Part shown: positions 1 through 55,458 of the stretch, piece after piece
Numbering within the stretch: the stretch's first letter is position 1
How the letters are laid out: each line of letters starts with the position of its first letter
Program-made: the position numbers and the translations under genes
Notes under the pieces: generated by a model
Told to the model about the DNA's origin: nothing
Seen by the model: the letters and a program-made list of their open reading frames with translations, nothing else
Databases searched by the model: none
NCBI GenBank assembly: GCA_020852855.1
Contig: JADZAA010000054.1
Location: 1 to 55,458, forward strand
Reading direction: 5' to 3'
DNA length: 55,458 bases
From: Bacteroidota bacterium
GTDB taxonomy: Bacteria > Bacteroidota > Ignavibacteria > Kapaibacteriales > UBA961

Positions 1-12
1 ATCTTTATCTAT

Positions 13-75
13 TCAAGTAATGGCAAAATCTTCGGTAATGCCTAACATCTCACGTAGAAAATCTATAAATTCCAT
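13..75 (-). other. Very short ORF at the window edge (20 codons)
   Basis: On the minus strand a GGGAGA ribosome-binding site lies 9 bases before an ATG at 75. The frame reads MEFIDFLREMLGITEDFAIT and stops at TGA. The codons after the TGA stay open to the window edge, only four more. It could be a leader peptide, the start of a frameshifted gene, or chance. No family is recognisable. The good ribosome-binding site is the only reason to list it. Confidence 0.25.
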
Positions 76-278
76 TTCCAACTTTCTCCCTGTAAATTTA
101 CTCCATTAAAAATTTAGTATAACCAAACATAATTCGTATGATTACTCGGATAATGCGGCGGTTATACTGTCTTTGTTCTTAAAAATGTTTAATAATCAGG
201 TGTTAAAGTATGATTGACTCAGATAATATTCACATTCGACAGAAATTTATGTAACGAACCGAGAAAAAAAATGTTATT

Positions 279-866
279 GTGGCAATGTCTATTCCAAAAT
301 CATATCAAAAAACAGATCTCGAGCTTTTCGATGAATTGACAGGAGAAAAGCGTACTGCGGAAGCGGCTTTTGCGGAATTATACCGGAGGCATGCATCGCG
401 GGTATTTGCGTATTGCCATAGAATTATGGGAAGTTACGAGCAAGCGCAAGATGCTTTTCAAGAAACGTTTATCAAGTTCTTCAAATCCGCGCAAGCCGGT
501 CGGCAAATGACGAATGTGGCTGCATATCTTTTGCGAATAGCGCGGAACACTTGTTTGAATACAATGCGTGCCGCCCCACAACAAATGCAGCAATCCGCAC
601 AAATAATCAAGGAATTTCACGGGGCAAGTGTTCCGTATTCGTTAGAAAACAAAGAACTGTTACAGTTGATTTCGATGGCACTCGAACTTTTGCCGGAGAA
701 TTACCGCGAAGCGTTCGTGCTTAGAGAGTACGACGGGCTGTCGTATTCGGAAATAGCCGAAATTGTGGATACATCACCCACAAATGTCAAAATGCGGGTT
801 TTTCGCGCCAAGCAAAGAATACGCGGAATACTTGCCCCTTATCTTAAAGATTTATCGAATACGTAA
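279..866 (+). CDS. ECF-type RNA polymerase sigma factor
   Basis: Alternative sigma factor of the extracytoplasmic-function class, which directs RNA polymerase to a small regulon, usually in response to an envelope signal. Region 2 (about residues 27-90) contains AFAELYRRHASRVFAYC and the acidic run QAQDAFQETFIKFF. Region 4 (about residues 130-187) has LPENYREAFVLREYDGLSY and an SPTNVKMRVFRAKQ recognition helix. At 195 residues it has the family's usual length. The frame opens with GTG at 279; an ATG two codons later (285) is an equally possible start. GAGAAAAAA at 261-269 is a weak ribosome-binding site. The anti-sigma-like gene begins 13 bases after the stop, the normal sigma/anti-sigma arrangement. 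Confidence 0.9.
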   Translation: MAMSIPKSYQKTDLELFDELTGEKRTAEAAFAELYRRHASRVFAYCHRIMGSYEQAQDAFQETFIKFFKSAQAGRQMTNVAAYLLRIARNTCLNTMRAAPQQMQQSAQIIKEFHGASVPYSLENKELLQLISMALELLPENYREAFVLREYDGLSYSEIAEIVDTSPTNVKMRVFRAKQRIRGILAPYLKDLSNT

Positions 867-879
867 TAGGCTTACGATT

Positions 880-2076
880 ATGGAATCTGCTTCTTATTCC
901 GATATGATTTGCGCCTTTCTTGACGGCGAACTTGACATATCAAGCGAAGAATCGCTTTTTGCCGCATTGGCGGCGGCACCTGACCTGCGAACAGAAATGC
1001 GCGAATATCTTTCGATTCGCTCGGCCGTGCAATCTCATACCGAAGCGTTTACGCCGCCGGCCGAATCTGCTCTCGCTGTTTTCGGAGGCGTTGGTCTTGA
1101 TTATCCGGCAATACCGCCGCCAAGAGATAAAGCACGTAAAATCGGCGTGTTTTGGTCAAACTTCGGACTTATAGCAACATTTTCAGTTTTATTTTCTCTG
1201 GCAACTTGGGGCGTGGTAAGTTATTGGTATGAAAATAAGTTGAGTGAATTTACATTGTACGGGCGCAATATATCCGCCGCTCATTCTGTTACCGCACTTC
1301 AGTCGGCTTCCATTGCCGACTTTACGGCACTTCGTACTACAACAAAACTTGTAACGAATACATCGCACATGGCAGGAAATGGTGCAAATGTATTTTCAAC
1401 AGACTCATTTTCTTCTATAGCATCTCCAATCTTGGCAGTATTTGACACGGAGAACGGCGGCAATACCACATCGCCCAGCGAAATATCTGCAACAACAATA
1501 GTTGATGCACGGCCTGTTTCGTCCGCGGCCATTACATATTCGGCACCGCAAATAATACAGTCCGATACATTCAGCCCGGCCTCGGTTTATCCGCAGTTTT
1601 GGATGCAGGCACGGGGCATTGCAACGATAACCTCATCGCCCGCGCCATTGTCGAACGTCGGTATTTCGCCTTTTGACAACGCGGCTGTAAGCGGTTATTA
1701 CAAGCTTTCGAGTGCATTTTCAATTGGCGCGGAAATAGGCCGCGAATACTACGCATTGCAATATACAGGCAAATCCGAAAGTACGGATATAATCTATCGT
1801 CAAGTGGTGCCATTATTGTTCGGCGGACTAACGGCGCAATATTCGTTGGAACCGCAGGAGAGCTTCGGCGACATTACGACGTATTTGGCATTATCGGGCG
1901 GCGGAACAGAAATCGGGCAATATGTGCGCGCCACGCTCGGCATTTATTATCCATTGTCTTCATCTTTCGGAATGACGCTCGGCGGCGACCTAAGCAGTTT
2001 GTTTTTTCAATTTCAAGGACGCTCTTTCCAATCTTGGAAATCGGGACTGACCTATGGTTTTGCATTTCAATTTTGA
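880..2076 (+). CDS. Anti-sigma-factor-like membrane protein with a barrel-like C-terminus
   Basis: Probable regulator of the ECF sigma factor just upstream. ATG at 880 is chosen because an open frame further upstream would overlap the sigma gene and because residue 1 begins the domain directly. Residues 1-55 look like an anti-sigma N-terminus (FLDGELDISSEESLFAALAAAPDLRTEM), but there is no His/Cys zinc-binding motif. One membrane helix lies at about 92-116. The long periplasmic part has a Ser/Thr/Ala-rich linker and then, from about 250, alternating aromatic and small residues. It ends in ...GFAFQF, like an outer-membrane beta-barrel. An inner-membrane helix and a C-terminal barrel in one chain is odd; the C-terminal part may instead be a periplasmic sensor. 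Total 398 residues. The family assignment of the C-terminal part is inference. Confidence 0.65.
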   Translation: MESASYSDMICAFLDGELDISSEESLFAALAAAPDLRTEMREYLSIRSAVQSHTEAFTPPAESALAVFGGVGLDYPAIPPPRDKARKIGVFWSNFGLIATFSVLFSLATWGVVSYWYENKLSEFTLYGRNISAAHSVTALQSASIADFTALRTTTKLVTNTSHMAGNGANVFSTDSFSSIASPILAVFDTENGGNTTSPSEISATTIVDARPVSSAAITYSAPQIIQSDTFSPASVYPQFWMQARGIATITSSPAPLSNVGISPFDNAAVSGYYKLSSAFSIGAEIGREYYALQYTGKSESTDIIYRQVVPLLFGGLTAQYSLEPQESFGDITTYLALSGGGTEIGQYVRATLGIYYPLSSSFGMTLGGDLSSLFFQFQGRSFQSWKSGLTYGFAFQF

Positions 2077-2085
2077 TTTTTTGCC

Positions 2086-2781
2086 ATGAAAAAGACTACA
2101 TTAATTCTAACATTTACAATTGTATTGCTTACAACTGTTTCTTGTCGTAACCCGTTGGATGTAGGCGGTATAACTACTTCCGAGATAGAGCGCAAGCCGC
2201 CCGCGCCGGTTATTGGTTCGGTCTGCTTCGGCAGCGGTGAGCATTACAGCGGCAAAAGCGGTTGGAGCGTCGCGCCCAACAAATGCGAAAGTATATATGC
2301 AAGAGTAGACACTACGCAGGGCAATAAGCCGGCACTTTTTATGCGAGGTTCTATGCTCACCGATTCGCAAGGTGCGGAATTTACCGGCACGGGACAAAAA
2401 ATAGCCGCTGCTTTGCGAGAGGTACGTTTCAGATTCGATTCTCTGCCGCTGGATAACCGCGGCACGAATCTGATAGACCGAATTTCGCAACCGCTCGGCG
2501 CCGAATTTATAGTGGAACGAATCACTAATCGCTATGATTCCGCAAATAAAACTTGGCGGCAAATACAAATAACCGACACAATAATTCCGGACGGCTCGGC
2601 TAATGCTTATTGCAGTGCCAGATTACTGAACGATTATACGCAAGTTCTGGCCAATCCACAAGCTCATCAGCTGAAATTCGAAATGATTTTTCGCTTGCGT
2701 ATAGTGTTGCAAGAACCTAAAAATATTGAACCGTCAATAATTTATATCAACGGTGTGGCCGGCTCGCAAATTCAGTACTGA
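2086..2781 (+). CDS. Putative lipoprotein, third gene of the sigma-factor operon
   Basis: 231 residues with a clear lipoprotein signal: a Lys-Lys start, a hydrophobic stretch, then the lipobox TTVSC with Cys at residue 20. It should be lipid-anchored in the envelope. The mature part has no domain I recognise; it is mixed beta-rich sequence with several charged loops. It begins 9 bases after the anti-sigma stop and is followed by a strong terminator, so it closes a three-gene unit (sigma, anti-sigma, lipoprotein). It may act with the anti-sigma protein's periplasmic part or be a target of the regulon; the sequence does not decide. Confidence 0.7.
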   Translation: MKKTTLILTFTIVLLTTVSCRNPLDVGGITTSEIERKPPAPVIGSVCFGSGEHYSGKSGWSVAPNKCESIYARVDTTQGNKPALFMRGSMLTDSQGAEFTGTGQKIAAALREVRFRFDSLPLDNRGTNLIDRISQPLGAEFIVERITNRYDSANKTWRQIQITDTIIPDGSANAYCSARLLNDYTQVLANPQAHQLKFEMIFRLRIVLQEPKNIEPSIIYINGVAGSQIQY

Positions 2782-2839
2782 AAAATACGCCTTTTCACCC
2801 ACCATGCATATTGCGGCAAATCATATTCCGCAATATACG

Positions 2840-2880
2840 AAGCAACGTCGGAGCAGATGTTTCGACGTTGCTTTTTTTTA
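2840..2880 (+). terminator. Rho-independent terminator of the sigma/anti-sigma/lipoprotein unit
   Basis: Perfect 11-bp stem AAGCAACGTCG (2840-2850) / CGACGTTGCTT (2863-2873), 12-base loop, then a T-run. A smaller hairpin, TTGCGG/CCGCAA, lies immediately before it (about 2811-2832). Confidence 0.9.
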
Positions 2881-2980
2881 TTTTTTGCTGTGCAGGTTAT
2901 CTGCCGAAAAAAGCTTGTAATTTCAAATAGAACGAGAACTTAATTCACATGTTTTATTATTGTCGGAAAAATTTCGGGCA

Positions 2981-3028
2981 AAAAGCCCCTGCTTTTAAGA
3001 TTGCGTATGCATCTTGAAGACAAGGGCT
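2981..3028 (-). terminator. Probable terminator of clpV
   Basis: Read on the minus strand: AGCCC...CTTCAAGAT, a 9-base loop, ATCTTAAAAG...GGGCT, then TTTTT. The stem has G-T wobbles and an internal mismatch. It lies about 80 bases after the clpV stop and faces the terminator of the preceding plus-strand unit. Confidence 0.65.
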
Positions 3029-3109
3029 GTCTGTTCTGCAATTATTTTTATATGCACGGCACAAGGCTGTTTGCTGCATTTCCGAAAAGTTTATGCTGTA
3101 ATTTTTCGA

Positions 3110-5866
3110 TTATCCGGCAACGATATTATCGTCGGGTAATCCATCTTTTGCTTCAGATTGTGCAAGCGATTTCATAGTCTCGATTTCATCGTCGAAACCG
3201 TACAGAAAATTGCCGTCTTCGCTTAGCGATATATGCGCCCGTTCAAACGATTTTTCGGCGGCCATACGCTCCAAAATCAGCATGGAAAGAGTAGGCAACA
3301 CATTATTGCTCAATATATTATCCGCAGCGCGCGCACCTGTATCGGCTTCCGTACAACGTTGGACTATAGCCGAAACTATAGCGTCATCATAAGTTAATTC
3401 GGCGCGATGATTTTCCGCAAAACGTCGCTGTATTTTGCGGATTTTCAGCCGCACAATGTCTTTCATAATTTCATCGTCGAGCGGATAATACGGCACAATA
3501 GTCATTCGCCCTACAAGTGCGGGTTTGAATACATGCATCAATTCTGGACGCAAGTATTCTACCAAAGTTTCAACATCGGGCATTTGCGGCAATGCGCAGG
3601 CATTGAAAATCGTGTCTGTTCCTACGTTTGTGGTGAGCAGAATTACCGTGTTGCGGAAGTTTATTTGTACTCCTTCGCCGTCCTCCATCACACCTTTGTC
3701 GAACACTTGATAGAAAAGTTCCATAACGTCCGGATGTGCTTTTTCCACTTCATCGAGCAACACAACGCTATACGGATTACGCCTTACGGCTTCGGTCAGC
3801 ACACCGCCTTGTCCATAGCCCACATAGCCCGGCGGCGAGCCTTTCAGCGATGAAACTGTATGAGCTTCCTGATATTCCGACATATTTATACTGATTAGGT
3901 TGCGCTCTCCGCCGTAAAGAATTTCTGCAAGCGTAATTGCTGTTTCCGTTTTTCCTACGCCGCTTGTTCCGGCAAGCAAAAATACGCCTATAGGTTTGTC
4001 GGGGTCCGTCAGTTCGGCTTTCGAGGTCTGAATTCGTTTGGCTATAATGTCGAGCGCATGGTCTTGTCCCACGACGCGCTCGCGCATTTTTTCGGATAGA
4101 TGCAGCATAGTCTGTATTTCGTCGGCAACCATTTTCCCTATGGGAATTCCCGTCCAATCGCCAATAATAGAGGCAACGGTTTGAGTATCCACGCGAAGCG
4201 GCACCATAGGTTCATCGCCTTGAATTTGAGATAATTCATTGCGAATAGACTCCAATCGGCCGTTATATTCACTGATATCGGGCGGCGTTTCGGGTTTTTC
4301 TCCGGCGGCGGCACTGATTCCGGTTATTTCTTCCAATGTTTTCTGTACATCGCGGTACTCTCCTACCAATGCCAATTCCTTTCGCCAACGTATTCCGAGT
4401 CCGGCTTTTTCGGCCACGATACGTTCGCGTTCGGCTTGCAGTTCTGCTATTTCGGCGAAATGGTCTGCTCCGGCAAGGCTTTCGCGTTGCAAAATCGGAA
4501 TTTCAATATCAATTTGTTGCATTCGGCGCGCAATATTTTCAATCGGAACAGGTGTATCGTTTTGCTTAATTCCGACTCGGGCGCAAGCCGTATCCAAAAC
4601 GCTGATTGCTTTATCGGGCAATTGACGGCCTGTAATATATCTGTCGGAAAGTTTTACGGCTTCGCGCACGGCTTCGTCCAATATTCTTACGCCGTGATGT
4701 TTTTCCAGCGTATCAACTTGGCCGCGCAACATATAAATTGCATTTTTCACCGAAGGTTCTTCCACAACTATCGGTTGGAATCTGCGAGTCAACGCAGGAT
4801 CTTTCTCGAAATATTTTTTGTATTCCGACCAAGTGGTGGCCGCCACCGTCCGCAGTTCGCCGCGTGCGAGGGCCGGTTTCAGTAAATTTGCTGCATCGCC
4901 CTGCCCGGCCTGCCCGCCGGCACCGATAAGTGTATGCGCTTCGTCAATAAAAAGAATTATCGGAGTAGGTGAACTTTTTACTTCATTGATTACGGATTTC
5001 AGACGATTTTCAAATTCGCCCTTCACGCCCGCACCGGCTTGCAACAAACCAAGGTCAAGCGTTCGCAGAACCACGTTTTGCAACGAGGGCGGAACGTCGC
5101 CCGCCACAAGACGCTGGGCAAATCCTTCTACCACAGCGGTTTTTCCAACTCCTGCTTCGCCCGTAAGTATAGGATTATTCTGACGGCGGCGCGTAAGAAT
5201 ATCAATGATTTGACGAATTTCGTAATCGCGTCCCAGAATCGGGTCTATTTTACCGGCACGCGCTTTTGCCGTCAGGTCTTCGGTGTATAAATCCAATGCT
5301 TGAGTGCCGGCAGGCGGCGCGGGAACATTGGGGTCGGCATTTGCAGCGGCCGCCGTGCTTCCTCCGGACGGGCTTACGTTGCGATATGCGTCCTCGCCCG
5401 AACCGCGAATAATATCGGCCAAGTCGCGACGAAGTTGTTCACGGGTTATGCGCAATATAGTCGGGCTTGATTCCGCCATTGCAGAGCGAATAGACTCGTT
5501 CTCGTAAATCGCAAGAAACAATGCACCCGAGCGAATAGCCGTTTCGCCCAGAAGAAGCGACGAAACAGTCCAACCGTCGGTTAGAAGCTCTTGAATATGA
5601 GGCGAAAAATACGGCGCACGGCTGTTGCCGCGCTTAAAACGTTCCATAGCCCGCGTCATATCGCGCATAAGCGATTCGGCGCGAAGGTCGTAATGCCGCA
5701 ACAATCGGCTTAAATCGCTGTCGGGAACTTCCAGCAATTTAATAAGAAAATGCTCGATTTCTATATTAAAATGCGTTTGCGCCACACATAAATGCGCCGC
5801 GGTTTCAAGCGCACGACGGCACACGGGATTCAACTTGTCGGTCAGTGTTTTCAGATTAACTTCCAT
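3110..5866 (-). CDS. clpV: ClpV/TssH-type AAA+ ATPase (type VI secretion sheath recycling)
   Basis: Double-ring Clp/Hsp100 ATPase. In type VI secretion, ClpV disassembles the contracted TssB/TssC sheath in the cytoplasm. The N-domain (residues 1-150) has the ClpV-type start: NPVCRRALETAAHLC, then NIEIEHFLIKLLE. AAA1 has Walker A GEAGVGKT at 236-243 and Walker B ILFIDEA at 304-310. A coiled middle domain lies at about 440-550. AAA2 has Walker A GTSGVGKT at 633-640 and Walker B VVLLDEVEKAHPDV at 701-714. At 918 residues it is full length for ClpV and all nucleotide-binding motifs are intact. A CCGGAGAAAG ribosome-binding site supports the ATG at 5866. No other tss gene is in the window. ClpB is the alternative, but the N-domain argues for ClpV. 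Confidence 0.85.
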   Translation of the reverse strand: MEVNLKTLTDKLNPVCRRALETAAHLCVAQTHFNIEIEHFLIKLLEVPDSDLSRLLRHYDLRAESLMRDMTRAMERFKRGNSRAPYFSPHIQELLTDGWTVSSLLLGETAIRSGALFLAIYENESIRSAMAESSPTILRITREQLRRDLADIIRGSGEDAYRNVSPSGGSTAAAANADPNVPAPPAGTQALDLYTEDLTAKARAGKIDPILGRDYEIRQIIDILTRRRQNNPILTGEAGVGKTAVVEGFAQRLVAGDVPPSLQNVVLRTLDLGLLQAGAGVKGEFENRLKSVINEVKSSPTPIILFIDEAHTLIGAGGQAGQGDAANLLKPALARGELRTVAATTWSEYKKYFEKDPALTRRFQPIVVEEPSVKNAIYMLRGQVDTLEKHHGVRILDEAVREAVKLSDRYITGRQLPDKAISVLDTACARVGIKQNDTPVPIENIARRMQQIDIEIPILQRESLAGADHFAEIAELQAERERIVAEKAGLGIRWRKELALVGEYRDVQKTLEEITGISAAAGEKPETPPDISEYNGRLESIRNELSQIQGDEPMVPLRVDTQTVASIIGDWTGIPIGKMVADEIQTMLHLSEKMRERVVGQDHALDIIAKRIQTSKAELTDPDKPIGVFLLAGTSGVGKTETAITLAEILYGGERNLISINMSEYQEAHTVSSLKGSPPGYVGYGQGGVLTEAVRRNPYSVVLLDEVEKAHPDVMELFYQVFDKGVMEDGEGVQINFRNTVILLTTNVGTDTIFNACALPQMPDVETLVEYLRPELMHVFKPALVGRMTIVPYYPLDDEIMKDIVRLKIRKIQRRFAENHRAELTYDDAIVSAIVQRCTEADTGARAADNILSNNVLPTLSMLILERMAAEKSFERAHISLSEDGNFLYGFDDEIETMKSLAQSEAKDGLPDDNIVAG

Positions 5867-6059
5867 AGTCTTTCTCCGGTTTAGAAATAATTGATTGAGA
5901 AAATTTGCAAATCAATGGTTAATCATACGAATTCAGTCGGCGAATTTAGTGCATTTTTTCTATGCAACGAACTGCTATTTTTGTTCTATCGGCAGTTTCA
6001 GCAAATTATTTGTCTATATCTATGTATAATGTCTTAATACAAACAAACTTAACAACCGT

Positions 6060-6110
6060 AACACGGCGTTGTGCCGTAAGAATATAACCGGTGCGCAACG
6101 CGGTTACGTT
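6060..6110 (-). terminator. Two adjacent hairpins after the M14 carboxypeptidase gene
   Basis: TAACCG/CGGTTA (6085-6106) and ACGGC/GCCGT (6063-6077) lie just beyond the carboxypeptidase stop on the minus strand. Neither is followed by a proper T-run, so they may be a weak terminator or an RNA 3'-end stabiliser. Confidence 0.3.
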
Positions 6111-6127
6111 AATTTATTCTGATGCTC

Positions 6128-8485
6128 TTAGCGTATGACGACTATTTTTCCGTAAGCGACGGCTCCGGCGCATCGCACAATCGCGTAATACGATGCTTGC
6201 GCCCATTCGGCAACAGGAAGTTCAACTACGGTTTCATTACCGCCACTCGCGGATAAAACGACGCGATATATTTGGCCGCCGAACGAATTAAATACTTCGA
6301 CTTCAATTGCAGTTCCGGCCGGGATTTGCGAGTTCGGCAAATACGCGGAAATATACGCCTTATTATCGGCCGGCGAAGGGAAAAAGTCGGCACTAAACGC
6401 GGAGAAATCACTTTGTTTACGGGGTATTTCAGTTTTCAATATCTCGATTTGCACATTTTGAACGGCGATTCCGTCGGCTACATAGCCTTGTTCTGCCGCC
6501 AGAACAAAACGCAAAAGGATTTCTTTGCCGCAAAATTTATTCAGCGAACATTCTTGCATTTCCCAAATCGGAAAATTCCCCTGTAATGCCGGCCCGTTTC
6601 CGCCGCCAAGTGTATCCGGCAGATTTGCATCGGTGCGCATACGCCCGGCGGACAAACGCTCCCAGCCGCGCCCTCCGTTGGTTGATACCTCGATTGCAGC
6701 TGCATCTTTCCGAGTCAAGTTCCATTTTGCCCGAAAATGCAGAGTTGCCGCATCTGCATTGCGCAGGTCAATATTCCGCCCGTATACTGCGGCATTAAGC
6801 GAGTTCGGGCGATAGAATCCATAAGGACTGTCGGCAAGCGAGAATGTGCCGCCATCGCGACGAACTCCCCAATTGCCCGCATTCCAATTTGAAATATCGG
6901 AACTATCTGCAAATAAAGTCAGTATTTTAGGCCGACGAAACATGCTGCGTAAGGTGTCGAGCCGCCGCGTTCCTTCTTGTTCAATTTCAAGTACATGAGC
7001 ATTTTGAGAATTATCTGCAATATGCGGCTTTATGATAATTTGCCAATTTGCCGATACGGATGCCGCCGGTTTTAATTCCGGCAATGTAAATTCTTGTTTG
7101 TCAATGATTATATTTCCCGAAGCCTTAAGTCGTGCAAATACGCCGGCCGGGCTTGGCCGCGTTCCTACGTTCATAACAGTAACGCGCTCAATCGCTGTCG
7201 TATCATTTATCCATTCGATTTGGGTTTCTACGGGACGCAGATTTACACCTGCACTCCAAACGGCTTGATAATTTGCATATAAATTTTCGGCCGCCAAAGC
7301 CTCGATGCGGTTGGGACGCGCCCAAAAGCCGTCTGAATGTGTGCCGGTTTCGGAAGTTATCGAAAGAATTTTTGCGGTTGCATAGAAATAATCGTCGCTT
7401 CCGCCGCGTACACCGTAGCCTAATGTTTCCACATCTCTACCCAAAGAAAAATTATTGCGACGTGTAATTTCCGCGCCGTAGTTTCTGAACAGCAACGAGT
7501 CGTTCGTTTCGCGCCCGGAATACGAAAACGGATAAATGCACACATTGCCGTATGTATGATAATTCATAGCCGTACTAAAACGGCGCGAGGCAACAAAGTC
7601 GCGAATTGCCTGAGTTTCCGATTCGGAGAATGGGTATGTTCCTCTGTAAGTTTCATCGCTCGGATTGGCAGACGAGCCGTCGTTATCGGCGTTCCAAAAT
7701 TCATATGGGCCGTAATTGCGGTTCAAATCAACGCCCCAATTATTGCCGTTTTGTCTTCGGTTTTTCCGCCAAAGTCCACCGCCGTCAGGATAATTAGCCC
7801 GATTAAATTCGTAGCCGTCGGGGTTTAATGCCGGAATACACCAAATCGCACGATTGCGAAGCAAAAAATCATTTTCGGAAGATTTGTCGCTGTTTTCCAG
7901 ATAATTCCACAGAAAATATGTAATTGCGGTTACGCCGCCAGGTTCGCGGGCGTGGTGAAGTGCGGTAAAAACAGATTCGGGAACGGAATCGTTTTCTGGG
8001 GCGAGCGAAATTCTGTACGCAAATATAGGACGATTTTCAATGGTTGTTCCTATACGCAGTGGTGCAGAAACAGCCGACGGGAAGGCTTTACGCATACGGT
8101 CAAATTCGGCGTAAATCTCTTCGAGCGTCAAATATCCGCCCATAGAGCCGAGCCGAAATCCGGTTGCGGCAACACGTTGCAGTTTGGGCGAGGCCTTTGC
8201 GCGCATTGCATAAAAATTCGATAAATCTGCAATAATTATTTCCGCTTCAAATCCGGCCGCGTGTATTCGTGCTATTGTTGCAGTATCGGCCGCAAATTCC
8301 GTGTAAAGCCCCGACCGGAATATTCCTTCCGCATTTAATCCGAATCGTGACGGCAAGAACGACGTATCGCAAACACGAGCAAGCGAATATCTATCGCGAG
8401 GGAATGAATTTTCAACAAATATTTGCCCGCTTACCGCGCAATATGAAAATACTGCGCAGAAAAGCGTAAACAACTTGCGGTTCAC
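6128..8485 (-). CDS. Secreted M14 zinc carboxypeptidase with T9SS sorting domain
   Basis: Zinc-dependent carboxypeptidase predicted to cut C-terminal residues from peptides outside the cell. A signal peptide (residues 1-20, ending CAVSG) and a pro-region lead to the M14 domain at about 110-405. Zinc ligands are His178 and Glu181 (HHAREPG) and His310 (NYHTYG). NRNYG supplies the substrate-binding Asn/Arg, and Glu379 (SETGTH) is the catalytic base. Next come beta-sandwich regions (about 400-700), including an immune-inhibitor-A-like stretch with VSTNGGRGWE. The last 80 residues look like a type A T9SS C-terminal domain, ending YGKIVVIR, which implies export and surface attachment or release by the type IX system. 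The 785-residue length fits this multidomain layout. Confidence 0.9.
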   Translation of the reverse strand: MNRKLFTLFCAVFSYCAVSGQIFVENSFPRDRYSLARVCDTSFLPSRFGLNAEGIFRSGLYTEFAADTATIARIHAAGFEAEIIIADLSNFYAMRAKASPKLQRVAATGFRLGSMGGYLTLEEIYAEFDRMRKAFPSAVSAPLRIGTTIENRPIFAYRISLAPENDSVPESVFTALHHAREPGGVTAITYFLWNYLENSDKSSENDFLLRNRAIWCIPALNPDGYEFNRANYPDGGGLWRKNRRQNGNNWGVDLNRNYGPYEFWNADNDGSSANPSDETYRGTYPFSESETQAIRDFVASRRFSTAMNYHTYGNVCIYPFSYSGRETNDSLLFRNYGAEITRRNNFSLGRDVETLGYGVRGGSDDYFYATAKILSITSETGTHSDGFWARPNRIEALAAENLYANYQAVWSAGVNLRPVETQIEWINDTTAIERVTVMNVGTRPSPAGVFARLKASGNIIIDKQEFTLPELKPAASVSANWQIIIKPHIADNSQNAHVLEIEQEGTRRLDTLRSMFRRPKILTLFADSSDISNWNAGNWGVRRDGGTFSLADSPYGFYRPNSLNAAVYGRNIDLRNADAATLHFRAKWNLTRKDAAAIEVSTNGGRGWERLSAGRMRTDANLPDTLGGGNGPALQGNFPIWEMQECSLNKFCGKEILLRFVLAAEQGYVADGIAVQNVQIEILKTEIPRKQSDFSAFSADFFPSPADNKAYISAYLPNSQIPAGTAIEVEVFNSFGGQIYRVVLSASGGNETVVELPVAEWAQASYYAIVRCAGAVAYGKIVVIR

Positions 8486-8532
8486 ATTTACCTCAAAGAC
8501 GGGAAAACGTTAAATTAACCGAATTTTTACGT

Positions 8533-8567
8533 AAAAAAATGCCGCAAGAAATTATTTTTCTTGCGGC
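8533..8567 (-). terminator. Rho-independent terminator
   Basis: Perfect stem GCCGCAAGAAA (8541-8551) / TTTCTTGCGGC (8557-8567) with a 5-base loop. Minus-strand T-run at 8534-8539. It ends the small membrane protein gene 20 bases beyond its stop and insulates the carboxypeptidase gene. Confidence 0.9.
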
Positions 8568-8588
8568 GTGATTTTTTCGGGAGATATA

Positions 8589-8939
8589 TTATTTCAGTAT
8601 TGTAAATCCGCCTATTACGGGGAGCGGCTTCATTTTTCCGCCGGCTGCATTTACAATTCCGAGAACCATCAGCACCAGCAATCCGACTTGAACAGCCGTG
8701 ATGAACATTCCGAGCATGGGAATATCCATAAAAGCAAGTGCAGTTTTCACCACGCTGAGAATTACGGACATTAAGAACAACGAAAGTCCTTGATTGGCAT
8801 GATACTTGGCAAACTGCGAATCTTTGGCGGCTATAAGCGGCACAAAGCACAGACAGCCCAAGTAGGCGATTATTCCCATGACTTTATTTTTCTGCGCGTC
8901 ATCGGGATCGGCCATAAATTCTTCGTCAAAACTTGCCAT
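8589..8939 (-). CDS. Small DUF4870/Tic20-like membrane protein
   Basis: 116-residue inner-membrane protein with about three hydrophobic helices: IIAYLGCLCFVPLIAA, LSLFLMSVILSVVKTALAF and MFITAVQVGLLVLMVLGIVNA. The charged N-terminus (DEEFMADPDDAQKNK) and the KYHANQGLSLFL motif are typical of the DUF4870/Tic20-like family, whose role is unknown. ATG at 8939 is chosen because GGAG lies 8 bases upstream; the frame is open 16 codons further but without a ribosome-binding site. Immediately upstream on the same strand is a lipoprotein gene, probably co-transcribed. Confidence 0.75.
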   Translation of the reverse strand: MASFDEEFMADPDDAQKNKVMGIIAYLGCLCFVPLIAAKDSQFAKYHANQGLSLFLMSVILSVVKTALAFMDIPMLGMFITAVQVGLLVLMVLGIVNAAGGKMKPLPVIGGFTILK

Positions 8940-8994
8940 ACTACATCTCCGTATTAGTTGAAAAATTGAAAAAAGACGGGAAAACAAATTGTAA

Positions 8995-9654
8995 TTATTT
9001 AGATGCTAGCTCGCTCAAATTCATTGATTTCACTATGCCTTTTGCAAAATCGGTTCCCGATTGTTCGCCGTCGGCTTTTATGGTCAGAATAAAACGTCCG
9101 CCGATTGCATAAGTTACATTGGCGTTTTTATCTTTTTTGTAATATTCTTCGAAGCCTGTTACATCCTTAATGCCGGAGTCGAATGTTTTGGTATATTTTT
9201 CGTCGTCTTCCATCGAAAAATTTGCGCCCCATAAAATAGTAAGCCCGCTGTAAATATCGAAAGCGGAGTTGTAATCGAATAATTCGACAGAAATGCGCGA
9301 AGTTTCGCCGGACGCTTCGGACGAACGTACAAAGTCGCGTTTGGCAGTAGAATACGACATTCCGGTTATATTCATGGTTGAGCCGCTTGGGTCTTCGGCA
9401 GTATAGCCGTCAACGGACGAAGGCAAATATTTTTGAAGTTCCTGATAGGGCATTGCCAAAGTATCGCCACGCTTGCGACGCTCGTCGCGACGTTGTTCGG
9501 CAGCATTAACCGCCTCTTGTGAATTTTCAGCCGCTTTGCTTAACTCTTGGACATTTTCCGCGACTTGTTGTATTTCATTGATTTTATCGCAACCGCCGCA
9601 ACCTGACATTACAAGCGTAAAAGCGACACAAGCTGAAAAGATACGAATTGTCAT
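8995..9654 (-). CDS. Putative lipoprotein with N-terminal coiled coil
   Basis: 219 residues from the ATG at 9654, preferred because it gives a compact signal with lipobox VMSGC. A start 12 codons upstream (9690) is possible; neither has a good ribosome-binding site. After the Cys there is a helical, Glu/Asn/Gln-rich stretch (about residues 22-60, likely coiled coil), then a globular part with motifs such as YSTAKRDFV and AIGGRFILTIKADG. No family recognised. It lies 55 bases upstream of the DUF4870-like gene on the same strand, so the two may form an operon. Confidence 0.7.
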   Translation of the reverse strand: MTIRIFSACVAFTLVMSGCGGCDKINEIQQVAENVQELSKAAENSQEAVNAAEQRRDERRKRGDTLAMPYQELQKYLPSSVDGYTAEDPSGSTMNITGMSYSTAKRDFVRSSEASGETSRISVELFDYNSAFDIYSGLTILWGANFSMEDDEKYTKTFDSGIKDVTGFEEYYKKDKNANVTYAIGGRFILTIKADGEQSGTDFAKGIVKSMNLSELASK

Positions 9655-9881
9655 AATTACACAGTCGAGTTGGTTAAACATAATTTTCATTCAAATTAAG
9701 TCATTTTTTTTTATTTGTCAAAGGATTATGTTGTTGTTCTTCATTAATTCTTGCGTTTATCTCTATCGCGGCGTTATATCGCGGCGGAATGTCGGCAAGG
9801 AAAATTAGGAAAAAGTACTGTAAAGCATTATATTTAGTTAAATTCGGTATAAATTTATATTCAAGACTCAGATTTTCGTTT

Positions 9882-10361
9882 ATGAAACGCATATTATCGA
9901 ATCCGGCACTTTCGTTGGCGGTGCGCTTAACGGTCGGGCTGATATTCATAGCCGCAGCAGTTGATAAAATCGCCGTTCCCGATGCTTTTGCCAAGAGCAT
10001 AAGCAATTATCAAATTATGCCTTTGTATTTGCTTCATATATCTGCAATAACGCTTCCATGGATTGAATTGTTGGTAGGCTTAATGCTTGTATTGGGCGTT
10101 CGTCTGCGGGCAAATGCGGCGATTGCAGGCGTTCTGTTGCTTACTTTTATCGCGGCTATATTGTGGGCTTTGTCGCAAGACTATAATATCAACTGCGGTT
10201 GCTTTGCTCAAAAGCCCGACGCGCCGCAACATAAAATCGGTGCGCAAAAGGTATTTGAAAATATAGGATTGACGGCTCTTTGTGCGTATATTTTCATGTT
10301 TCCGTCGTCTGTGGTAACGTTGGAGCGTTTCGCTATTGCCGAAAGAGAAATCGCGGCATAA
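9882..10361 (+). CDS. MauE/DoxX-like four-helix membrane protein
   Basis: 159 residues from ATG 9882 (MKRILSNPAL). About four membrane helices, the first with the family's RLTVGLIFIAAAVDKI start. Between helices 3 and 4 sits NINCGCF, a Cys-x-Cys pair. In MauE-like proteins such cysteines are thought to pass electrons or disulfides across the membrane. Relatives include MauE (maturation of methylamine dehydrogenase) and DoxX; no mau genes are here, so the substrate is unknown. A longer frame opens at 9789, but those residues are charged and unlike the family. The next gene starts 136 bases on. Confidence 0.75.
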   Translation: MKRILSNPALSLAVRLTVGLIFIAAAVDKIAVPDAFAKSISNYQIMPLYLLHISAITLPWIELLVGLMLVLGVRLRANAAIAGVLLLTFIAAILWALSQDYNINCGCFAQKPDAPQHKIGAQKVFENIGLTALCAYIFMFPSSVVTLERFAIAEREIAA

Positions 10362-10497
10362 ACTTGCACGCTAAATTCAGTAAAAAATCGGCTTGCGTTT
10401 ACAGCGTTTTCCAAATAAACCGAAGCGTTTTTCGTTCAAGCATCGCAAGCTTGTGTTTCCCCGAAAAATCATCAATCAAATACTATTTCCTCATAGC

Positions 10498-12693
10498 ATG
10501 AATAATGCCCTAAACCGGCTCGCCGTTGCGCGCCTGCCCCGATACTTTGTTGTTTTTTTCGCTGTTGCGTTTACCGTTTTCGGTTCGGCTTGCGCACAAA
10601 AGCCTACGAAGCAAGAGATTACGGAACAGATACTTTTCATGACGCTGAATCAGGGGCATTATTCGCCTATCGATATTAGTGATTCGTTGCCGCAGCGCAC
10701 TTTCCGTTTATTCTTGAAACGCTTGGATTTCGGCAAGTCTTTTCTGTTGAAATCCGACGTTGACAGTATGCGTCAATTTCTTCCGAAATTCACTGCCGAG
10801 CTCGAAGACGGACGCAGTCCGATTCTTGATTTGGCAAACGAAATATTGCCTGCGCGCACCGAACAAGTTCTGTCGTATTCAAAAGAAATATTAAGCAAAC
10901 CGTTTGATTTTGAGTCCGACGAAACTCTGCAAACAGACCCCGATAAACGCGATTATCCGGCAAATGAGGCGGAACTAAAAGAACTTTGGCGTAAGACATT
11001 GAAATTACAGACTTTACAGCGTTATATAACGCTGGTTGAAGAACGCGACGCGCCGGATACGGTGGTACAGTCGGCAACAAAGACCAAATCCTTAAAAAAC
11101 GCTGTAGCCGCAAAAGCCATAGAAGAGCCCAAGTTCCGTAAATCCGATAAAGAACTTGAAATCGAGGCTAGGGAAAAAGTGTTGAAGCAAATGACGGACA
11201 GGCTTTCACGTTTGGAGAAAGAAACCGACCAAGACCGTTTGGCGCAGTATCTTGAAGCAGTAGCATCAAGTTACGACCCGCATACAGAGTATTTCCCGCC
11301 GAAAGAGAAAGAAGATTTTGATATTCGAATGAGCGGAACACTCGAGGGCATAGGTGCAACATTGCGCGAGCAAGACGGAAATATAAAAGTCGAATCGCTT
11401 GTGCCGGGCGGGCCGGCCTGGAAAGGGAAAGAGCTGCAGCCCGAGGATATTATACTAAAAGTTGCGCAAGGCGAGGCCGAGCCGGTTGATATTACCGATA
11501 TGCGACTTGACGACGCGGTACGGCTGATTCGCGGACGCAAAGGAACGGAAGCACGATTGACCGTGAAAAAAACCGACGGACGCATTGTCAAAATTTCCAT
11601 AATTCGCAATCTTGTGCAAATCGAAGAACAATTTGCCAAATCGGTAATTATAGGCAATGATAAATCCGATGCTGTCTACGGCTATATAAATTTGCCGGCC
11701 TTTTATGCCGATTTTAACCGTGCCGAAGGGCGGCGGTGCTCCGAAGACGTGAGAAAAGAACTCGTTAAACTTCGTGCAGAGAACGTAAATGGCGTAATTC
11801 TCGACCTTCGAAACAACGGAGGCGGTTCGTTGCAGGACGTTGTGCGAATGAGCGGACTGTTTATCAAGGAGGGACCGATTGTACAAGTAGGCGAAAACAG
11901 AACACACCCGGAAATTCTTGCCGACCGTGACCCGTCGATTCTGTACGACGGACTGCTGGTGATTTTAGTAAATTCTTTCAGTGCCTCGGCATCAGAAATT
12001 TTATCGGCCGCAATGCAGGATTACGGCCGTGCAATTATTGTTGGCTCAAAATCTACTTTCGGCAAAGGAACAGTGCAGACTTTTATTGACCTGAACAATT
12101 ATCTGCCGGAGGAATATGCCTCGTTCGGCAAGCTCGGCGCACTCAAAATAACTTTTCAAAAATTTTACCGCATAACAGGAAAAAGTACGCAGTTTCGCGG
12201 CGTAACGCCCGACATTATACTGCCTGATATTTATGAATATATTCCCGTTGGCGAACGTCAGCTTGACTATCCTTTAAGTTACGATGCAATTCCTGCGGTA
12301 ACATTCGGAGAATGGCACGGATTGCGCGAGCAAATTCCGATGCTTAGAGAAAAAAGTGCGGCAAGAACAGCGGCTAATGCGGCTTTTAAGACAGTATCGG
12401 AACAAGCCGAGCGAATGAAACTGCGACGCAATGAAACGGAGGAGTCGTTGCGCTATGCAAAGGCCAAAGCAGAGCAAGACCAATTACGCGCCGAAAGCAA
12501 GGAATATGACGCAAGCCGTAAAGAAAATAAAAATATGATTACTCGCGCACCCAAAGCAGACCCTGCACCTGTTGCCGAGCAAAAAGATAAAATGGACGAC
12601 TGGTACAAGCAAATACGCAAAGATATCTACATAGCCGAAGCACTTGCGATTTTGGGTGATTTGCAAGTCCGGTCAAATACGATGAATCGCTGA
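10498..12693 (+). CDS. prc: Carboxy-terminal (tail-specific) processing protease, S41 family
   Basis: Periplasmic serine protease that degrades or trims proteins from their C-terminus. ATG 10498 starts a 731-residue protein with a hydrophobic signal (about 14-32). The N-terminal Prc-specific region follows, with RFLKRLDFGKS-type sequence (RLFLKRLDFGKSFLL). A PDZ domain lies at about 275-360 (GIGATLREQDGNIKVESLVPGG). The S41 core has NSFSASASEILSAAMQDYG (nucleophile Ser within SASASE) and STFGKGTVQ (catalytic Lys). The charged C-terminal helix resembles the long Prc/Tsp form rather than short CtpA. A strong terminator follows at 12778. This protease class often acts on envelope lipoproteins or peptidoglycan hydrolases. 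Confidence 0.9.
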   Translation: MNNALNRLAVARLPRYFVVFFAVAFTVFGSACAQKPTKQEITEQILFMTLNQGHYSPIDISDSLPQRTFRLFLKRLDFGKSFLLKSDVDSMRQFLPKFTAELEDGRSPILDLANEILPARTEQVLSYSKEILSKPFDFESDETLQTDPDKRDYPANEAELKELWRKTLKLQTLQRYITLVEERDAPDTVVQSATKTKSLKNAVAAKAIEEPKFRKSDKELEIEAREKVLKQMTDRLSRLEKETDQDRLAQYLEAVASSYDPHTEYFPPKEKEDFDIRMSGTLEGIGATLREQDGNIKVESLVPGGPAWKGKELQPEDIILKVAQGEAEPVDITDMRLDDAVRLIRGRKGTEARLTVKKTDGRIVKISIIRNLVQIEEQFAKSVIIGNDKSDAVYGYINLPAFYADFNRAEGRRCSEDVRKELVKLRAENVNGVILDLRNNGGGSLQDVVRMSGLFIKEGPIVQVGENRTHPEILADRDPSILYDGLLVILVNSFSASASEILSAAMQDYGRAIIVGSKSTFGKGTVQTFIDLNNYLPEEYASFGKLGALKITFQKFYRITGKSTQFRGVTPDIILPDIYEYIPVGERQLDYPLSYDAIPAVTFGEWHGLREQIPMLREKSAARTAANAAFKTVSEQAERMKLRRNETEESLRYAKAKAEQDQLRAESKEYDASRKENKNMITRAPKADPAPVAEQKDKMDDWYKQIRKDIYIAEALAILGDLQVRSNTMNR

Positions 12694-12777
12694 TTCCGTA
12701 CACATTGTATCGGAAAAATATCTTGAAGCGAATTTTTCCGTCAGAAATAATCCGCCCGCAAAATAAAGGTTCTTTTT

Positions 12778-12816
12778 GCCTGCTGAATTACATTTATTCG
12801 GCAGGCTTGTTTTTTA
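12778..12816 (+). terminator. Rho-independent terminator of prc, 17 bases before rmlA
   Basis: Stem GCCTGCTGAAT (12778-12788) / ATTCGGCAGGC (12796-12806), one G-T wobble, 7-base loop, then TTGTTTTTT. It ends only about 17 bases before the rmlA start, so rmlA needs read-through or a promoter overlapping the hairpin. Confidence 0.85.
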
Positions 12817-12832
12817 CGACCGAGAAAAATAT

Positions 12833-13744
12833 ATGAAAACTGTGGGAATTGTCTTGGCCGGCGGAAGCGGAACACGGCTGTATCCTATGAGTGCCGCAAT
12901 GAGCAAGCAACTACAGCCGGTCTACGACAAGCCTATGATTTACTACCCGCTTGCTGCGCTGATGCTTGCGGAAATACGCGACATACTCATTATTTCCACA
13001 CCGCATGACTTGCCGCATTTCGAGCGATTGCTGGGCGACGGTGCGCAATGGGGCATTTCCTTGAAATATGCGGTACAGCCGCGTCCCGGGGGACTTGCCG
13101 AAGCATTCTTGGTAGGACGTGATTTTATCGGGAACCGGCAAGTATGTCTGATACTCGGCGATAATATTTTCTACGGGAAACTTGATTTTTTACGTCATGC
13201 AATAGTTGCAAATACCGGCGGATATATTTTCGGCTATCATGTGCAGGATCCCGAACGCTACGGAGTTGTTGAGTTTGACGCGGATAGAAACGTTATCGGA
13301 ATAGAGGAAAAACCAATAAGCCCTAAATCGAATTATGCAATTCCCGGGCTTTATGTTTTTACGCCCGACGTAGTGCAAATTGCGGAAACGCTGGCACCCG
13401 GCGCACGCGGCGAATTGGAAATTACAGACGTACAAAAAGCATATTTGGCGCAACAACGTTTGCGGGTTGAATTGCTTGGGCGCGGAATTGCATGGTTAGA
13501 TACGGGAACGCCGGAAAGCCTATTTGAAGCAAGCTCTTTTATTCATGCCATAGAAAAAAGACAGGGAATGAAAATCGCTTGTTTGGAAGAAATTGCCTTG
13601 ACGCGACAATTTCTGAGCAAAGACGAATACTTGGAATCAATAAGCCGTTTGCCGAATTCACCTTACAAAAAATACTGCACGGCTGTTTACGATGAGTTCA
13701 CAGCACATTCCATATCCGCGCAACAGCAAAACATTGCACGATAA
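12833..13744 (+). CDS. rmlA: Glucose-1-phosphate thymidylyltransferase
   Basis: First enzyme of dTDP-sugar (dTDP-rhamnose) synthesis: glucose-1-phosphate + dTTP gives dTDP-glucose + PPi, in the cytoplasm. The N-terminus has the nucleotidyltransferase signature LAGGSGTRLYP, then KQLQPVYDKPMIYYPL. Further RmlA hallmarks are GLAEAFLVG, LGDNIFYG, YGVVEFD, EEKP and AWLDTGTPESL. 303 residues from ATG 12833 is the family length, though the tail after Tyr-Lys-Lys-Tyr (KKYC) runs about 25 residues with no obvious domain. rmlB, rmlC and rmlD are not adjacent. Confidence 0.92.
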   Translation: MKTVGIVLAGGSGTRLYPMSAAMSKQLQPVYDKPMIYYPLAALMLAEIRDILIISTPHDLPHFERLLGDGAQWGISLKYAVQPRPGGLAEAFLVGRDFIGNRQVCLILGDNIFYGKLDFLRHAIVANTGGYIFGYHVQDPERYGVVEFDADRNVIGIEEKPISPKSNYAIPGLYVFTPDVVQIAETLAPGARGELEITDVQKAYLAQQRLRVELLGRGIAWLDTGTPESLFEASSFIHAIEKRQGMKIACLEEIALTRQFLSKDEYLESISRLPNSPYKKYCTAVYDEFTAHSISAQQQNIAR

Positions 13745-13879
13745 ATACATAAAAAATAACATGACGGCAAAATTCCTGAAATAAATTAAGCACGATATTT
13801 ATCCGCAGTATATTTCCTTGTAAAAATATCCGAAAAATATATTAATTTGACATCTGCATTGATTTGTTGCGGCTGAAAC

Positions 13880-14494
13880 CTAACCAAGAAATTTATTTTT
13901 TTCCTGCAACAGCATTTTCGTTATGTATTGCAGTTTTTCATTCTCGGATTCGGCAGCTAACGGCAAATAGCGATTGATTGTATTTTCTATGTATGTCAGA
14001 GGATTGCGCTTGAGGCTGTATTCCAAGCACCTGAAATTGTCGAGCCTTGCCGTAAGACGAATCAGCAGACAATCTTCGCTGGCGCGTTGCAATGCGGCTA
14101 CTTGTTCATAGTCGGCGGCATCGGGATCGGAACGATGCTTGTCGAGATCTTTGGTAAGAACTTCCACAATATAGGCTACGTACATTCCAAAATTATAGGT
14201 AAGAATATCGTGAGTAAGACTACGGTCATCTTCCATAACGTCGTGCAATAATGCAGCCGACAAAATATCGGCATCTGCAATTCCTAATTCTTCGTGCAGA
14301 ATACGGCAAACGCGGGCACAATGAAAAAAATACGGACTGCCGTCATTGCGTTTTTTTTCTTCGTGAGTACATTCCGCAAACTCATAAGCCGCACGAAGCC
14401 TGTTCAGTTCGATAGGGTCGAGTGCAAGTCCTATGCGCCGTTCGAGCTCGTCGAGCGGAAAAGTAGTCAGATTATATGGAACAAATTCTTCCAA
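13880..14494 (-). CDS. Stand-alone RelA/SpoT-like HD-domain protein
   Basis: 204 residues resembling the N-terminal hydrolase domain of RelA/SpoT, which removes pyrophosphate from (p)ppGpp, with no synthetase, TGS or ACT domain. Visible motifs are His58 (GSPYFFHCARV), His84-Asp85 and Glu88-Asp89 (LLHDVMED), and FGMYVAYIVEVLTKD. In RelA/SpoT the fourth metal ligand is the Asp of LADRxHN. Here that segment reads LTARLDN, with Ala149 in the Asp position, so the metal site may be altered or inactive. The ATG at 14494 fits. It is divergent from the Xer recombinase gene and convergent with rmlA. Another HD-phosphohydrolase substrate is possible. Confidence 0.75.
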   Translation of the reverse strand: MEEFVPYNLTTFPLDELERRIGLALDPIELNRLRAAYEFAECTHEEKKRNDGSPYFFHCARVCRILHEELGIADADILSAALLHDVMEDDRSLTHDILTYNFGMYVAYIVEVLTKDLDKHRSDPDAADYEQVAALQRASEDCLLIRLTARLDNFRCLEYSLKRNPLTYIENTINRYLPLAAESENEKLQYITKMLLQEKNKFLG

Positions 14495-14687
14495 AGATTA
14501 CGTTAAGAGAATAATCGGCAACCGTTACGCCCGATATTTTGCGCCGAATGATGAACAAAACGGTAAGAGAAACTGCAACTTATCATTTTGCGCCGAAATT
14601 TTAATCTATTCATTGCACAATGCGCGAAGCGGCACGATTCTTCTTGCGGAAAACCGGAAAGTTACCGAAAATATTTTTGCGTGTTTT

Positions 14688-15584
14688 ATGGCTGTAAGAT
14701 TACCCGGATATATCGGAAAATTTTTGGAATACTGCGAATTGGAGCGCGGCTATTCGCCCCATACAATTGAAACTTATCGCTTGGCTTTAAGCGAATTTTA
14801 CGATTATCTGAAAGAAGATGCCCGTACAGATACCGATGAATTGACAGCAACCGATATACGCCCGTTCTTAGGTTGGTTGCATGACCGCGGCTTGGCAAAA
14901 AAATCTTTGCGTGTAAAGTTTGCGGCCGTTCGTTCGTTTTTCAAATGGTTGCGTCGGAAGAAAATCTGTTCAAAAGACCCGACGGCCGGCATTGCAACCC
15001 CAAAAATCGAGAAAAAATTACCGTCGTTTTTGCGGCCTGACGAAGCGGCGCGATTATGCGAAATATTCGATGTAAAAACGCCCGAAGGTGCGCGGAATGC
15101 AGCTTTGGCAGAATTGCTTTACGGCGCAGGATTGCGAATTGGCGAGGTGCTCGGGCTTGATATTCAAAGTCTTGATTTTGCAAGCGGAACAGTACGCGTT
15201 CTCGGGAAAGGACGTAAGCGCAGAATAGTTCCGTTCGGCGAAAAATGTACGGCAGCGTTAAAAAGATATATCGAATTGCGCCCTTTGTTAGTATCTGGTG
15301 ACAGCGGTACTGCTTTATTTCTGGGAAAATCCGGCAAGCCTCTCGGTGCGGCTGTTGCATATAAAATTCTGCACAAAGCGATGCTGCCGCTTACCGAAAC
15401 GCCGCAAAAAAGTCCGCACACCTTGCGCCACAGCTTTGCAACGCATCTGCTTGACGCGGGCGCAGATATAGTAGCCGTAAGTGAAATGCTCGGGCATTCT
15501 TCGCTGGCTGCAACACAACTTTACACTCACGTTTCTGTGGAGCGATTGAAAAACGCATATAAACAAGCGCATCCGAAAGCATAA
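14688..15584 (+). CDS. Tyrosine recombinase of the XerC/XerD type
   Basis: Site-specific recombinase, probably resolving chromosome dimers at dif. 298 residues from ATG 14688, exactly the Xer length. The N-terminal SAM-like core-binding domain (1-105) has ERGYSPHTIETYR. The catalytic domain carries the full set: Arg150 (GAGLRIGE), Lys174 (LGKGRKRR), His244 and Arg247 (PHTLRHSFATHL), His270 (LGHSS) and Tyr279 (QLYTH). XerC and XerD cannot be told apart by eye. A TATTTTTG box at 14672-14679 ends only 8 bases before the ATG; if it is used the mRNA would be almost leaderless. The frame is open upstream to 14433, but those residues are not Xer-like. Confidence 0.9.
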   Translation: MAVRLPGYIGKFLEYCELERGYSPHTIETYRLALSEFYDYLKEDARTDTDELTATDIRPFLGWLHDRGLAKKSLRVKFAAVRSFFKWLRRKKICSKDPTAGIATPKIEKKLPSFLRPDEAARLCEIFDVKTPEGARNAALAELLYGAGLRIGEVLGLDIQSLDFASGTVRVLGKGRKRRIVPFGEKCTAALKRYIELRPLLVSGDSGTALFLGKSGKPLGAAVAYKILHKAMLPLTETPQKSPHTLRHSFATHLLDAGADIVAVSEMLGHSSLAATQLYTHVSVERLKNAYKQAHPKA

Positions 15585-15631
15585 AAAAAAGTACCGATAC
15601 TCGCACAAAAACCGTATTTTTGCAACGGTTT

Positions 15632-15717
15632 GCCCGGATGGCGGAATCGGCAGACGCACAGGACTTAAAATCCTGTGAGGCGTAAACCTCGTGTGGGTTC
15701 AAGTCCCACTCCGGGCA
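15632..15717 (+). tRNA. tRNA-Leu (anticodon TAA)
   Basis: Acceptor stem GCCCGGA (15632-15638) / TCCGGGC (15710-15716) with discriminator A at 15717. Anticodon stem CAGGA/TCCTG encloses loop CTTAAAA; anticodon TAA is at 15666-15668. A long variable arm (TGAGG...CCTCG) marks a class II tRNA. The T-arm contains GGTTCAAGTCC. CCA is not encoded. A TATTTTTG -7 box lies at 15615-15622, just upstream. Confidence 0.97.
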
Positions 15718-15728
15718 CACATAGCGGA

Positions 15729-15764
15729 AGCCAACTCGTTTTTAACGGCGGGTTGGCTTTTTGC
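15729..15764 (+). terminator. Terminator after tRNA-Leu
   Basis: 10-bp stem AGCCAACTCG (15729-15738) / CGGGTTGGCT (15749-15758), one G-T wobble, 10-base loop, then TTTTTGC. Confidence 0.85.
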
Positions 15765-15877
15765 ATAATTGACTGCACCGAAATATAATGCTGTTCAAAG
15801 CTGCACAAACACCCAGGCAAAAAGCACAAAAACGGCAAAATCAGCGGTGCTGTATGAAAATAATCAGAGCAACTTCC

Positions 15878-15885
15878 TACTTTTG
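15878..15885 (+). promoter_or_regulatory. Possible -7 box of the kbl promoter
   Basis: TACTTTTG fits the Bacteroidota -7 consensus TAnnTTTG and lies 44 bases before the kbl ATG; GAGGCAGG at 15914-15921 is a fair ribosome-binding site. No clear TTTG -33 box stands at the right spacing, so this is tentative. Confidence 0.35.
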
Positions 15886-15929
15886 CGATGTAATCGCTTA
15901 TTTTTTAATTTTTTGAGGCAGGCAATTCC

Positions 15930-17132
15930 ATGTACGGCTCTTTTCGTGAATTTTTGACAAATGAACTCGACACAATACGCAACAGCGGGCTTTACAAATC
16001 CGAACGCATTATCATTACGCCGCAAGGCGCCGAAATTCGTGTGGAAGGGCGTGACCGGCCGGTTCTGAATTTCTGTGCGAATAATTACCTTGGGCTGTCA
16101 TCGCATCGGCAAGTAATAGAAGCGGCAAAGCAGGCTCTCGACACACACGGATTCGGAATGTCGAGCGTAAGGTTCATTTGCGGAACGCAGGATATTCACA
16201 AAACGCTTGAAGCGAAAATATCGAAGTTCTGCCATACCGACGATACAATTTTATATGCCGCTTGTTTCGATGCCAACGGCGGTGTTTTCGAACCGCTTCT
16301 GGGAGAACTGGACGCTATTATATCCGATGAACTGAATCATGCCTCTATTATTGACGGCGTTAGATTGTGCAAGGCAAAACGCTACCGTTACAAAACTTGC
16401 GATATGGACGACCTTGAGGCTAAATTGCAACAGGCGCGTGCCGAAAAAGCACGGTTTATTATGATTGCTACCGATGCGGTTTTTTCTATGGACGGAACAA
16501 TTGCGCCGCTTGATAAAATTTGTGATTTGGCCGAACGCTACGAAGCCTTGGTAATGGTTGATGAATGTCATTCTATGGGGTTTATGGGCAAAAACGGACG
16601 CGGCGCGACAGAATATTGCGGCGTAACCGGACGTGTGGATATTATCACGGGAACTCTCGGCAAGGCACTCGGCGGCGGTATCGGCGGCTTCACTACCGGA
16701 CGCAAAGAGATTATAGAACTGTTGCGGCAGCGCAGTCGCCCGTATTTGTTCAGCAACTCGCTTCCGCCGTCGGTTGTAGGTGCTTCAATAGCAATTTTCG
16801 ACGTTCTTTCGCATACTACGGAGTTGCGCGACCGTTTGGAAGAAAATACTGCATATTTCCGCAATAAAATGTCGGCTTTCGGCTTCGACATTAAGCCGGG
16901 AACACATCCGATAACGCCGATTATGCTGTATGATGCCGTGACAGCACAACAATTTGCAGCCAAATTACTCGATGAGGACATATACGTAACAGGGTTTTTC
17001 TACCCGGTTGTACCAAAAGGACTTGCACGTATTCGTGTTCAGATTTCGGCGGCTCACACGCACGAACATCTTGACCGTGCAATCAATGGTTTTGCAAAAA
17101 TAGGGCGCGAACTCGGCGTTATAGGCAAATGA
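15930..17132 (+). CDS. kbl: 2-amino-3-ketobutyrate CoA ligase (glycine C-acetyltransferase)
   Basis: PLP enzyme of threonine breakdown: 2-amino-3-oxobutyrate + CoA gives glycine + acetyl-CoA. 400 residues, the usual length. Visible features are NFCANNYLGLSSH, GMSSVRFICGTQDIHK, DELNHASIIDGVRL, VDECHSMGFMG (PLP-binding Asp and His) and TGTLGKALGGG with the Schiff-base Lys. The motif set matches Kbl better than BioF, ALAS or serine palmitoyltransferase. Its TGA overlaps the ATG of the next gene (ATGA), so the two are translationally coupled. Threonine dehydrogenase is not adjacent. Confidence 0.92.
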   Translation: MYGSFREFLTNELDTIRNSGLYKSERIIITPQGAEIRVEGRDRPVLNFCANNYLGLSSHRQVIEAAKQALDTHGFGMSSVRFICGTQDIHKTLEAKISKFCHTDDTILYAACFDANGGVFEPLLGELDAIISDELNHASIIDGVRLCKAKRYRYKTCDMDDLEAKLQQARAEKARFIMIATDAVFSMDGTIAPLDKICDLAERYEALVMVDECHSMGFMGKNGRGATEYCGVTGRVDIITGTLGKALGGGIGGFTTGRKEIIELLRQRSRPYLFSNSLPPSVVGASIAIFDVLSHTTELRDRLEENTAYFRNKMSAFGFDIKPGTHPITPIMLYDAVTAQQFAAKLLDEDIYVTGFFYPVVPKGLARIRVQISAAHTHEHLDRAINGFAKIGRELGVIGK

Positions 17133-18151
17133 TAGGGAACAATGTGCGAGTCGGCGTAGTCGGTACGGGGCATTTAGGGGCAATTCACGCAAAGCTGTGG
17201 AAAAATTGCACCGGTGCCGAACTTGCCGGAATATTCGATGCAGACACGGAACGCAGTTGCAAAATCGCTGCCGAGCATGGGATAAAGGCTTTTGAATCTT
17301 TGGGCGAAACGCTGGATTCCTGCGATGCGATAACAATAGCTACGCCTACTTCGGTGCATTTCGATATAGCGCGGGAGGCATTGCTTCGCGGCAAACATTG
17401 TTTTATAGAAAAGCCGATAACCGTTTCCTATGCGGAAGCCGAAAGTTTGATTGAAAAGGCAGAAAGAGTAAAGCGCGTAATACAAGTCGGTCATGTAGAG
17501 CGATTTAATCCCGGAATTACCGCACTTTCGGGCTATAAAATCGCACCTATGTTTATCGAGGCGCATCGTTTGGCGCAATTTAAACCGCGCGCTACCGATG
17601 TTTCGGTTGTGTTGGATTTGATGATACACGACTTGGATATAGTGTTATGGCTTGTGAAGTCGCCCGTAGTTTCGGTTGCGGCTCACGGAGTAAGTGTTCT
17701 TACAGATACAACCGATATTGCCAATGCGCGAATAACATTTGCCAATGGTTGTGTGGCAAATATAACGGCATCGCGCATATCGGCACAACCTATGCGCAAA
17801 CTCCGTATGTTCCAACGAGATGCATACATTTCGGTGGATTTTGCAAAAGGCGAGTCGGAAATTTATCGTTTAACCGATGAAGCATTGCCGCCGTCTGCCC
17901 GCGCCACAACGCTCGGCAATATAGAAACAGGCTCGCGCAATGTATCCATCGTCTTTGAAAAGCCGCTTTCACAGACTGTAAATGCAATTGCCGAAGAACA
18001 AAAGGCATTTATTGAATCAATCTGTTCCGGCAGACCGGTTGCTGTTTCGGCGCGTGAAGCAGCGGAGGCTTTGCGACTTGCCGAAATAATAACCGATGAA
18101 ATTGTTGCGCAAAGCCGCAATATACTTGTCGGGAATAATGGAAAAATATAA
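17129..18151 (+). CDS. Gfo/Idh/MocA-family oxidoreductase
   Basis: NAD(P)-dependent sugar-type dehydrogenase of 340 residues. The N-terminal Rossmann fold has GVVGTGHLGAIHAKL, then the family's EKPIT motif (about 94-98). GHVERFNPGI and the substrate-domain segment DLMIHDLDIVLWL follow. This pattern resembles UDP-GlcNAc 3-dehydrogenases (GnnA-like) that prepare sugars for lipid A, but the substrate cannot be fixed from sequence. The start ATG overlaps the kbl stop by 4 bases. No aminotransferase (GnnB) or lpx gene is adjacent, which weakens the lipid A idea. Confidence 0.85.
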   Translation: MIGNNVRVGVVGTGHLGAIHAKLWKNCTGAELAGIFDADTERSCKIAAEHGIKAFESLGETLDSCDAITIATPTSVHFDIAREALLRGKHCFIEKPITVSYAEAESLIEKAERVKRVIQVGHVERFNPGITALSGYKIAPMFIEAHRLAQFKPRATDVSVVLDLMIHDLDIVLWLVKSPVVSVAAHGVSVLTDTTDIANARITFANGCVANITASRISAQPMRKLRMFQRDAYISVDFAKGESEIYRLTDEALPPSARATTLGNIETGSRNVSIVFEKPLSQTVNAIAEEQKAFIESICSGRPVAVSAREAAEALRLAEIITDEIVAQSRNILVGNNGKI

Positions 18152-18287
18152 ATTAAATGTTAGGAAATAATACTGCTGTACTTACGTTTGAACATTGATT
18201 TTAAGTGTCGGAATTGTTACGCTTGACTGTTGAATCCAACGTTTTGCGGAATCTTTTCGCTTTTTCTGTCGGCGATGCAAAAACACT

Positions 18288-18319
18288 TTTGTCGGAATCG
18301 GTACATTAGCGTATTTTTG
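18288..18319 (+). promoter_or_regulatory. Bacteroidota-type promoter upstream of the HNH gene
   Basis: TTTG (18288-18291), 20 bases, TATTTTTG (18312-18319): a full match to the -33 TTTG / -7 TAnnTTTG promoter of this phylum. Transcription would start near 18326, leaving a leader of about 125 bases. Confidence 0.55.
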
Positions 18320-18330
18320 CCGTAAAAATC

Positions 18331-18367
18331 ATGCGGAAATTTCGCCGCATACTTTTCCTTTATTTTA
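18331..18367 (+). other. Hairpin in the leader of the HNH gene
   Basis: ATGCGG (18331-18336) / CCGCAT (18345-18350), 8-base loop, followed by a pyrimidine-rich T stretch. It lies just after the predicted start site, so it could be a leader attenuator; it is too far from the Gfo/Idh gene to be an obvious terminator for it. The short stem makes the call weak. Confidence 0.35.
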
Positions 18368-18451
18368 TTTTGGAACAGCACCTTCAGTTATCTTAAAAAT
18401 CATGGATTTGAGCGACGTTTCCTGACGGCCGAACCGGAACGTGCGACCTCG

Positions 18452-18955
18452 TTGAACGTCAAAGCCCTGGTATTAAATCAAGGCTACGAGCCAATCAGCA
18501 TTTGCACCGCCCGAAAAGCACTTACAATGCTGTTGTTGCTTAAGGCCGAACTTATTGCCGCACGCGGCGATAGGATTATACGTTCGGCGGCAACGGCTTT
18601 TCCTTATCCGAGCGTAATCAGAATTTCGTCCTATATTTATGTTCCTCATAAGAACATAGATTTATCGCGAAAAAATATATTACGACGCGACGGAATGCGT
18701 TGTCAGTATTGCGGTTCGCCAAGCGCACCTCTGACGATAGACCATATAATACCGCGTTCCCGCGGCGGCGGCGACACTTGGGAAAATCTTACAACTGCTT
18801 GTATTGTATGTAACAACAGAAAAGGAAACAGAACGCCCGAAGAAGCGCGTATGAGATTACTTACACAACCTCGCAAGCCGAATCATGTATTGTTTTTAAG
18901 GCAATATATCGGCAGAGTGGACGAAAGTTGGAAACCTTATCTTTTTATGGATTAA
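18452..18955 (+). CDS. HNH endonuclease family protein
   Basis: 167 residues. The start is TTG at 18452: no in-frame ATG or GTG exists between 18401 and 18452, and the protein then begins NVKALVLNQGYEPISICTARKA, which is how this family starts. The C-terminal half has the HNH zinc finger: Cys84-x2-Cys87 (RCQYCG), Asp97-His98 (IDHIIPRSRGG), Asn112 and Cys117-x2-Cys120 (CIVCNNRKG). This family of short HNH proteins is widespread in bacterial chromosomes and its physiological role is unclear; nuclease activity is inferred from the motif only. It is followed 61 bases later by a UmuD-like gene. Confidence 0.85.
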   Translation: MNVKALVLNQGYEPISICTARKALTMLLLLKAELIAARGDRIIRSAATAFPYPSVIRISSYIYVPHKNIDLSRKNILRRDGMRCQYCGSPSAPLTIDHIIPRSRGGGDTWENLTTACIVCNNRKGNRTPEEARMRLLTQPRKPNHVLFLRQYIGRVDESWKPYLFMD

Positions 18956-19016
18956 GTTTTCATTTTTATTTTTAATATTTTTACATTCCTCTTTTTTAAT
19001 ATTTTTCGAGCATAAT

Positions 19017-19430
19017 ATGAATCTTTGTAAAATCAAAGAAGACAACCGTATTATACGGATGTTTTCCGAATCTGCGCCATGCGGTGCGCCGCGCAATATA
19101 GGAAGTGAACTCGAAACCGAAATTTACTTCGGCAAATACTGGGTGCCCGATTCGCGAGACTGCTATGCCGTTACCGCTGTAGGCGATTCTATGATTGGCG
19201 CACATATTTTCGACGGCGATATGCTGGTAATAAATTGCGGCGTAGAGCCTGCAAACGGGCGCGTAGTAGTTGCATGGCTAAACGGCGAACTTACGGTAAA
19301 GCGGCTGTTTATTGATGGCGGACGAATTGAACTGCGCCCCGATAATGCATTTTACAGAACAATTACAATTTCAGAAGACGACGATTTTCGCGTTCTCGGC
19401 GTAGTAACGTCCGTTCATCGAGAATTGTAA
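19017..19430 (+). CDS. UmuD-like S24 self-cleaving peptidase
   Basis: 137 residues, the length of UmuD and too short for LexA since it has no DNA-binding HTH. A Cys22-Gly23 bond (SAPCGAP) matches the self-cleavage site, Ser58 (VGDSMIGAHIFDGD) is the nucleophile and Lys95 (GELTVKRL) the general base. In the classical system RecA filaments trigger cleavage and the product joins UmuC to make DNA polymerase V. No umuC is next to it: the neighbours are an HNH protein and, 11 bases downstream, a glycosyltransferase. No LexA box was recognised upstream, where the sequence is only T-rich. Confidence 0.88.
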   Translation: MNLCKIKEDNRIIRMFSESAPCGAPRNIGSELETEIYFGKYWVPDSRDCYAVTAVGDSMIGAHIFDGDMLVINCGVEPANGRVVVAWLNGELTVKRLFIDGGRIELRPDNAFYRTITISEDDDFRVLGVVTSVHREL

Positions 19431-19441
19431 TATTCAGCATA

Positions 19442-20581
19442 ATGCGCATAGCCCACGTCAGCACATTCGACACGAATAATATTCGCAGCTGGTCGGGAAC
19501 GGGATATTATATTCCGCGCTCATTAATTTCGGCCGGTATGAAAATTGACCCAATCGCTCCGCTTTACGAACACAATTCGCTTTATTTCAAGGCAAAGCAG
19601 GCTTGGCATCAATACGTGCTTGGCCAAAGGCATTTACGCTGGATAGAACCGGGAATTTTACGCGGCTATGCACAACAAATAAAGCGGCGTTTATCACCCG
19701 AACAATCGTTGATATTTTCAATTTGGACGCACCCTGTAGCATTTCTTGAAACGTCATTGCCTATTATTTTTTGGGCAGACGCAACATTTGCGAAAATGGC
19801 GGAATTTTATCCTGATTGGTCGAAATTGTCGCCGGCTGCTGTTCGCAACGGACATCTTGCCGATAGAAATGCGTTGCAAAAAGCCGCTATTGCCATTTAT
19901 TCATCGGATTGGGCGGCACAATCGGCCATAAAAGATTACGGTGCCGCGCCGGAACGTATTCGCGTCGTTCCTTTTGGTGCAAATATTCCCGATGCACCCG
20001 ATGAGCCTCTAATTCGCCAATTCATACGCAATAGAACTGCCGACCGGATATTGCGCCTGCTGTTTGTCGGTGTGGAATGGTTACGCAAAGGCGCGGATAT
20101 TGCCGTTGAAACTGTTAAATTACTCAATGACGGCGGCATTCCCGCTCAATTAACCATTATCGGTTGCGTTCCTCCGCCCGGCATAAAACCACCGGAATAC
20201 GTTAAAATCATACCATTTCTTGATAAACACAAGCCCGAAGACGCAAAAATTTTTCGTCAAAGTTTCGAGCATGCGCGATATTTTATTCTGCCGTCGCGTG
20301 CCGAAGCATTCGGCATAGTAATGTGCGAAGCAAGCGCGTTCGGCGTTCCGTCATTCGTACCGAATACAGGAGGTATTCCGTCGGTAATACGAACCGAAGA
20401 AAACGGCATTTTACTTTCCGCTGCCGCCCAAGCCGCAGAATACGCCGCTGCAATAATCGCTGTGGAAGAAAACAGGAAATATGATGATTTCGCGCTTTCG
20501 TCATTTGCCGAATTTAAACGGCGATTAAATTGGGAAGTCGTCGGAAAAACCGTTGCGAATATTATTAAAGAAATTGTATGA
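19442..20581 (+). CDS. Family 4-type glycosyltransferase
   Basis: 379-residue retaining GT-B glycosyltransferase that would add a sugar from a nucleotide donor to an envelope glycan or a similar acceptor. The N-terminal domain is less conserved (HVSTFDTNNIRSWSGTGYY). The C-terminal domain has LFVGVEWLRKGADIAVE and the Glu-x7-Glu region PSRAEAFGIVMCEASAFGVP, which binds the donor phosphate. It starts 11 bases after the UmuD-like gene, so the two are probably co-transcribed although functionally unrelated. Donor and acceptor are unknown. Confidence 0.85.
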   Translation: MRIAHVSTFDTNNIRSWSGTGYYIPRSLISAGMKIDPIAPLYEHNSLYFKAKQAWHQYVLGQRHLRWIEPGILRGYAQQIKRRLSPEQSLIFSIWTHPVAFLETSLPIIFWADATFAKMAEFYPDWSKLSPAAVRNGHLADRNALQKAAIAIYSSDWAAQSAIKDYGAAPERIRVVPFGANIPDAPDEPLIRQFIRNRTADRILRLLFVGVEWLRKGADIAVETVKLLNDGGIPAQLTIIGCVPPPGIKPPEYVKIIPFLDKHKPEDAKIFRQSFEHARYFILPSRAEAFGIVMCEASAFGVPSFVPNTGGIPSVIRTEENGILLSAAAQAAEYAAAIIAVEENRKYDDFALSSFAEFKRRLNWEVVGKTVANIIKEIV

Positions 20582-20939
20582 TAATATTTTTTTCAATACC
20601 GTAACCACTTGCTTTTTAATTCAGGGAATAATACGGCAAGCCGATATTTGAAAATATCTTCCTATTCCGTATAATTTTCGGTGTTGTGTTAATCCGACCG
20701 AATATACGAATATGTTTTTATCTATGCAACCAGATAAATAATTCCGAATATTTTTACCGACAAAAACGTATATTTTTATTTTATCTGTTATTTTAATTTA
20801 TCCTCCTGATGTTTTCGACATTTTTCTTTGGGTTCTTTGCCGCATATTCAAAGAGTTGCATAACGGTTTAATCGGCAAAAACCGTTATTTTCGCTTAATT
20901 CCTGCAATAATTTCACAATAGTTTCTACCGCTTACTCTC
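20582..20939 (+). other. Intergenic AT-rich region before purB with one structured element
   Basis: No gene seen. A nested hairpin lies at 20631-20672: inner stem GATATTT/AAATATC with a 2-base loop, outer stem ATACGG/CCGTAT, with unpaired bases between. It may terminate the glycosyltransferase transcript, but no long T-run follows. The rest is A+T-rich leader; no purine riboswitch pattern was recognised. A TATTTTCG near 20890 is a possible weak -7 box for purB. Confidence 0.4.
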
Positions 20940-22235
20940 ATGATAGCACGCTATACACGCCCGGAAATTGGCGCAATTTGGAGCGATGAAAACCGCTTTC
21001 GTATTTGGCTCGACATAGAAATACTCGCTTGCGAAGCGCAAATGCAACTCGGCATTATTCCGCCCGAGGCAGTCGAAGAAATACGCTCAAAAGCAAATTT
21101 TGACACGATGCGAATACTCGAAATCGAAGAGACCGTAAAGCATGACGTTATCGCTTTTCTGACAAATGTAGCGGAATACGTGGGACCCTCCTCGCGGTTT
21201 ATTCATCTCGGCATGACCTCAAGCGACGTTTTAGATACTTGCCTTGCCGTACAGTTGAAACAAGCGGGCGAACTGTTGCTGGCCGGCTTGGAACGTTTGC
21301 AAACAATTCTGGCACGGCGAGCAAATGAATTTAAGCATACGGTTTGCGTTGGGCGCACACATGGCATTCATGCAGAAGCGACTACGTTCGGTCTGAAAAT
21401 CGCCTTGTGGCACGAAGAATGTAAACGCAATATAACTCGGTTAAAACAAGCAAATTACGTAATCGCCGCAGGAAAAATCAGCGGCGCCGTAGGCACTTTC
21501 GAACATCTTTCGCCTTTTGTGGAACAGTACGTTTGCGGGCGCTTAGCTCTGACTGCCGAGCCGGTTTCCACACAAGTAACTCAACGTGACAGGCATGCGG
21601 AATTTCTTTCCACGCTTGCAATTATAGGCTCTTCATTAGAAAAAATCGCACTTGAAATAAGGCATTTACAACGTAGCGAGGTTCTCGAAGCCGAAGAGTT
21701 TTTCTCGAAAGGTCAAAAAGGAAGTTCGGCAATGCCCCACAAACGCAATCCCATAGTATCCGAACGTATATGCGGACTGGCGCGTCTGCTAAGGGCGAAC
21801 GCTTCGGCCGCATTGGAGAACAATGCTCTCTGGCATGAACGCGATATTTCGCATAGCAGCGTAGAGCGCGTAATTTGCCCCGATTCCACAATAACTCTCG
21901 ACTATATGTTGCATCTTGCCGCAAATTTAATAGATAATTTATTGGTTTATCCGCAAGCAATGCAGGCAAATATTGAACGCACTTTCGGACTTGTATATTC
22001 CGGAACAGTTCTGCTCGAATTGGTAGGTTGCGGAATAACACGCGAAGAGGCTTATGCGCTTACTCAAAGATCTGCAATGAAAACATGGGCGGAAAAACGC
22101 CCTTTGCGAGAAGTTTTGCGGGAGGATACGGAAGTTATGTCTTTGCTCGACGGAGAGCGACTCGACAATATCTTTTATTCGTCGACTCGTCTTTTTGAGC
22201 GCGTTAATTATATATTTGACCGCTGCGGACTGTAA
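20940..22235 (+). CDS. purB: Adenylosuccinate lyase
   Basis: Fumarase-superfamily enzyme that acts twice in purine synthesis: SAICAR to AICAR, and adenylosuccinate to AMP, each time releasing fumarate. The superfamily signature is SSAMPHKRNP. Other family blocks are TSSDVLDTCLAVQ, GRTHGIHAEATTFG, SGAVGTFEH and the N-terminal ARYTRPEIGAIWSDENRF. 431 residues is the usual length. It begins at ATG 20940 after a long leader. Downstream lies an AT-rich accessory patch, so purB marks the boundary of core sequence. Confidence 0.95.
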   Translation: MIARYTRPEIGAIWSDENRFRIWLDIEILACEAQMQLGIIPPEAVEEIRSKANFDTMRILEIEETVKHDVIAFLTNVAEYVGPSSRFIHLGMTSSDVLDTCLAVQLKQAGELLLAGLERLQTILARRANEFKHTVCVGRTHGIHAEATTFGLKIALWHEECKRNITRLKQANYVIAAGKISGAVGTFEHLSPFVEQYVCGRLALTAEPVSTQVTQRDRHAEFLSTLAIIGSSLEKIALEIRHLQRSEVLEAEEFFSKGQKGSSAMPHKRNPIVSERICGLARLLRANASAALENNALWHERDISHSSVERVICPDSTITLDYMLHLAANLIDNLLVYPQAMQANIERTFGLVYSGTVLLELVGCGITREEAYALTQRSAMKTWAEKRPLREVLREDTEVMSLLDGERLDNIFYSSTRLFERVNYIFDRCGL

Positions 22236-22258
22236 ATCACTCCGTAATTTGAATTATT

Positions 22259-22441
22259 ATGTATTTTTTGCAGATATTTTATGTAAAAACGTTTAATAAG
22301 CATTTTTTCACTTTATATTTTACGGTTTTATCGTTGTCGGCCGTTAAATACGACCCGGTAGCATATCGAAAAGAGACTGTATTAAAAATAAGCAGAGAGG
22401 TTACCGAAAATATCTTGAAGAAACTTTATCCCGACGACTGA
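22259..22441 (+). CDS. Hypothetical 60-residue ORF before the adenine methyltransferase
   Basis: A 60-codon frame ending one base before the methyltransferase ATG. The first half is hydrophobic (FFTLYFTVLSLSAV) and the second is a charged amphipathic helix (ETVLKISREVTENILKKLYPDD). No family is recognised. It could be a real small gene coupled to the methyltransferase or the C-terminal remnant of a lost neighbour. The tight spacing to the next gene is the main support. Confidence 0.35.
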   Translation: MYFLQIFYVKTFNKHFFTLYFTVLSLSAVKYDPVAYRKETVLKISREVTENILKKLYPDD

Positions 22442-22442
22442 T

Positions 22443-23441
22443 ATGAATTACATCGGCTCAAAGCATAAACTTTCGGAATTTATCAAACAATCGGTTTTTT
22501 CGGTTGCAGGTAACGATTTGTCCGATAAAATTTTTTGCGATTTATTTGCCGGAACAGGAATTGTCAGTCGATATTTTAAAACAGAAGTAAAGCAAATAAT
22601 AAGCAACGATATTGAATATTACGGTTATGTGCTTAACCGGAATTACATTGAAAATCACCACACTTTCGAATATAATCATTTGCTTCAAGAGCTTAACAAG
22701 CTTGAAGGAACAGCAGGCTTTGTATTCGAAGAATATTCGGAAAACGGAAAATCTCAACGTCTGTATTTTTCCGAAAAGAACGGTAAAAAAATAGATGCCG
22801 TAAGGCAAAGAATAGAAGTTTGGAAAAAGGATATATCCATAACAGACGACCAATATTATTTCCTTTTGGCCTCACTGTTAGAGAGTGCCGATAAAGTTGC
22901 AAATACGGCTTCAGTATATGGTGCTTTTCTGAAACATATAAAAGGAACCGCTCAAAAAGAAATGATTGTAGAACCGGCTTTGTTTATCGTAAACGACAAT
23001 GCCCATAAAGTTTTTAATACGGACAGTAACGAATTAATTAAAAATATCGCGGGCGACATATTATACCTTGACCCGCCATATAATGGCCGACAATACGGTG
23101 CTAATTATCACCTGCTGAATACTATTGCCAAATACGACGACTTTGCACCAAAAGGAAAAACGGGGCTTCGACAATACATAAAATCAAACTATTGCAGTCG
23201 TAATTCCGTAAAAATAACATTCGACGATTTAATTAAGAATGCACGATTTAACTTTATCTTTTTGAGTTACAACAATGAAGGTCTGATGAGCGTACCGGAA
23301 ATAAAATCAATTATGTCGAAATATGGTAATTACGACTTGTTTACAACGGATTATCAACGTTTCAAAGCCGACAAAGAAGAAAGCCGGAATCACAAAGCAA
23401 ACTCAACAACCGAGTATTTGCATATATTGGAGAAACGGTAA
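22443..23441 (+). CDS. D12-class DNA adenine-N6 methyltransferase
   Basis: Transfers methyl from S-adenosylmethionine to adenine N6 in a specific DNA site. 332 residues. The N-terminus MNYIGSKHKL is typical of the class. SAM-binding motif I is DLFAGTG (residues 33-39), an SNDIEYYG acidic motif follows, and catalytic motif IV is DPPYNGRQYG (about 210-219). The target recognition region lies between them. The motifs are intact, so it is probably active. No matching restriction enzyme gene is intact beside it; only a severed type IIG N-terminus follows. The gene is visibly richer in A+T than purB or der, suggesting transfer. Confidence 0.9.
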   Translation: MNYIGSKHKLSEFIKQSVFSVAGNDLSDKIFCDLFAGTGIVSRYFKTEVKQIISNDIEYYGYVLNRNYIENHHTFEYNHLLQELNKLEGTAGFVFEEYSENGKSQRLYFSEKNGKKIDAVRQRIEVWKKDISITDDQYYFLLASLLESADKVANTASVYGAFLKHIKGTAQKEMIVEPALFIVNDNAHKVFNTDSNELIKNIAGDILYLDPPYNGRQYGANYHLLNTIAKYDDFAPKGKTGLRQYIKSNYCSRNSVKITFDDLIKNARFNFIFLSYNNEGLMSVPEIKSIMSKYGNYDLFTTDYQRFKADKEESRNHKANSTTEYLHILEKR

Positions 23442-23639
23442 AATACGGCGGATAAAATAATTCAACAAACAAGTTTTCATGTATTTTATCGCTCAATTTA
23501 TCACTTATTTACGTTTTCCGGCGTTTCCGACTGTACGGTTATTTTCGCTTTTACCGTTTTTTCTCTATATTTTTCTTGAAACAACTCTGCAATAAACCGA
23601 CAACAGCTTGCCGTTATATCAACTTTACCCGAAATTAAA
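23442..23639 (+). other. Intergenic AT-rich gap inside the methyltransferase patch
   Basis: Low-complexity T-rich sequence with no gene on the plus strand. An open frame runs across it on the minus strand (23501-23827), but it overlaps the restriction-enzyme remnant and has no recognisable protein. Confidence 0.4.
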
Positions 23640-23843
23640 ATGGTTCTAAGTTGGAACGAAATAAAAGACCGAGCATTAAAATTCTCAAAAGAATGGGCAG
23701 ATACTTCAAACGAAGAAGCAGACGCAAAACCATTTTTAGTCGAGTTTTTCAATGTGTTCGGCATTACAAACAAACGAGTTGCTACTTTTGAACATAGAAT
23801 AAAAAAAATGGACGGCAAAGAAAACATATATGATGTTAATTAA
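23640..23843 (+). pseudogene. Truncated N-terminus of a type IIG (MmeI-like) restriction-modification enzyme
   Basis: 67-codon frame. The protein starts VLSWNEIKDRALKFSKEWAD and continues to FFNVFGITNKRVATFEHRIKKMDGKE. From memory this is the start of the large MmeI-like enzymes (about 900 residues) that fuse nuclease, adenine methyltransferase and target recognition. In complete members the next segment reads roughly GYIDLFWKG, the nuclease core; here the frame turns to NIYDVN and stops. The nuclease, methyltransferase and recognition parts are absent, and the next gene begins on the very next base. It is most likely a deletion remnant, though a small expressed peptide cannot be excluded. 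Confidence 0.65.
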
Positions 23844-24389
23844 ATGTCCGATAATTCTTTGATCATTTTATCCGATTTATGGGGCACAGACAATGCCTCA
23901 TGGATTTCATATTATACAAAACCTCTAAAAAGTATATTCGACATAAGATTATATGATTGTAGAAAATTGGCCGGAATAGACGCGAATATAAATCAAGAAA
24001 ATATTATTCACACCCAATTTCTTGAAGGCGGCATTGAAAAAGCGGTGATAAACCTGCTTAAAGAAGAAAATGACGAGATAATTGCATTGGGATTCAGCAT
24101 AGGGGGACTTATTGCATGGCGTGCAGCATTGGCGGGATTAAAAATAAAATATATGTGCCTTTTGTCATCTTCGCGGCTACGATACGAAACTGAAATGCCG
24201 AATTGTTCAATGGATTTATATTACGCAGAATTTGACGATTTTCAACCGAGCGGAGATTGGTTTCAAGCTCATGAAATCAAACGAAATATAATTAAAAACG
24301 AGAAACACGAATTTTACCGGAAGAATAAATTTGCCAAGACGATATGCGATAATATATCGGCAAAACAAGTAAAGGCGCAGGCCGATTAA
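23844..24389 (+). CDS. Small alpha/beta-hydrolase-like protein
   Basis: 181 residues. The nucleophile elbow GFSIGG fits the alpha/beta-hydrolase pattern G-x-S-x-G, with the Ser in a strand-turn-helix setting (EIIALGFSIGGLIAWRAALAG). The N-terminal ILSDLWGTDNASW segment looks like the oxyanion-loop region. A late His (KNEKHEFYRK) may be the catalytic one; the acidic residue is not clear. Substrate unknown. It is short for the fold, so lid segments are lacking. The start abuts the stop of the restriction-enzyme remnant. Like its neighbours it is A+T-rich. Confidence 0.7.
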   Translation: MSDNSLIILSDLWGTDNASWISYYTKPLKSIFDIRLYDCRKLAGIDANINQENIIHTQFLEGGIEKAVINLLKEENDEIIALGFSIGGLIAWRAALAGLKIKYMCLLSSSRLRYETEMPNCSMDLYYAEFDDFQPSGDWFQAHEIKRNIIKNEKHEFYRKNKFAKTICDNISAKQVKAQAD

Positions 24390-24538
24390 CATAATACTCC
24401 CGGAGTAAAACGGAGCGTCCGTACAATAAATAACGATATATTTCGCTTTCGACATAAAAAATTTCTTGCTTAGCAATGCATATATTGCATAGCCGACGGA
24501 AAACACTCATTTTCACGACATTTTTCCGAAAACCTTAT

Positions 24539-25867
24539 ATGAATGTAATTGCCATAGTAGGCCGTCCGAACGTAGGCAAATCCACTTTATTCAATCGTAT
24601 AATCGAGCGGCGCGAAGCCATTGTCGAGGATACGCCGGGCGTTACACGCGACCGAATTTATGCTGCCGGCGAATGGAACGGCAAATCTTTCGTTTTGATT
24701 GACACGGGTGGAATGTTGCCGGAAAATGAAGGTGTTTTCGAGCGCGCCATTCGCGAGCAGGCGATGATTGCAATTGAAGAAGCCGATGCGATTATTTTCG
24801 TAGTTGACGGTAAAGAAGGAATTACGCCGATAGACCGCGACATTGCATCTACACTTCGCCGCAGCAATAAGCCCATTACGCTTGTGGTTAATAAATGCGA
24901 TAACGTAAAAGAGGATTTGCAGGCTTATGAATTTTCGGAGCTTGGGCTTGGCGAACCGTTTGCGATAGCCGCGTCAAACGGCCGCAATACAGGCGATTTT
25001 CTCGACCATGTAACCGCCTCACTTGACGATGTATCGGACGGCACAGAAGACACGCGGCTTAAAATTGCTCTAATCGGTCGCCCGAACGTAGGTAAATCGA
25101 GCTTAACCAACGCTTTACTCGGAAAAGACCGTTCTATCGTAACCGATATTCCCGGCACCACGCGCGATGCGATTGACAGCGTTTTGAAATACTACGGCGA
25201 GGAGATTTTATTGATTGACACGGCCGGTTTGCGCCGCCGCAGTCATATTCGTGAAAATATCGAGATGTACAGCGTTATGCGGACGGCACGCGCTATCGAG
25301 CGATGCGACGTAGCCGTGGTAGTTCTCGACGCGGAACGCGGATTAGATATGCAGGACAAACGCATAATCGGCGATGCGGTTGCCGCACGCAAGGGCGTTA
25401 TTATTGCTGTAAATAAGTGGGATTTGATTGAAAAGGAAACTAATTCGGCCGCTTTATTCACAAAGAAAATTCACGAAGAACTTCGCACTTACGATTTTAT
25501 ACCCGTCGTTTACATTTCCGCACGTACAAAGCAACGTATTACGAAAATCGTAGAAATGGCAAAGGAAATTCAAGCGCGGCGCACAACGCGAATTTCTACA
25601 TCCAAACTTAACGACGCATTGCTTGAAGACATCAATAATACGCCGCCGCCGTCGGTTCGCGGTCGCGATATGCGCATAAACTACATAACGCAGGTAAAAA
25701 CTGCACCGCCGATGTTTGCGTTTTTTTGCAATTATCCCGAAGATATACCGGATTCCTACAAACGTTTCCTTGAGCGCACATTGCGCAGGCACTATGACCT
25801 TGAAGGAACGCCCGTTTCATTTCTTTTCCGCCGTAAAAACAAGAAATGGGAAGATTTGGAAAATTAA
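24539..25867 (+). CDS. der: Ribosome-assembly GTPase Der (EngA)
   Basis: Essential GTPase with two tandem G domains that helps mature the 50S ribosomal subunit. ATG 24539 gives the canonical start MNVIAIVGRPNVGKS. The first domain has NKCD at about residues 119-122 and the second has GRPNVGKSS at about 181-189, then DTAGLRRR and NKWD. A C-terminal KH-like domain has PPMFAFFCNYPEDIPDSYKRFL. 442 residues is the normal length. It is convergent with the VWA-OmpA gene, only 12 bases apart. Confidence 0.97.
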   Translation: MNVIAIVGRPNVGKSTLFNRIIERREAIVEDTPGVTRDRIYAAGEWNGKSFVLIDTGGMLPENEGVFERAIREQAMIAIEEADAIIFVVDGKEGITPIDRDIASTLRRSNKPITLVVNKCDNVKEDLQAYEFSELGLGEPFAIAASNGRNTGDFLDHVTASLDDVSDGTEDTRLKIALIGRPNVGKSSLTNALLGKDRSIVTDIPGTTRDAIDSVLKYYGEEILLIDTAGLRRRSHIRENIEMYSVMRTARAIERCDVAVVVLDAERGLDMQDKRIIGDAVAARKGVIIAVNKWDLIEKETNSAALFTKKIHEELRTYDFIPVVYISARTKQRITKIVEMAKEIQARRTTRISTSKLNDALLEDINNTPPPSVRGRDMRINYITQVKTAPPMFAFFCNYPEDIPDSYKRFLERTLRRHYDLEGTPVSFLFRRKNKKWEDLEN

Positions 25868-25879
25868 AGCGGGCTGGGG

Positions 25880-27226
25880 TTATTTTCCGATAATAACCAC
25901 TTCGGTTCTTCTGTTAAGTCTGCGTCCGAAGTCGGTGGAATTATCGGCAATGGGGCGAGTATCGCCGAAGCCTTCGGTTTGTATTCTATCAGCAGATATT
26001 CCCTTACGCATCAAATAATTGCGCACAGCATCAGCGCGGCGGCGCGACAGAGCCAGATTCATAATTTTGTTTCCGCGAGAATCGGTGTGACCTTCAACTC
26101 GAATGGTTACTTTGGGCTTATTCGTCAGAAATTCGCGTATAACTTCAAGTTCAAATACCGAATCGGCAATAGTGGAGCTTCCCGTGGCAAACAGAAGGTT
26201 TTCTATAATCAATTTACGCCCTATTTCCACTACGGGAATCATTTTCATCACAAGTTCGCGCTTGTATTTATCAACAATTCCGACGTTCAGAGAATCCGGA
26301 ATTGCGGGCTGGTCGGAGCGATAAGTAACTGCATAAAGATTTGTCAGTTGTGTGGAATAAGCATCGAGAATTTTGGAAAACGGCTGCGTAATATCAAATA
26401 CTGCGCCACGTGTTTCATCGGCTATTTGGCTGTACTCTTTTAACCCGAGAGGAACAATGCAAAAGGCACGAAGTTGTTTTTCTTTAAGATAATCAATCAT
26501 TGCAGCAGTAGTATATTCGGTGCGCCCGTTACCGCGTTCTCCGTATTGATGATAAGGTGCATCCGTTATTACCACTGCCACACGATTGGCAGAAGGTCTG
26601 AACTTCATTTTGCCGGCTTCTGCAAACGCCTCCAAAGTATTTTCCCTTTCGTCGCCGCCACCGCTCGCCCAAAGTCCTGTAACCCATTGCAAAAACTGTT
26701 TTACGTCGCTATTTAGAGGGTATACCTTTTCGATGACGTCAGAATACATAATAAGACCAAGCCTATAATCCACGCCGCGTCCGACAAGCGACTGCGTAAA
26801 ATTCTCGATATTGTTTCGTATACCGTTAATACTGGACTGCATAGTGCCGGTAACGTCGAGCAGAAACACAAAATCTACGGGAACGCGCTCTTTTACGGAT
26901 ATTTTCTCGACGGAAATAACTTTTTTCGGTTTGCCTGCTTCAATCACGGTAAGGTCTTTTACGGCTAAGGTATCGAATGGTTCGCCGTCGGTTGACATCA
27001 CCTCGCATATCAGCCTAACTTCAGGAAATCGAGTAATATCAACGTTTTGAATTGTCATTCTAATGTCTTGTTGCGCGGCTTTTACTTTGGCTTCTTCGGC
27101 TATTTTATCGGATTGACGCAATGAGTCGGGCGTAATTTCCAACGCAAAGGTTGGCATTACGCAAGCGCAAATCAAAGAAACTATGGTCAGCGACAGAAAA
27201 TTTATTATAGTCAATCGGTCGGTCAT
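25880..27226 (-). CDS. Secreted VWA-domain protein with OmpA-type peptidoglycan-binding C-terminus
   Basis: 448 residues. A signal sequence (about 1-29) is followed by a beta-sandwich-like region, then a von Willebrand A domain at about 118-300. Its metal-site motif reads DVTGTM, a DxTGT form of MIDAS, with later ITDAP. The C-terminal 110 residues are an OmpA-like domain: VTIRVEGHTDSRGNKIMNLALSRRRADAV and DRIQTEGFGDTRPIADN, which grips peptidoglycan. It should sit in the periplasm or on the outer membrane, binding a protein partner through the VWA face. A terminator separates it from the two barrel genes upstream on the same strand. Confidence 0.85.
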   Translation of the reverse strand: MTDRLTIINFLSLTIVSLICACVMPTFALEITPDSLRQSDKIAEEAKVKAAQQDIRMTIQNVDITRFPEVRLICEVMSTDGEPFDTLAVKDLTVIEAGKPKKVISVEKISVKERVPVDFVFLLDVTGTMQSSINGIRNNIENFTQSLVGRGVDYRLGLIMYSDVIEKVYPLNSDVKQFLQWVTGLWASGGGDERENTLEAFAEAGKMKFRPSANRVAVVITDAPYHQYGERGNGRTEYTTAAMIDYLKEKQLRAFCIVPLGLKEYSQIADETRGAVFDITQPFSKILDAYSTQLTNLYAVTYRSDQPAIPDSLNVGIVDKYKRELVMKMIPVVEIGRKLIIENLLFATGSSTIADSVFELEVIREFLTNKPKVTIRVEGHTDSRGNKIMNLALSRRRADAVRNYLMRKGISADRIQTEGFGDTRPIADNSTDFGRRLNRRTEVVIIGK

Positions 27227-27264
27227 GAATTTGGTGGCTTTGGGAACACAATATGGCGTATACT

Positions 27265-27312
27265 AATAAAAAAACCCCCATTTTGGGCGATTAGCCCGCC
27301 GATGAGGGTTTA
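27265..27312 (-). terminator. Rho-independent terminator after the 27329-28717 gene
   Basis: On the minus strand AAACCCTCATCGGCGGGC...GCCC...GGGGGTTTTTTT: outer stem AAACCC/GGGTTT and inner stem GGGC/GCCC, then seven T. It lies between the barrel gene and the VWA-OmpA gene. Confidence 0.75.
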
Positions 27313-27328
27313 TCAATCTGCGCAACAC

Positions 27329-28717
27329 TCAGAAATTCAAGCGTAACACCGGCGAAATCATAAAAATATTATTTTCAAACGCACGGCTTTCATCATTTTT
27401 GCGAAGCGGTATCGAGCAACGTGCATCAATGTAAAGCCATTGCCCTAATATCGGAAGATAGCCGCGCCCGAGCAATATTTGATTGGAATATTGCATACTT
27501 ACTCCGAAAGGATAGGTTCCTTGGCTACGGTATTCAACACGGGCAAACACCCAATCCAAGAATTTAGTCGGATGATAAAGTTCCATTCCTTTGGCATCGG
27601 CCGCAAGAAAACCGTCGCCATAGCGCACCTCTTGAATTTCTGCGTAATTCATTCCAACGTCAAAGCGCAAATAATTTTCCGGACGTTGCGGGTCTAACCA
27701 CCAATGATAGAATAAAGCGACGTGCCCGGTTGAGCGAAGAATAGGCGCAACAGATACCGTTGTATCGCGAGTATCACGGTCATTTCTTACTGTTTTATCG
27801 TATCTTGCATAAGTAAGAGGATCTACTTGCGTTCTGCTTTCAAGCGGCGTAGTCGTTTTGTCCAAAGATTTCAGCGGAGATTCGACATTAAAACTGACTC
27901 CGAATTCGGGTTGGAAAGGAGCGTGCATATCAAATCCGAAAATCCCTTTGCCTCCGTATGCCGAATTGAGTGTGCGCTTAGGCAAAAAATCCAGCAAACC
28001 GTTATCTACGTCTGAGAAGCGATAGCCCATACCGATACGAAAATTGATTAAACTCTGTATGGCGCGATTCGTAGATTGGTCATCGTTGGGATAAAGCGGG
28101 CGTTCCAATAGAATTTTTCCTTCGCCGGGTGTAAGGAAAGTATAGCCTACGTCTTCCGTTCCGATAATTGAACGCAACCAAAACTGCGTTTCGCCCATTT
28201 TAAGTGTTTGCTCGAACGCCGAAATGGAGAACGAATGAATGACGTTTACCGGTTTATCGAGATAATTGGTAATAGCGTCAATCTGCGATTCGGTAGGCGG
28301 CTGGTCCGGCGGTATGTCCCTGTAACTATACGGACGCTTCGGGTCGGAAAGTGTTCCGGCCAAAGCCCGCATCTTGGTTTGAACTTCCGATGCAACCATT
28401 TTTTCAATGCCGCACTCTATCAAAAGAATTATAAATTCAGGGTCATTTTTATCTTTTATCGGTGCAGATGTAACCGTGATATTCTGTAAATCAAGATTAG
28501 TGCGCTTGCGTCCGTCAAGGATAAAAGTCTGCAAAATCTGTAATTGCAGATTCGGCTCAGTAACTTTCCAACGCGGAAAATACGGCAACAGCAATGGATC
28601 TATAGTTTTCAGTTGGGCAAGAGCAGTCGAGTCGTCGTCTGCCGCACGAAGCTGTTGCGGCGCAAAACCCGCAACGATTATTGCGGCCAGTAGGAAAAAG
28701 CGTGTCAGAAGCATCAT
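27329..28717 (-). CDS. Predicted outer-membrane beta-barrel protein
   Basis: 462 residues. A cleavable signal (about 1-25, ending QLRAA) leads to an N-terminal region of about 180 residues that looks globular, then a C-terminal half with alternating aromatic/polar strands, ending SPVLRLNF. The terminal Phe is the outer-membrane insertion signature. No family recognised. It follows 52 bases after the next barrel gene (28770-30458) and ends at a clear terminator, so it is the last member of a unit beginning with the large periplasmic protein at 32805. Confidence 0.7.
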   Translation of the reverse strand: MMLLTRFFLLAAIIVAGFAPQQLRAADDDSTALAQLKTIDPLLLPYFPRWKVTEPNLQLQILQTFILDGRKRTNLDLQNITVTSAPIKDKNDPEFIILLIECGIEKMVASEVQTKMRALAGTLSDPKRPYSYRDIPPDQPPTESQIDAITNYLDKPVNVIHSFSISAFEQTLKMGETQFWLRSIIGTEDVGYTFLTPGEGKILLERPLYPNDDQSTNRAIQSLINFRIGMGYRFSDVDNGLLDFLPKRTLNSAYGGKGIFGFDMHAPFQPEFGVSFNVESPLKSLDKTTTPLESRTQVDPLTYARYDKTVRNDRDTRDTTVSVAPILRSTGHVALFYHWWLDPQRPENYLRFDVGMNYAEIQEVRYGDGFLAADAKGMELYHPTKFLDWVFARVEYRSQGTYPFGVSMQYSNQILLGRGYLPILGQWLYIDARCSIPLRKNDESRAFENNIFMISPVLRLNF

Positions 28718-28769
28718 ACTTAATTACGTCAAATTAATTCGTAAATACTGCATTTGCCGCTGCAACGGC

Positions 28770-30458
28770 TCAGAAATTCACCACAAATTGAAGAGATGGA
28801 ATAAACAGGGTTTCTCGTTCCCAATCTTTCGGGTCGCGTGTAACAGTACGGAACAAGCGCGCATCGCCGCGAACTGCAAATTCTTTACTGATAGGAACTT
28901 GCAACCATATTTCGCCGAGTATAGAACCATCGAAAAATTGTGCGCTCGCTCCCCAAGGTACTGTTTTGCTTAAAGTCATATATTCGATTTTACCGGAAAT
29001 TCCGCCTACGTTTTCCACCGAATGTCCATTAGCCAAATCAAAATACGGACTCAACACCTCTATGGAATCCTTGCCGCGTATATCTTTGAGTGTAGTATCT
29101 TTCCAGCGTTCCATCGAATAATATGTTCCACCGAATTTAAAGCGGAAGAAATGCGTTTCGTCTATATTGACGGCAAAAGAATAATGCCCTTGCATGTGTA
29201 TACGCGGCAAATAGCTTTGTCCATCTTTATTTGCGTCGCGTCCTGGAGTGGGATTTCTTTTAGGGTCGCCGAAAACATAAGATGCGGAAAAATTGAATAC
29301 TCCGCTTTGGTTGATGATTTTCATCGGAAAATCGAAAGCGCCATTAACGCCGAATCCGGCACTGGTTAAGCGGCGGTCGGTATTGAACACGTCTTTGGCA
29401 AGATTGGACCAACCGGAAGTAGGCAGTATTATTCCAAGTTTATACGACTCCCAAAGTACATTCGCACTCATCCGTTCGCTCCACAGCGAAGGATAGTTTA
29501 TTTCGTCCAATCCGTATTTCAGCTCAACGCCGTATTTGGGCAGGAAGTTATTGTAGACCACCACCGTATCGTTTCCGCTGACTATCGGCACACCGTTTTC
29601 GTCTAATTTTGCTTCGTAGTGACGGAATCTCAGCAAGTCGAGGAATCCCAATGTAAGTTCATTTTCATAATAATCTTGTTGCGGTTGTCCTTCGCTTATG
29701 CGGATGTATTTTTGCACATCATCGTCGGCAATTAGTTTTGTAACTCCGATTTTTTTCGGCATCCAATCGTCCTCGCCAATACCTTGAACAGGAGCAGTAA
29801 CATCGGAGCAATTTTGCTGAATTACCAAAGTTTTCAAATAGTCCGATAAATTTGCCGAAGGCGAGGATTTGGGTGCGCCGATACGCTCAAGTTCCGATGC
29901 TAAACGAACTTCTACCGACTTACCGAGATTTGCGGAAGCACGTGCCTGATTACTCTGCGAAGTAACCAATCCTATAACTTTCAGCGAAGTATCGCCTTGG
30001 ATATATCGCGAAGTAACCATATATGCAGACTTAAACGTTAGGCAATTGCTTTTGGCAAGTTTTATGTAGTAGTTAATAGCAGCACTGACTTCGGCAGTAA
30101 TACGTCCCTTGCCTTTTAATGCACTCTCAACTTCTTTCGGGTCTGGGTCGCAACCTTGTTCGTCAACGCTTTCCTGTATGGCGGAAATAAGTGAACGATT
30201 ATTTTTCTCAAAATCAACTAATCCGGCAGGTTTTACGGGCGGTACAACCAAGACTTCCGTAACCGCGGCAAGTTCCTCGCCGTTAATTTGCCAACAAGAG
30301 ATATTGCTGTATCGCCAACTCTTAAAATTAGAAAGTATGCTTCGTATCTGTGCTGCGTTTCGTTGCGCGTAGATTTCCTCGCTCCACACGTTCGTGCCAA
30401 TTACCGCAATAACAAGTAAAATTATCCGCAGCGACAGTATCGCTCTTGTCTTATTCAT
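28770..30458 (-). CDS. Predicted outer-membrane barrel protein with large soluble N-terminus
   Basis: 562 residues from ATG 30458 (MNKTRAILSLRIILLV), which gives a proper signal peptide cleaved near EEIYAQ; the longer frame to 30551 adds residues unlike a signal. Residues about 30-250 are soluble, with four scattered cysteines. A C-terminal barrel-like part ends SLQFVVNF with the terminal Phe. No homology recognised. Its gene lies between the GldM-like protein and the second barrel gene, all in one direction with 97- and 52-base gaps. A role as outer-membrane partner of the GldM-like protein is inference from gene order. Confidence 0.7.
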   Translation of the reverse strand: MNKTRAILSLRIILLVIAVIGTNVWSEEIYAQRNAAQIRSILSNFKSWRYSNISCWQINGEELAAVTEVLVVPPVKPAGLVDFEKNNRSLISAIQESVDEQGCDPDPKEVESALKGKGRITAEVSAAINYYIKLAKSNCLTFKSAYMVTSRYIQGDTSLKVIGLVTSQSNQARASANLGKSVEVRLASELERIGAPKSSPSANLSDYLKTLVIQQNCSDVTAPVQGIGEDDWMPKKIGVTKLIADDDVQKYIRISEGQPQQDYYENELTLGFLDLLRFRHYEAKLDENGVPIVSGNDTVVVYNNFLPKYGVELKYGLDEINYPSLWSERMSANVLWESYKLGIILPTSGWSNLAKDVFNTDRRLTSAGFGVNGAFDFPMKIINQSGVFNFSASYVFGDPKRNPTPGRDANKDGQSYLPRIHMQGHYSFAVNIDETHFFRFKFGGTYYSMERWKDTTLKDIRGKDSIEVLSPYFDLANGHSVENVGGISGKIEYMTLSKTVPWGASAQFFDGSILGEIWLQVPISKEFAVRGDARLFRTVTRDPKDWERETLFIPSLQFVVNF

Positions 30459-30555
30459 AATAGCGTCTTGCAAGAAATGATTTAAGAAAAAACTGATAAA
30501 GTAGGCGACACCGACATAAAACGATGCGTAAGTGTCGCCCGAACGCTGCAATTGC

Positions 30556-32805
30556 TTATTGCGAAGGTACCGATATACTGATATCGCGGCTGCTTTCGGC
30601 TACTTCCCCGTTTTCCGGATTGGTCACTTTAAGTGTTAAAGTTACAACGACAGTACCGCCGTCGAATCTGCCCGGTCGTATAGCTGGTCCTTGAATCGGA
30701 ACCGTGATTGCATATCCGTCCCCATCTACCGAAACATCAGCCATGCCGGCTGAATATCCGGTAGGAAGCGATGTTTGCTTACTGTTGATTTTTGGATTAG
30801 CCTTAATATCTTTCAATGTAGCAGTTGCTTCACAACTAAGTTGCGGTTTGCTGACTTTTATACCAATAGCCCTTACAATCGGGTTTTTACGGTCAAACCC
30901 CGGGTCGGTTGTTCCTACATTGGTAATTTTTGCTTTCTTTTGAGTTGCTTTTCCGTCTACTTCCAGCAACACCACTTTTTCACCTGTACGCGGAAATTCC
31001 CAAGCTACGCGGAACGATAGATTTTGAGCGGTTGCCGGAATACATTTAGCACTTCCGTCCGGTATCGTAAATCCTCGTGTATCGGGCAGTTGATCGCCTG
31101 TGCCGAGAACACCGCTAAGTATAAATTCACCCGGCTTTATGCTATTACCCGATGCCGGTTCTATAGGCATAGGAATAAACTTGTCGCCGTATTGGAATCC
31201 CGTAAGATTGCTCTTTATGTCTTCCTCATTGGCAATTCTGCTTTCATATACTTTCATTCTACATTCTTTGCTGTCGCTTTGCCCGCGCTCGTTAGAATGA
31301 GAAACGGTAATAGTGTAATCGCCTGCCTGCGCAGGTTGCTCGAGCACTAATTGATATTTGCGCGTTTTGCCGGCATCGCCTGCACTTGCGGCTCCAGATG
31401 CAGTACTACTACCTGACACACCAAGATCAACAACTTTCCAAGGCAAAGGCGGAACACTCGTTACAGTAGGCGGTTTTGTCGGTTGATACGGCCCTGCTTC
31501 GAAACGAATTATTGTCTTTTGCAATTTATCGAATGAGCGTGTATCCTCATCGTATATCACCACGATTGCAGGCGGCTGTTTTTGAGGCGGCAACTTGACC
31601 ACGTGCAAACTAAACACCATACTGCCTTTGTTCTGGTCAAAATTCTCCGATTGATTGGGTGCGAGAAGCTGTGCTATATACCCGTAAAGTTCTATTTTAC
31701 CTGATTTTTCACGAATTTTCTCATCAGAACTTTTCTGCGCTGCTTGTAATGCAGTCTCTAGTTTTTCTTTAAAATCCGCAAGCGTCACCTTGCCGTCGGC
31801 CAAGTCATCGGCACTCGGTACATTCATTGTCTCTAAATCTCGAACCAATTCTTTCTTAACTAATCGAAGATCTTTAACCTTTAATTGCACAGTACCTATA
31901 TTTACTTTTTCATCATCAGATATTTCACGCGTATTCATTCCTTCAGGAGAACGAATTCCGAGTATTCGGCTTGTTTGCGATGTAAAGCGCAGTTTGAACC
32001 ACCCGGGTTTTTGCGGCGGTTTGTACATTACGGAAAATGTACGCTTTTTGTATTTATTGCCGTTCAGCATTGCAAGCGTATCGGTTTTGCCCTGTGAATA
32101 GCGGAAAACACTGTCTGTCGGAATGCCCGGAGGTGCGTATTCTTGTAAGTTACCCACCATAAAATCAGGCGAATATTTCCCGTACACCGGTTGCTTGTAA
32201 AGGTCTTCTTCGTGTACGCCCGGCTTTTGTTTTGTGGCCTTTTCGTCAAGTTGGATTTGGCGCACCATTTCCAAACGCCAACCGTCTCCTATGTCTCTGG
32301 CTTCCTTAAACGGCTGTTTTTTTTCCATAAGCCGCAAAGTATCCTCCGAAGGGAAAAGAGGCATTACCACGTCGGAGCTCGGATTGTAAAATATCTGATA
32401 TTGCAAATCTTTTACATTGGCAAGGTCGACCAATTCCTTAAATCTTGCGGTTTTGTCTTTTGGTTCTAACCTTCCGTCAGCCTTAACTTTTTCGATTTCT
32501 CCGCTAACGTCAACAACGCCGACATCAACCAAGTATTCGCGGTCGTCGTCTATTAATCGTGCGACTTCAGGGTCAAGATCGCTGGTTTTTAGCGTAATTT
32601 CGTCTTGCGGGCGCGTACCTATGCCTTCACTGCCGGCACCGGCCTGCAATTGCGACAGAATACTCTCCACTATTTTCATGGATTCTTTCTGCCTTTTAAC
32701 AAGATGCTCTTCCGCTTCATCCCGCTCTACTATAATAATCAGCAGTTCGAGAATAACTGCAAGATACAGCACGAAATAGACCTTTCCGGCCCCTCCCTTA
32801 GACAT
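30556..32805 (-). CDS. Single-pass periplasmic protein, GldM/PorM-like in layout
   Basis: 749 residues. A short cytoplasmic tail of 8 residues is followed by one membrane helix (about 9-26, VYFVLYLAVILELLIIIV) with Glu20 in its middle. A charged helix comes next (EEHLVKRQKES), then roughly 680 periplasmic residues with several Ig-like beta-sandwich stretches, such as GWFKLRFTSQTSRILG, DYTITVSHSNERGQSD and GGTVVVTLTLKVTNPENG. GldM/PorM, the type IX secretion motor shaft, has the same plan: an N-terminal helix with a buried Glu and tandem periplasmic domains. The sequence itself is not clearly GldM and is longer (GldM is about 500-520). No GldL is adjacent. A GGGGGAT ribosome-binding site supports the ATG at 32805. 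Confidence 0.6.
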   Translation of the reverse strand: MSKGGAGKVYFVLYLAVILELLIIIVERDEAEEHLVKRQKESMKIVESILSQLQAGAGSEGIGTRPQDEITLKTSDLDPEVARLIDDDREYLVDVGVVDVSGEIEKVKADGRLEPKDKTARFKELVDLANVKDLQYQIFYNPSSDVVMPLFPSEDTLRLMEKKQPFKEARDIGDGWRLEMVRQIQLDEKATKQKPGVHEEDLYKQPVYGKYSPDFMVGNLQEYAPPGIPTDSVFRYSQGKTDTLAMLNGNKYKKRTFSVMYKPPQKPGWFKLRFTSQTSRILGIRSPEGMNTREISDDEKVNIGTVQLKVKDLRLVKKELVRDLETMNVPSADDLADGKVTLADFKEKLETALQAAQKSSDEKIREKSGKIELYGYIAQLLAPNQSENFDQNKGSMVFSLHVVKLPPQKQPPAIVVIYDEDTRSFDKLQKTIIRFEAGPYQPTKPPTVTSVPPLPWKVVDLGVSGSSTASGAASAGDAGKTRKYQLVLEQPAQAGDYTITVSHSNERGQSDSKECRMKVYESRIANEEDIKSNLTGFQYGDKFIPMPIEPASGNSIKPGEFILSGVLGTGDQLPDTRGFTIPDGSAKCIPATAQNLSFRVAWEFPRTGEKVVLLEVDGKATQKKAKITNVGTTDPGFDRKNPIVRAIGIKVSKPQLSCEATATLKDIKANPKINSKQTSLPTGYSAGMADVSVDGDGYAITVPIQGPAIRPGRFDGGTVVVTLTLKVTNPENGEVAESSRDISISVPSQ

Positions 32806-33101
32806 AGCAGTATCCCCCAGAAATAGTAAACAATTCAGCCTGTGAGCGTAACAGCGGGTATTGACAGGTCATACGACTCTTTGTGTATATACTATTTGAA
32901 CGATTTTTATTGCGAGACATACGCGCCGAACGAATTGTTTGCGCAACGTATAGAACAACATTATTATTCTCTAATAAATTATGCCGGATTGGACGAGCCG
33001 ACTCTCTTAATGCGCGGATAATGCGGTATTTTCATTGACTTGCCGACAAGTGCCGTGCGGGCAGCCTAATCGTAAATAGAACTGCCCGCCGTGCGTTCGT
33101 T
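32806..33101. other. Intergenic region upstream of the GldM-like gene
   Basis: No gene seen. An 8-bp inverted repeat GCGGGCAG/CTGCCCGC at 33057-33089 may end the 82-residue secreted protein's transcript, but there is no T-run. No clear TAnnTTTG box was seen for the GldM-like gene. Confidence 0.4.
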
Positions 33102-33350
33102 TTATTTCGGGCTGGATTGATTTCCGGCCGGAGCATCTGTTTTTACAACCGGAGCTGGCGTAGCCGTAGTTGAAGCCGAGCTGGTCTTGGCTGCATCGGT
33201 ACATTCTTTTTTCATTGTCATCGAGGCCTTCTTTGCTTTTTTGCTGCAACAAGATGCTGCTTTTTCATCGCAATTGGCCTGTGCTGCAATAGGTGCAATC
33301 AACATTGCACCAACGGTAAGAGCGGCGAGCATAATTTTGGTTGTTTTCAT
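33102..33350 (-). CDS. Small secreted Cys/Lys-rich protein
   Basis: 82 residues. A textbook signal peptide (residues 1-25, cut after IAAQA) leaves a 57-residue mature part beginning NCDEKAASCCSKKAKKASM. It has four cysteines (Cys27, Cys34, Cys35, Cys50) and many lysines, then a Thr/Ala/Pro-rich tail. A strong AGGAGGA ribosome-binding site (33356-33362) precedes the ATG, suggesting high expression. The cysteines could bind a metal or form disulfides; function unknown. The copper ATPase lies 2 kb away, but nothing ties them directly. Confidence 0.7.
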   Translation of the reverse strand: MKTTKIMLAALTVGAMLIAPIAAQANCDEKAASCCSKKAKKASMTMKKECTDAAKTSSASTTATPAPVVKTDAPAGNQSSPK

Positions 33351-33704
33351 ACGTTTCCTCCTAAGAGTTATAGATGAGAAAATTTCCCTTATTAAGGGCT
33401 GCTATACGGCAAATCGTTCGCAATTTACGGAATTGTCCGTGTTTTGCAATATTTTTTTCCCAAAGTGATTATTAACCTTGTTTTTCTTGACGGTTAACGC
33501 ACAATAATCACAAGCGAAATTACAAGCGGATTAGACGCACAGCATAGGTCGAAATTGCGTTCACTTGTAAGAACAAATCAATAATGGTTATGTTACTCTA
33601 ATCGAAAACGAACACGGTTTGAAAACTATTAACGGCACAGAAATCTTATTATCCGTAAATTAAGATAAATTTTACTACTGTACCCCAAAAAACCAAAGGT
33701 TGAA
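33351..33704. other. Divergent intergenic region
   Basis: Promoter region between the small secreted protein (minus) and the CoA-transferase (plus). No gene, tRNA or clear riboswitch was seen; A+T-rich, no convincing -33/-7 pair on either strand. Confidence 0.4.
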
Positions 33705-34982
33705 ATGCCCCGTTACGAAACACCGCAAAAGGCAATGTCTGCAATACGTTCCGGCGACAGAGTATTTATTCACAGCGTTGCCGCCGCGCCGCAGATGCTT
33801 ATATCCGCTATGGTGGAACAGCCGTTAAAAAACGTAGAGATAGTTCATCTGCACACCGAAGGCGATGCTCCGTACACTAAGCCTGAATATGCAGATAGTT
33901 TCCGCGTAAACGCCTTATTTATCGGTGCAAACACAAGAAAGGCAACGCAAGAAGGCCGCGCCGATTACACGCCCGTTTTCCTAAGCGAAGTTCCGGCTTT
34001 GTTCCGTAAAAAAATTCTACCGCTTGATGTTGCTCTCGTGCAGGTTTCACCGCCGGACAGCCACGGCTATTACTCGCTCGGAGTGTCAGTTGATGCAACT
34101 CGCGCAGCAATAGAATCGGCAACAACGGTTATAGCCCAAGTAAATTCTTTTATGCCGAGAACGCACGGCGACGCTTTTATTCACGAGTCCGATATTGACA
34201 TAGCAGTAATTCACGACCAACCTTTGCCGGAGGCAATACCGTCCGTTGTAGGCAATGCCGAGCTGTCAATCGGGCGATTTGTCGCCTCACTCGTAGAAGA
34301 CGGCGCAACGTTGCAAATGGGCATAGGGGCAATTCCCGATGCAGTCCTCGCCTCGTTAGACAATCATAAACGCTTAGGTATTCACACCGAGATGTTTTCC
34401 GACGGCGTAATTCCTCTGGTTGAAAAAGGCGTAATAACCGGCGAAGAAAAAAAAGTGCATCCACGAAAAATTACCGCCGGTTTTGTGATGGGAACTCGCC
34501 GGCTTTATGATTTTATCAACGACAATCCTTCGGTTAATATGCTCGATATAGGTTATATAAACGATACGGCCGTTATTCGCCGAAACCCTAAAGTTACAGC
34601 CATAAACAGTGCTATTGAGGTAGATATCACAGGGCAAGTTTGCGCCGACTCCATAGGCAAAAAAATGTATTCGGGCGTAGGCGGACAGATGGATTTCATT
34701 CGCGGCGCGGCTCTCTCGGAAGGTGGTAAACCGATAATTGCACTGCCTTCTACCACGCGAAACGGCTCAACGCGCATTTCGGTTTTTCTGAATGAAGGCG
34801 CCGGAGTAGTTTCTACGCGCGCCCACATACACTACGTAGTTACGGAGTACGGCATCGCTTACCTCTATGCGAAAAGTTTACAGGTACGAGCGCAAGAACT
34901 CGTAAATATAGCGCATCCCAATCATCGCGAAGACCTTGCACGAAGTATTTTCGAAACTCGCGGCTGGCGGATAAAAATTTGA
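33705..34982 (+). CDS. Acetyl-CoA hydrolase/CoA-transferase family protein
   Basis: 425 residues, family I CoA-transferase of the 4-hydroxybutyrate/acetate CoA-transferase group, which moves CoA between acetyl-CoA and a carboxylic acid. The N-terminal part has SGDRVFIHSVAAAPQ. The catalytic Glu is expected in LGIHTEMFSDG. The C-terminal part has the family blocks RGAALSEGGKPIIALPSTT, VTEYGIAYLYAKS and AHPNHREDL. Likely in fermentative or acyl-CoA recycling metabolism. Substrate specificity cannot be read off. It is monocistronic, closed by a strong terminator. Confidence 0.88.
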   Translation: MPRYETPQKAMSAIRSGDRVFIHSVAAAPQMLISAMVEQPLKNVEIVHLHTEGDAPYTKPEYADSFRVNALFIGANTRKATQEGRADYTPVFLSEVPALFRKKILPLDVALVQVSPPDSHGYYSLGVSVDATRAAIESATTVIAQVNSFMPRTHGDAFIHESDIDIAVIHDQPLPEAIPSVVGNAELSIGRFVASLVEDGATLQMGIGAIPDAVLASLDNHKRLGIHTEMFSDGVIPLVEKGVITGEEKKVHPRKITAGFVMGTRRLYDFINDNPSVNMLDIGYINDTAVIRRNPKVTAINSAIEVDITGQVCADSIGKKMYSGVGGQMDFIRGAALSEGGKPIIALPSTTRNGSTRISVFLNEGAGVVSTRAHIHYVVTEYGIAYLYAKSLQVRAQELVNIAHPNHREDLARSIFETRGWRIKI

Positions 34983-35034
34983 AACTGATGCGTGCCGTCA
35001 CCATCTGTAATTCGCAATAATAGAAATAAAAATG

Positions 35035-35076
35035 CCTCTGTTTCCGCACTCCATTTCGGAAACAGAGGTTTTCTTT
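35035..35076 (+). terminator. Rho-independent terminator of the CoA-transferase gene
   Basis: Perfect 12-bp stem CCTCTGTTTCCG (35035-35046) / CGGAAACAGAGG (35057-35068), 10-base loop, then TTTTCTTT. Confidence 0.92.
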
Positions 35077-35278
35077 GATGAAAAGCAGACTTTTACCGCA
35101 TAAATTCTACACGCATTTTCCGTAAAACTACACTTAAAACCACTTGAAAGCTCGGTAATTTTGCACTAAAACCTGCATAGAACGCATTATGTAGATTCGG
35201 AACAAAAAAAACCTTGCAGGCATGCATGATAGGCTTTGTATGATTTACAACGTATAATCTCAAGAATACATTCTTTTT

Positions 35279-37531
35279 ATGCCAGACAATAAAACCCAAA
35301 ATTCCGTTCCACATATTTCCGTTGCAACGCTTTCTATCGGCGGAATGTCTTGCGCATCTTGTTCGGCATTTGTCGAAAAATCACTTAACGGAACAGCCGG
35401 CGTTCTGTCTGCCTCGGTTAATCTTACTTCCGAAAAAGCCTTAATACGCTTTGACTCAGAGTCAGTCGACGAGGAGCGGCTGATTCGCAGCGTAGAAAAC
35501 GCAGGATACACGGCAACCATATTGCGCCCCGACGTTGCGGCCGATGAGCAACAATTGATGGCCGGAAGCAATAACGACACCATTATATTTCGGCGCAAAC
35601 TAATTATAGCCGCAATACTTACGGCAATAGTTATGCCCCTTTCCATGATTAGTATGTTTCCGGCATTTCATGAACTTTCCCACTCGAAAGGCCTCGACTT
35701 CATACAACTTTTACTGACTCTGCCGGTCGTAATCTATTGTGGCTCTCATTTTTTTCGCAAGGCATTCGCGGCGGCACGGCACGGAGCGGCTTCTATGGAT
35801 ACTTTAGTGGCTGTAGGCGCAGGAACCGCTCTGCTTTACAGCGCAGTTGCAACTCTATCGCCTTCTGCCGGAGCGGGGCACGTATATTACGATACTTCCG
35901 CAAGCATAATAACTCTAATACTACTTGGAAATTACCTGGAAAAAAGAGCCAAGTCAAAAGCAAACGGAGCCTTACGCGCACTTGCTGCATTGCGTCCGCG
36001 TTCTGCTCGAATTATAACGTCCGACGGTTACGAGCGCGATATTTCCGTTGACCGGCTCATTCCCGGCGATATAGTTATTGTTCGTGCCGGCGAAAGCATT
36101 CCGGCCGACGGCATTATTGTAGAAGGTGCTTCGGCTGTTGACGAATCTATGCTGACCGGCGAACCGTTGCCTGTGGAAAAATCGCAGGGCGATACGGTAC
36201 GTGGTGCTACACTGAACGCTTCCGGCGCATTCCGCATGAAGGTTACGGGCGTTGGATCCGATTCGTTTCTAGGCTCGGTAATACGTTTGGTGGAGCAGGC
36301 GCAATCCTCGAAAGCACCTATTCAGCGATTAGCCGATAAAGTCAGCGGTATATTCGTTCCTATAGTGATTGTGATTGCATTGATAACATTTGGTGTATGG
36401 ATGGCAGTCGGAGCTGAAACAGAGTTTGCTCTGAAAGCAGCGATTGCCGTACTGATTATTGCTTGCCCATGCTCTTTGGGATTGGCCACACCAGCAGCGG
36501 TAACAGTAGCGGCCGGGCGCGGTGCAACACTCGGCATTCTTTTTCGGGATGCAGAAAGCATAGAACGCGCCGAAACCATTACTACAGTAGTTTTCGACAA
36601 AACCGGAACACTGACGGAAGGCCGCCCTGCGGTTGCGGATGTGCGATTTGCCGAAAACGTTTCGCCCGAAACGATACTTCCCGCCATATTTGCATTGGAA
36701 TCTCGTTCCAAACATCCGCTCGCCGAAGCAATAGCCGTATATTGTTCGGCAAACAGAATTACGGCGGCCGATATTTCCGACGTGGAAGAACTTTCCGGAC
36801 GCGGCATGACGGCCATTGCGGACGGCTCGCGCATTGCGGCAGGCAATATGCGGCTTATGGGAGAATTCGGCATACAAATTCCGCCGAATATTTATACCGC
36901 CGCAGAAGAATTTGCCGCAAACGGAATGTCGGTTGTGATAGGGGCCGTCGGCACGGAGGCTACTGTATGCTTCGCTCTTGCCGATACATTACGTCCGACA
37001 ACGGTAAACAACACTAAAATACTGCGAAATATGGGTTTGGAACTTGTGATGCTTACAGGCGATTCTATTACGGTCGCACGGTCTGTCGCCTCAAAAGTCG
37101 GCATAGAAACCGTTATTGCCGGCGTACTGCCTCACGAAAAAAGCGAGCATATCGCACGACTGCAAAATGAAGGGAAAATAGTGGCAATGGCGGGCGACGG
37201 CATTAACGATGCTCCGGCATTGGCACAGGCCGACATAGGATTTGCTATTGGCGGCGGCTCTGACGTAGCACTCGAAACAGCCTCTGTTACATTAGTACGC
37301 GGCAACATAGCCGGAATTGTTGCGGCAATAAAATTATCGCGCCGCACAATGAGTACAATTCGACAAAATCTATTTTTTGCGTTTATTTACAATACTCTCG
37401 GTATTCCGCTTGCCGCAGGCGTTTTCTACATTGGGCTTGGTGCATTGCTCGACCCTATGTTCGCAGCGGCGGCAATGGCTGCAAGCTCCGTGTCGGTTAT
37501 TGCCAATTCGTTGCGGCTGCGGCACGCATAG
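35279..37531 (+). CDS. copA: Copper-translocating P-type ATPase
   Basis: P1B-type ATPase that exports Cu(I) from the cytoplasm. 750 residues. An N-terminal HMA domain (about 14-80) has Cys25 and Cys28 in GGMSCASC, the Cu(I) site. The transmembrane CPC motif is [13 protein letters not shown], the phosphorylation site DKTGTLTEG, the phosphatase motif DESMLTGEP and the hinge [16 protein letters not shown]. Nucleotide-domain His-Pro is in [10 protein letters not shown]. About eight membrane helices, ending [16 protein letters not shown]. The CPC and metal-domain motifs make Cu(I) far likelier than Zn or Cd. No copper regulator or chaperone gene lies beside it. Confidence 0.93.
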
Positions 37532-37569
37532 AGGCGCGGAATCATCTTTATTCGTTAAAATCCGAAAAG

Positions 37570-38298
37570 TTAGGGCTTCATGGCTATTATGGCCGCCATA
37601 CGGCCGGACGTATTACTGTCGCGACGGTATGAATGATAGAGATGGTCCCGAATCGTGCAAGCATCGGAACATTCAATACGTCCGGGCGATATACCGGCTG
37701 CAATCAGCTCGTCGCGAATTTCGGCTCTGATATCAAGCGTATATTTATCTCCGCTTATATGCCGCGTTTTTGAGAACAAACGCGCTACTTTGCCGCCTAC
37801 TTCATAAGCCTCGCCGCCTGCACAGGGCGAAATATAGGCAAACATAGATTGCGGTTGCGCATCAAATTCACAACGCATCATCTCGATGCCGCAACTGCTT
37901 ATTTTCAAATAAGTGCCGCGCCATCCGGAATGAAATGCGCCTATGCTGCGACTGGCCTCACAATAAACCAAAACGGCCGCACAATCGGCAATAGAAATAC
38001 ATAATCCTATATTCGTTTCTGCCGTTATCATGCCGTCCGATTCGGTTTCTTCGGAATTACGCCCTGCTTTGCAAATAATATCACCGTGAATTTGTCGCTG
38101 GAATTTAAGAGATTCAGGCGGTAAGCCGATTTCATCGGCTAAAATAGAGCGATGCTTGGTCAGCTCTTCGTCGCTCGGCAACGCACCTCGACTTCCGGGA
38201 GAAAACCCGATTTTAGGAAATGCGGCTACATTGCGCAAACTTATGGCAGCAAGTATTCCTTTTGGAAATATAGCAGGTCTGTCAAATTCCGGCATCAT
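37570..38298 (-). CDS. Laccase-domain (YfiH/YlmD-type) multicopper-fold protein
   Basis: 242 residues of the YfiH/YlmD family; some members are purine nucleoside phosphorylases/adenosine deaminases, as in human LACC1. The expected zinc or copper ligands are His in RQIHGDII, Cys in SIADCAAVLVYC and His in GAFHSGWRG. The ATG at 38298 overlaps the stop of queG by one base (TAATG), so the two are coupled. It is the last gene of the flagellar operon and lies tail-to-tail with copA, 38 bases apart. Confidence 0.88.
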   Translation of the reverse strand: MMPEFDRPAIFPKGILAAISLRNVAAFPKIGFSPGSRGALPSDEELTKHRSILADEIGLPPESLKFQRQIHGDIICKAGRNSEETESDGMITAETNIGLCISIADCAAVLVYCEASRSIGAFHSGWRGTYLKISSCGIEMMRCEFDAQPQSMFAYISPCAGGEAYEVGGKVARLFSKTRHISGDKYTLDIRAEIRDELIAAGISPGRIECSDACTIRDHLYHSYRRDSNTSGRMAAIIAMKP

Positions 38299-39221
38299 TA
38301 CGATTTTCCGTTGTTCAATGCTCTTACATTACGCTTTAATCCGCCGAGTTTCGTCCGCTTTACGGGGCTTTTGCGGAATCTTGCGGAAAAATCTTCCTGC
38401 TGCATATTATCGATTGTTGATGTATTCAGTATAATTTCATCGTAGCGCGGGAAATAACGAATATCGTCGGTATCCTTGCGGAATCTGTTCCACGGGCAAA
38501 CATCCTGACAAATATCGCAACCGAATATCCAGCCATCCATATTACGCGCTGTTTCGTGAGGAATTTCTATATCGGGCTTGGTTTCAATAGTCCAATACGA
38601 AAGACATTTTGTTCCATTCACTATATAAGGTTTGACAATGGCACTCGTAGGACAAGCATCAATACAAGCCGTACAATTACCGCAAAAGTCTTGAACAGGA
38701 GTGTCGGGGACAAGTTCGGCCGTAGTGATAACCAAGCCTATAAAAAACCATGAGCCGAATTTACGCGAGATAATATTGGAATGTTTACCTTGCCAGCCGA
38801 TACCGGCACGTACAGCCCATTGTTTATCCATAGTCGGCCCGGTATCAACGTATGGCTTGGTAGCACAACCGGGAGCAACGGACTCTATTTCGGCACAAAA
38901 GCGTCGTAATTTTTCTATAACTACGTCATGATAATCGTCGCCCCACGCATAGCGCGATATTTTTCCGATGTCTTCTTTTTGATGATAAAAAGGGGTGTGG
39001 TAATTCTCGGCAATAACTATAACCGAACGAGCGTCGGGGAGAATTTCGCGTATATCGTTGCGTTTTTCTATATTACGCTCAAGATAGCCCATTGTACCCG
39101 CATATCCGGCCGCCAGCCATTCGCAAAAAAAACTTACGTCCATAGGGTCAGCCTTTGCAATACCTACATCTGCAAATCCTATTTCTGACGCAATAAGTTT
39201 TATGCGTTCTGTTAATGTCAT
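38298..39221 (-). CDS. queG: Epoxyqueuosine reductase
   Basis: Last step of queuosine synthesis: reduces epoxyqueuosine in tRNA with cobalamin and two [4Fe-4S] clusters. The cluster motifs are CGNCTACIDACPTSAI and CDICQDVCPWNRF. The N-terminal region has GYAGTMGYLERN, PDARSVIV and WAVRAGIGWQGKHSN. ATG 39221 gives the family start TLTERIKLIASEIGFADVGIAK; an ATG at 39242 overlapping the Rieske gene is also possible. 307 residues fits the short form. It sits between a Rieske protein and a laccase-domain gene in the flagellar transcription unit. Confidence 0.93.
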   Translation of the reverse strand: MTLTERIKLIASEIGFADVGIAKADPMDVSFFCEWLAAGYAGTMGYLERNIEKRNDIREILPDARSVIVIAENYHTPFYHQKEDIGKISRYAWGDDYHDVVIEKLRRFCAEIESVAPGCATKPYVDTGPTMDKQWAVRAGIGWQGKHSNIISRKFGSWFFIGLVITTAELVPDTPVQDFCGNCTACIDACPTSAIVKPYIVNGTKCLSYWTIETKPDIEIPHETARNMDGWIFGCDICQDVCPWNRFRKDTDDIRYFPRYDEIILNTSTIDNMQQEDFSARFRKSPVKRTKLGGLKRNVRALNNGKS

Positions 39222-39226
39222 TACAC

Positions 39227-39607
39227 TTACCAATTCATCCATGCGGGCGTTTTTTCGGCCGGCTCTTCCACATACACGATACCGCCGCGTTCGATTACTC
39301 GAAAAACGTCTAATAACGCCGTTTCACCGCTAACGCATTTCCCGTCGTATAGGCGGAACGTCCAGCCGTGCATCGGACAAACTACGCAACCGTCGCTAAC
39401 CATGCCTTTGCAAATAACCGAAGAATGTTGATGTGGGCATATATTTGAAACGGCATAAGGCGTTCCGCAGTAACGAAACAGTGCGACTTCCGCGCCATTG
39501 CTCAAATTAACGCAATGTCCTTTTCTTTCGGTAAGGTCATGCGAAAACATAACGGCCGCATATTGTACGTCGTCTTCGGAGCAGCGTCCCTGCGGCTTAT
39601 CGTGCAT
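39227..39607 (-). CDS. Rieske [2Fe-2S] ferredoxin-like protein
   Basis: 126 residues. The two Rieske motifs are CPHQHS (Cys-x-His) and CPMHGW (Cys-x2-His), which bind one 2Fe-2S cluster. The protein is short, with no signal peptide or membrane helix, so it is a soluble cytoplasmic electron carrier of the NirD/biphenyl-ferredoxin type. Fe-S delivery of electrons to the next gene product, QueG, is a tempting inference. The gene starts 3 bases after the fliO stop and ends just before queG, tightly packed in the same operon. Confidence 0.85.
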   Translation of the reverse strand: MHDKPQGRCSEDDVQYAAVMFSHDLTERKGHCVNLSNGAEVALFRYCGTPYAVSNICPHQHSSVICKGMVSDGCVVCPMHGWTFRLYDGKCVSGETALLDVFRVIERGGIVYVEEPAEKTPAWMNW

Positions 39608-39610
39608 AGA

Positions 39611-40048
39611 TTATTTCCGTGTAGATTCGCGTGAAAGAATCATTTTGAGAAATGTAGAGAACGAAGCGGAATCGTCTTCTTCAACAACGGCCGGAGACAT
39701 TTTCACCGAATTTGCAGGCATCTTTACAGCCGGAGCCGGTAAATTCATCTCTAACGCAGGCTCTCTCGGTACATTAGAGGCGGTAACGTTTTCAGTCAGG
39801 TCGGCAACCAACGATATATTATGTTCGGTAGAGCCTATCAACAGTCTGCGCCGCCCTATTACTACTATGCTTAACATTCCTTTGGGCGGCAACGGCATAC
39901 GTGAAATTATGGAAATCGAGTCATTGCCGGACACGGACACATTGTTTCGCTTTGCCGCATATTTTTTGATAAACAAATACGCAATAAGCAATACACCTAC
40001 GCAAGCGGCAAGAGAAAGGAAGGCACGCAATAAATTTTCGTCTAACAT
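39611..40048 (-). CDS. fliO: Flagellar biosynthesis protein FliO-like
   Basis: 145 residues. One N-terminal membrane helix (about residues 9-27, FLSLAACVGVLLIAYLFIKK) followed by the FliO core SIISRMPLPPKGMLSIVVIGRRRLLIGSTEHNISLVADL. FliO helps assemble the flagellar export gate (FliPQR). The match is to the short conserved core only; the C-terminal 60 residues are low-complexity. It lies 4 bases after fliN, in the standard fliMNO order, but fliP does not follow. Confidence 0.8.
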   Translation of the reverse strand: MLDENLLRAFLSLAACVGVLLIAYLFIKKYAAKRNNVSVSGNDSISIISRMPLPPKGMLSIVVIGRRRLLIGSTEHNISLVADLTENVTASNVPREPALEMNLPAPAVKMPANSVKMSPAVVEEDDSASFSTFLKMILSRESTRK

Positions 40049-40052
40049 CGCT

Positions 40053-40454
40053 TCACCGCTTAAAACTGCGCAATCTGTCGTTCGGGTCTACCAGTGTAGT
40101 GATACGCACCCCGAAGTGCTTATCAATCACAACGACCTCGCCGCCGGCCACTTTTTTGCCATTGACCAATACATCAACCGGTTCGCTGACAAGTTTATCG
40201 AATTCTATAACAGAGCCGCGCCCTAATCTGAGTATGTCGCGTATAAGCATATTGGTACGCCCAAGTTCAATAGACAGCGTAAGTTGTAAATCGTACAGCA
40301 ACGACATTTTCGGATCGCCGGCGGCCACCCCCGTAGGCGGCGCACTTACTTCTTGGAATTCCGGATGAAGAATTTCCGATTCCCCGGTTTGCTCTGCCGC
40401 TTCAATATGCTCAATACCGCCTTCGAGCAGCTTATCAATTTCTTCCTGCGTCAT
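40053..40454 (-). CDS. fliN: Flagellar motor switch protein FliN
   Basis: 133 residues, cytoplasmic component of the C-ring that sets rotation direction. The SpoA/FliN domain (about 50-133) has LQLTLSIELGRTNMLIRDILRLGRGSVIEFD and PVDVLVNGKKVAGGEVVVIDKHFGVRI, ending in the usual short tail. It starts 3 bases after the fliM stop. Its N-terminus (EEIDKLLEG) resembles the FliM start, typical of the FliN family; it is not the longer FliY form. Confidence 0.93.
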   Translation of the reverse strand: MTQEEIDKLLEGGIEHIEAAEQTGESEILHPEFQEVSAPPTGVAAGDPKMSLLYDLQLTLSIELGRTNMLIRDILRLGRGSVIEFDKLVSEPVDVLVNGKKVAGGEVVVIDKHFGVRITTLVDPNDRLRSFKR

Positions 40455-40457
40455 ATA

Positions 40458-41492
40458 TTATTTCTCCGAAGCACGATAGAAAATTTCAGTTTCAATAAGA
40501 TCTTCTTCCTTTAGTTGCCGCGTAATTTTTACGGCTTTCTTACCGTCAAGAGTTCCCGGTCGTGCCGCATATTTGCGTTTCGAGCCGATACTGACTTCAA
40601 TTTCATTATCTATTTTGGTATTCAATTTCAACACATCGCCCTCTTTTAGAGCCAGCAGATCCTCTACCGTAACAGTAGCCTTGCCGAGGTCGGCCACCAC
40701 AGGCAAAACAGTTTGCGAAATTTGATGCTTCATCACTTGTATATTTTCACGGACACGCTGGGGCGTTTGCGAAATATTAGGCGTAACTTGCTGTCTGTTC
40801 ATTCGTGCAAGAACGTCTTCAAGCGTGAAAGTGGGAAAGCAAAGATTCATCAGATATTGGTTCACGCCGATATTTACGTCGAACGATACAAGTACGACTA
40901 TTTCCGATGACGGTGCTATTTGCACAAATTCCGATTCGGTTTCAAGCCGCTGATAGGAAAAATTCAGGTCTGCAATAGAACGCCACGCCGTGCTTAAATC
41001 TCCGAGGGCATGGTCGACTATTTTTCGCATAACGGCTTGCTCTATCGGAGTAATTGTGCGCGGCTTGCGAACTATATCCGCGCTGCCGCCAAGCAAACGC
41101 TCGACTACCGTAAGCGCGAGTTGCGGGCTGATTTCGAGTATTCCCGTACCATCGGTTTTGGTAATATCGAACACGTAAATACAGCTCGGATTGGCAACCG
41201 AAAGAATAAATTCGGAATAGAATAATTGGTCGACCGCGGTTACGGAAATAGAAACGAGAGTTTGGAGACGGGAAACAAGATAGTAACCGAAAATTTCGGC
41301 AAAATTCTCGTGGACTGTCTGTATCTGCCTAACTTGGTTCTTTGAAATTCGATTCGGGCGGCGAAAGTCGTAATTGGATACATCGCTGTCCCGTATTTTG
41401 CGCTGTTGCAAAAGCGAGTCTACATCTACCGCACCCACCGTCATTTCGGTAAGCAACGAATCAATTTCATTCTGCGAAAGTACGTCTGGCAT
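40458..41492 (-). CDS. fliM: Flagellar motor switch protein FliM
   Basis: 344 residues. FliM receives phospho-CheY at the C-ring and contacts FliG and FliN. The N-terminal CheY-binding peptide is SQNEIDSLLTEM. The middle domain has ISKNQVRQIQTVHENFAEIFG and the C-terminal SpoA domain contains LALKEGDVLKLNTKIDNEIEVSIG. Full length, no defects seen. The gene starts 60 bases after fliL. Confidence 0.94.
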   Translation of the reverse strand: MPDVLSQNEIDSLLTEMTVGAVDVDSLLQQRKIRDSDVSNYDFRRPNRISKNQVRQIQTVHENFAEIFGYYLVSRLQTLVSISVTAVDQLFYSEFILSVANPSCIYVFDITKTDGTGILEISPQLALTVVERLLGGSADIVRKPRTITPIEQAVMRKIVDHALGDLSTAWRSIADLNFSYQRLETESEFVQIAPSSEIVVLVSFDVNIGVNQYLMNLCFPTFTLEDVLARMNRQQVTPNISQTPQRVRENIQVMKHQISQTVLPVVADLGKATVTVEDLLALKEGDVLKLNTKIDNEIEVSIGSKRKYAARPGTLDGKKAVKITRQLKEEDLIETEIFYRASEK

Positions 41493-41552
41493 AGTTCATC
41501 CCTGAAAAATATATCGCCGTACTTATCCGGTAAACAGTAGCGTACCTATTGC

Positions 41553-42083
41553 TTACTGTATGATAAATTTGGAGATATATACATTTTTAAGCTTAACTTC
41601 ACCGAATATCGGGCGTATCTCTTTCTTGAGAATTATCGGCAACGAGTCTTGCACATTCGACGATTGTATTTCGTCTAAAGTATATGACCGCAACTTTCTC
41701 AAAATGGCAGCATTTATCGGTATTGTAAGCTCGTTTTCCACTTTTGCTTTGTCTTCTTCCGTTGCGACCTCAATTCCAATGCCAATCATCACAAAGCGCG
41801 ACGGAGCGTCTTTGGGGTTAAATAACAAGTCGTCTTTCATCGGTACAACTACGCCCAATTTCCTTATCGGCATCTCTTCTTCCTCTTCTTCGGTATGAGC
41901 CGATTCGGCATGCTCTTCTTTTTTAGATTCATTTTTTTTATCGCCCGAGCCACCTAATATCTTGGTACCAATAAAGATGCCGCTTCCGAACACTGCCGCG
42001 GCGAGAACTCCGGCCGCGATATACGTAACAATTTTAGGCAATCCCTTTTTTGCTTTCGGAGTTTCTTCGTTTTCTTGCGACAT
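41553..42083 (-). CDS. fliL: Flagellar basal-body-associated protein FliL
   Basis: 176 residues. A Lys-rich cytoplasmic start (PKAKKGLPKIVTYI), one membrane helix (about 18-36, IAAGVLAAAVFGSGIFIG), an acidic linker, then the periplasmic FliL domain with VRKLGVVVPMKDDLLFNP-like sequence and a C-terminal region ending KLKNVYISKFIIQ. FliL sits round the motor and supports stator function. It is the first gene of the unit; a short 89-base gap separates it from the end of the UDP-glucose dehydrogenase gene, so read-through from upstream is possible. Confidence 0.88.
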   Translation of the reverse strand: MSQENEETPKAKKGLPKIVTYIAAGVLAAAVFGSGIFIGTKILGGSGDKKNESKKEEHAESAHTEEEEEEMPIRKLGVVVPMKDDLLFNPKDAPSRFVMIGIGIEVATEEDKAKVENELTIPINAAILRKLRSYTLDEIQSSNVQDSLPIILKKEIRPIFGEVKLKNVYISKFIIQ

Positions 42084-42172
42084 ATTCTATTGTCTTTCGA
42101 TAATGATTAGGTTGTTTGAGTTTATTTTTCGCCAATATTGTTATTTTGTCGAATAATAGCCCGAGCATTAAG

Positions 42173-43510
42173 TCAGCCTGCAACCGCTTTTCTGCCTATG
42201 CTGTAATACTCGAAACCTGCTTCCGGCATTTTGTCCGGCTCATATAAATTACGTCCGTCGAAGATTATCGGCCGTTTCATATAATTCTTCATAGTTTCAA
42301 AGTCGGGCTTGCGAAATTCGTTCCATTCAGTTGCTATAATCAATGCGTCTGCATTTTGCAAACATTCCATAGCCGAATTGGCATAACCGATGGAATCGCC
42401 GAAAACGCGCCGCGTATTTTCAGCCGCTTCCGGGTCGTAAGCCGTAATATTAGCTCCCGCAGCAAGCAATTCTTTGATTACGCGGAAGACCGGTGCTTCG
42501 CGTGTATCGTCGGTATTAGGCTTGAATGCAAGCCCCCAAATTGCGAACGAGTGCCCGGCAACATTATTGCCGAAGCGTTGCAGTACTTTTGCGGTAAAAC
42601 GTTCGGTTTGCTTTAAATTAGAAAATTCTACCGCCTCCATTATGCGAAGCGGCGTACCGACGGCGGCGGCGGAGTGGATCAACGCTTTCACGTCCTTTGG
42701 AAAACAACTTCCGCCGTAACCTAATCCTGCAAAAAGAAAACGCTTCCCAATTCGATTATCCGAGCCGATACCTATACGAATTTTCTCAATATCCGCACCG
42801 GCCGCCTCGCAATAACGCGACAACTCGTTCATAAACGAAATTCGCATGGCCAAAAAGCAATTTGCGGCATACTTGGTTATTTCGGCACTCTGCTCATCCA
42901 TAATATAAATCGGATTGCCACTGCGAACAAAAGGCTCATATAAGTCTTGCATCATCGCGGCCACATATTCATCCGACGTGCCGACAACCACACGGTCGGG
43001 CTTCATAAAATCTTCTACGGCAAAGCCTTCGCGCAGAAATTCCGGATTGCTCGCCACATATACTTTGCAATCGGGAGCAAGCATGCGAAAAACATTGCGA
43101 ACTTTTTCGGCAGTGCCGACAGGAACCGTACTTTTATTTACAACAATTGTCGGCTGTAACGGCGGCGTGGCTTGCAACAAGCGCGCAATACCGGCCGATG
43201 CAGAAAGCACATATTGCAAATCGGCCGAGCCGTCTTCGTCGGGAGGCGTAGGCAAGCATAAAAACAGTAAAGAGCATCGCGCAACAGCTTCCGCCAAATC
43301 ATCGGTAAATTTCAGTCGTCCGTTATTAAGATTACGATCCAACAAATGTTCGAGACCCGGTTCGTATATCGGCATTATGCCTTGTCTCAATCGCTTGATT
43401 TTTTCTTGGTCTATATCCACGCAATACACGGCATTGCCTATTTCGGCGAAACATACGCCCGTAACCAGCCCCACGTATCCGCTACCAATAACGCCAATAG
43501 TATGTAACAT
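42173..43510 (-). CDS. ugd: UDP-glucose 6-dehydrogenase
   Basis: Oxidises UDP-glucose to UDP-glucuronate with 2 NAD+, for polysaccharide synthesis. 445 residues. The N-terminal Rossmann motif is GVIGSGYVGLVTGVCFAE. The catalytic Cys lies in GLGYGGSCFPKDV. The C-terminal UDP-binding domain has GLAFKPNTDDTREAP and ADALIIATEWNEF. A UDP-mannose-type dehydrogenase of the same fold is the alternative; the SCFPKD sequence fits UDP-glucose dehydrogenase best. It lies in the same direction as the envelope genes upstream. Confidence 0.93.
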   Translation of the reverse strand: MLHTIGVIGSGYVGLVTGVCFAEIGNAVYCVDIDQEKIKRLRQGIMPIYEPGLEHLLDRNLNNGRLKFTDDLAEAVARCSLLFLCLPTPPDEDGSADLQYVLSASAGIARLLQATPPLQPTIVVNKSTVPVGTAEKVRNVFRMLAPDCKVYVASNPEFLREGFAVEDFMKPDRVVVGTSDEYVAAMMQDLYEPFVRSGNPIYIMDEQSAEITKYAANCFLAMRISFMNELSRYCEAAGADIEKIRIGIGSDNRIGKRFLFAGLGYGGSCFPKDVKALIHSAAAVGTPLRIMEAVEFSNLKQTERFTAKVLQRFGNNVAGHSFAIWGLAFKPNTDDTREAPVFRVIKELLAAGANITAYDPEAAENTRRVFGDSIGYANSAMECLQNADALIIATEWNEFRKPDFETMKNYMKRPIIFDGRNLYEPDKMPEAGFEYYSIGRKAVAG

Positions 43511-43648
43511 TTACACTCTTAAAAACTAAAAAATGTCGTGAATAATCAACGAAGCATATATGCCCCACGTTTTGGCGAAATACAAGGCTATTCCGCTTAT
43601 TTTTTGCTTGCCGATGCGATTGATTCAGCGGCAACATTTTCTTTTCCG

Positions 43649-43825
43649 CTATATCAAATAGCGTCCGACAAGATAGACAACAGCACCAGCCGCTGCAAGT
43701 AATAATGCTGATTTCAACATTTTTTTTGCTACCGCGAACAGGACTCCTATGGCTAAAACTCCTATAATAGCCCAAGCGAATATAGGTAATCCTTTGAGAA
43801 ATCCAAGCAAGTCAGAGTTTTCCAT
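43649..43825 (-). CDS. 58-residue membrane protein
   Basis: A small gene reading MENSDLLGFLKGLPIFAW at its start and ending AVVYLVGRYLI. It is two hydrophobic helices (about residues 13-32 and 37-55) joined by a short Lys-Lys loop. It starts 4 bases after the TonB-like gene's stop, in the same operon, and has no in-frame rival. No family recognised. Small two-helix proteins of this kind often help assemble or regulate larger membrane complexes; that is inference. Confidence 0.6.
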   Translation of the reverse strand: MENSDLLGFLKGLPIFAWAIIGVLAIGVLFAVAKKMLKSALLLAAAGAVVYLVGRYLI

Positions 43826-43829
43826 AATG

Positions 43830-44624
43830 TTAATTCAACTTAAATTGAAACGGTATAATGCCTACCATTTCCGCATTTCCGGGTATAGGATTAAATTTCC
43901 ATAGTCGCAAAGCATCCATTGCCGCCTGTTCCAATCGCGGGTCGGCTTTCTGAAGCGGCATCATTCGCCCAACCGTTCCGTTGGAACGGACACGAAATTG
44001 TATGCGAATTGTAGCAGGCTGTGCCCCGACGGGAAACGGCGGCTTTTTCTTCACCAATACCACGCGATTTCCGCCGCCGCCCCAATCAATATCACCCCAG
44101 CCTTCTCCCTTACCGCGCCCTGCGCCGGCTACTCCCAATCCCGTTCCATCGTCAGTGCCGGACGTTAAATCACCGATGCTTTTTGTCGAGCTGGAAGCAG
44201 AGTCCGTTCCTTTATGTTCGGCAATCATGTTTTTTGTCGGAACAGGCCTCGATGTAGTCATCGGGTCGGCTGTAGGTTGTGTTTTGGCTGTTACCGCGGA
44301 TTTCATCGCACTCGTTGCGTCGTCGAGAGCGTCGGCCGCAGCCTTGCCACGACGTTTTACACCCTCGGCGGTCAGATTCCCTTTCCTGGCCCCCGTACCG
44401 TCGCCCGGCCCGAATATCAGCATTATGGTACTGTCGGGAAGTGCCGAGTCATTACGGCTATAGCGAACAGGCGTAACGTCCAAAAAAGAGAATAAAACAA
44501 TAAGCAATGCAACCGCAACACAAGCAACAGCAAAACCTCGTGCCGTAAATGGGTTCCACGGTAACGATAAAGATATGTTCTTTTCGTCCGACTGTAAGTT
44601 GGAGTTCATACCGTTGCCTGTCAC
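43830..44624 (-). CDS. TonB-family energy-transducer protein
   Basis: 264 residues. A membrane helix at about residues 30-47 (GFAVACVAVALLIVLFSFLD), a Pro/Ser/Thr/Gly-rich periplasmic linker, and a C-terminal TonB domain with IQFRVRSNGTVGRMMP and LEQAAMDALRLWKFNPIPG. It links proton-driven force from ExbB/ExbD to outer-membrane receptors. A GTG start at 44624 overlaps the SPOR gene's stop (GTGA), giving coupling; an ATG at 44609 is also possible. No exbB or exbD is in the window. Confidence 0.85.
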   Translation of the reverse strand: MTGNGMNSNLQSDEKNISLSLPWNPFTARGFAVACVAVALLIVLFSFLDVTPVRYSRNDSALPDSTIMLIFGPGDGTGARKGNLTAEGVKRRGKAAADALDDATSAMKSAVTAKTQPTADPMTTSRPVPTKNMIAEHKGTDSASSSTKSIGDLTSGTDDGTGLGVAGAGRGKGEGWGDIDWGGGGNRVVLVKKKPPFPVGAQPATIRIQFRVRSNGTVGRMMPLQKADPRLEQAAMDALRLWKFNPIPGNAEMVGIIPFQFKLN

Positions 44625-45946
44625 TTAATCCGATCAATCCAGCTTTTAGAAAATCCTTTATTACGTGCGGCGGCTTCGGCTTCTTCGCGGCTGCCGAAGT
44701 TCCCGAATCGAACGCGATACCATATTTGTCCGCGTACAGTCTGATTGCTCACGAATCCGCCTGAAATTTGCTTTGTTCGCAGTTTGTCAAGCCATTCTTC
44801 GGCATCATCTTTAGACGGTGTAGAATATACCTGCACCGTGTAGACACCCGTAGTACTGCCGGGCGCAGGCGGAGATTCGGGCTTTACTTTATTCGGTTGA
44901 TCAGCCGTTTTTTCAGATTTTGCAATGCGTTCTGCCGATAATGATCGTTCTTGTTTTCGAGTGTTTTTTTTCGGCTTTGCCTTAATTTCTTCGTCTGCTT
45001 TTTTATCCTGAATATGCAACGGTTCTTTTGCAATCGCTATAGTTTTTTCTTTTAATTGTTCTTTCGGCTTTTCTGCTTCATGTTTTACAGTATCCGTTGT
45101 CCGCGCTTCTTCCGGCTCTATATTTGTTGCAACAACAGACATGGTCTCGCTCGCGATATGTTCATCGTGTTTATGTTGCAAAGTTGCTTCGTCCGTTTTT
45201 TTCGCTTCAGCCGTCTTGGATATAGGCGGCATTTTTATCAATGTATCGGCTGTGCCGGAAATTCCGGCGATTGACGCAATGCCCGGCCACAGAAAATATA
45301 TCGCTCCGCCCAGCCCCAAAGCCAGCAATAATCCGGCTGCCGCAAGATAAACTGTTTTTCCCCTCAATTTATCCTGACGCGGCTTTTCCTCGTTGTTGCT
45401 CTGTACGGGAGTTTCCATAGCCATTCCTGCATAGCTTGCATAACTGTCGGCCGAATAGGCTGTTGCCCGAGCCGCAGAGTTATCTTCCCGGTATTCGGAC
45501 GGATGCTTTGCCTCAATTTCGCTGAAATCAAAAGTTGTACTATTGCCGTCACTGCCTACTTCAACAAATTCGGACGATTGCACAGCAGCCCCGACAGGCT
45601 TGGCAGTATCTTTCGTTTGTCCTTGCGAGCCGGACAATTCGGCTTTCAAAATATCAAGCAATTCTTGGTCTAAAATATTGAAATCATTGCCGTTCTGAGC
45701 TTGAACGGCAATAGGCGCATTTATTATTGGTTCGGGTTCGGGTTCGGGTTCGGGTTCGGGTTCGGGTTCGGGTTCGGGCGCAACAGAAGGCTGTACACCG
45801 GAAAAAGCTTCGGCAAATTCAGACGTAATTTCGCCTGGGTACGCTTCAAGACGTTCAAGTTCAAAGGCTTCGTCGACATCTGAAGCGTCGAATCCACCAT
45901 AGACTTCCTCTTTGCGGAGCTCGGCGGAAAATGGTGATGTTGCCAT
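44621..45946 (-). CDS. SPOR-domain membrane protein with Pro-Glu repeat
   Basis: 441 residues. The N-terminal acidic region contains a Pro-Glu tract at about residues 55-73, encoded by a CCCGAA tandem repeat. A membrane helix lies at about 204-222 (KTVYLAAAGLLLALGLGGAIY), then a Lys/Glu-rich linker, then a C-terminal SPOR domain (about 368-441): VYTVQVYSTPSKDDAEEWL and QIWYRVRFGNFGSREEA. SPOR domains bind denuded peptidoglycan at division sites. The helix places the N-terminal repeat in the cytoplasm and the SPOR part in the periplasm. It precedes a TonB-like gene. Confidence 0.85.
   Translation of the reverse strand: MATSPFSAELRKEEVYGGFDASDVDEAFELERLEAYPGEITSEFAEAFSGVQPSVAPEPEPEPEPEPEPEPEPIINAPIAVQAQNGNDFNILDQELLDILKAELSGSQGQTKDTAKPVGAAVQSSEFVEVGSDGNSTTFDFSEIEAKHPSEYREDNSAARATAYSADSYASYAGMAMETPVQSNNEEKPRQDKLRGKTVYLAAAGLLLALGLGGAIYFLWPGIASIAGISGTADTLIKMPPISKTAEAKKTDEATLQHKHDEHIASETMSVVATNIEPEEARTTDTVKHEAEKPKEQLKEKTIAIAKEPLHIQDKKADEEIKAKPKKNTRKQERSLSAERIAKSEKTADQPNKVKPESPPAPGSTTGVYTVQVYSTPSKDDAEEWLDKLRTKQISGGFVSNQTVRGQIWYRVRFGNFGSREEAEAAARNKGFSKSWIDRIK
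45729..45778 (-). repeat. Hexanucleotide tandem repeat (8 copies of CCCGAA)
   Basis: Eight exact copies of the 6-base unit (GGGTTC read on the plus strand) inside the SPOR protein gene. Each copy encodes Pro-Glu, so gain or loss of copies keeps the reading frame. A polymerase-slippage site. Confidence 0.95.
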
Positions 45947-46116
45947 AGTTCACCCGTGAAATGATATAAAGCGTAACATTTTTATTCCGACAATCAATAA
46001 AACTGCGTCATTACAGATAGAAACTTACAACTAAATCGCGATTCATGGATTAACTTAGTTGATTTTCACAAAGGCGGCTGTATTTTCAATACTTTACCCA
46101 TTCGGGCAATTACGTG

Positions 46117-47760
46117 TCAAAATTTCCATAATACGCCTACCGTACCCGAAATACCTTGTTCCCGATAGCCGTTCCAGATAATTTTCGATGAATTTGCGAG
46201 GTTGGAAATCTGCGCAAAAAACGAAATATCGGGACGAAAAGTGTAATCGGCACGGAACCCGATATCGAGCCAGCCGTCAATTTCTTTATTATTATATTCG
46301 GCTATACGGCGTTTGCCGTACCATACGGCTGAAATTCTCGTGTTTATTTGTTCGTTCCACGAACGTGTCCACTCGCTCGACGCACGTAATGACGGAATAT
46401 ATGGAACGTCGCCGCTTATATTGCGAAATACCGCTGAAACGGCGGATATATGAGCCGACATTACGTCATTATCGCTCGGATTCCACAATACTTCGCCAGT
46501 AGCTTCCGCACGTGAAATATCGCCGTATCCGACACCAAACATTTCCAACGTATCCGGCCGAAAAAACGGAGCGTTGTTTTGCAGAGCAAATTTACCCCCT
46601 ATTCCCGCAAAAAGTGTCGGAATGGGATGGTAATATAGCATTGAAGCGCATACAACTGCGGTTTTTGCAAAATCTATGACCGTATACGGATTCAGATAAG
46701 GATTTTCCGTCAGCAATTCGCCGAGCGACGCTTGCTCTAACCCGCTGGCAACCGATGATCCCAATGAGAAATTGCCCGAAAGCGGCACACGAATCGAACC
46801 GGACACGCGCAATGCACCCGAATTAGTTTCTAAAGTTGAGGTTGCTGTTTGAAAGCCGACTTCCGTTTCGATAGCAACGCCGGATACGTTTGTTTTATAG
46901 TTGCCTGCAAATTCAAGAAAGTTATAGCCCACGCCGTGCAAGGTATGAAAATCAAGAGCCAAACGCGCACCAAGTACATAATTATCAAAATTGCGCATTA
47001 CTTTCAGCGAGCCGAAAATTCCGTTATCTGCCGCATCAAAATCGGCTTGAGATATGCCCGTAGCCGACCAACGGCCGGCAGCTTCATAGGCATAATTGTC
47101 GTAGATACCGCCGATATTTGCACCAACGGCGAACGAAGTAGATGTGCGCTCGGGAACATCTGCGCCCGGCGACTCATGCTTTCCGTATAATTTATAGAAC
47201 CGTTGTCCGAATTTTACAGAAGACTCTGTGCGGCTTCCTCCAAAGAAAATAAATTGTTCCGGTGCTACATATACAGATGAAAGACCGACACCGTAAGAAA
47301 AATAGCCTGCATTTTCAATATGTCCCGCGCTTCCGTTAGCATTTGCATCGGCATAGAGCCGGTAATTGCCCGCCGTAAACCCTATTCCGCCCTGTACTTT
47401 CGACGTAAAAAATTGTCCGGATTCCCCCATAATGAATCCGTCAGCAGAATGCGGCGAGTGTGCCGGCTCGGGCAATTCGGCGGCAGGCAACAGAGCCGGG
47501 CGGCATTTTTCAAGCGAATTGAGCGAATCGAGCATAGAGCGCACAACCGGCGGCGTATTTGTCGGATTTTTTTTAATAACCGCAGGAACATCGAATTTAT
47601 CCTGACCTTGCACAACTACAATAGGCAGTTCGAGCGATTGCTGTTCGGACGTTTTATCTTTTGTTTGCGCCGTTGCAAAAGCACCGGTCAATAAAAGCGC
47701 AATGAAAGCAGAAATGCGTAAAAAAGCCGTACCGAATATAAAACAGCTCATTGATTTCAT
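46117..47760 (-). CDS. Outer-membrane beta-barrel protein paired with the TPR protein
   Basis: 547 residues. A signal peptide (about 1-32, ending FATAQ) leads to a short linker and, from about residue 100, a long barrel-like region of alternating strands rich in Tyr/Phe/Gly, ending ISGTVGVLWKF with terminal Phe. A TonB-dependent-receptor-like barrel without an obvious plug domain. The ATG overlaps the TPR gene's stop by 4 bases (ATGA), so the two proteins are made in a coupled way. Family not identified. Confidence 0.75.
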   Translation of the reverse strand: MKSMSCFIFGTAFLRISAFIALLLTGAFATAQTKDKTSEQQSLELPIVVVQGQDKFDVPAVIKKNPTNTPPVVRSMLDSLNSLEKCRPALLPAAELPEPAHSPHSADGFIMGESGQFFTSKVQGGIGFTAGNYRLYADANANGSAGHIENAGYFSYGVGLSSVYVAPEQFIFFGGSRTESSVKFGQRFYKLYGKHESPGADVPERTSTSFAVGANIGGIYDNYAYEAAGRWSATGISQADFDAADNGIFGSLKVMRNFDNYVLGARLALDFHTLHGVGYNFLEFAGNYKTNVSGVAIETEVGFQTATSTLETNSGALRVSGSIRVPLSGNFSLGSSVASGLEQASLGELLTENPYLNPYTVIDFAKTAVVCASMLYYHPIPTLFAGIGGKFALQNNAPFFRPDTLEMFGVGYGDISRAEATGEVLWNPSDNDVMSAHISAVSAVFRNISGDVPYIPSLRASSEWTRSWNEQINTRISAVWYGKRRIAEYNNKEIDGWLDIGFRADYTFRPDISFFAQISNLANSSKIIWNGYREQGISGTVGVLWKF

Positions 47761-50700
47761 GGCTTTCTCCCCGTCTCTTTCGACAATCTTTTTAAGCGGG
47801 CAACGGCTGTCTTACCGTAATCGTCATCGGGCCTGAGTGTTGCTATGGTCTGATAGGCAGCCCGTGCCGCTTCTATATTAGCCAATCGTTCGTAGCATTC
47901 GCCGGCACCGAGTGTAGAGAGCGTGAACCAATCCTCGACTTCGGAGTATTTTTCGCGCACCGCACCGAATGCCGCTGTCGCACTATCGCAATTTTTCTCT
48001 CGTGCCCAAAGTTCTCCTATACGATAATTCGATTCGGCGGCTATCAGCGGATTAGAAGTACGCCCAGCCAATTCGGTGAAATAAAGGCGCGATGTGTCGA
48101 ATATATTTTTCATTCTGTAGAACATAGCAACACGATATAAACTTTGATCGCCATATTCGGTAGCCCGATAGCGAGCGGCAACGTCGCGATAGATATTTAG
48201 AGACTTTACGGTATCGCCGCGTTTATAGGCTATATCGGCACGTTCAAAACCGGCTTGCGGTGCCTGCGGACTTGCAGCATAGTCGTTTTGCACAATATTG
48301 AACACCGAATCGGCACCGGACGGAAGATTTTGTTGCAATTTGAGATAGGCTATTTCAAGCTGTCCGAGCGGTGCATATTCGCTGTTCGGGTATTTATTTT
48401 TCGCATCGTTCAAGGCACGTTCCGCTTTTAGCGGCTCGTTCATTCCGATATAGCTTTTCCCGAGATAAAACAATGCTTCTGCATTTTTATCATCATCGGG
48501 ATATTTAGATAAAAAGCTTTCAAGTTCTGCCGCCGCGTTTGCATAACGCCCTGACGAGTAAAATTTTTGGGCTTTCGACGTAATAAGGTCTTTGGTAACT
48601 TCCAGAGTAGGATTATTCCGCGTATATTCTTCAACCACCGAATCGGCTTCGGCTTCGCGCCCGAGTGCTTCGAGGCAGAATTGCAAACTCTTAATTGCTT
48701 CGCCTGCATAAAGACTTGACGGGTAAGAAGTGGCTACGATGCGATATTCGGACGCAGCCTGCTCGAAATCTCCAAGATTATAGTGGCAGTCGCCTACCGA
48801 ATACCGCGCACGTGCAATAAGTTCGTGGCCGGGATATGTTTGCGTCAAATTATTGAATGCGGTAATTGCGTCCGAATAATTGCGTTGCTGAAAATACGTC
48901 CAGCCGAGCGAGTATAACGCAGCCGGAGCAAAACGCGAACGTGGGTAAGTTCGTACAAACGAACGGAAAGCCTCGGCGGCAGTTTCCAAATCTCCGGCAC
49001 GAAAAAGCGCGTACCCGAGTTGATAGGCCGAGTATTGACTTTCTTCAGTCTTCGGAGCATATTTTGTAGCCCGCCTGTAAGCTTCGGCGGCTTCACGATA
49101 TTGTTTGAGAATGAAATGTCCGTCTCCTTTTCGTGCCATCGCATCGGCGGCAAAGCGCGTTTCGGGATAGCGGCGCGTCAGTTCTGCGAATTTTGCGGCA
49201 CTTTTGGTAAATTCACTTTGACGGAACAGCGTCCAGCCAAGCCCGTACAATGCTTCTTCCGCACGCTTCGATTTGGGATAACGCTCCAAAACTTCCTCGT
49301 AGAAATCCTGTGCATTTTTGAATAACTCCGCACGATAAGACGACTCTCCTATCCAGAAAACGGCTTCATCGCATCGTGCGTCGGACGAATGTTCGGCAAG
49401 GAATGTTCCCAATTTGGCAACAGCCTCGCGATATCGGTTGTTTTTAGCCAAAGCAATGCCTTGATATAGCCGCGACTCTGCAAGATAGCGTAGTTTAAGC
49501 GGCATAACTACATTATTCGCGCTATTGGCAAGTTTCTCTACGGCAGAAAACGATTTTATTGATTTGTCGTATTGTTCGGTTTCCAGATAAGACAATCCGA
49601 GCAATATTAAAATGCGGGCAGATGTAACAGCATCGGGCGACTCGCGTTCTGCACGTTCGAGCGATTTTCTTGCCTGGTCGTAATGCCCGTCTTCGTAATG
49701 CACTTGGCCAACTTCGAGCAATGCCTGCGCAGTATAAGGGAAGCCCGTCTGCAAAGCCATTGCCGCAAACTCTTTGCCCGCTTGCTCCCTATTTCCCATA
49801 TATTTTTGCGTAACCGCATGATAGAGCATTGCTGTCGCACGTGCATCAGCATCTTCGGCCGCAGAATCAATAACCTGACGATAAAATTGTTCCGCCTCCT
49901 GATAACGCCCCAAATTCAACAATGCCCAGCCGCGGCCGAGTTTTATCTGCATACCAAGATAGCTTTGCGGAAAAAGACGAGAAGTCTCGGCATAGGCTGT
50001 AACGGCGCGTTCATATTGCCCAATACCGCTAAATGCTTCCCCACGCAAATAGCCTATATTCTCACGTACATTTTCGGCATAATCCTGCGCTTCATAAAAC
50101 ATTCCGACCGAATCGTTTGATACGGCTGCCCGCATTGCATCGGCTTGTTCGAGCAACCCTGTTGCGTTCTGATAATTACGCATAATAATTTGGTCGGCGG
50201 CTTCTCGCGTAAGCGCGGCAACTATGGTATTGCGATGCGTATATTTCTCGCGAATTATGCGATAGAAAGGTATGGCTTCGTCGGGACGATGCGCAGCGTC
50301 GTGCAATTCTCCGGCTGCAAATAACGCATCGTCGGCAAATCGAGCGTTCGGATATGTACGTGCTAAATTCTCAAAACGTGGTATAGCTTCGTCAATTATG
50401 CCGAGTTTGGCTACCGATACCGCGCACCAGAACGCTGCGTCGGATCCCAAGCGATAGAACGTCGAATCGCGTCGTGTTGAAAATTCGGCTTCCGCTGTTT
50501 CTTCCGCTTCTTGAAAACGTAGCACCGACTCCTTGAAATTTTGCCGTTCATAGGCAAGTAATCCGCGTTCAAATCGGGCAACTGCGCACAGCGGCGAATT
50601 AGGACGAATGGCTGTAAAATACTGTAAACCGGCATCGGCAAGAATAAAATTACCGGCGGCACGGTCAGCGGCCGCACGCAATAATATTGCGCGGTCGGCG

Positions 50701-50897
50701 GCCGGCGTTTCGGGAAAGCGCGTCAAAGCATCTGTTGCTAAACGTTGCGACAACGTTAGTAATCCATGATTGAACTGTGCTTCTGCGCGAATAACTGCAC
50801 GAGAACCATATTGGTACGGCTGCTCTACGATTTGGGCGCGACAAGGAATAATCGCCGCCGCCATCATATAAATCAGCCACAAAAAATATCGCGGCAT
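47757..50897 (-). CDS. Large secreted tetratricopeptide-repeat protein
   Basis: 1046 residues from ATG 50897, chosen because MPRYFLWLIYMMAAAIIPCRAQ is a clean signal peptide; a frame to 50960 adds 21 residues lacking signal character. The whole mature protein is TPR repeats, with motifs such as YQLGYALFRAGDLETAAEAF, ALYSLGWTYFQQRNY and LFYLGKSYIGMNEPLKAE recurring roughly every 35-40 residues, like BamD/YbgF-type scaffolds. It should lie in the periplasm and bind partner proteins. It is divergent from the small secreted protein at 51097 and coupled to the downstream barrel gene. Confidence 0.85.
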   Translation of the reverse strand: MPRYFLWLIYMMAAAIIPCRAQIVEQPYQYGSRAVIRAEAQFNHGLLTLSQRLATDALTRFPETPAADRAILLRAAADRAAGNFILADAGLQYFTAIRPNSPLCAVARFERGLLAYERQNFKESVLRFQEAEETAEAEFSTRRDSTFYRLGSDAAFWCAVSVAKLGIIDEAIPRFENLARTYPNARFADDALFAAGELHDAAHRPDEAIPFYRIIREKYTHRNTIVAALTREAADQIIMRNYQNATGLLEQADAMRAAVSNDSVGMFYEAQDYAENVRENIGYLRGEAFSGIGQYERAVTAYAETSRLFPQSYLGMQIKLGRGWALLNLGRYQEAEQFYRQVIDSAAEDADARATAMLYHAVTQKYMGNREQAGKEFAAMALQTGFPYTAQALLEVGQVHYEDGHYDQARKSLERAERESPDAVTSARILILLGLSYLETEQYDKSIKSFSAVEKLANSANNVVMPLKLRYLAESRLYQGIALAKNNRYREAVAKLGTFLAEHSSDARCDEAVFWIGESSYRAELFKNAQDFYEEVLERYPKSKRAEEALYGLGWTLFRQSEFTKSAAKFAELTRRYPETRFAADAMARKGDGHFILKQYREAAEAYRRATKYAPKTEESQYSAYQLGYALFRAGDLETAAEAFRSFVRTYPRSRFAPAALYSLGWTYFQQRNYSDAITAFNNLTQTYPGHELIARARYSVGDCHYNLGDFEQAASEYRIVATSYPSSLYAGEAIKSLQFCLEALGREAEADSVVEEYTRNNPTLEVTKDLITSKAQKFYSSGRYANAAAELESFLSKYPDDDKNAEALFYLGKSYIGMNEPLKAERALNDAKNKYPNSEYAPLGQLEIAYLKLQQNLPSGADSVFNIVQNDYAASPQAPQAGFERADIAYKRGDTVKSLNIYRDVAARYRATEYGDQSLYRVAMFYRMKNIFDTSRLYFTELAGRTSNPLIAAESNYRIGELWAREKNCDSATAAFGAVREKYSEVEDWFTLSTLGAGECYERLANIEAARAAYQTIATLRPDDDYGKTAVARLKRLSKETGRKP

Positions 50898-51010
50898 GAT
50901 GTCAAAAATTGAGGCGGGAAACAAATGCTGCAACGTAAATTTACGAAATTTGAACAACATAGAGAAAACAAACGTCTGTGAGATGCAAAGAGTTCTAATG
51001 TTTGCGCAAA

Positions 51011-51041
51011 GTTGCTTTTTCGCTGCAACTTCGTATTTTTG
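51011..51041 (+). promoter_or_regulatory. Bacteroidota-type promoter for the 51097 gene
   Basis: GTTG (51011-51014), 19 bases, TATTTTTG (51034-51041), a good match to -33 TTTG / -7 TAnnTTTG. AGGAG at 51083-51087 lies 9 bases before the ATG. Confidence 0.5.
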
Positions 51042-51096
51042 TTATTGCTTTAACAAATTTATCAATTGTTTATATCAAGAATAGGAGCGTGTCGCA

Positions 51097-51504
51097 ATGT
51101 CGTTATTCCGAAAATCGTTTACATTATTTTTCACCGTACTTGCAATGGCTGTTGCCTTAGCTTTTACAACGGCACAAGCACAGCAGCAAGCAACGCAAAC
51201 AATCAAACCCAAACTTACATTGGCCGAAGTGGAATTTACCCGCATAGTTCTTAATTCCATCGAGATTCGCGGCAATGAAGTAGATGCATTTATGGAAGTG
51301 CGCGGCATATTCGACAAATTACTCGATGCAGGTTCAAAGGACAAAAAAGCGGGAACCGATATTGTAACGGCAGAAATGACCTATCCGCAGGCAAACAATC
51401 TGCTTACTTTGATGCAACGTGCAAAAATGACCGGCGAGAACGCCGACCGTTTCAAGAAAGTAACCGATACAATAGTAGCTTCCGCTCAAACCGATAAAAA
51501 GTAA
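51097..51504 (+). CDS. Small secreted protein of unknown function
   Basis: 135 residues. A signal peptide (about 1-28, ending TTAQA) and a mature helical part of about 107 residues with a Lys-rich tail. No domain recognised. It has a strong AGGAG ribosome-binding site, its own promoter and its own terminator, so it is a single-gene unit, divergent from the TPR gene. Confidence 0.75.
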   Translation: MSLFRKSFTLFFTVLAMAVALAFTTAQAQQQATQTIKPKLTLAEVEFTRIVLNSIEIRGNEVDAFMEVRGIFDKLLDAGSKDKKAGTDIVTAEMTYPQANNLLTLMQRAKMTGENADRFKKVTDTIVASAQTDKK

Positions 51505-51529
51505 ATCGGGTGTTATTGTAGCTTTACAT

Positions 51530-51570
51530 AAAGCCGCTTCTTTTATGCAAGAGGCGGCTTTCGCTTTTTA
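51530..51570 (+). terminator. Rho-independent terminator
   Basis: 11-bp stem AAAGCCGCTTC (51530-51540) / GAGGCGGCTTT (51551-51561), one G-T wobble, 10-base loop, then CGCTTTTT. Confidence 0.85.
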
Positions 51571-51651
51571 TACGCACAGTTGTTTGAAAAGTCGTGCGCC
51601 CGTACCAATAAATTACGCATAATATCTGCCGGAAAAACCATTTTCATTCTA

Positions 51652-51685
51652 ATTGTGCCGCCATCGGAATTTTTAAGTATTTTTG
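51652..51685 (+). promoter_or_regulatory. Possible promoter of the first peptide-binding lipoprotein
   Basis: ATTG (51652-51655), 22 bases, TATTTTTG (51678-51685), 42 bases before the ATG at 51728. The -7 box is perfect; the -33 is weak and slightly long-spaced. Confidence 0.4.
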
Positions 51686-51727
51686 AAATAATTGCATTAT
51701 TCCAATAATTGTACGCTTAGATTTTTG

Positions 51728-53476
51728 ATGTTGACTACTATTACGAAATTTCGCATTCTCCCGCTTTTTATTGTTGCAATTTCAGCCTGTGCAATATTTT
51801 CAGGCTGCTCGGAACAGAAAACAGATGCACGTCGAACAGCCGTAGCCGGCGGTATACTGACGGGCGGCAGGTTCCGCATAAATATGATTCGCGGCAATCC
51901 GAACGGCGTTGACCCAGCCATTATCAACAGCAAACTTTCAGATGACATAGCACTGCAAATCTACGACCGGCTTATTACGTTCGACTCTATGCTGAACGTA
52001 GTGCCGGAGCTTGCGACAAGTTGGGAAATATCGCCGGACGGAAAGCGCTACACATTCCATATACGGACAGACGTATTTTTTCACGACAACCCGTGTTTCC
52101 CTAATGGAAAAGGTCGCCGTATGACTGCGGCCGATGCCGCTTACTCTTTGGCACGATGCGCCGACCCTACAGCCAAAACAGTACATTTTTGGGCTTTTAA
52201 GGATAAGGTTTCCGGGGCAAACGAATTTCACGCAGCACGATTACGCGGCGATACAGCCACTAAATTGCACGGTATTACAGCACCCGACGACTCTACGCTC
52301 ATAATCAAACTTGAACGGCCTTACGCTCCTTTTTTGCTTATGCTGGCAAATTCTTTCAGTTGCGTTGTTCCGCATGAAGCAACCCGATTTTACGGTAAGG
52401 ATTTTTTTCAGCATCCCGTTGGTACCGGCCCTTTTGTTTTTGTTGAATGGCAACATGACCGCCAGATGTTGCTGCAACGCAATCCGCATTATTGGCAACG
52501 CGACGGGCACGGCAATCAACTTCCGTACCTCGACGGCGTTACGGTTTCATTCATTAAAGACGACAAATTACAATTCAACGAGTTTGAAAGCGGAAACTTA
52601 GAGGAATGTTTCACCTTGCCCACCGAATATGCCGACAATATTTTCGTTCCTAATTCCCGGAATTTAAGCCCCCGCTTTTCTCATTTTATTTTGCAGGCAA
52701 AGCCGGCAATGCTGACATGGTTCTGCGATTTTCTTTGCACAAAGGCTCCGTTCGACAAACCCGACGTTCGCCGAGCATTTTCATATTCAATAGACCGCGA
52801 GAAAATAACGCGCTACGTATTGCGCGGTATGCCTTTCGCGCCTGCTTTGCATGGCATTACGCCGCCGGTAATGCCGGGCTACGACATTTCTTCGATAACG
52901 GGCTATGATTTCAATCCCGCGAAAGCGCGCGAATTATTATCGCACGCCGGATATCCGAACGGTAAAAATTTTCCTGAAATTACTCTGTACATTTACCAGG
53001 AGCCGAGACTTACGCAAGTAGCAGAGGCTGTTCAGCAAATGCTGAACGAAAATCTGAATATTCATATTTCCATAAAAATCGTGCAATTTGCAGAATTATT
53101 AGACCTCGCCGAACAAGGTAAAATCTCTTTTTGGGGAACGCGCTGGTACGGCGACTATCCCGACCCCGAGAATTATCTGAATTTGTTCGACGGCTCGCTT
53201 GTGCCTGTGCAGCCCGGGTTGCCAAGTTATCCGAATAGTACGCGCTACCGAAATGCAGAGTCTTCTGCGGCATTAGCCGAGGCAACTCAAACCTTAGATG
53301 CCAATCGACGCGCCGAGCTGTATCGCCGTGCCGAATCGCTGGCAATGGCCGATGCGCCTGCAATAATGCTGTTTTACGAAATGCACTACCGATTGCTTCA
53401 ACCTTATACGCGCAATTATCCGCTTGACCCTATGGCAAGGGTTGTTTTGAAACGGGCGTGGCTCGCCGAAAAATAA
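51728..53476 (+). CDS. Oligopeptide-binding lipoprotein, solute-binding family 5
   Basis: 582 residues from ATG 51728. A lipoprotein signal with lipobox IFSGC leads to a family 5 binding domain: GNPNGVDPAIINS near the start, WEISPDGKRYTFHIRTDVFFHD, TGPFVFVEW and, late, RWYGDYPDPENYLNLFDG. These proteins capture peptides (or nickel or haem) and hand them to an ABC permease of the Opp/Dpp type. No permease or ATPase gene is in the window, so it depends on a transporter elsewhere. It is followed 149 bases later by a second, dissimilar member. Confidence 0.88.
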   Translation: MLTTITKFRILPLFIVAISACAIFSGCSEQKTDARRTAVAGGILTGGRFRINMIRGNPNGVDPAIINSKLSDDIALQIYDRLITFDSMLNVVPELATSWEISPDGKRYTFHIRTDVFFHDNPCFPNGKGRRMTAADAAYSLARCADPTAKTVHFWAFKDKVSGANEFHAARLRGDTATKLHGITAPDDSTLIIKLERPYAPFLLMLANSFSCVVPHEATRFYGKDFFQHPVGTGPFVFVEWQHDRQMLLQRNPHYWQRDGHGNQLPYLDGVTVSFIKDDKLQFNEFESGNLEECFTLPTEYADNIFVPNSRNLSPRFSHFILQAKPAMLTWFCDFLCTKAPFDKPDVRRAFSYSIDREKITRYVLRGMPFAPALHGITPPVMPGYDISSITGYDFNPAKARELLSHAGYPNGKNFPEITLYIYQEPRLTQVAEAVQQMLNENLNIHISIKIVQFAELLDLAEQGKISFWGTRWYGDYPDPENYLNLFDGSLVPVQPGLPSYPNSTRYRNAESSAALAEATQTLDANRRAELYRRAESLAMADAPAIMLFYEMHYRLLQPYTRNYPLDPMARVVLKRAWLAEK

Positions 53477-53625
53477 ATACAAGAACAATATAGGCGCAGA
53501 AGAAACAGCGTTGTTTTGTAATTTTGACGCATATATTGCAACGATTAACTGCTCGGACGGCAGAAAACGCCTTCTTATTCTATTGCCGTATTTGCGGCTA
53601 TGTTTCACAATACGACCAATCTCAC

Positions 53626-55419
53626 ATGAAAGTACAACTCGTTCAACACCGAATTAAGTTTTACGGAGCTGCCATTGCCGCCGCCGCAGTATTATTGCTA
53701 ATCGGCTGTTCGGGAAAACGCAACGATACCACTATTGAATTCGATAAAAACAAGCCGGAAAGAGGTGATTGGGTAGTTGTGCATGACCTTAGCGATCCAA
53801 ACGGACTAAATCCTATAACCACAAGCGATGCGGGCGCAAGCAATATTTTCAGACGCATTTTCGAGCCTTTGCTCGATATTGACTTTGCAACCACCGAATT
53901 ACGTCCGAACATTGCATCTAAAATGCCCGATATTTCGGACGACCATTTAACATACACTTTCTCTATTCACAAGAATATAACTTTCTCCGACGGCAAACCA
54001 CTGACGGCAAACGACGTTATTTTCACGTTTAAAGCACTTAAGAACCCGCTTATCGCCGAGGGAGCAGCCGTAAGAAACTACGTAGAAGATATTGAAGATG
54101 CAGTAAAACTTGACGATTATACCGTAAAATTTACAATGAGAAAGCCTTATTTTCTGGCTGATTACGCGATAGGAAATACGGTTGGAATACTGCCCAAGCA
54201 CAAACTTGACCCCAAAGGACTGACTGACCTATACACTTTTGCCGAAACCAATGACTTTGAGCGTGCAAAAGCCAATGCGTCAATGCAAGAATTTGCCACT
54301 TGGTTCGGTAAGCCGGAATGTTCGCGCTCTCCCGAATTGCTGATAGGTTCGGGGCCGTATATTCTCGAAGAATGGAATACGGGACAAAATATTCGTCTGA
54401 AACGCAACGAGAAATATTGGAATGCGGGCAATAATCCGAATATGATGCAATATCCAGATAAAATCATCTACAAAACCATTCCCGACCGTCCGACGGCCGT
54501 TACCGAAGTTAAAAACGGCGATGTTGATTTTATGGAATATGTACCGCCGAAATTATACGTGAACTCTATTGATGCAGAAAAAATCCGCACTATTGTTAAG
54601 GGTGAATTTACTACGTCGGTTTATATGTATATAGGCTGGAATATGCGCCGATCCGTATTCGCAGATAAACGAACACGCCAAGCAATGAGCTATATGGTTG
54701 ATAGAAATAAACTTATTCAAAGTGTGGTTCTCGGGTTCGGTAAAATCACAAACAGCCCCGTGTATTCGGACAGACCAGAATACGACAAGTCCTTAGTTCC
54801 TTACGATTATAATCCGAATAAAGCGCGTCAACTGCTTGCCGAAGCCGGTTGGAGCGATTCGGACGGCGACGGGCAGCTCGATAAAGTCGTCAACGGCAAG
54901 AAAACGAATTTTACGTTTTCAATGATGGTTAATATAGGCAATGAAATACGAAACAATATTGCCTTGTTGCTTGCAGACGAATTGAAAAAAATCGGCATTA
55001 CAATGACGGTCAGCCCTACGGATTGGAGCGTTTTCCAGCAAAACGCACGTATGGGAGAATTTGATTCTTATATTGGCGCATGGGTTAACGACCCTATGCC
55101 AACCGACCCGTATCAGCTGTGGCATTCATCGCAGGCAACCAATCAAGGCTCGAACTACTGCGGGTTTATGAATAAACGTGCCGACCAACTTATCGAGATG
55201 AACCGTCTGGAGTTCGACCAGCAGAAGCGCAATGTTCTGATGAAGGAATTTCAGGAAATCGTACATGACGAGCAGCCATATACGTTCTTATGGAGTGCAG
55301 TAAATCCTGCTGTTTATGCGGCGCGGCTGCAAGGCGTAAAGTTCTACTCGGCACGACCGGGCTATAATCCGGGTGAATGGTGGATACCGAAGCAGTTGCG
55401 GAAATATACTAAAGATTAA
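53626..55419 (+). CDS. Second oligopeptide-binding lipoprotein, solute-binding family 5
   Basis: 597 residues from ATG 53626, chosen because MKVQLVQHRIKFYGAAIAAA is a signal peptide with lipobox LIGC; the frame to 53524 is longer but not signal-like. Family motifs are LSDPNGLNPITTSDAG, YTFSIHKNITFSDGKPLTANDVIFTFKAL, YNPNKARQLLAEAGW and DSYIGAWVNDPMPTDPYQLWHSS. It is clearly a different protein from its upstream neighbour, so not a recent duplicate. Same class of role: peptide capture in the envelope. It ends 39 bases before the window edge; no permease follows within view. A TAATTTTG at 53519-53526 is a possible -7 box. Confidence 0.88.
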   Translation: MKVQLVQHRIKFYGAAIAAAAVLLLIGCSGKRNDTTIEFDKNKPERGDWVVVHDLSDPNGLNPITTSDAGASNIFRRIFEPLLDIDFATTELRPNIASKMPDISDDHLTYTFSIHKNITFSDGKPLTANDVIFTFKALKNPLIAEGAAVRNYVEDIEDAVKLDDYTVKFTMRKPYFLADYAIGNTVGILPKHKLDPKGLTDLYTFAETNDFERAKANASMQEFATWFGKPECSRSPELLIGSGPYILEEWNTGQNIRLKRNEKYWNAGNNPNMMQYPDKIIYKTIPDRPTAVTEVKNGDVDFMEYVPPKLYVNSIDAEKIRTIVKGEFTTSVYMYIGWNMRRSVFADKRTRQAMSYMVDRNKLIQSVVLGFGKITNSPVYSDRPEYDKSLVPYDYNPNKARQLLAEAGWSDSDGDGQLDKVVNGKKTNFTFSMMVNIGNEIRNNIALLLADELKKIGITMTVSPTDWSVFQQNARMGEFDSYIGAWVNDPMPTDPYQLWHSSQATNQGSNYCGFMNKRADQLIEMNRLEFDQQKRNVLMKEFQEIVHDEQPYTFLWSAVNPAVYAARLQGVKFYSARPGYNPGEWWIPKQLRKYTKD

Positions 55420-55458
55420 GCGGTTTATCTGCCGTGGCGGCCTTATGATAAACAATAA

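Follow-up and report, generated by a model that had tools for sequence, protein, structure and literature searches.

Four genes in the window (the whole 55,458-nucleotide stretch of DNA analysed here), together with a two-helix membrane protein encoded outside it, may form a GldLM-like trans-envelope motor that is driven by the proton-motive force (PMF), is specific to the Kapabacteria/Ignavibacteria-type class and most plausibly has the type 9 secretion system (T9SS) as its load, a combined reading to which we give somewhat less than an even chance. Its parts are L and M, the candidate inner-membrane pair, two outer-membrane barrels, and V, a peptidoglycan-binding protein. A motor-like function of the L-M module is likely; its role in T9SS stands at near even odds, because 115 of 197 T9SS genomes carry neither L nor M in detectable form and another load is possible.

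The four long open reading frames lie on the minus strand of the window, all in the same direction and in the order M, barrel A, barrel B, V, and their positions bear out the co-directional cluster described in an earlier reading of the letters alone (hereafter the sequence-only reading). M (30556-32805, minus strand), the shaft candidate of 749 aa, has a transmembrane (TM) helix at residues ~9-27 that includes Glu20. Barrel A (28770-30458, minus strand) consists of a signal peptide, an N-terminal periplasmic domain and an outer-membrane barrel with a terminal Phe; its ORF as listed runs from 30551 to 28770 and encodes 593 aa, and the better start is the ATG at 30458, which precedes the signal peptide. 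Barrel B (27329-28717, minus strand; 462 aa), a paralogue of barrel A, has a signal peptide, an N-terminal alpha/beta domain, a predicted beta-barrel and again a terminal Phe. V (25880-27226, minus strand; 448 aa) is an exported protein in which the domain scan finds a VWA domain (E=8e-11) and an OmpA-type peptidoglycan-binding domain (E=2e-22), in agreement with the VWA protein and peptidoglycan-binding tail that had been read from the sequence. Scans of M, barrel A and barrel B against Pfam and NCBIfam assigned none of the three to a family. Two further observations concern the surroundings of the cluster: just upstream of M, a small ORF (33102-33350, minus strand) is predicted to encode a secreted product that contains several cysteine and lysine residues, and a putative adenine-specific DNA methyltransferase-like ORF (22443-23441, plus strand), recognised by eye from its DPPY motif, is flanked by a purB-like gene and a short hydrolase-like ORF.

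Families of the class that are far apart share the order M-barrel-barrel, in some cases with V next in line, and this recurrence in distant relatives means that the order is not a product of chance. V occupies the same position in loci L001, L043-L045 and L053, the last of which (genome G032) carries L, M, both barrels and V as one uninterrupted run. The host genome is a Kapabacteria-like member of the Bacteroidota, and its nearest two public relatives are a Kapaibacterium genome and UBA2373.

Homologues of M were found in 75 of the 197 genomes of the class with the window protein as query. The protein has a single hydrophobic segment, so that the Glu described as buried in its only membrane helix does lie there, and this segment, KVYFxLYLAxxxELLIIxxERD, is conserved far above the rest of the protein. 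Lys8, Tyr10, Tyr14, Glu20, Glu27, Arg28 and Asp29 are kept in 34/34 orthologues; in a wider set (n=17), Phe11 and Tyr14 never vary, Arg28 and Asp29 hardly do, and 12 sequences have Glu20. The conservation of Glu20 on which the sequence-only reading depended is thereby upheld for the orthologues. Sequence and predicted model together give a single TM helix at the N-terminus and, after it, an extended periplasmic rod of several domains. In the model (mean pLDDT 85), the TM helix continues as a coiled-coil helix to residue ~54 and is followed by an alpha/beta domain (68-310), a helical segment (310-381) and, at the end, tandem Ig-like beta-sandwiches, as had been expected of the periplasmic part. 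Among PDB structures the model matches tandem-Ig and cadherin chains best, a result that identifies it as an Ig-like rod and nothing more specific.

The shaft is organised differently in Ignavibacteria-type genomes, where L is followed by a short M (~205 aa), then by a periplasmic protein encoded on its own (C8) and finally by the paired barrels. Because C8 aligns with the Ig-like portion of the long M (hhalign, 93.6%), we regard M as split in these genomes. In six such loci (L056-L058, L061, L112 and L113), the shaft comprises a TM protein of ~205 aa and an Ig-domain protein of ~360 aa, and the barrel pair is tandemly duplicated in the order B6-B5-B6-B5.

Both barrels carry a signal peptide and a C-terminal Phe. 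They are related to each other (barrel A versus barrel B, hhalign 99.7%) and have homologues among the barrels of the other lineages. The model of barrel B, of moderate confidence (mean pLDDT 66), shows a beta-barrel with an N-terminal alpha/beta domain, and its best PDB matches are membrane barrels with weak E-values and without a specific relative; barrel A, known by its sequence, is assigned through the barrel family that is kept beside M in relatives. These features, with the absence of a Pfam or NCBIfam family, uphold the description of the pair as two unrecognised outer-membrane barrels. A disulfide-linked barrel arrangement such as that in PMC12635249 was considered and is unsupported, as the barrel alignments contain no conserved cysteine. 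PDB sequence searches with the profiles of L, M and the barrels returned nothing meaningful.

A search elsewhere for a two-helix, GldL-type partner had been proposed, and the neighbour genes of relatives reveal one: in several families a membrane protein, L, is encoded directly upstream of M. Its core is a two-helix hairpin in which a Glu of the second core helix is invariant in 27/27 and 25/25 sequences; many L proteins have N-terminal extensions with extra TM segments, and Pfam and NCBIfam scans place L in no family. The host genome contains three L genes, all on contigs other than that of the 749-aa M, as well as a second, shorter M. One of the L genes, on contig C11, encodes a 442-aa L, and the gene that comes immediately after it specifies a Peptidase_C25 protein of 1924 aa, for which PorU-type models score best in NCBIfam without reaching their cut-offs; such a PorU-like C25 protein follows L in 8 of the 10 Kapabacteria-order genomes examined. 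We infer that, in the host genome, the 749-aa M is most likely paired with this 442-aa L, because the same subfamily adjoins M in the f5 genomes. The other two copies differ in their setting. On contig C115 (L098:511-2881), a 278-aa L immediately precedes an M paralogue of 518 aa in which both Glu20 and the ERD residues are missing; on contig C29 (L097:8492-9490), the third L (332 aa) has no M neighbour and is followed by a gene for an AAA-ATPase/TPR protein.

L and M occur together. Among the 197 class genomes, 74 have both, 1 has M only, 7 have L only and 115 have neither; the M-only genome is 67% complete, and of the seven with L only, no fewer than two (G009 and G157) carry beside L an M that the window-protein query missed. 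Fisher's test for this co-occurrence gives ~1e-44, a value that ignores shared ancestry and is descriptive only. Within a phylum sample of 296 genomes no L was found outside the class, targeted searches of 25 L-minus genomes yielded no convincing M TM segment or barrel, and in the 30 genomes tested for it the barrel occurs only in L-positive ones.

Type 9 secretion pervades the same class. SprA was detected in 196/197 genomes (E=1.7e-263 in the host genome), and proteins with sorting tails in 197/197, with at least 28 in each. The ordinary motor, which the sequence-only reading had allowed might be encoded elsewhere in the genome, was not detected as far as GldL and GldM are concerned: canonical GldM (GldM_1st) and canonical GldL (TIGR03513) both score above cut-off in 0/197 genomes, and GldM_1st as a positive control matches in 36 of 148 phylum genomes. 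A weak GldM_1st match in G105 was discarded as a flagellar hook-associated protein, and the TIGR03513 hits were judged to be noise, as they are below cut-off, fall in the C-terminal non-TM part of the model and are accompanied by signal in the Bacillus and Thermotoga controls of the same search. Since the T9SS translocon and the cargo tails are present and canonical GldL and GldM are not, T9SS is the most plausible load of the module, a view also favoured by the PorU-like C25 protein after L and by the PorE-like proteins that occupy the V position in G157. The 115 genomes without detectable L or M nevertheless have T9SS cargo tails, nearly all with SprA, and are likewise without canonical GldL or GldM, so the module is not obligatory for T9SS in the class and we rejected the claim that it is "the" T9SS motor of these bacteria. 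Either the motors of these genomes are too diverged to be seen, or their T9SS has another power source, or the module serves another load.

In the mechanism we envisage, L would encircle a dimer of M TM helices as a ring within the inner membrane, and proton flow through the invariant Glu of the second core helix of L would cause M to rotate or to cycle. The Ig-domain shaft of M would span the periplasm and pass this motion on to the N-terminal domains of the barrel pair in the outer membrane, V would anchor the assembly to peptidoglycan in the role that PorE has in T9SS, and the work done would be type 9 secretion. We infer the ring stoichiometry, the proton drive, the shaft-barrel contact and T9SS as the load alike. 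A motor is favoured by the position of L directly upstream of M in several families and by the complete run in G032, as well as by the co-occurrence of L and M, the invariant Glu of L and the conservation of M, which is highest in its TM segment. The scheme is weakened by the decoy-level similarity of L and M to GldL and GldM and by the separation of L and M onto different contigs in the host genome.

How far the evidence requires a motor, and for what purpose, can be judged against two other readings. M might do no more than tether the two membranes passively, the barrels might act as porins or in assembly, and the co-occurrence of L might be a coincidence; tandem Ig-like rods are indeed common, and the comparisons of L and M with GldL and GldM stay at the level of decoys, but the conserved charged and aromatic residues of the M TM helix are unlike those of a plain anchor, the Glu of L is invariant, and the two genes are linked and co-occurring. 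We hold this reading improbable. A PMF-driven L-M motor with a separate load deserves more weight, though we still consider it unlikely: it would drive surface movement, keep the outer membrane stable or power a dedicated transport through a pair of barrels of its own, and the T9SS of the class would run on another, not yet recognised motor. This would fit the universality of T9SS cargo beside the presence of L, M and barrels in only ~41% of genomes, as well as the restriction of the barrel to L-positive genomes, and the three L and two M of the host genome would allow several motors with different loads. Against it, T9SS is indicated both by the C25/PorU-like protein next to L and by the PorE-like members of the G157 operon, and no canonical motor remains to power T9SS in these genomes.

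The origin of the module is a related question. The sequence-only reading took a buried Glu to be a hallmark of GldM/PorM, which does not hold, as the essential conserved Glu of GldLM is E49 of GldL and E31 of GldM is dispensable (PMC8986121). GldM itself changes conformation in a PMF-dependent manner, an effect followed through its protease sensitivity (PMC8986121). The GldM-like domains that the sequence-only reading expected are not supported either: M of the host genome matches neither GldM_1st nor GldM_4th, and the M model has no counterpart of the all-helical D1 that in GldM directly follows the TM helix and precedes three beta domains, D2-D4 (PMC5790014). L and M could still be a true, very divergent descendant of GldLM, homologous rather than analogous, whose sequence similarity has been lost. 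A two-TM L beside a one-TM M, as in gldL-gldM, the shared phylum, and an alignment of the L core with the GldL core that has helices and Glu in register (hhalign, P=0.0055) speak for such descent; in a test with 101 decoys, however, 1/10 GldL sequences beats all decoys and the other 9/10 score within the range of unrelated TM hairpins, and the TM segment of M matches GldM no better than TM decoys do. We consider descent possible but doubtful: on paper L and M would work as GldL and GldM do, and they are at most putative members of that family. The converse, that these are independently evolved PMF-driven motors with paired barrels, unrelated by descent to GldLM, MotAB or ExbBD and serving T9SS or surface movement, appears rather unlikely as well. 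The confidences of the preferred reading and of its rivals overlap, and descent from GldLM is compatible with either load. Of the two possibilities that the sequence-only reading had raised, an energised trans-envelope system is supported by the GldL-type partner, the conserved Glu20 and the lack of canonical GldL and GldM throughout the class; a T9SS core is a hypothesis drawn from genome context.

The type 9 export channel and its cargo are thus found throughout a class that lacks the motor by which the species studied drive this system. The L-M module, read as a PMF-driven trans-envelope motor that may, with less than even probability, be of an independent kind, is a concrete and testable candidate for the missing motor in ~40% of the genomes of the class. 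In some lineages this candidate would work with a much shorter M (~205 aa) and a separately encoded Ig part. The power source of T9SS in the remaining ~60% of genomes becomes a testable question. A literature search that left aside bioRxiv preprints and most subscription journals returned no description of such a motor in the class.

Compared with GldL-GldM and PorL-PorM, the module differs in that neither L nor M has a significant sequence match, the M model lacks the helical D1, M is succeeded by a pair of barrels and is encoded in two pieces in some lineages, and many L proteins are extended at the N-terminus by extra TM segments. It resembles these systems in the pairing of a two-TM L, with its invariant Glu in the second helix, and a one-TM M, in the adjacency of the genes, in the long multidomain periplasmic shaft of M and in its occurrence in T9SS-bearing Bacteroidota. 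L and M have no MotA_ExbB or ExbD Pfam match, in contrast to the 5:2 ion-driven motors MotAB, ExbBD and TolQR, with which they have in common a pair of inner-membrane proteins, an acidic residue conserved within the membrane and an effector in the periplasm. The extended form of L, with four TM segments and a cytoplasmic region between them, is loosely MotA-like. The T9SS peptidoglycan anchor PorE has propeller-type, CRD and OmpA domains (PMC7192894), and V of the window carries a VWA domain where PorE has TPR, propeller and CRD. The protein at the V position in L114 has all three of the propeller-type, CRD and OmpA domains, with a PorE model match below cut-off, and V of the window shares with PorE the OmpA-type peptidoglycan-binding tail.
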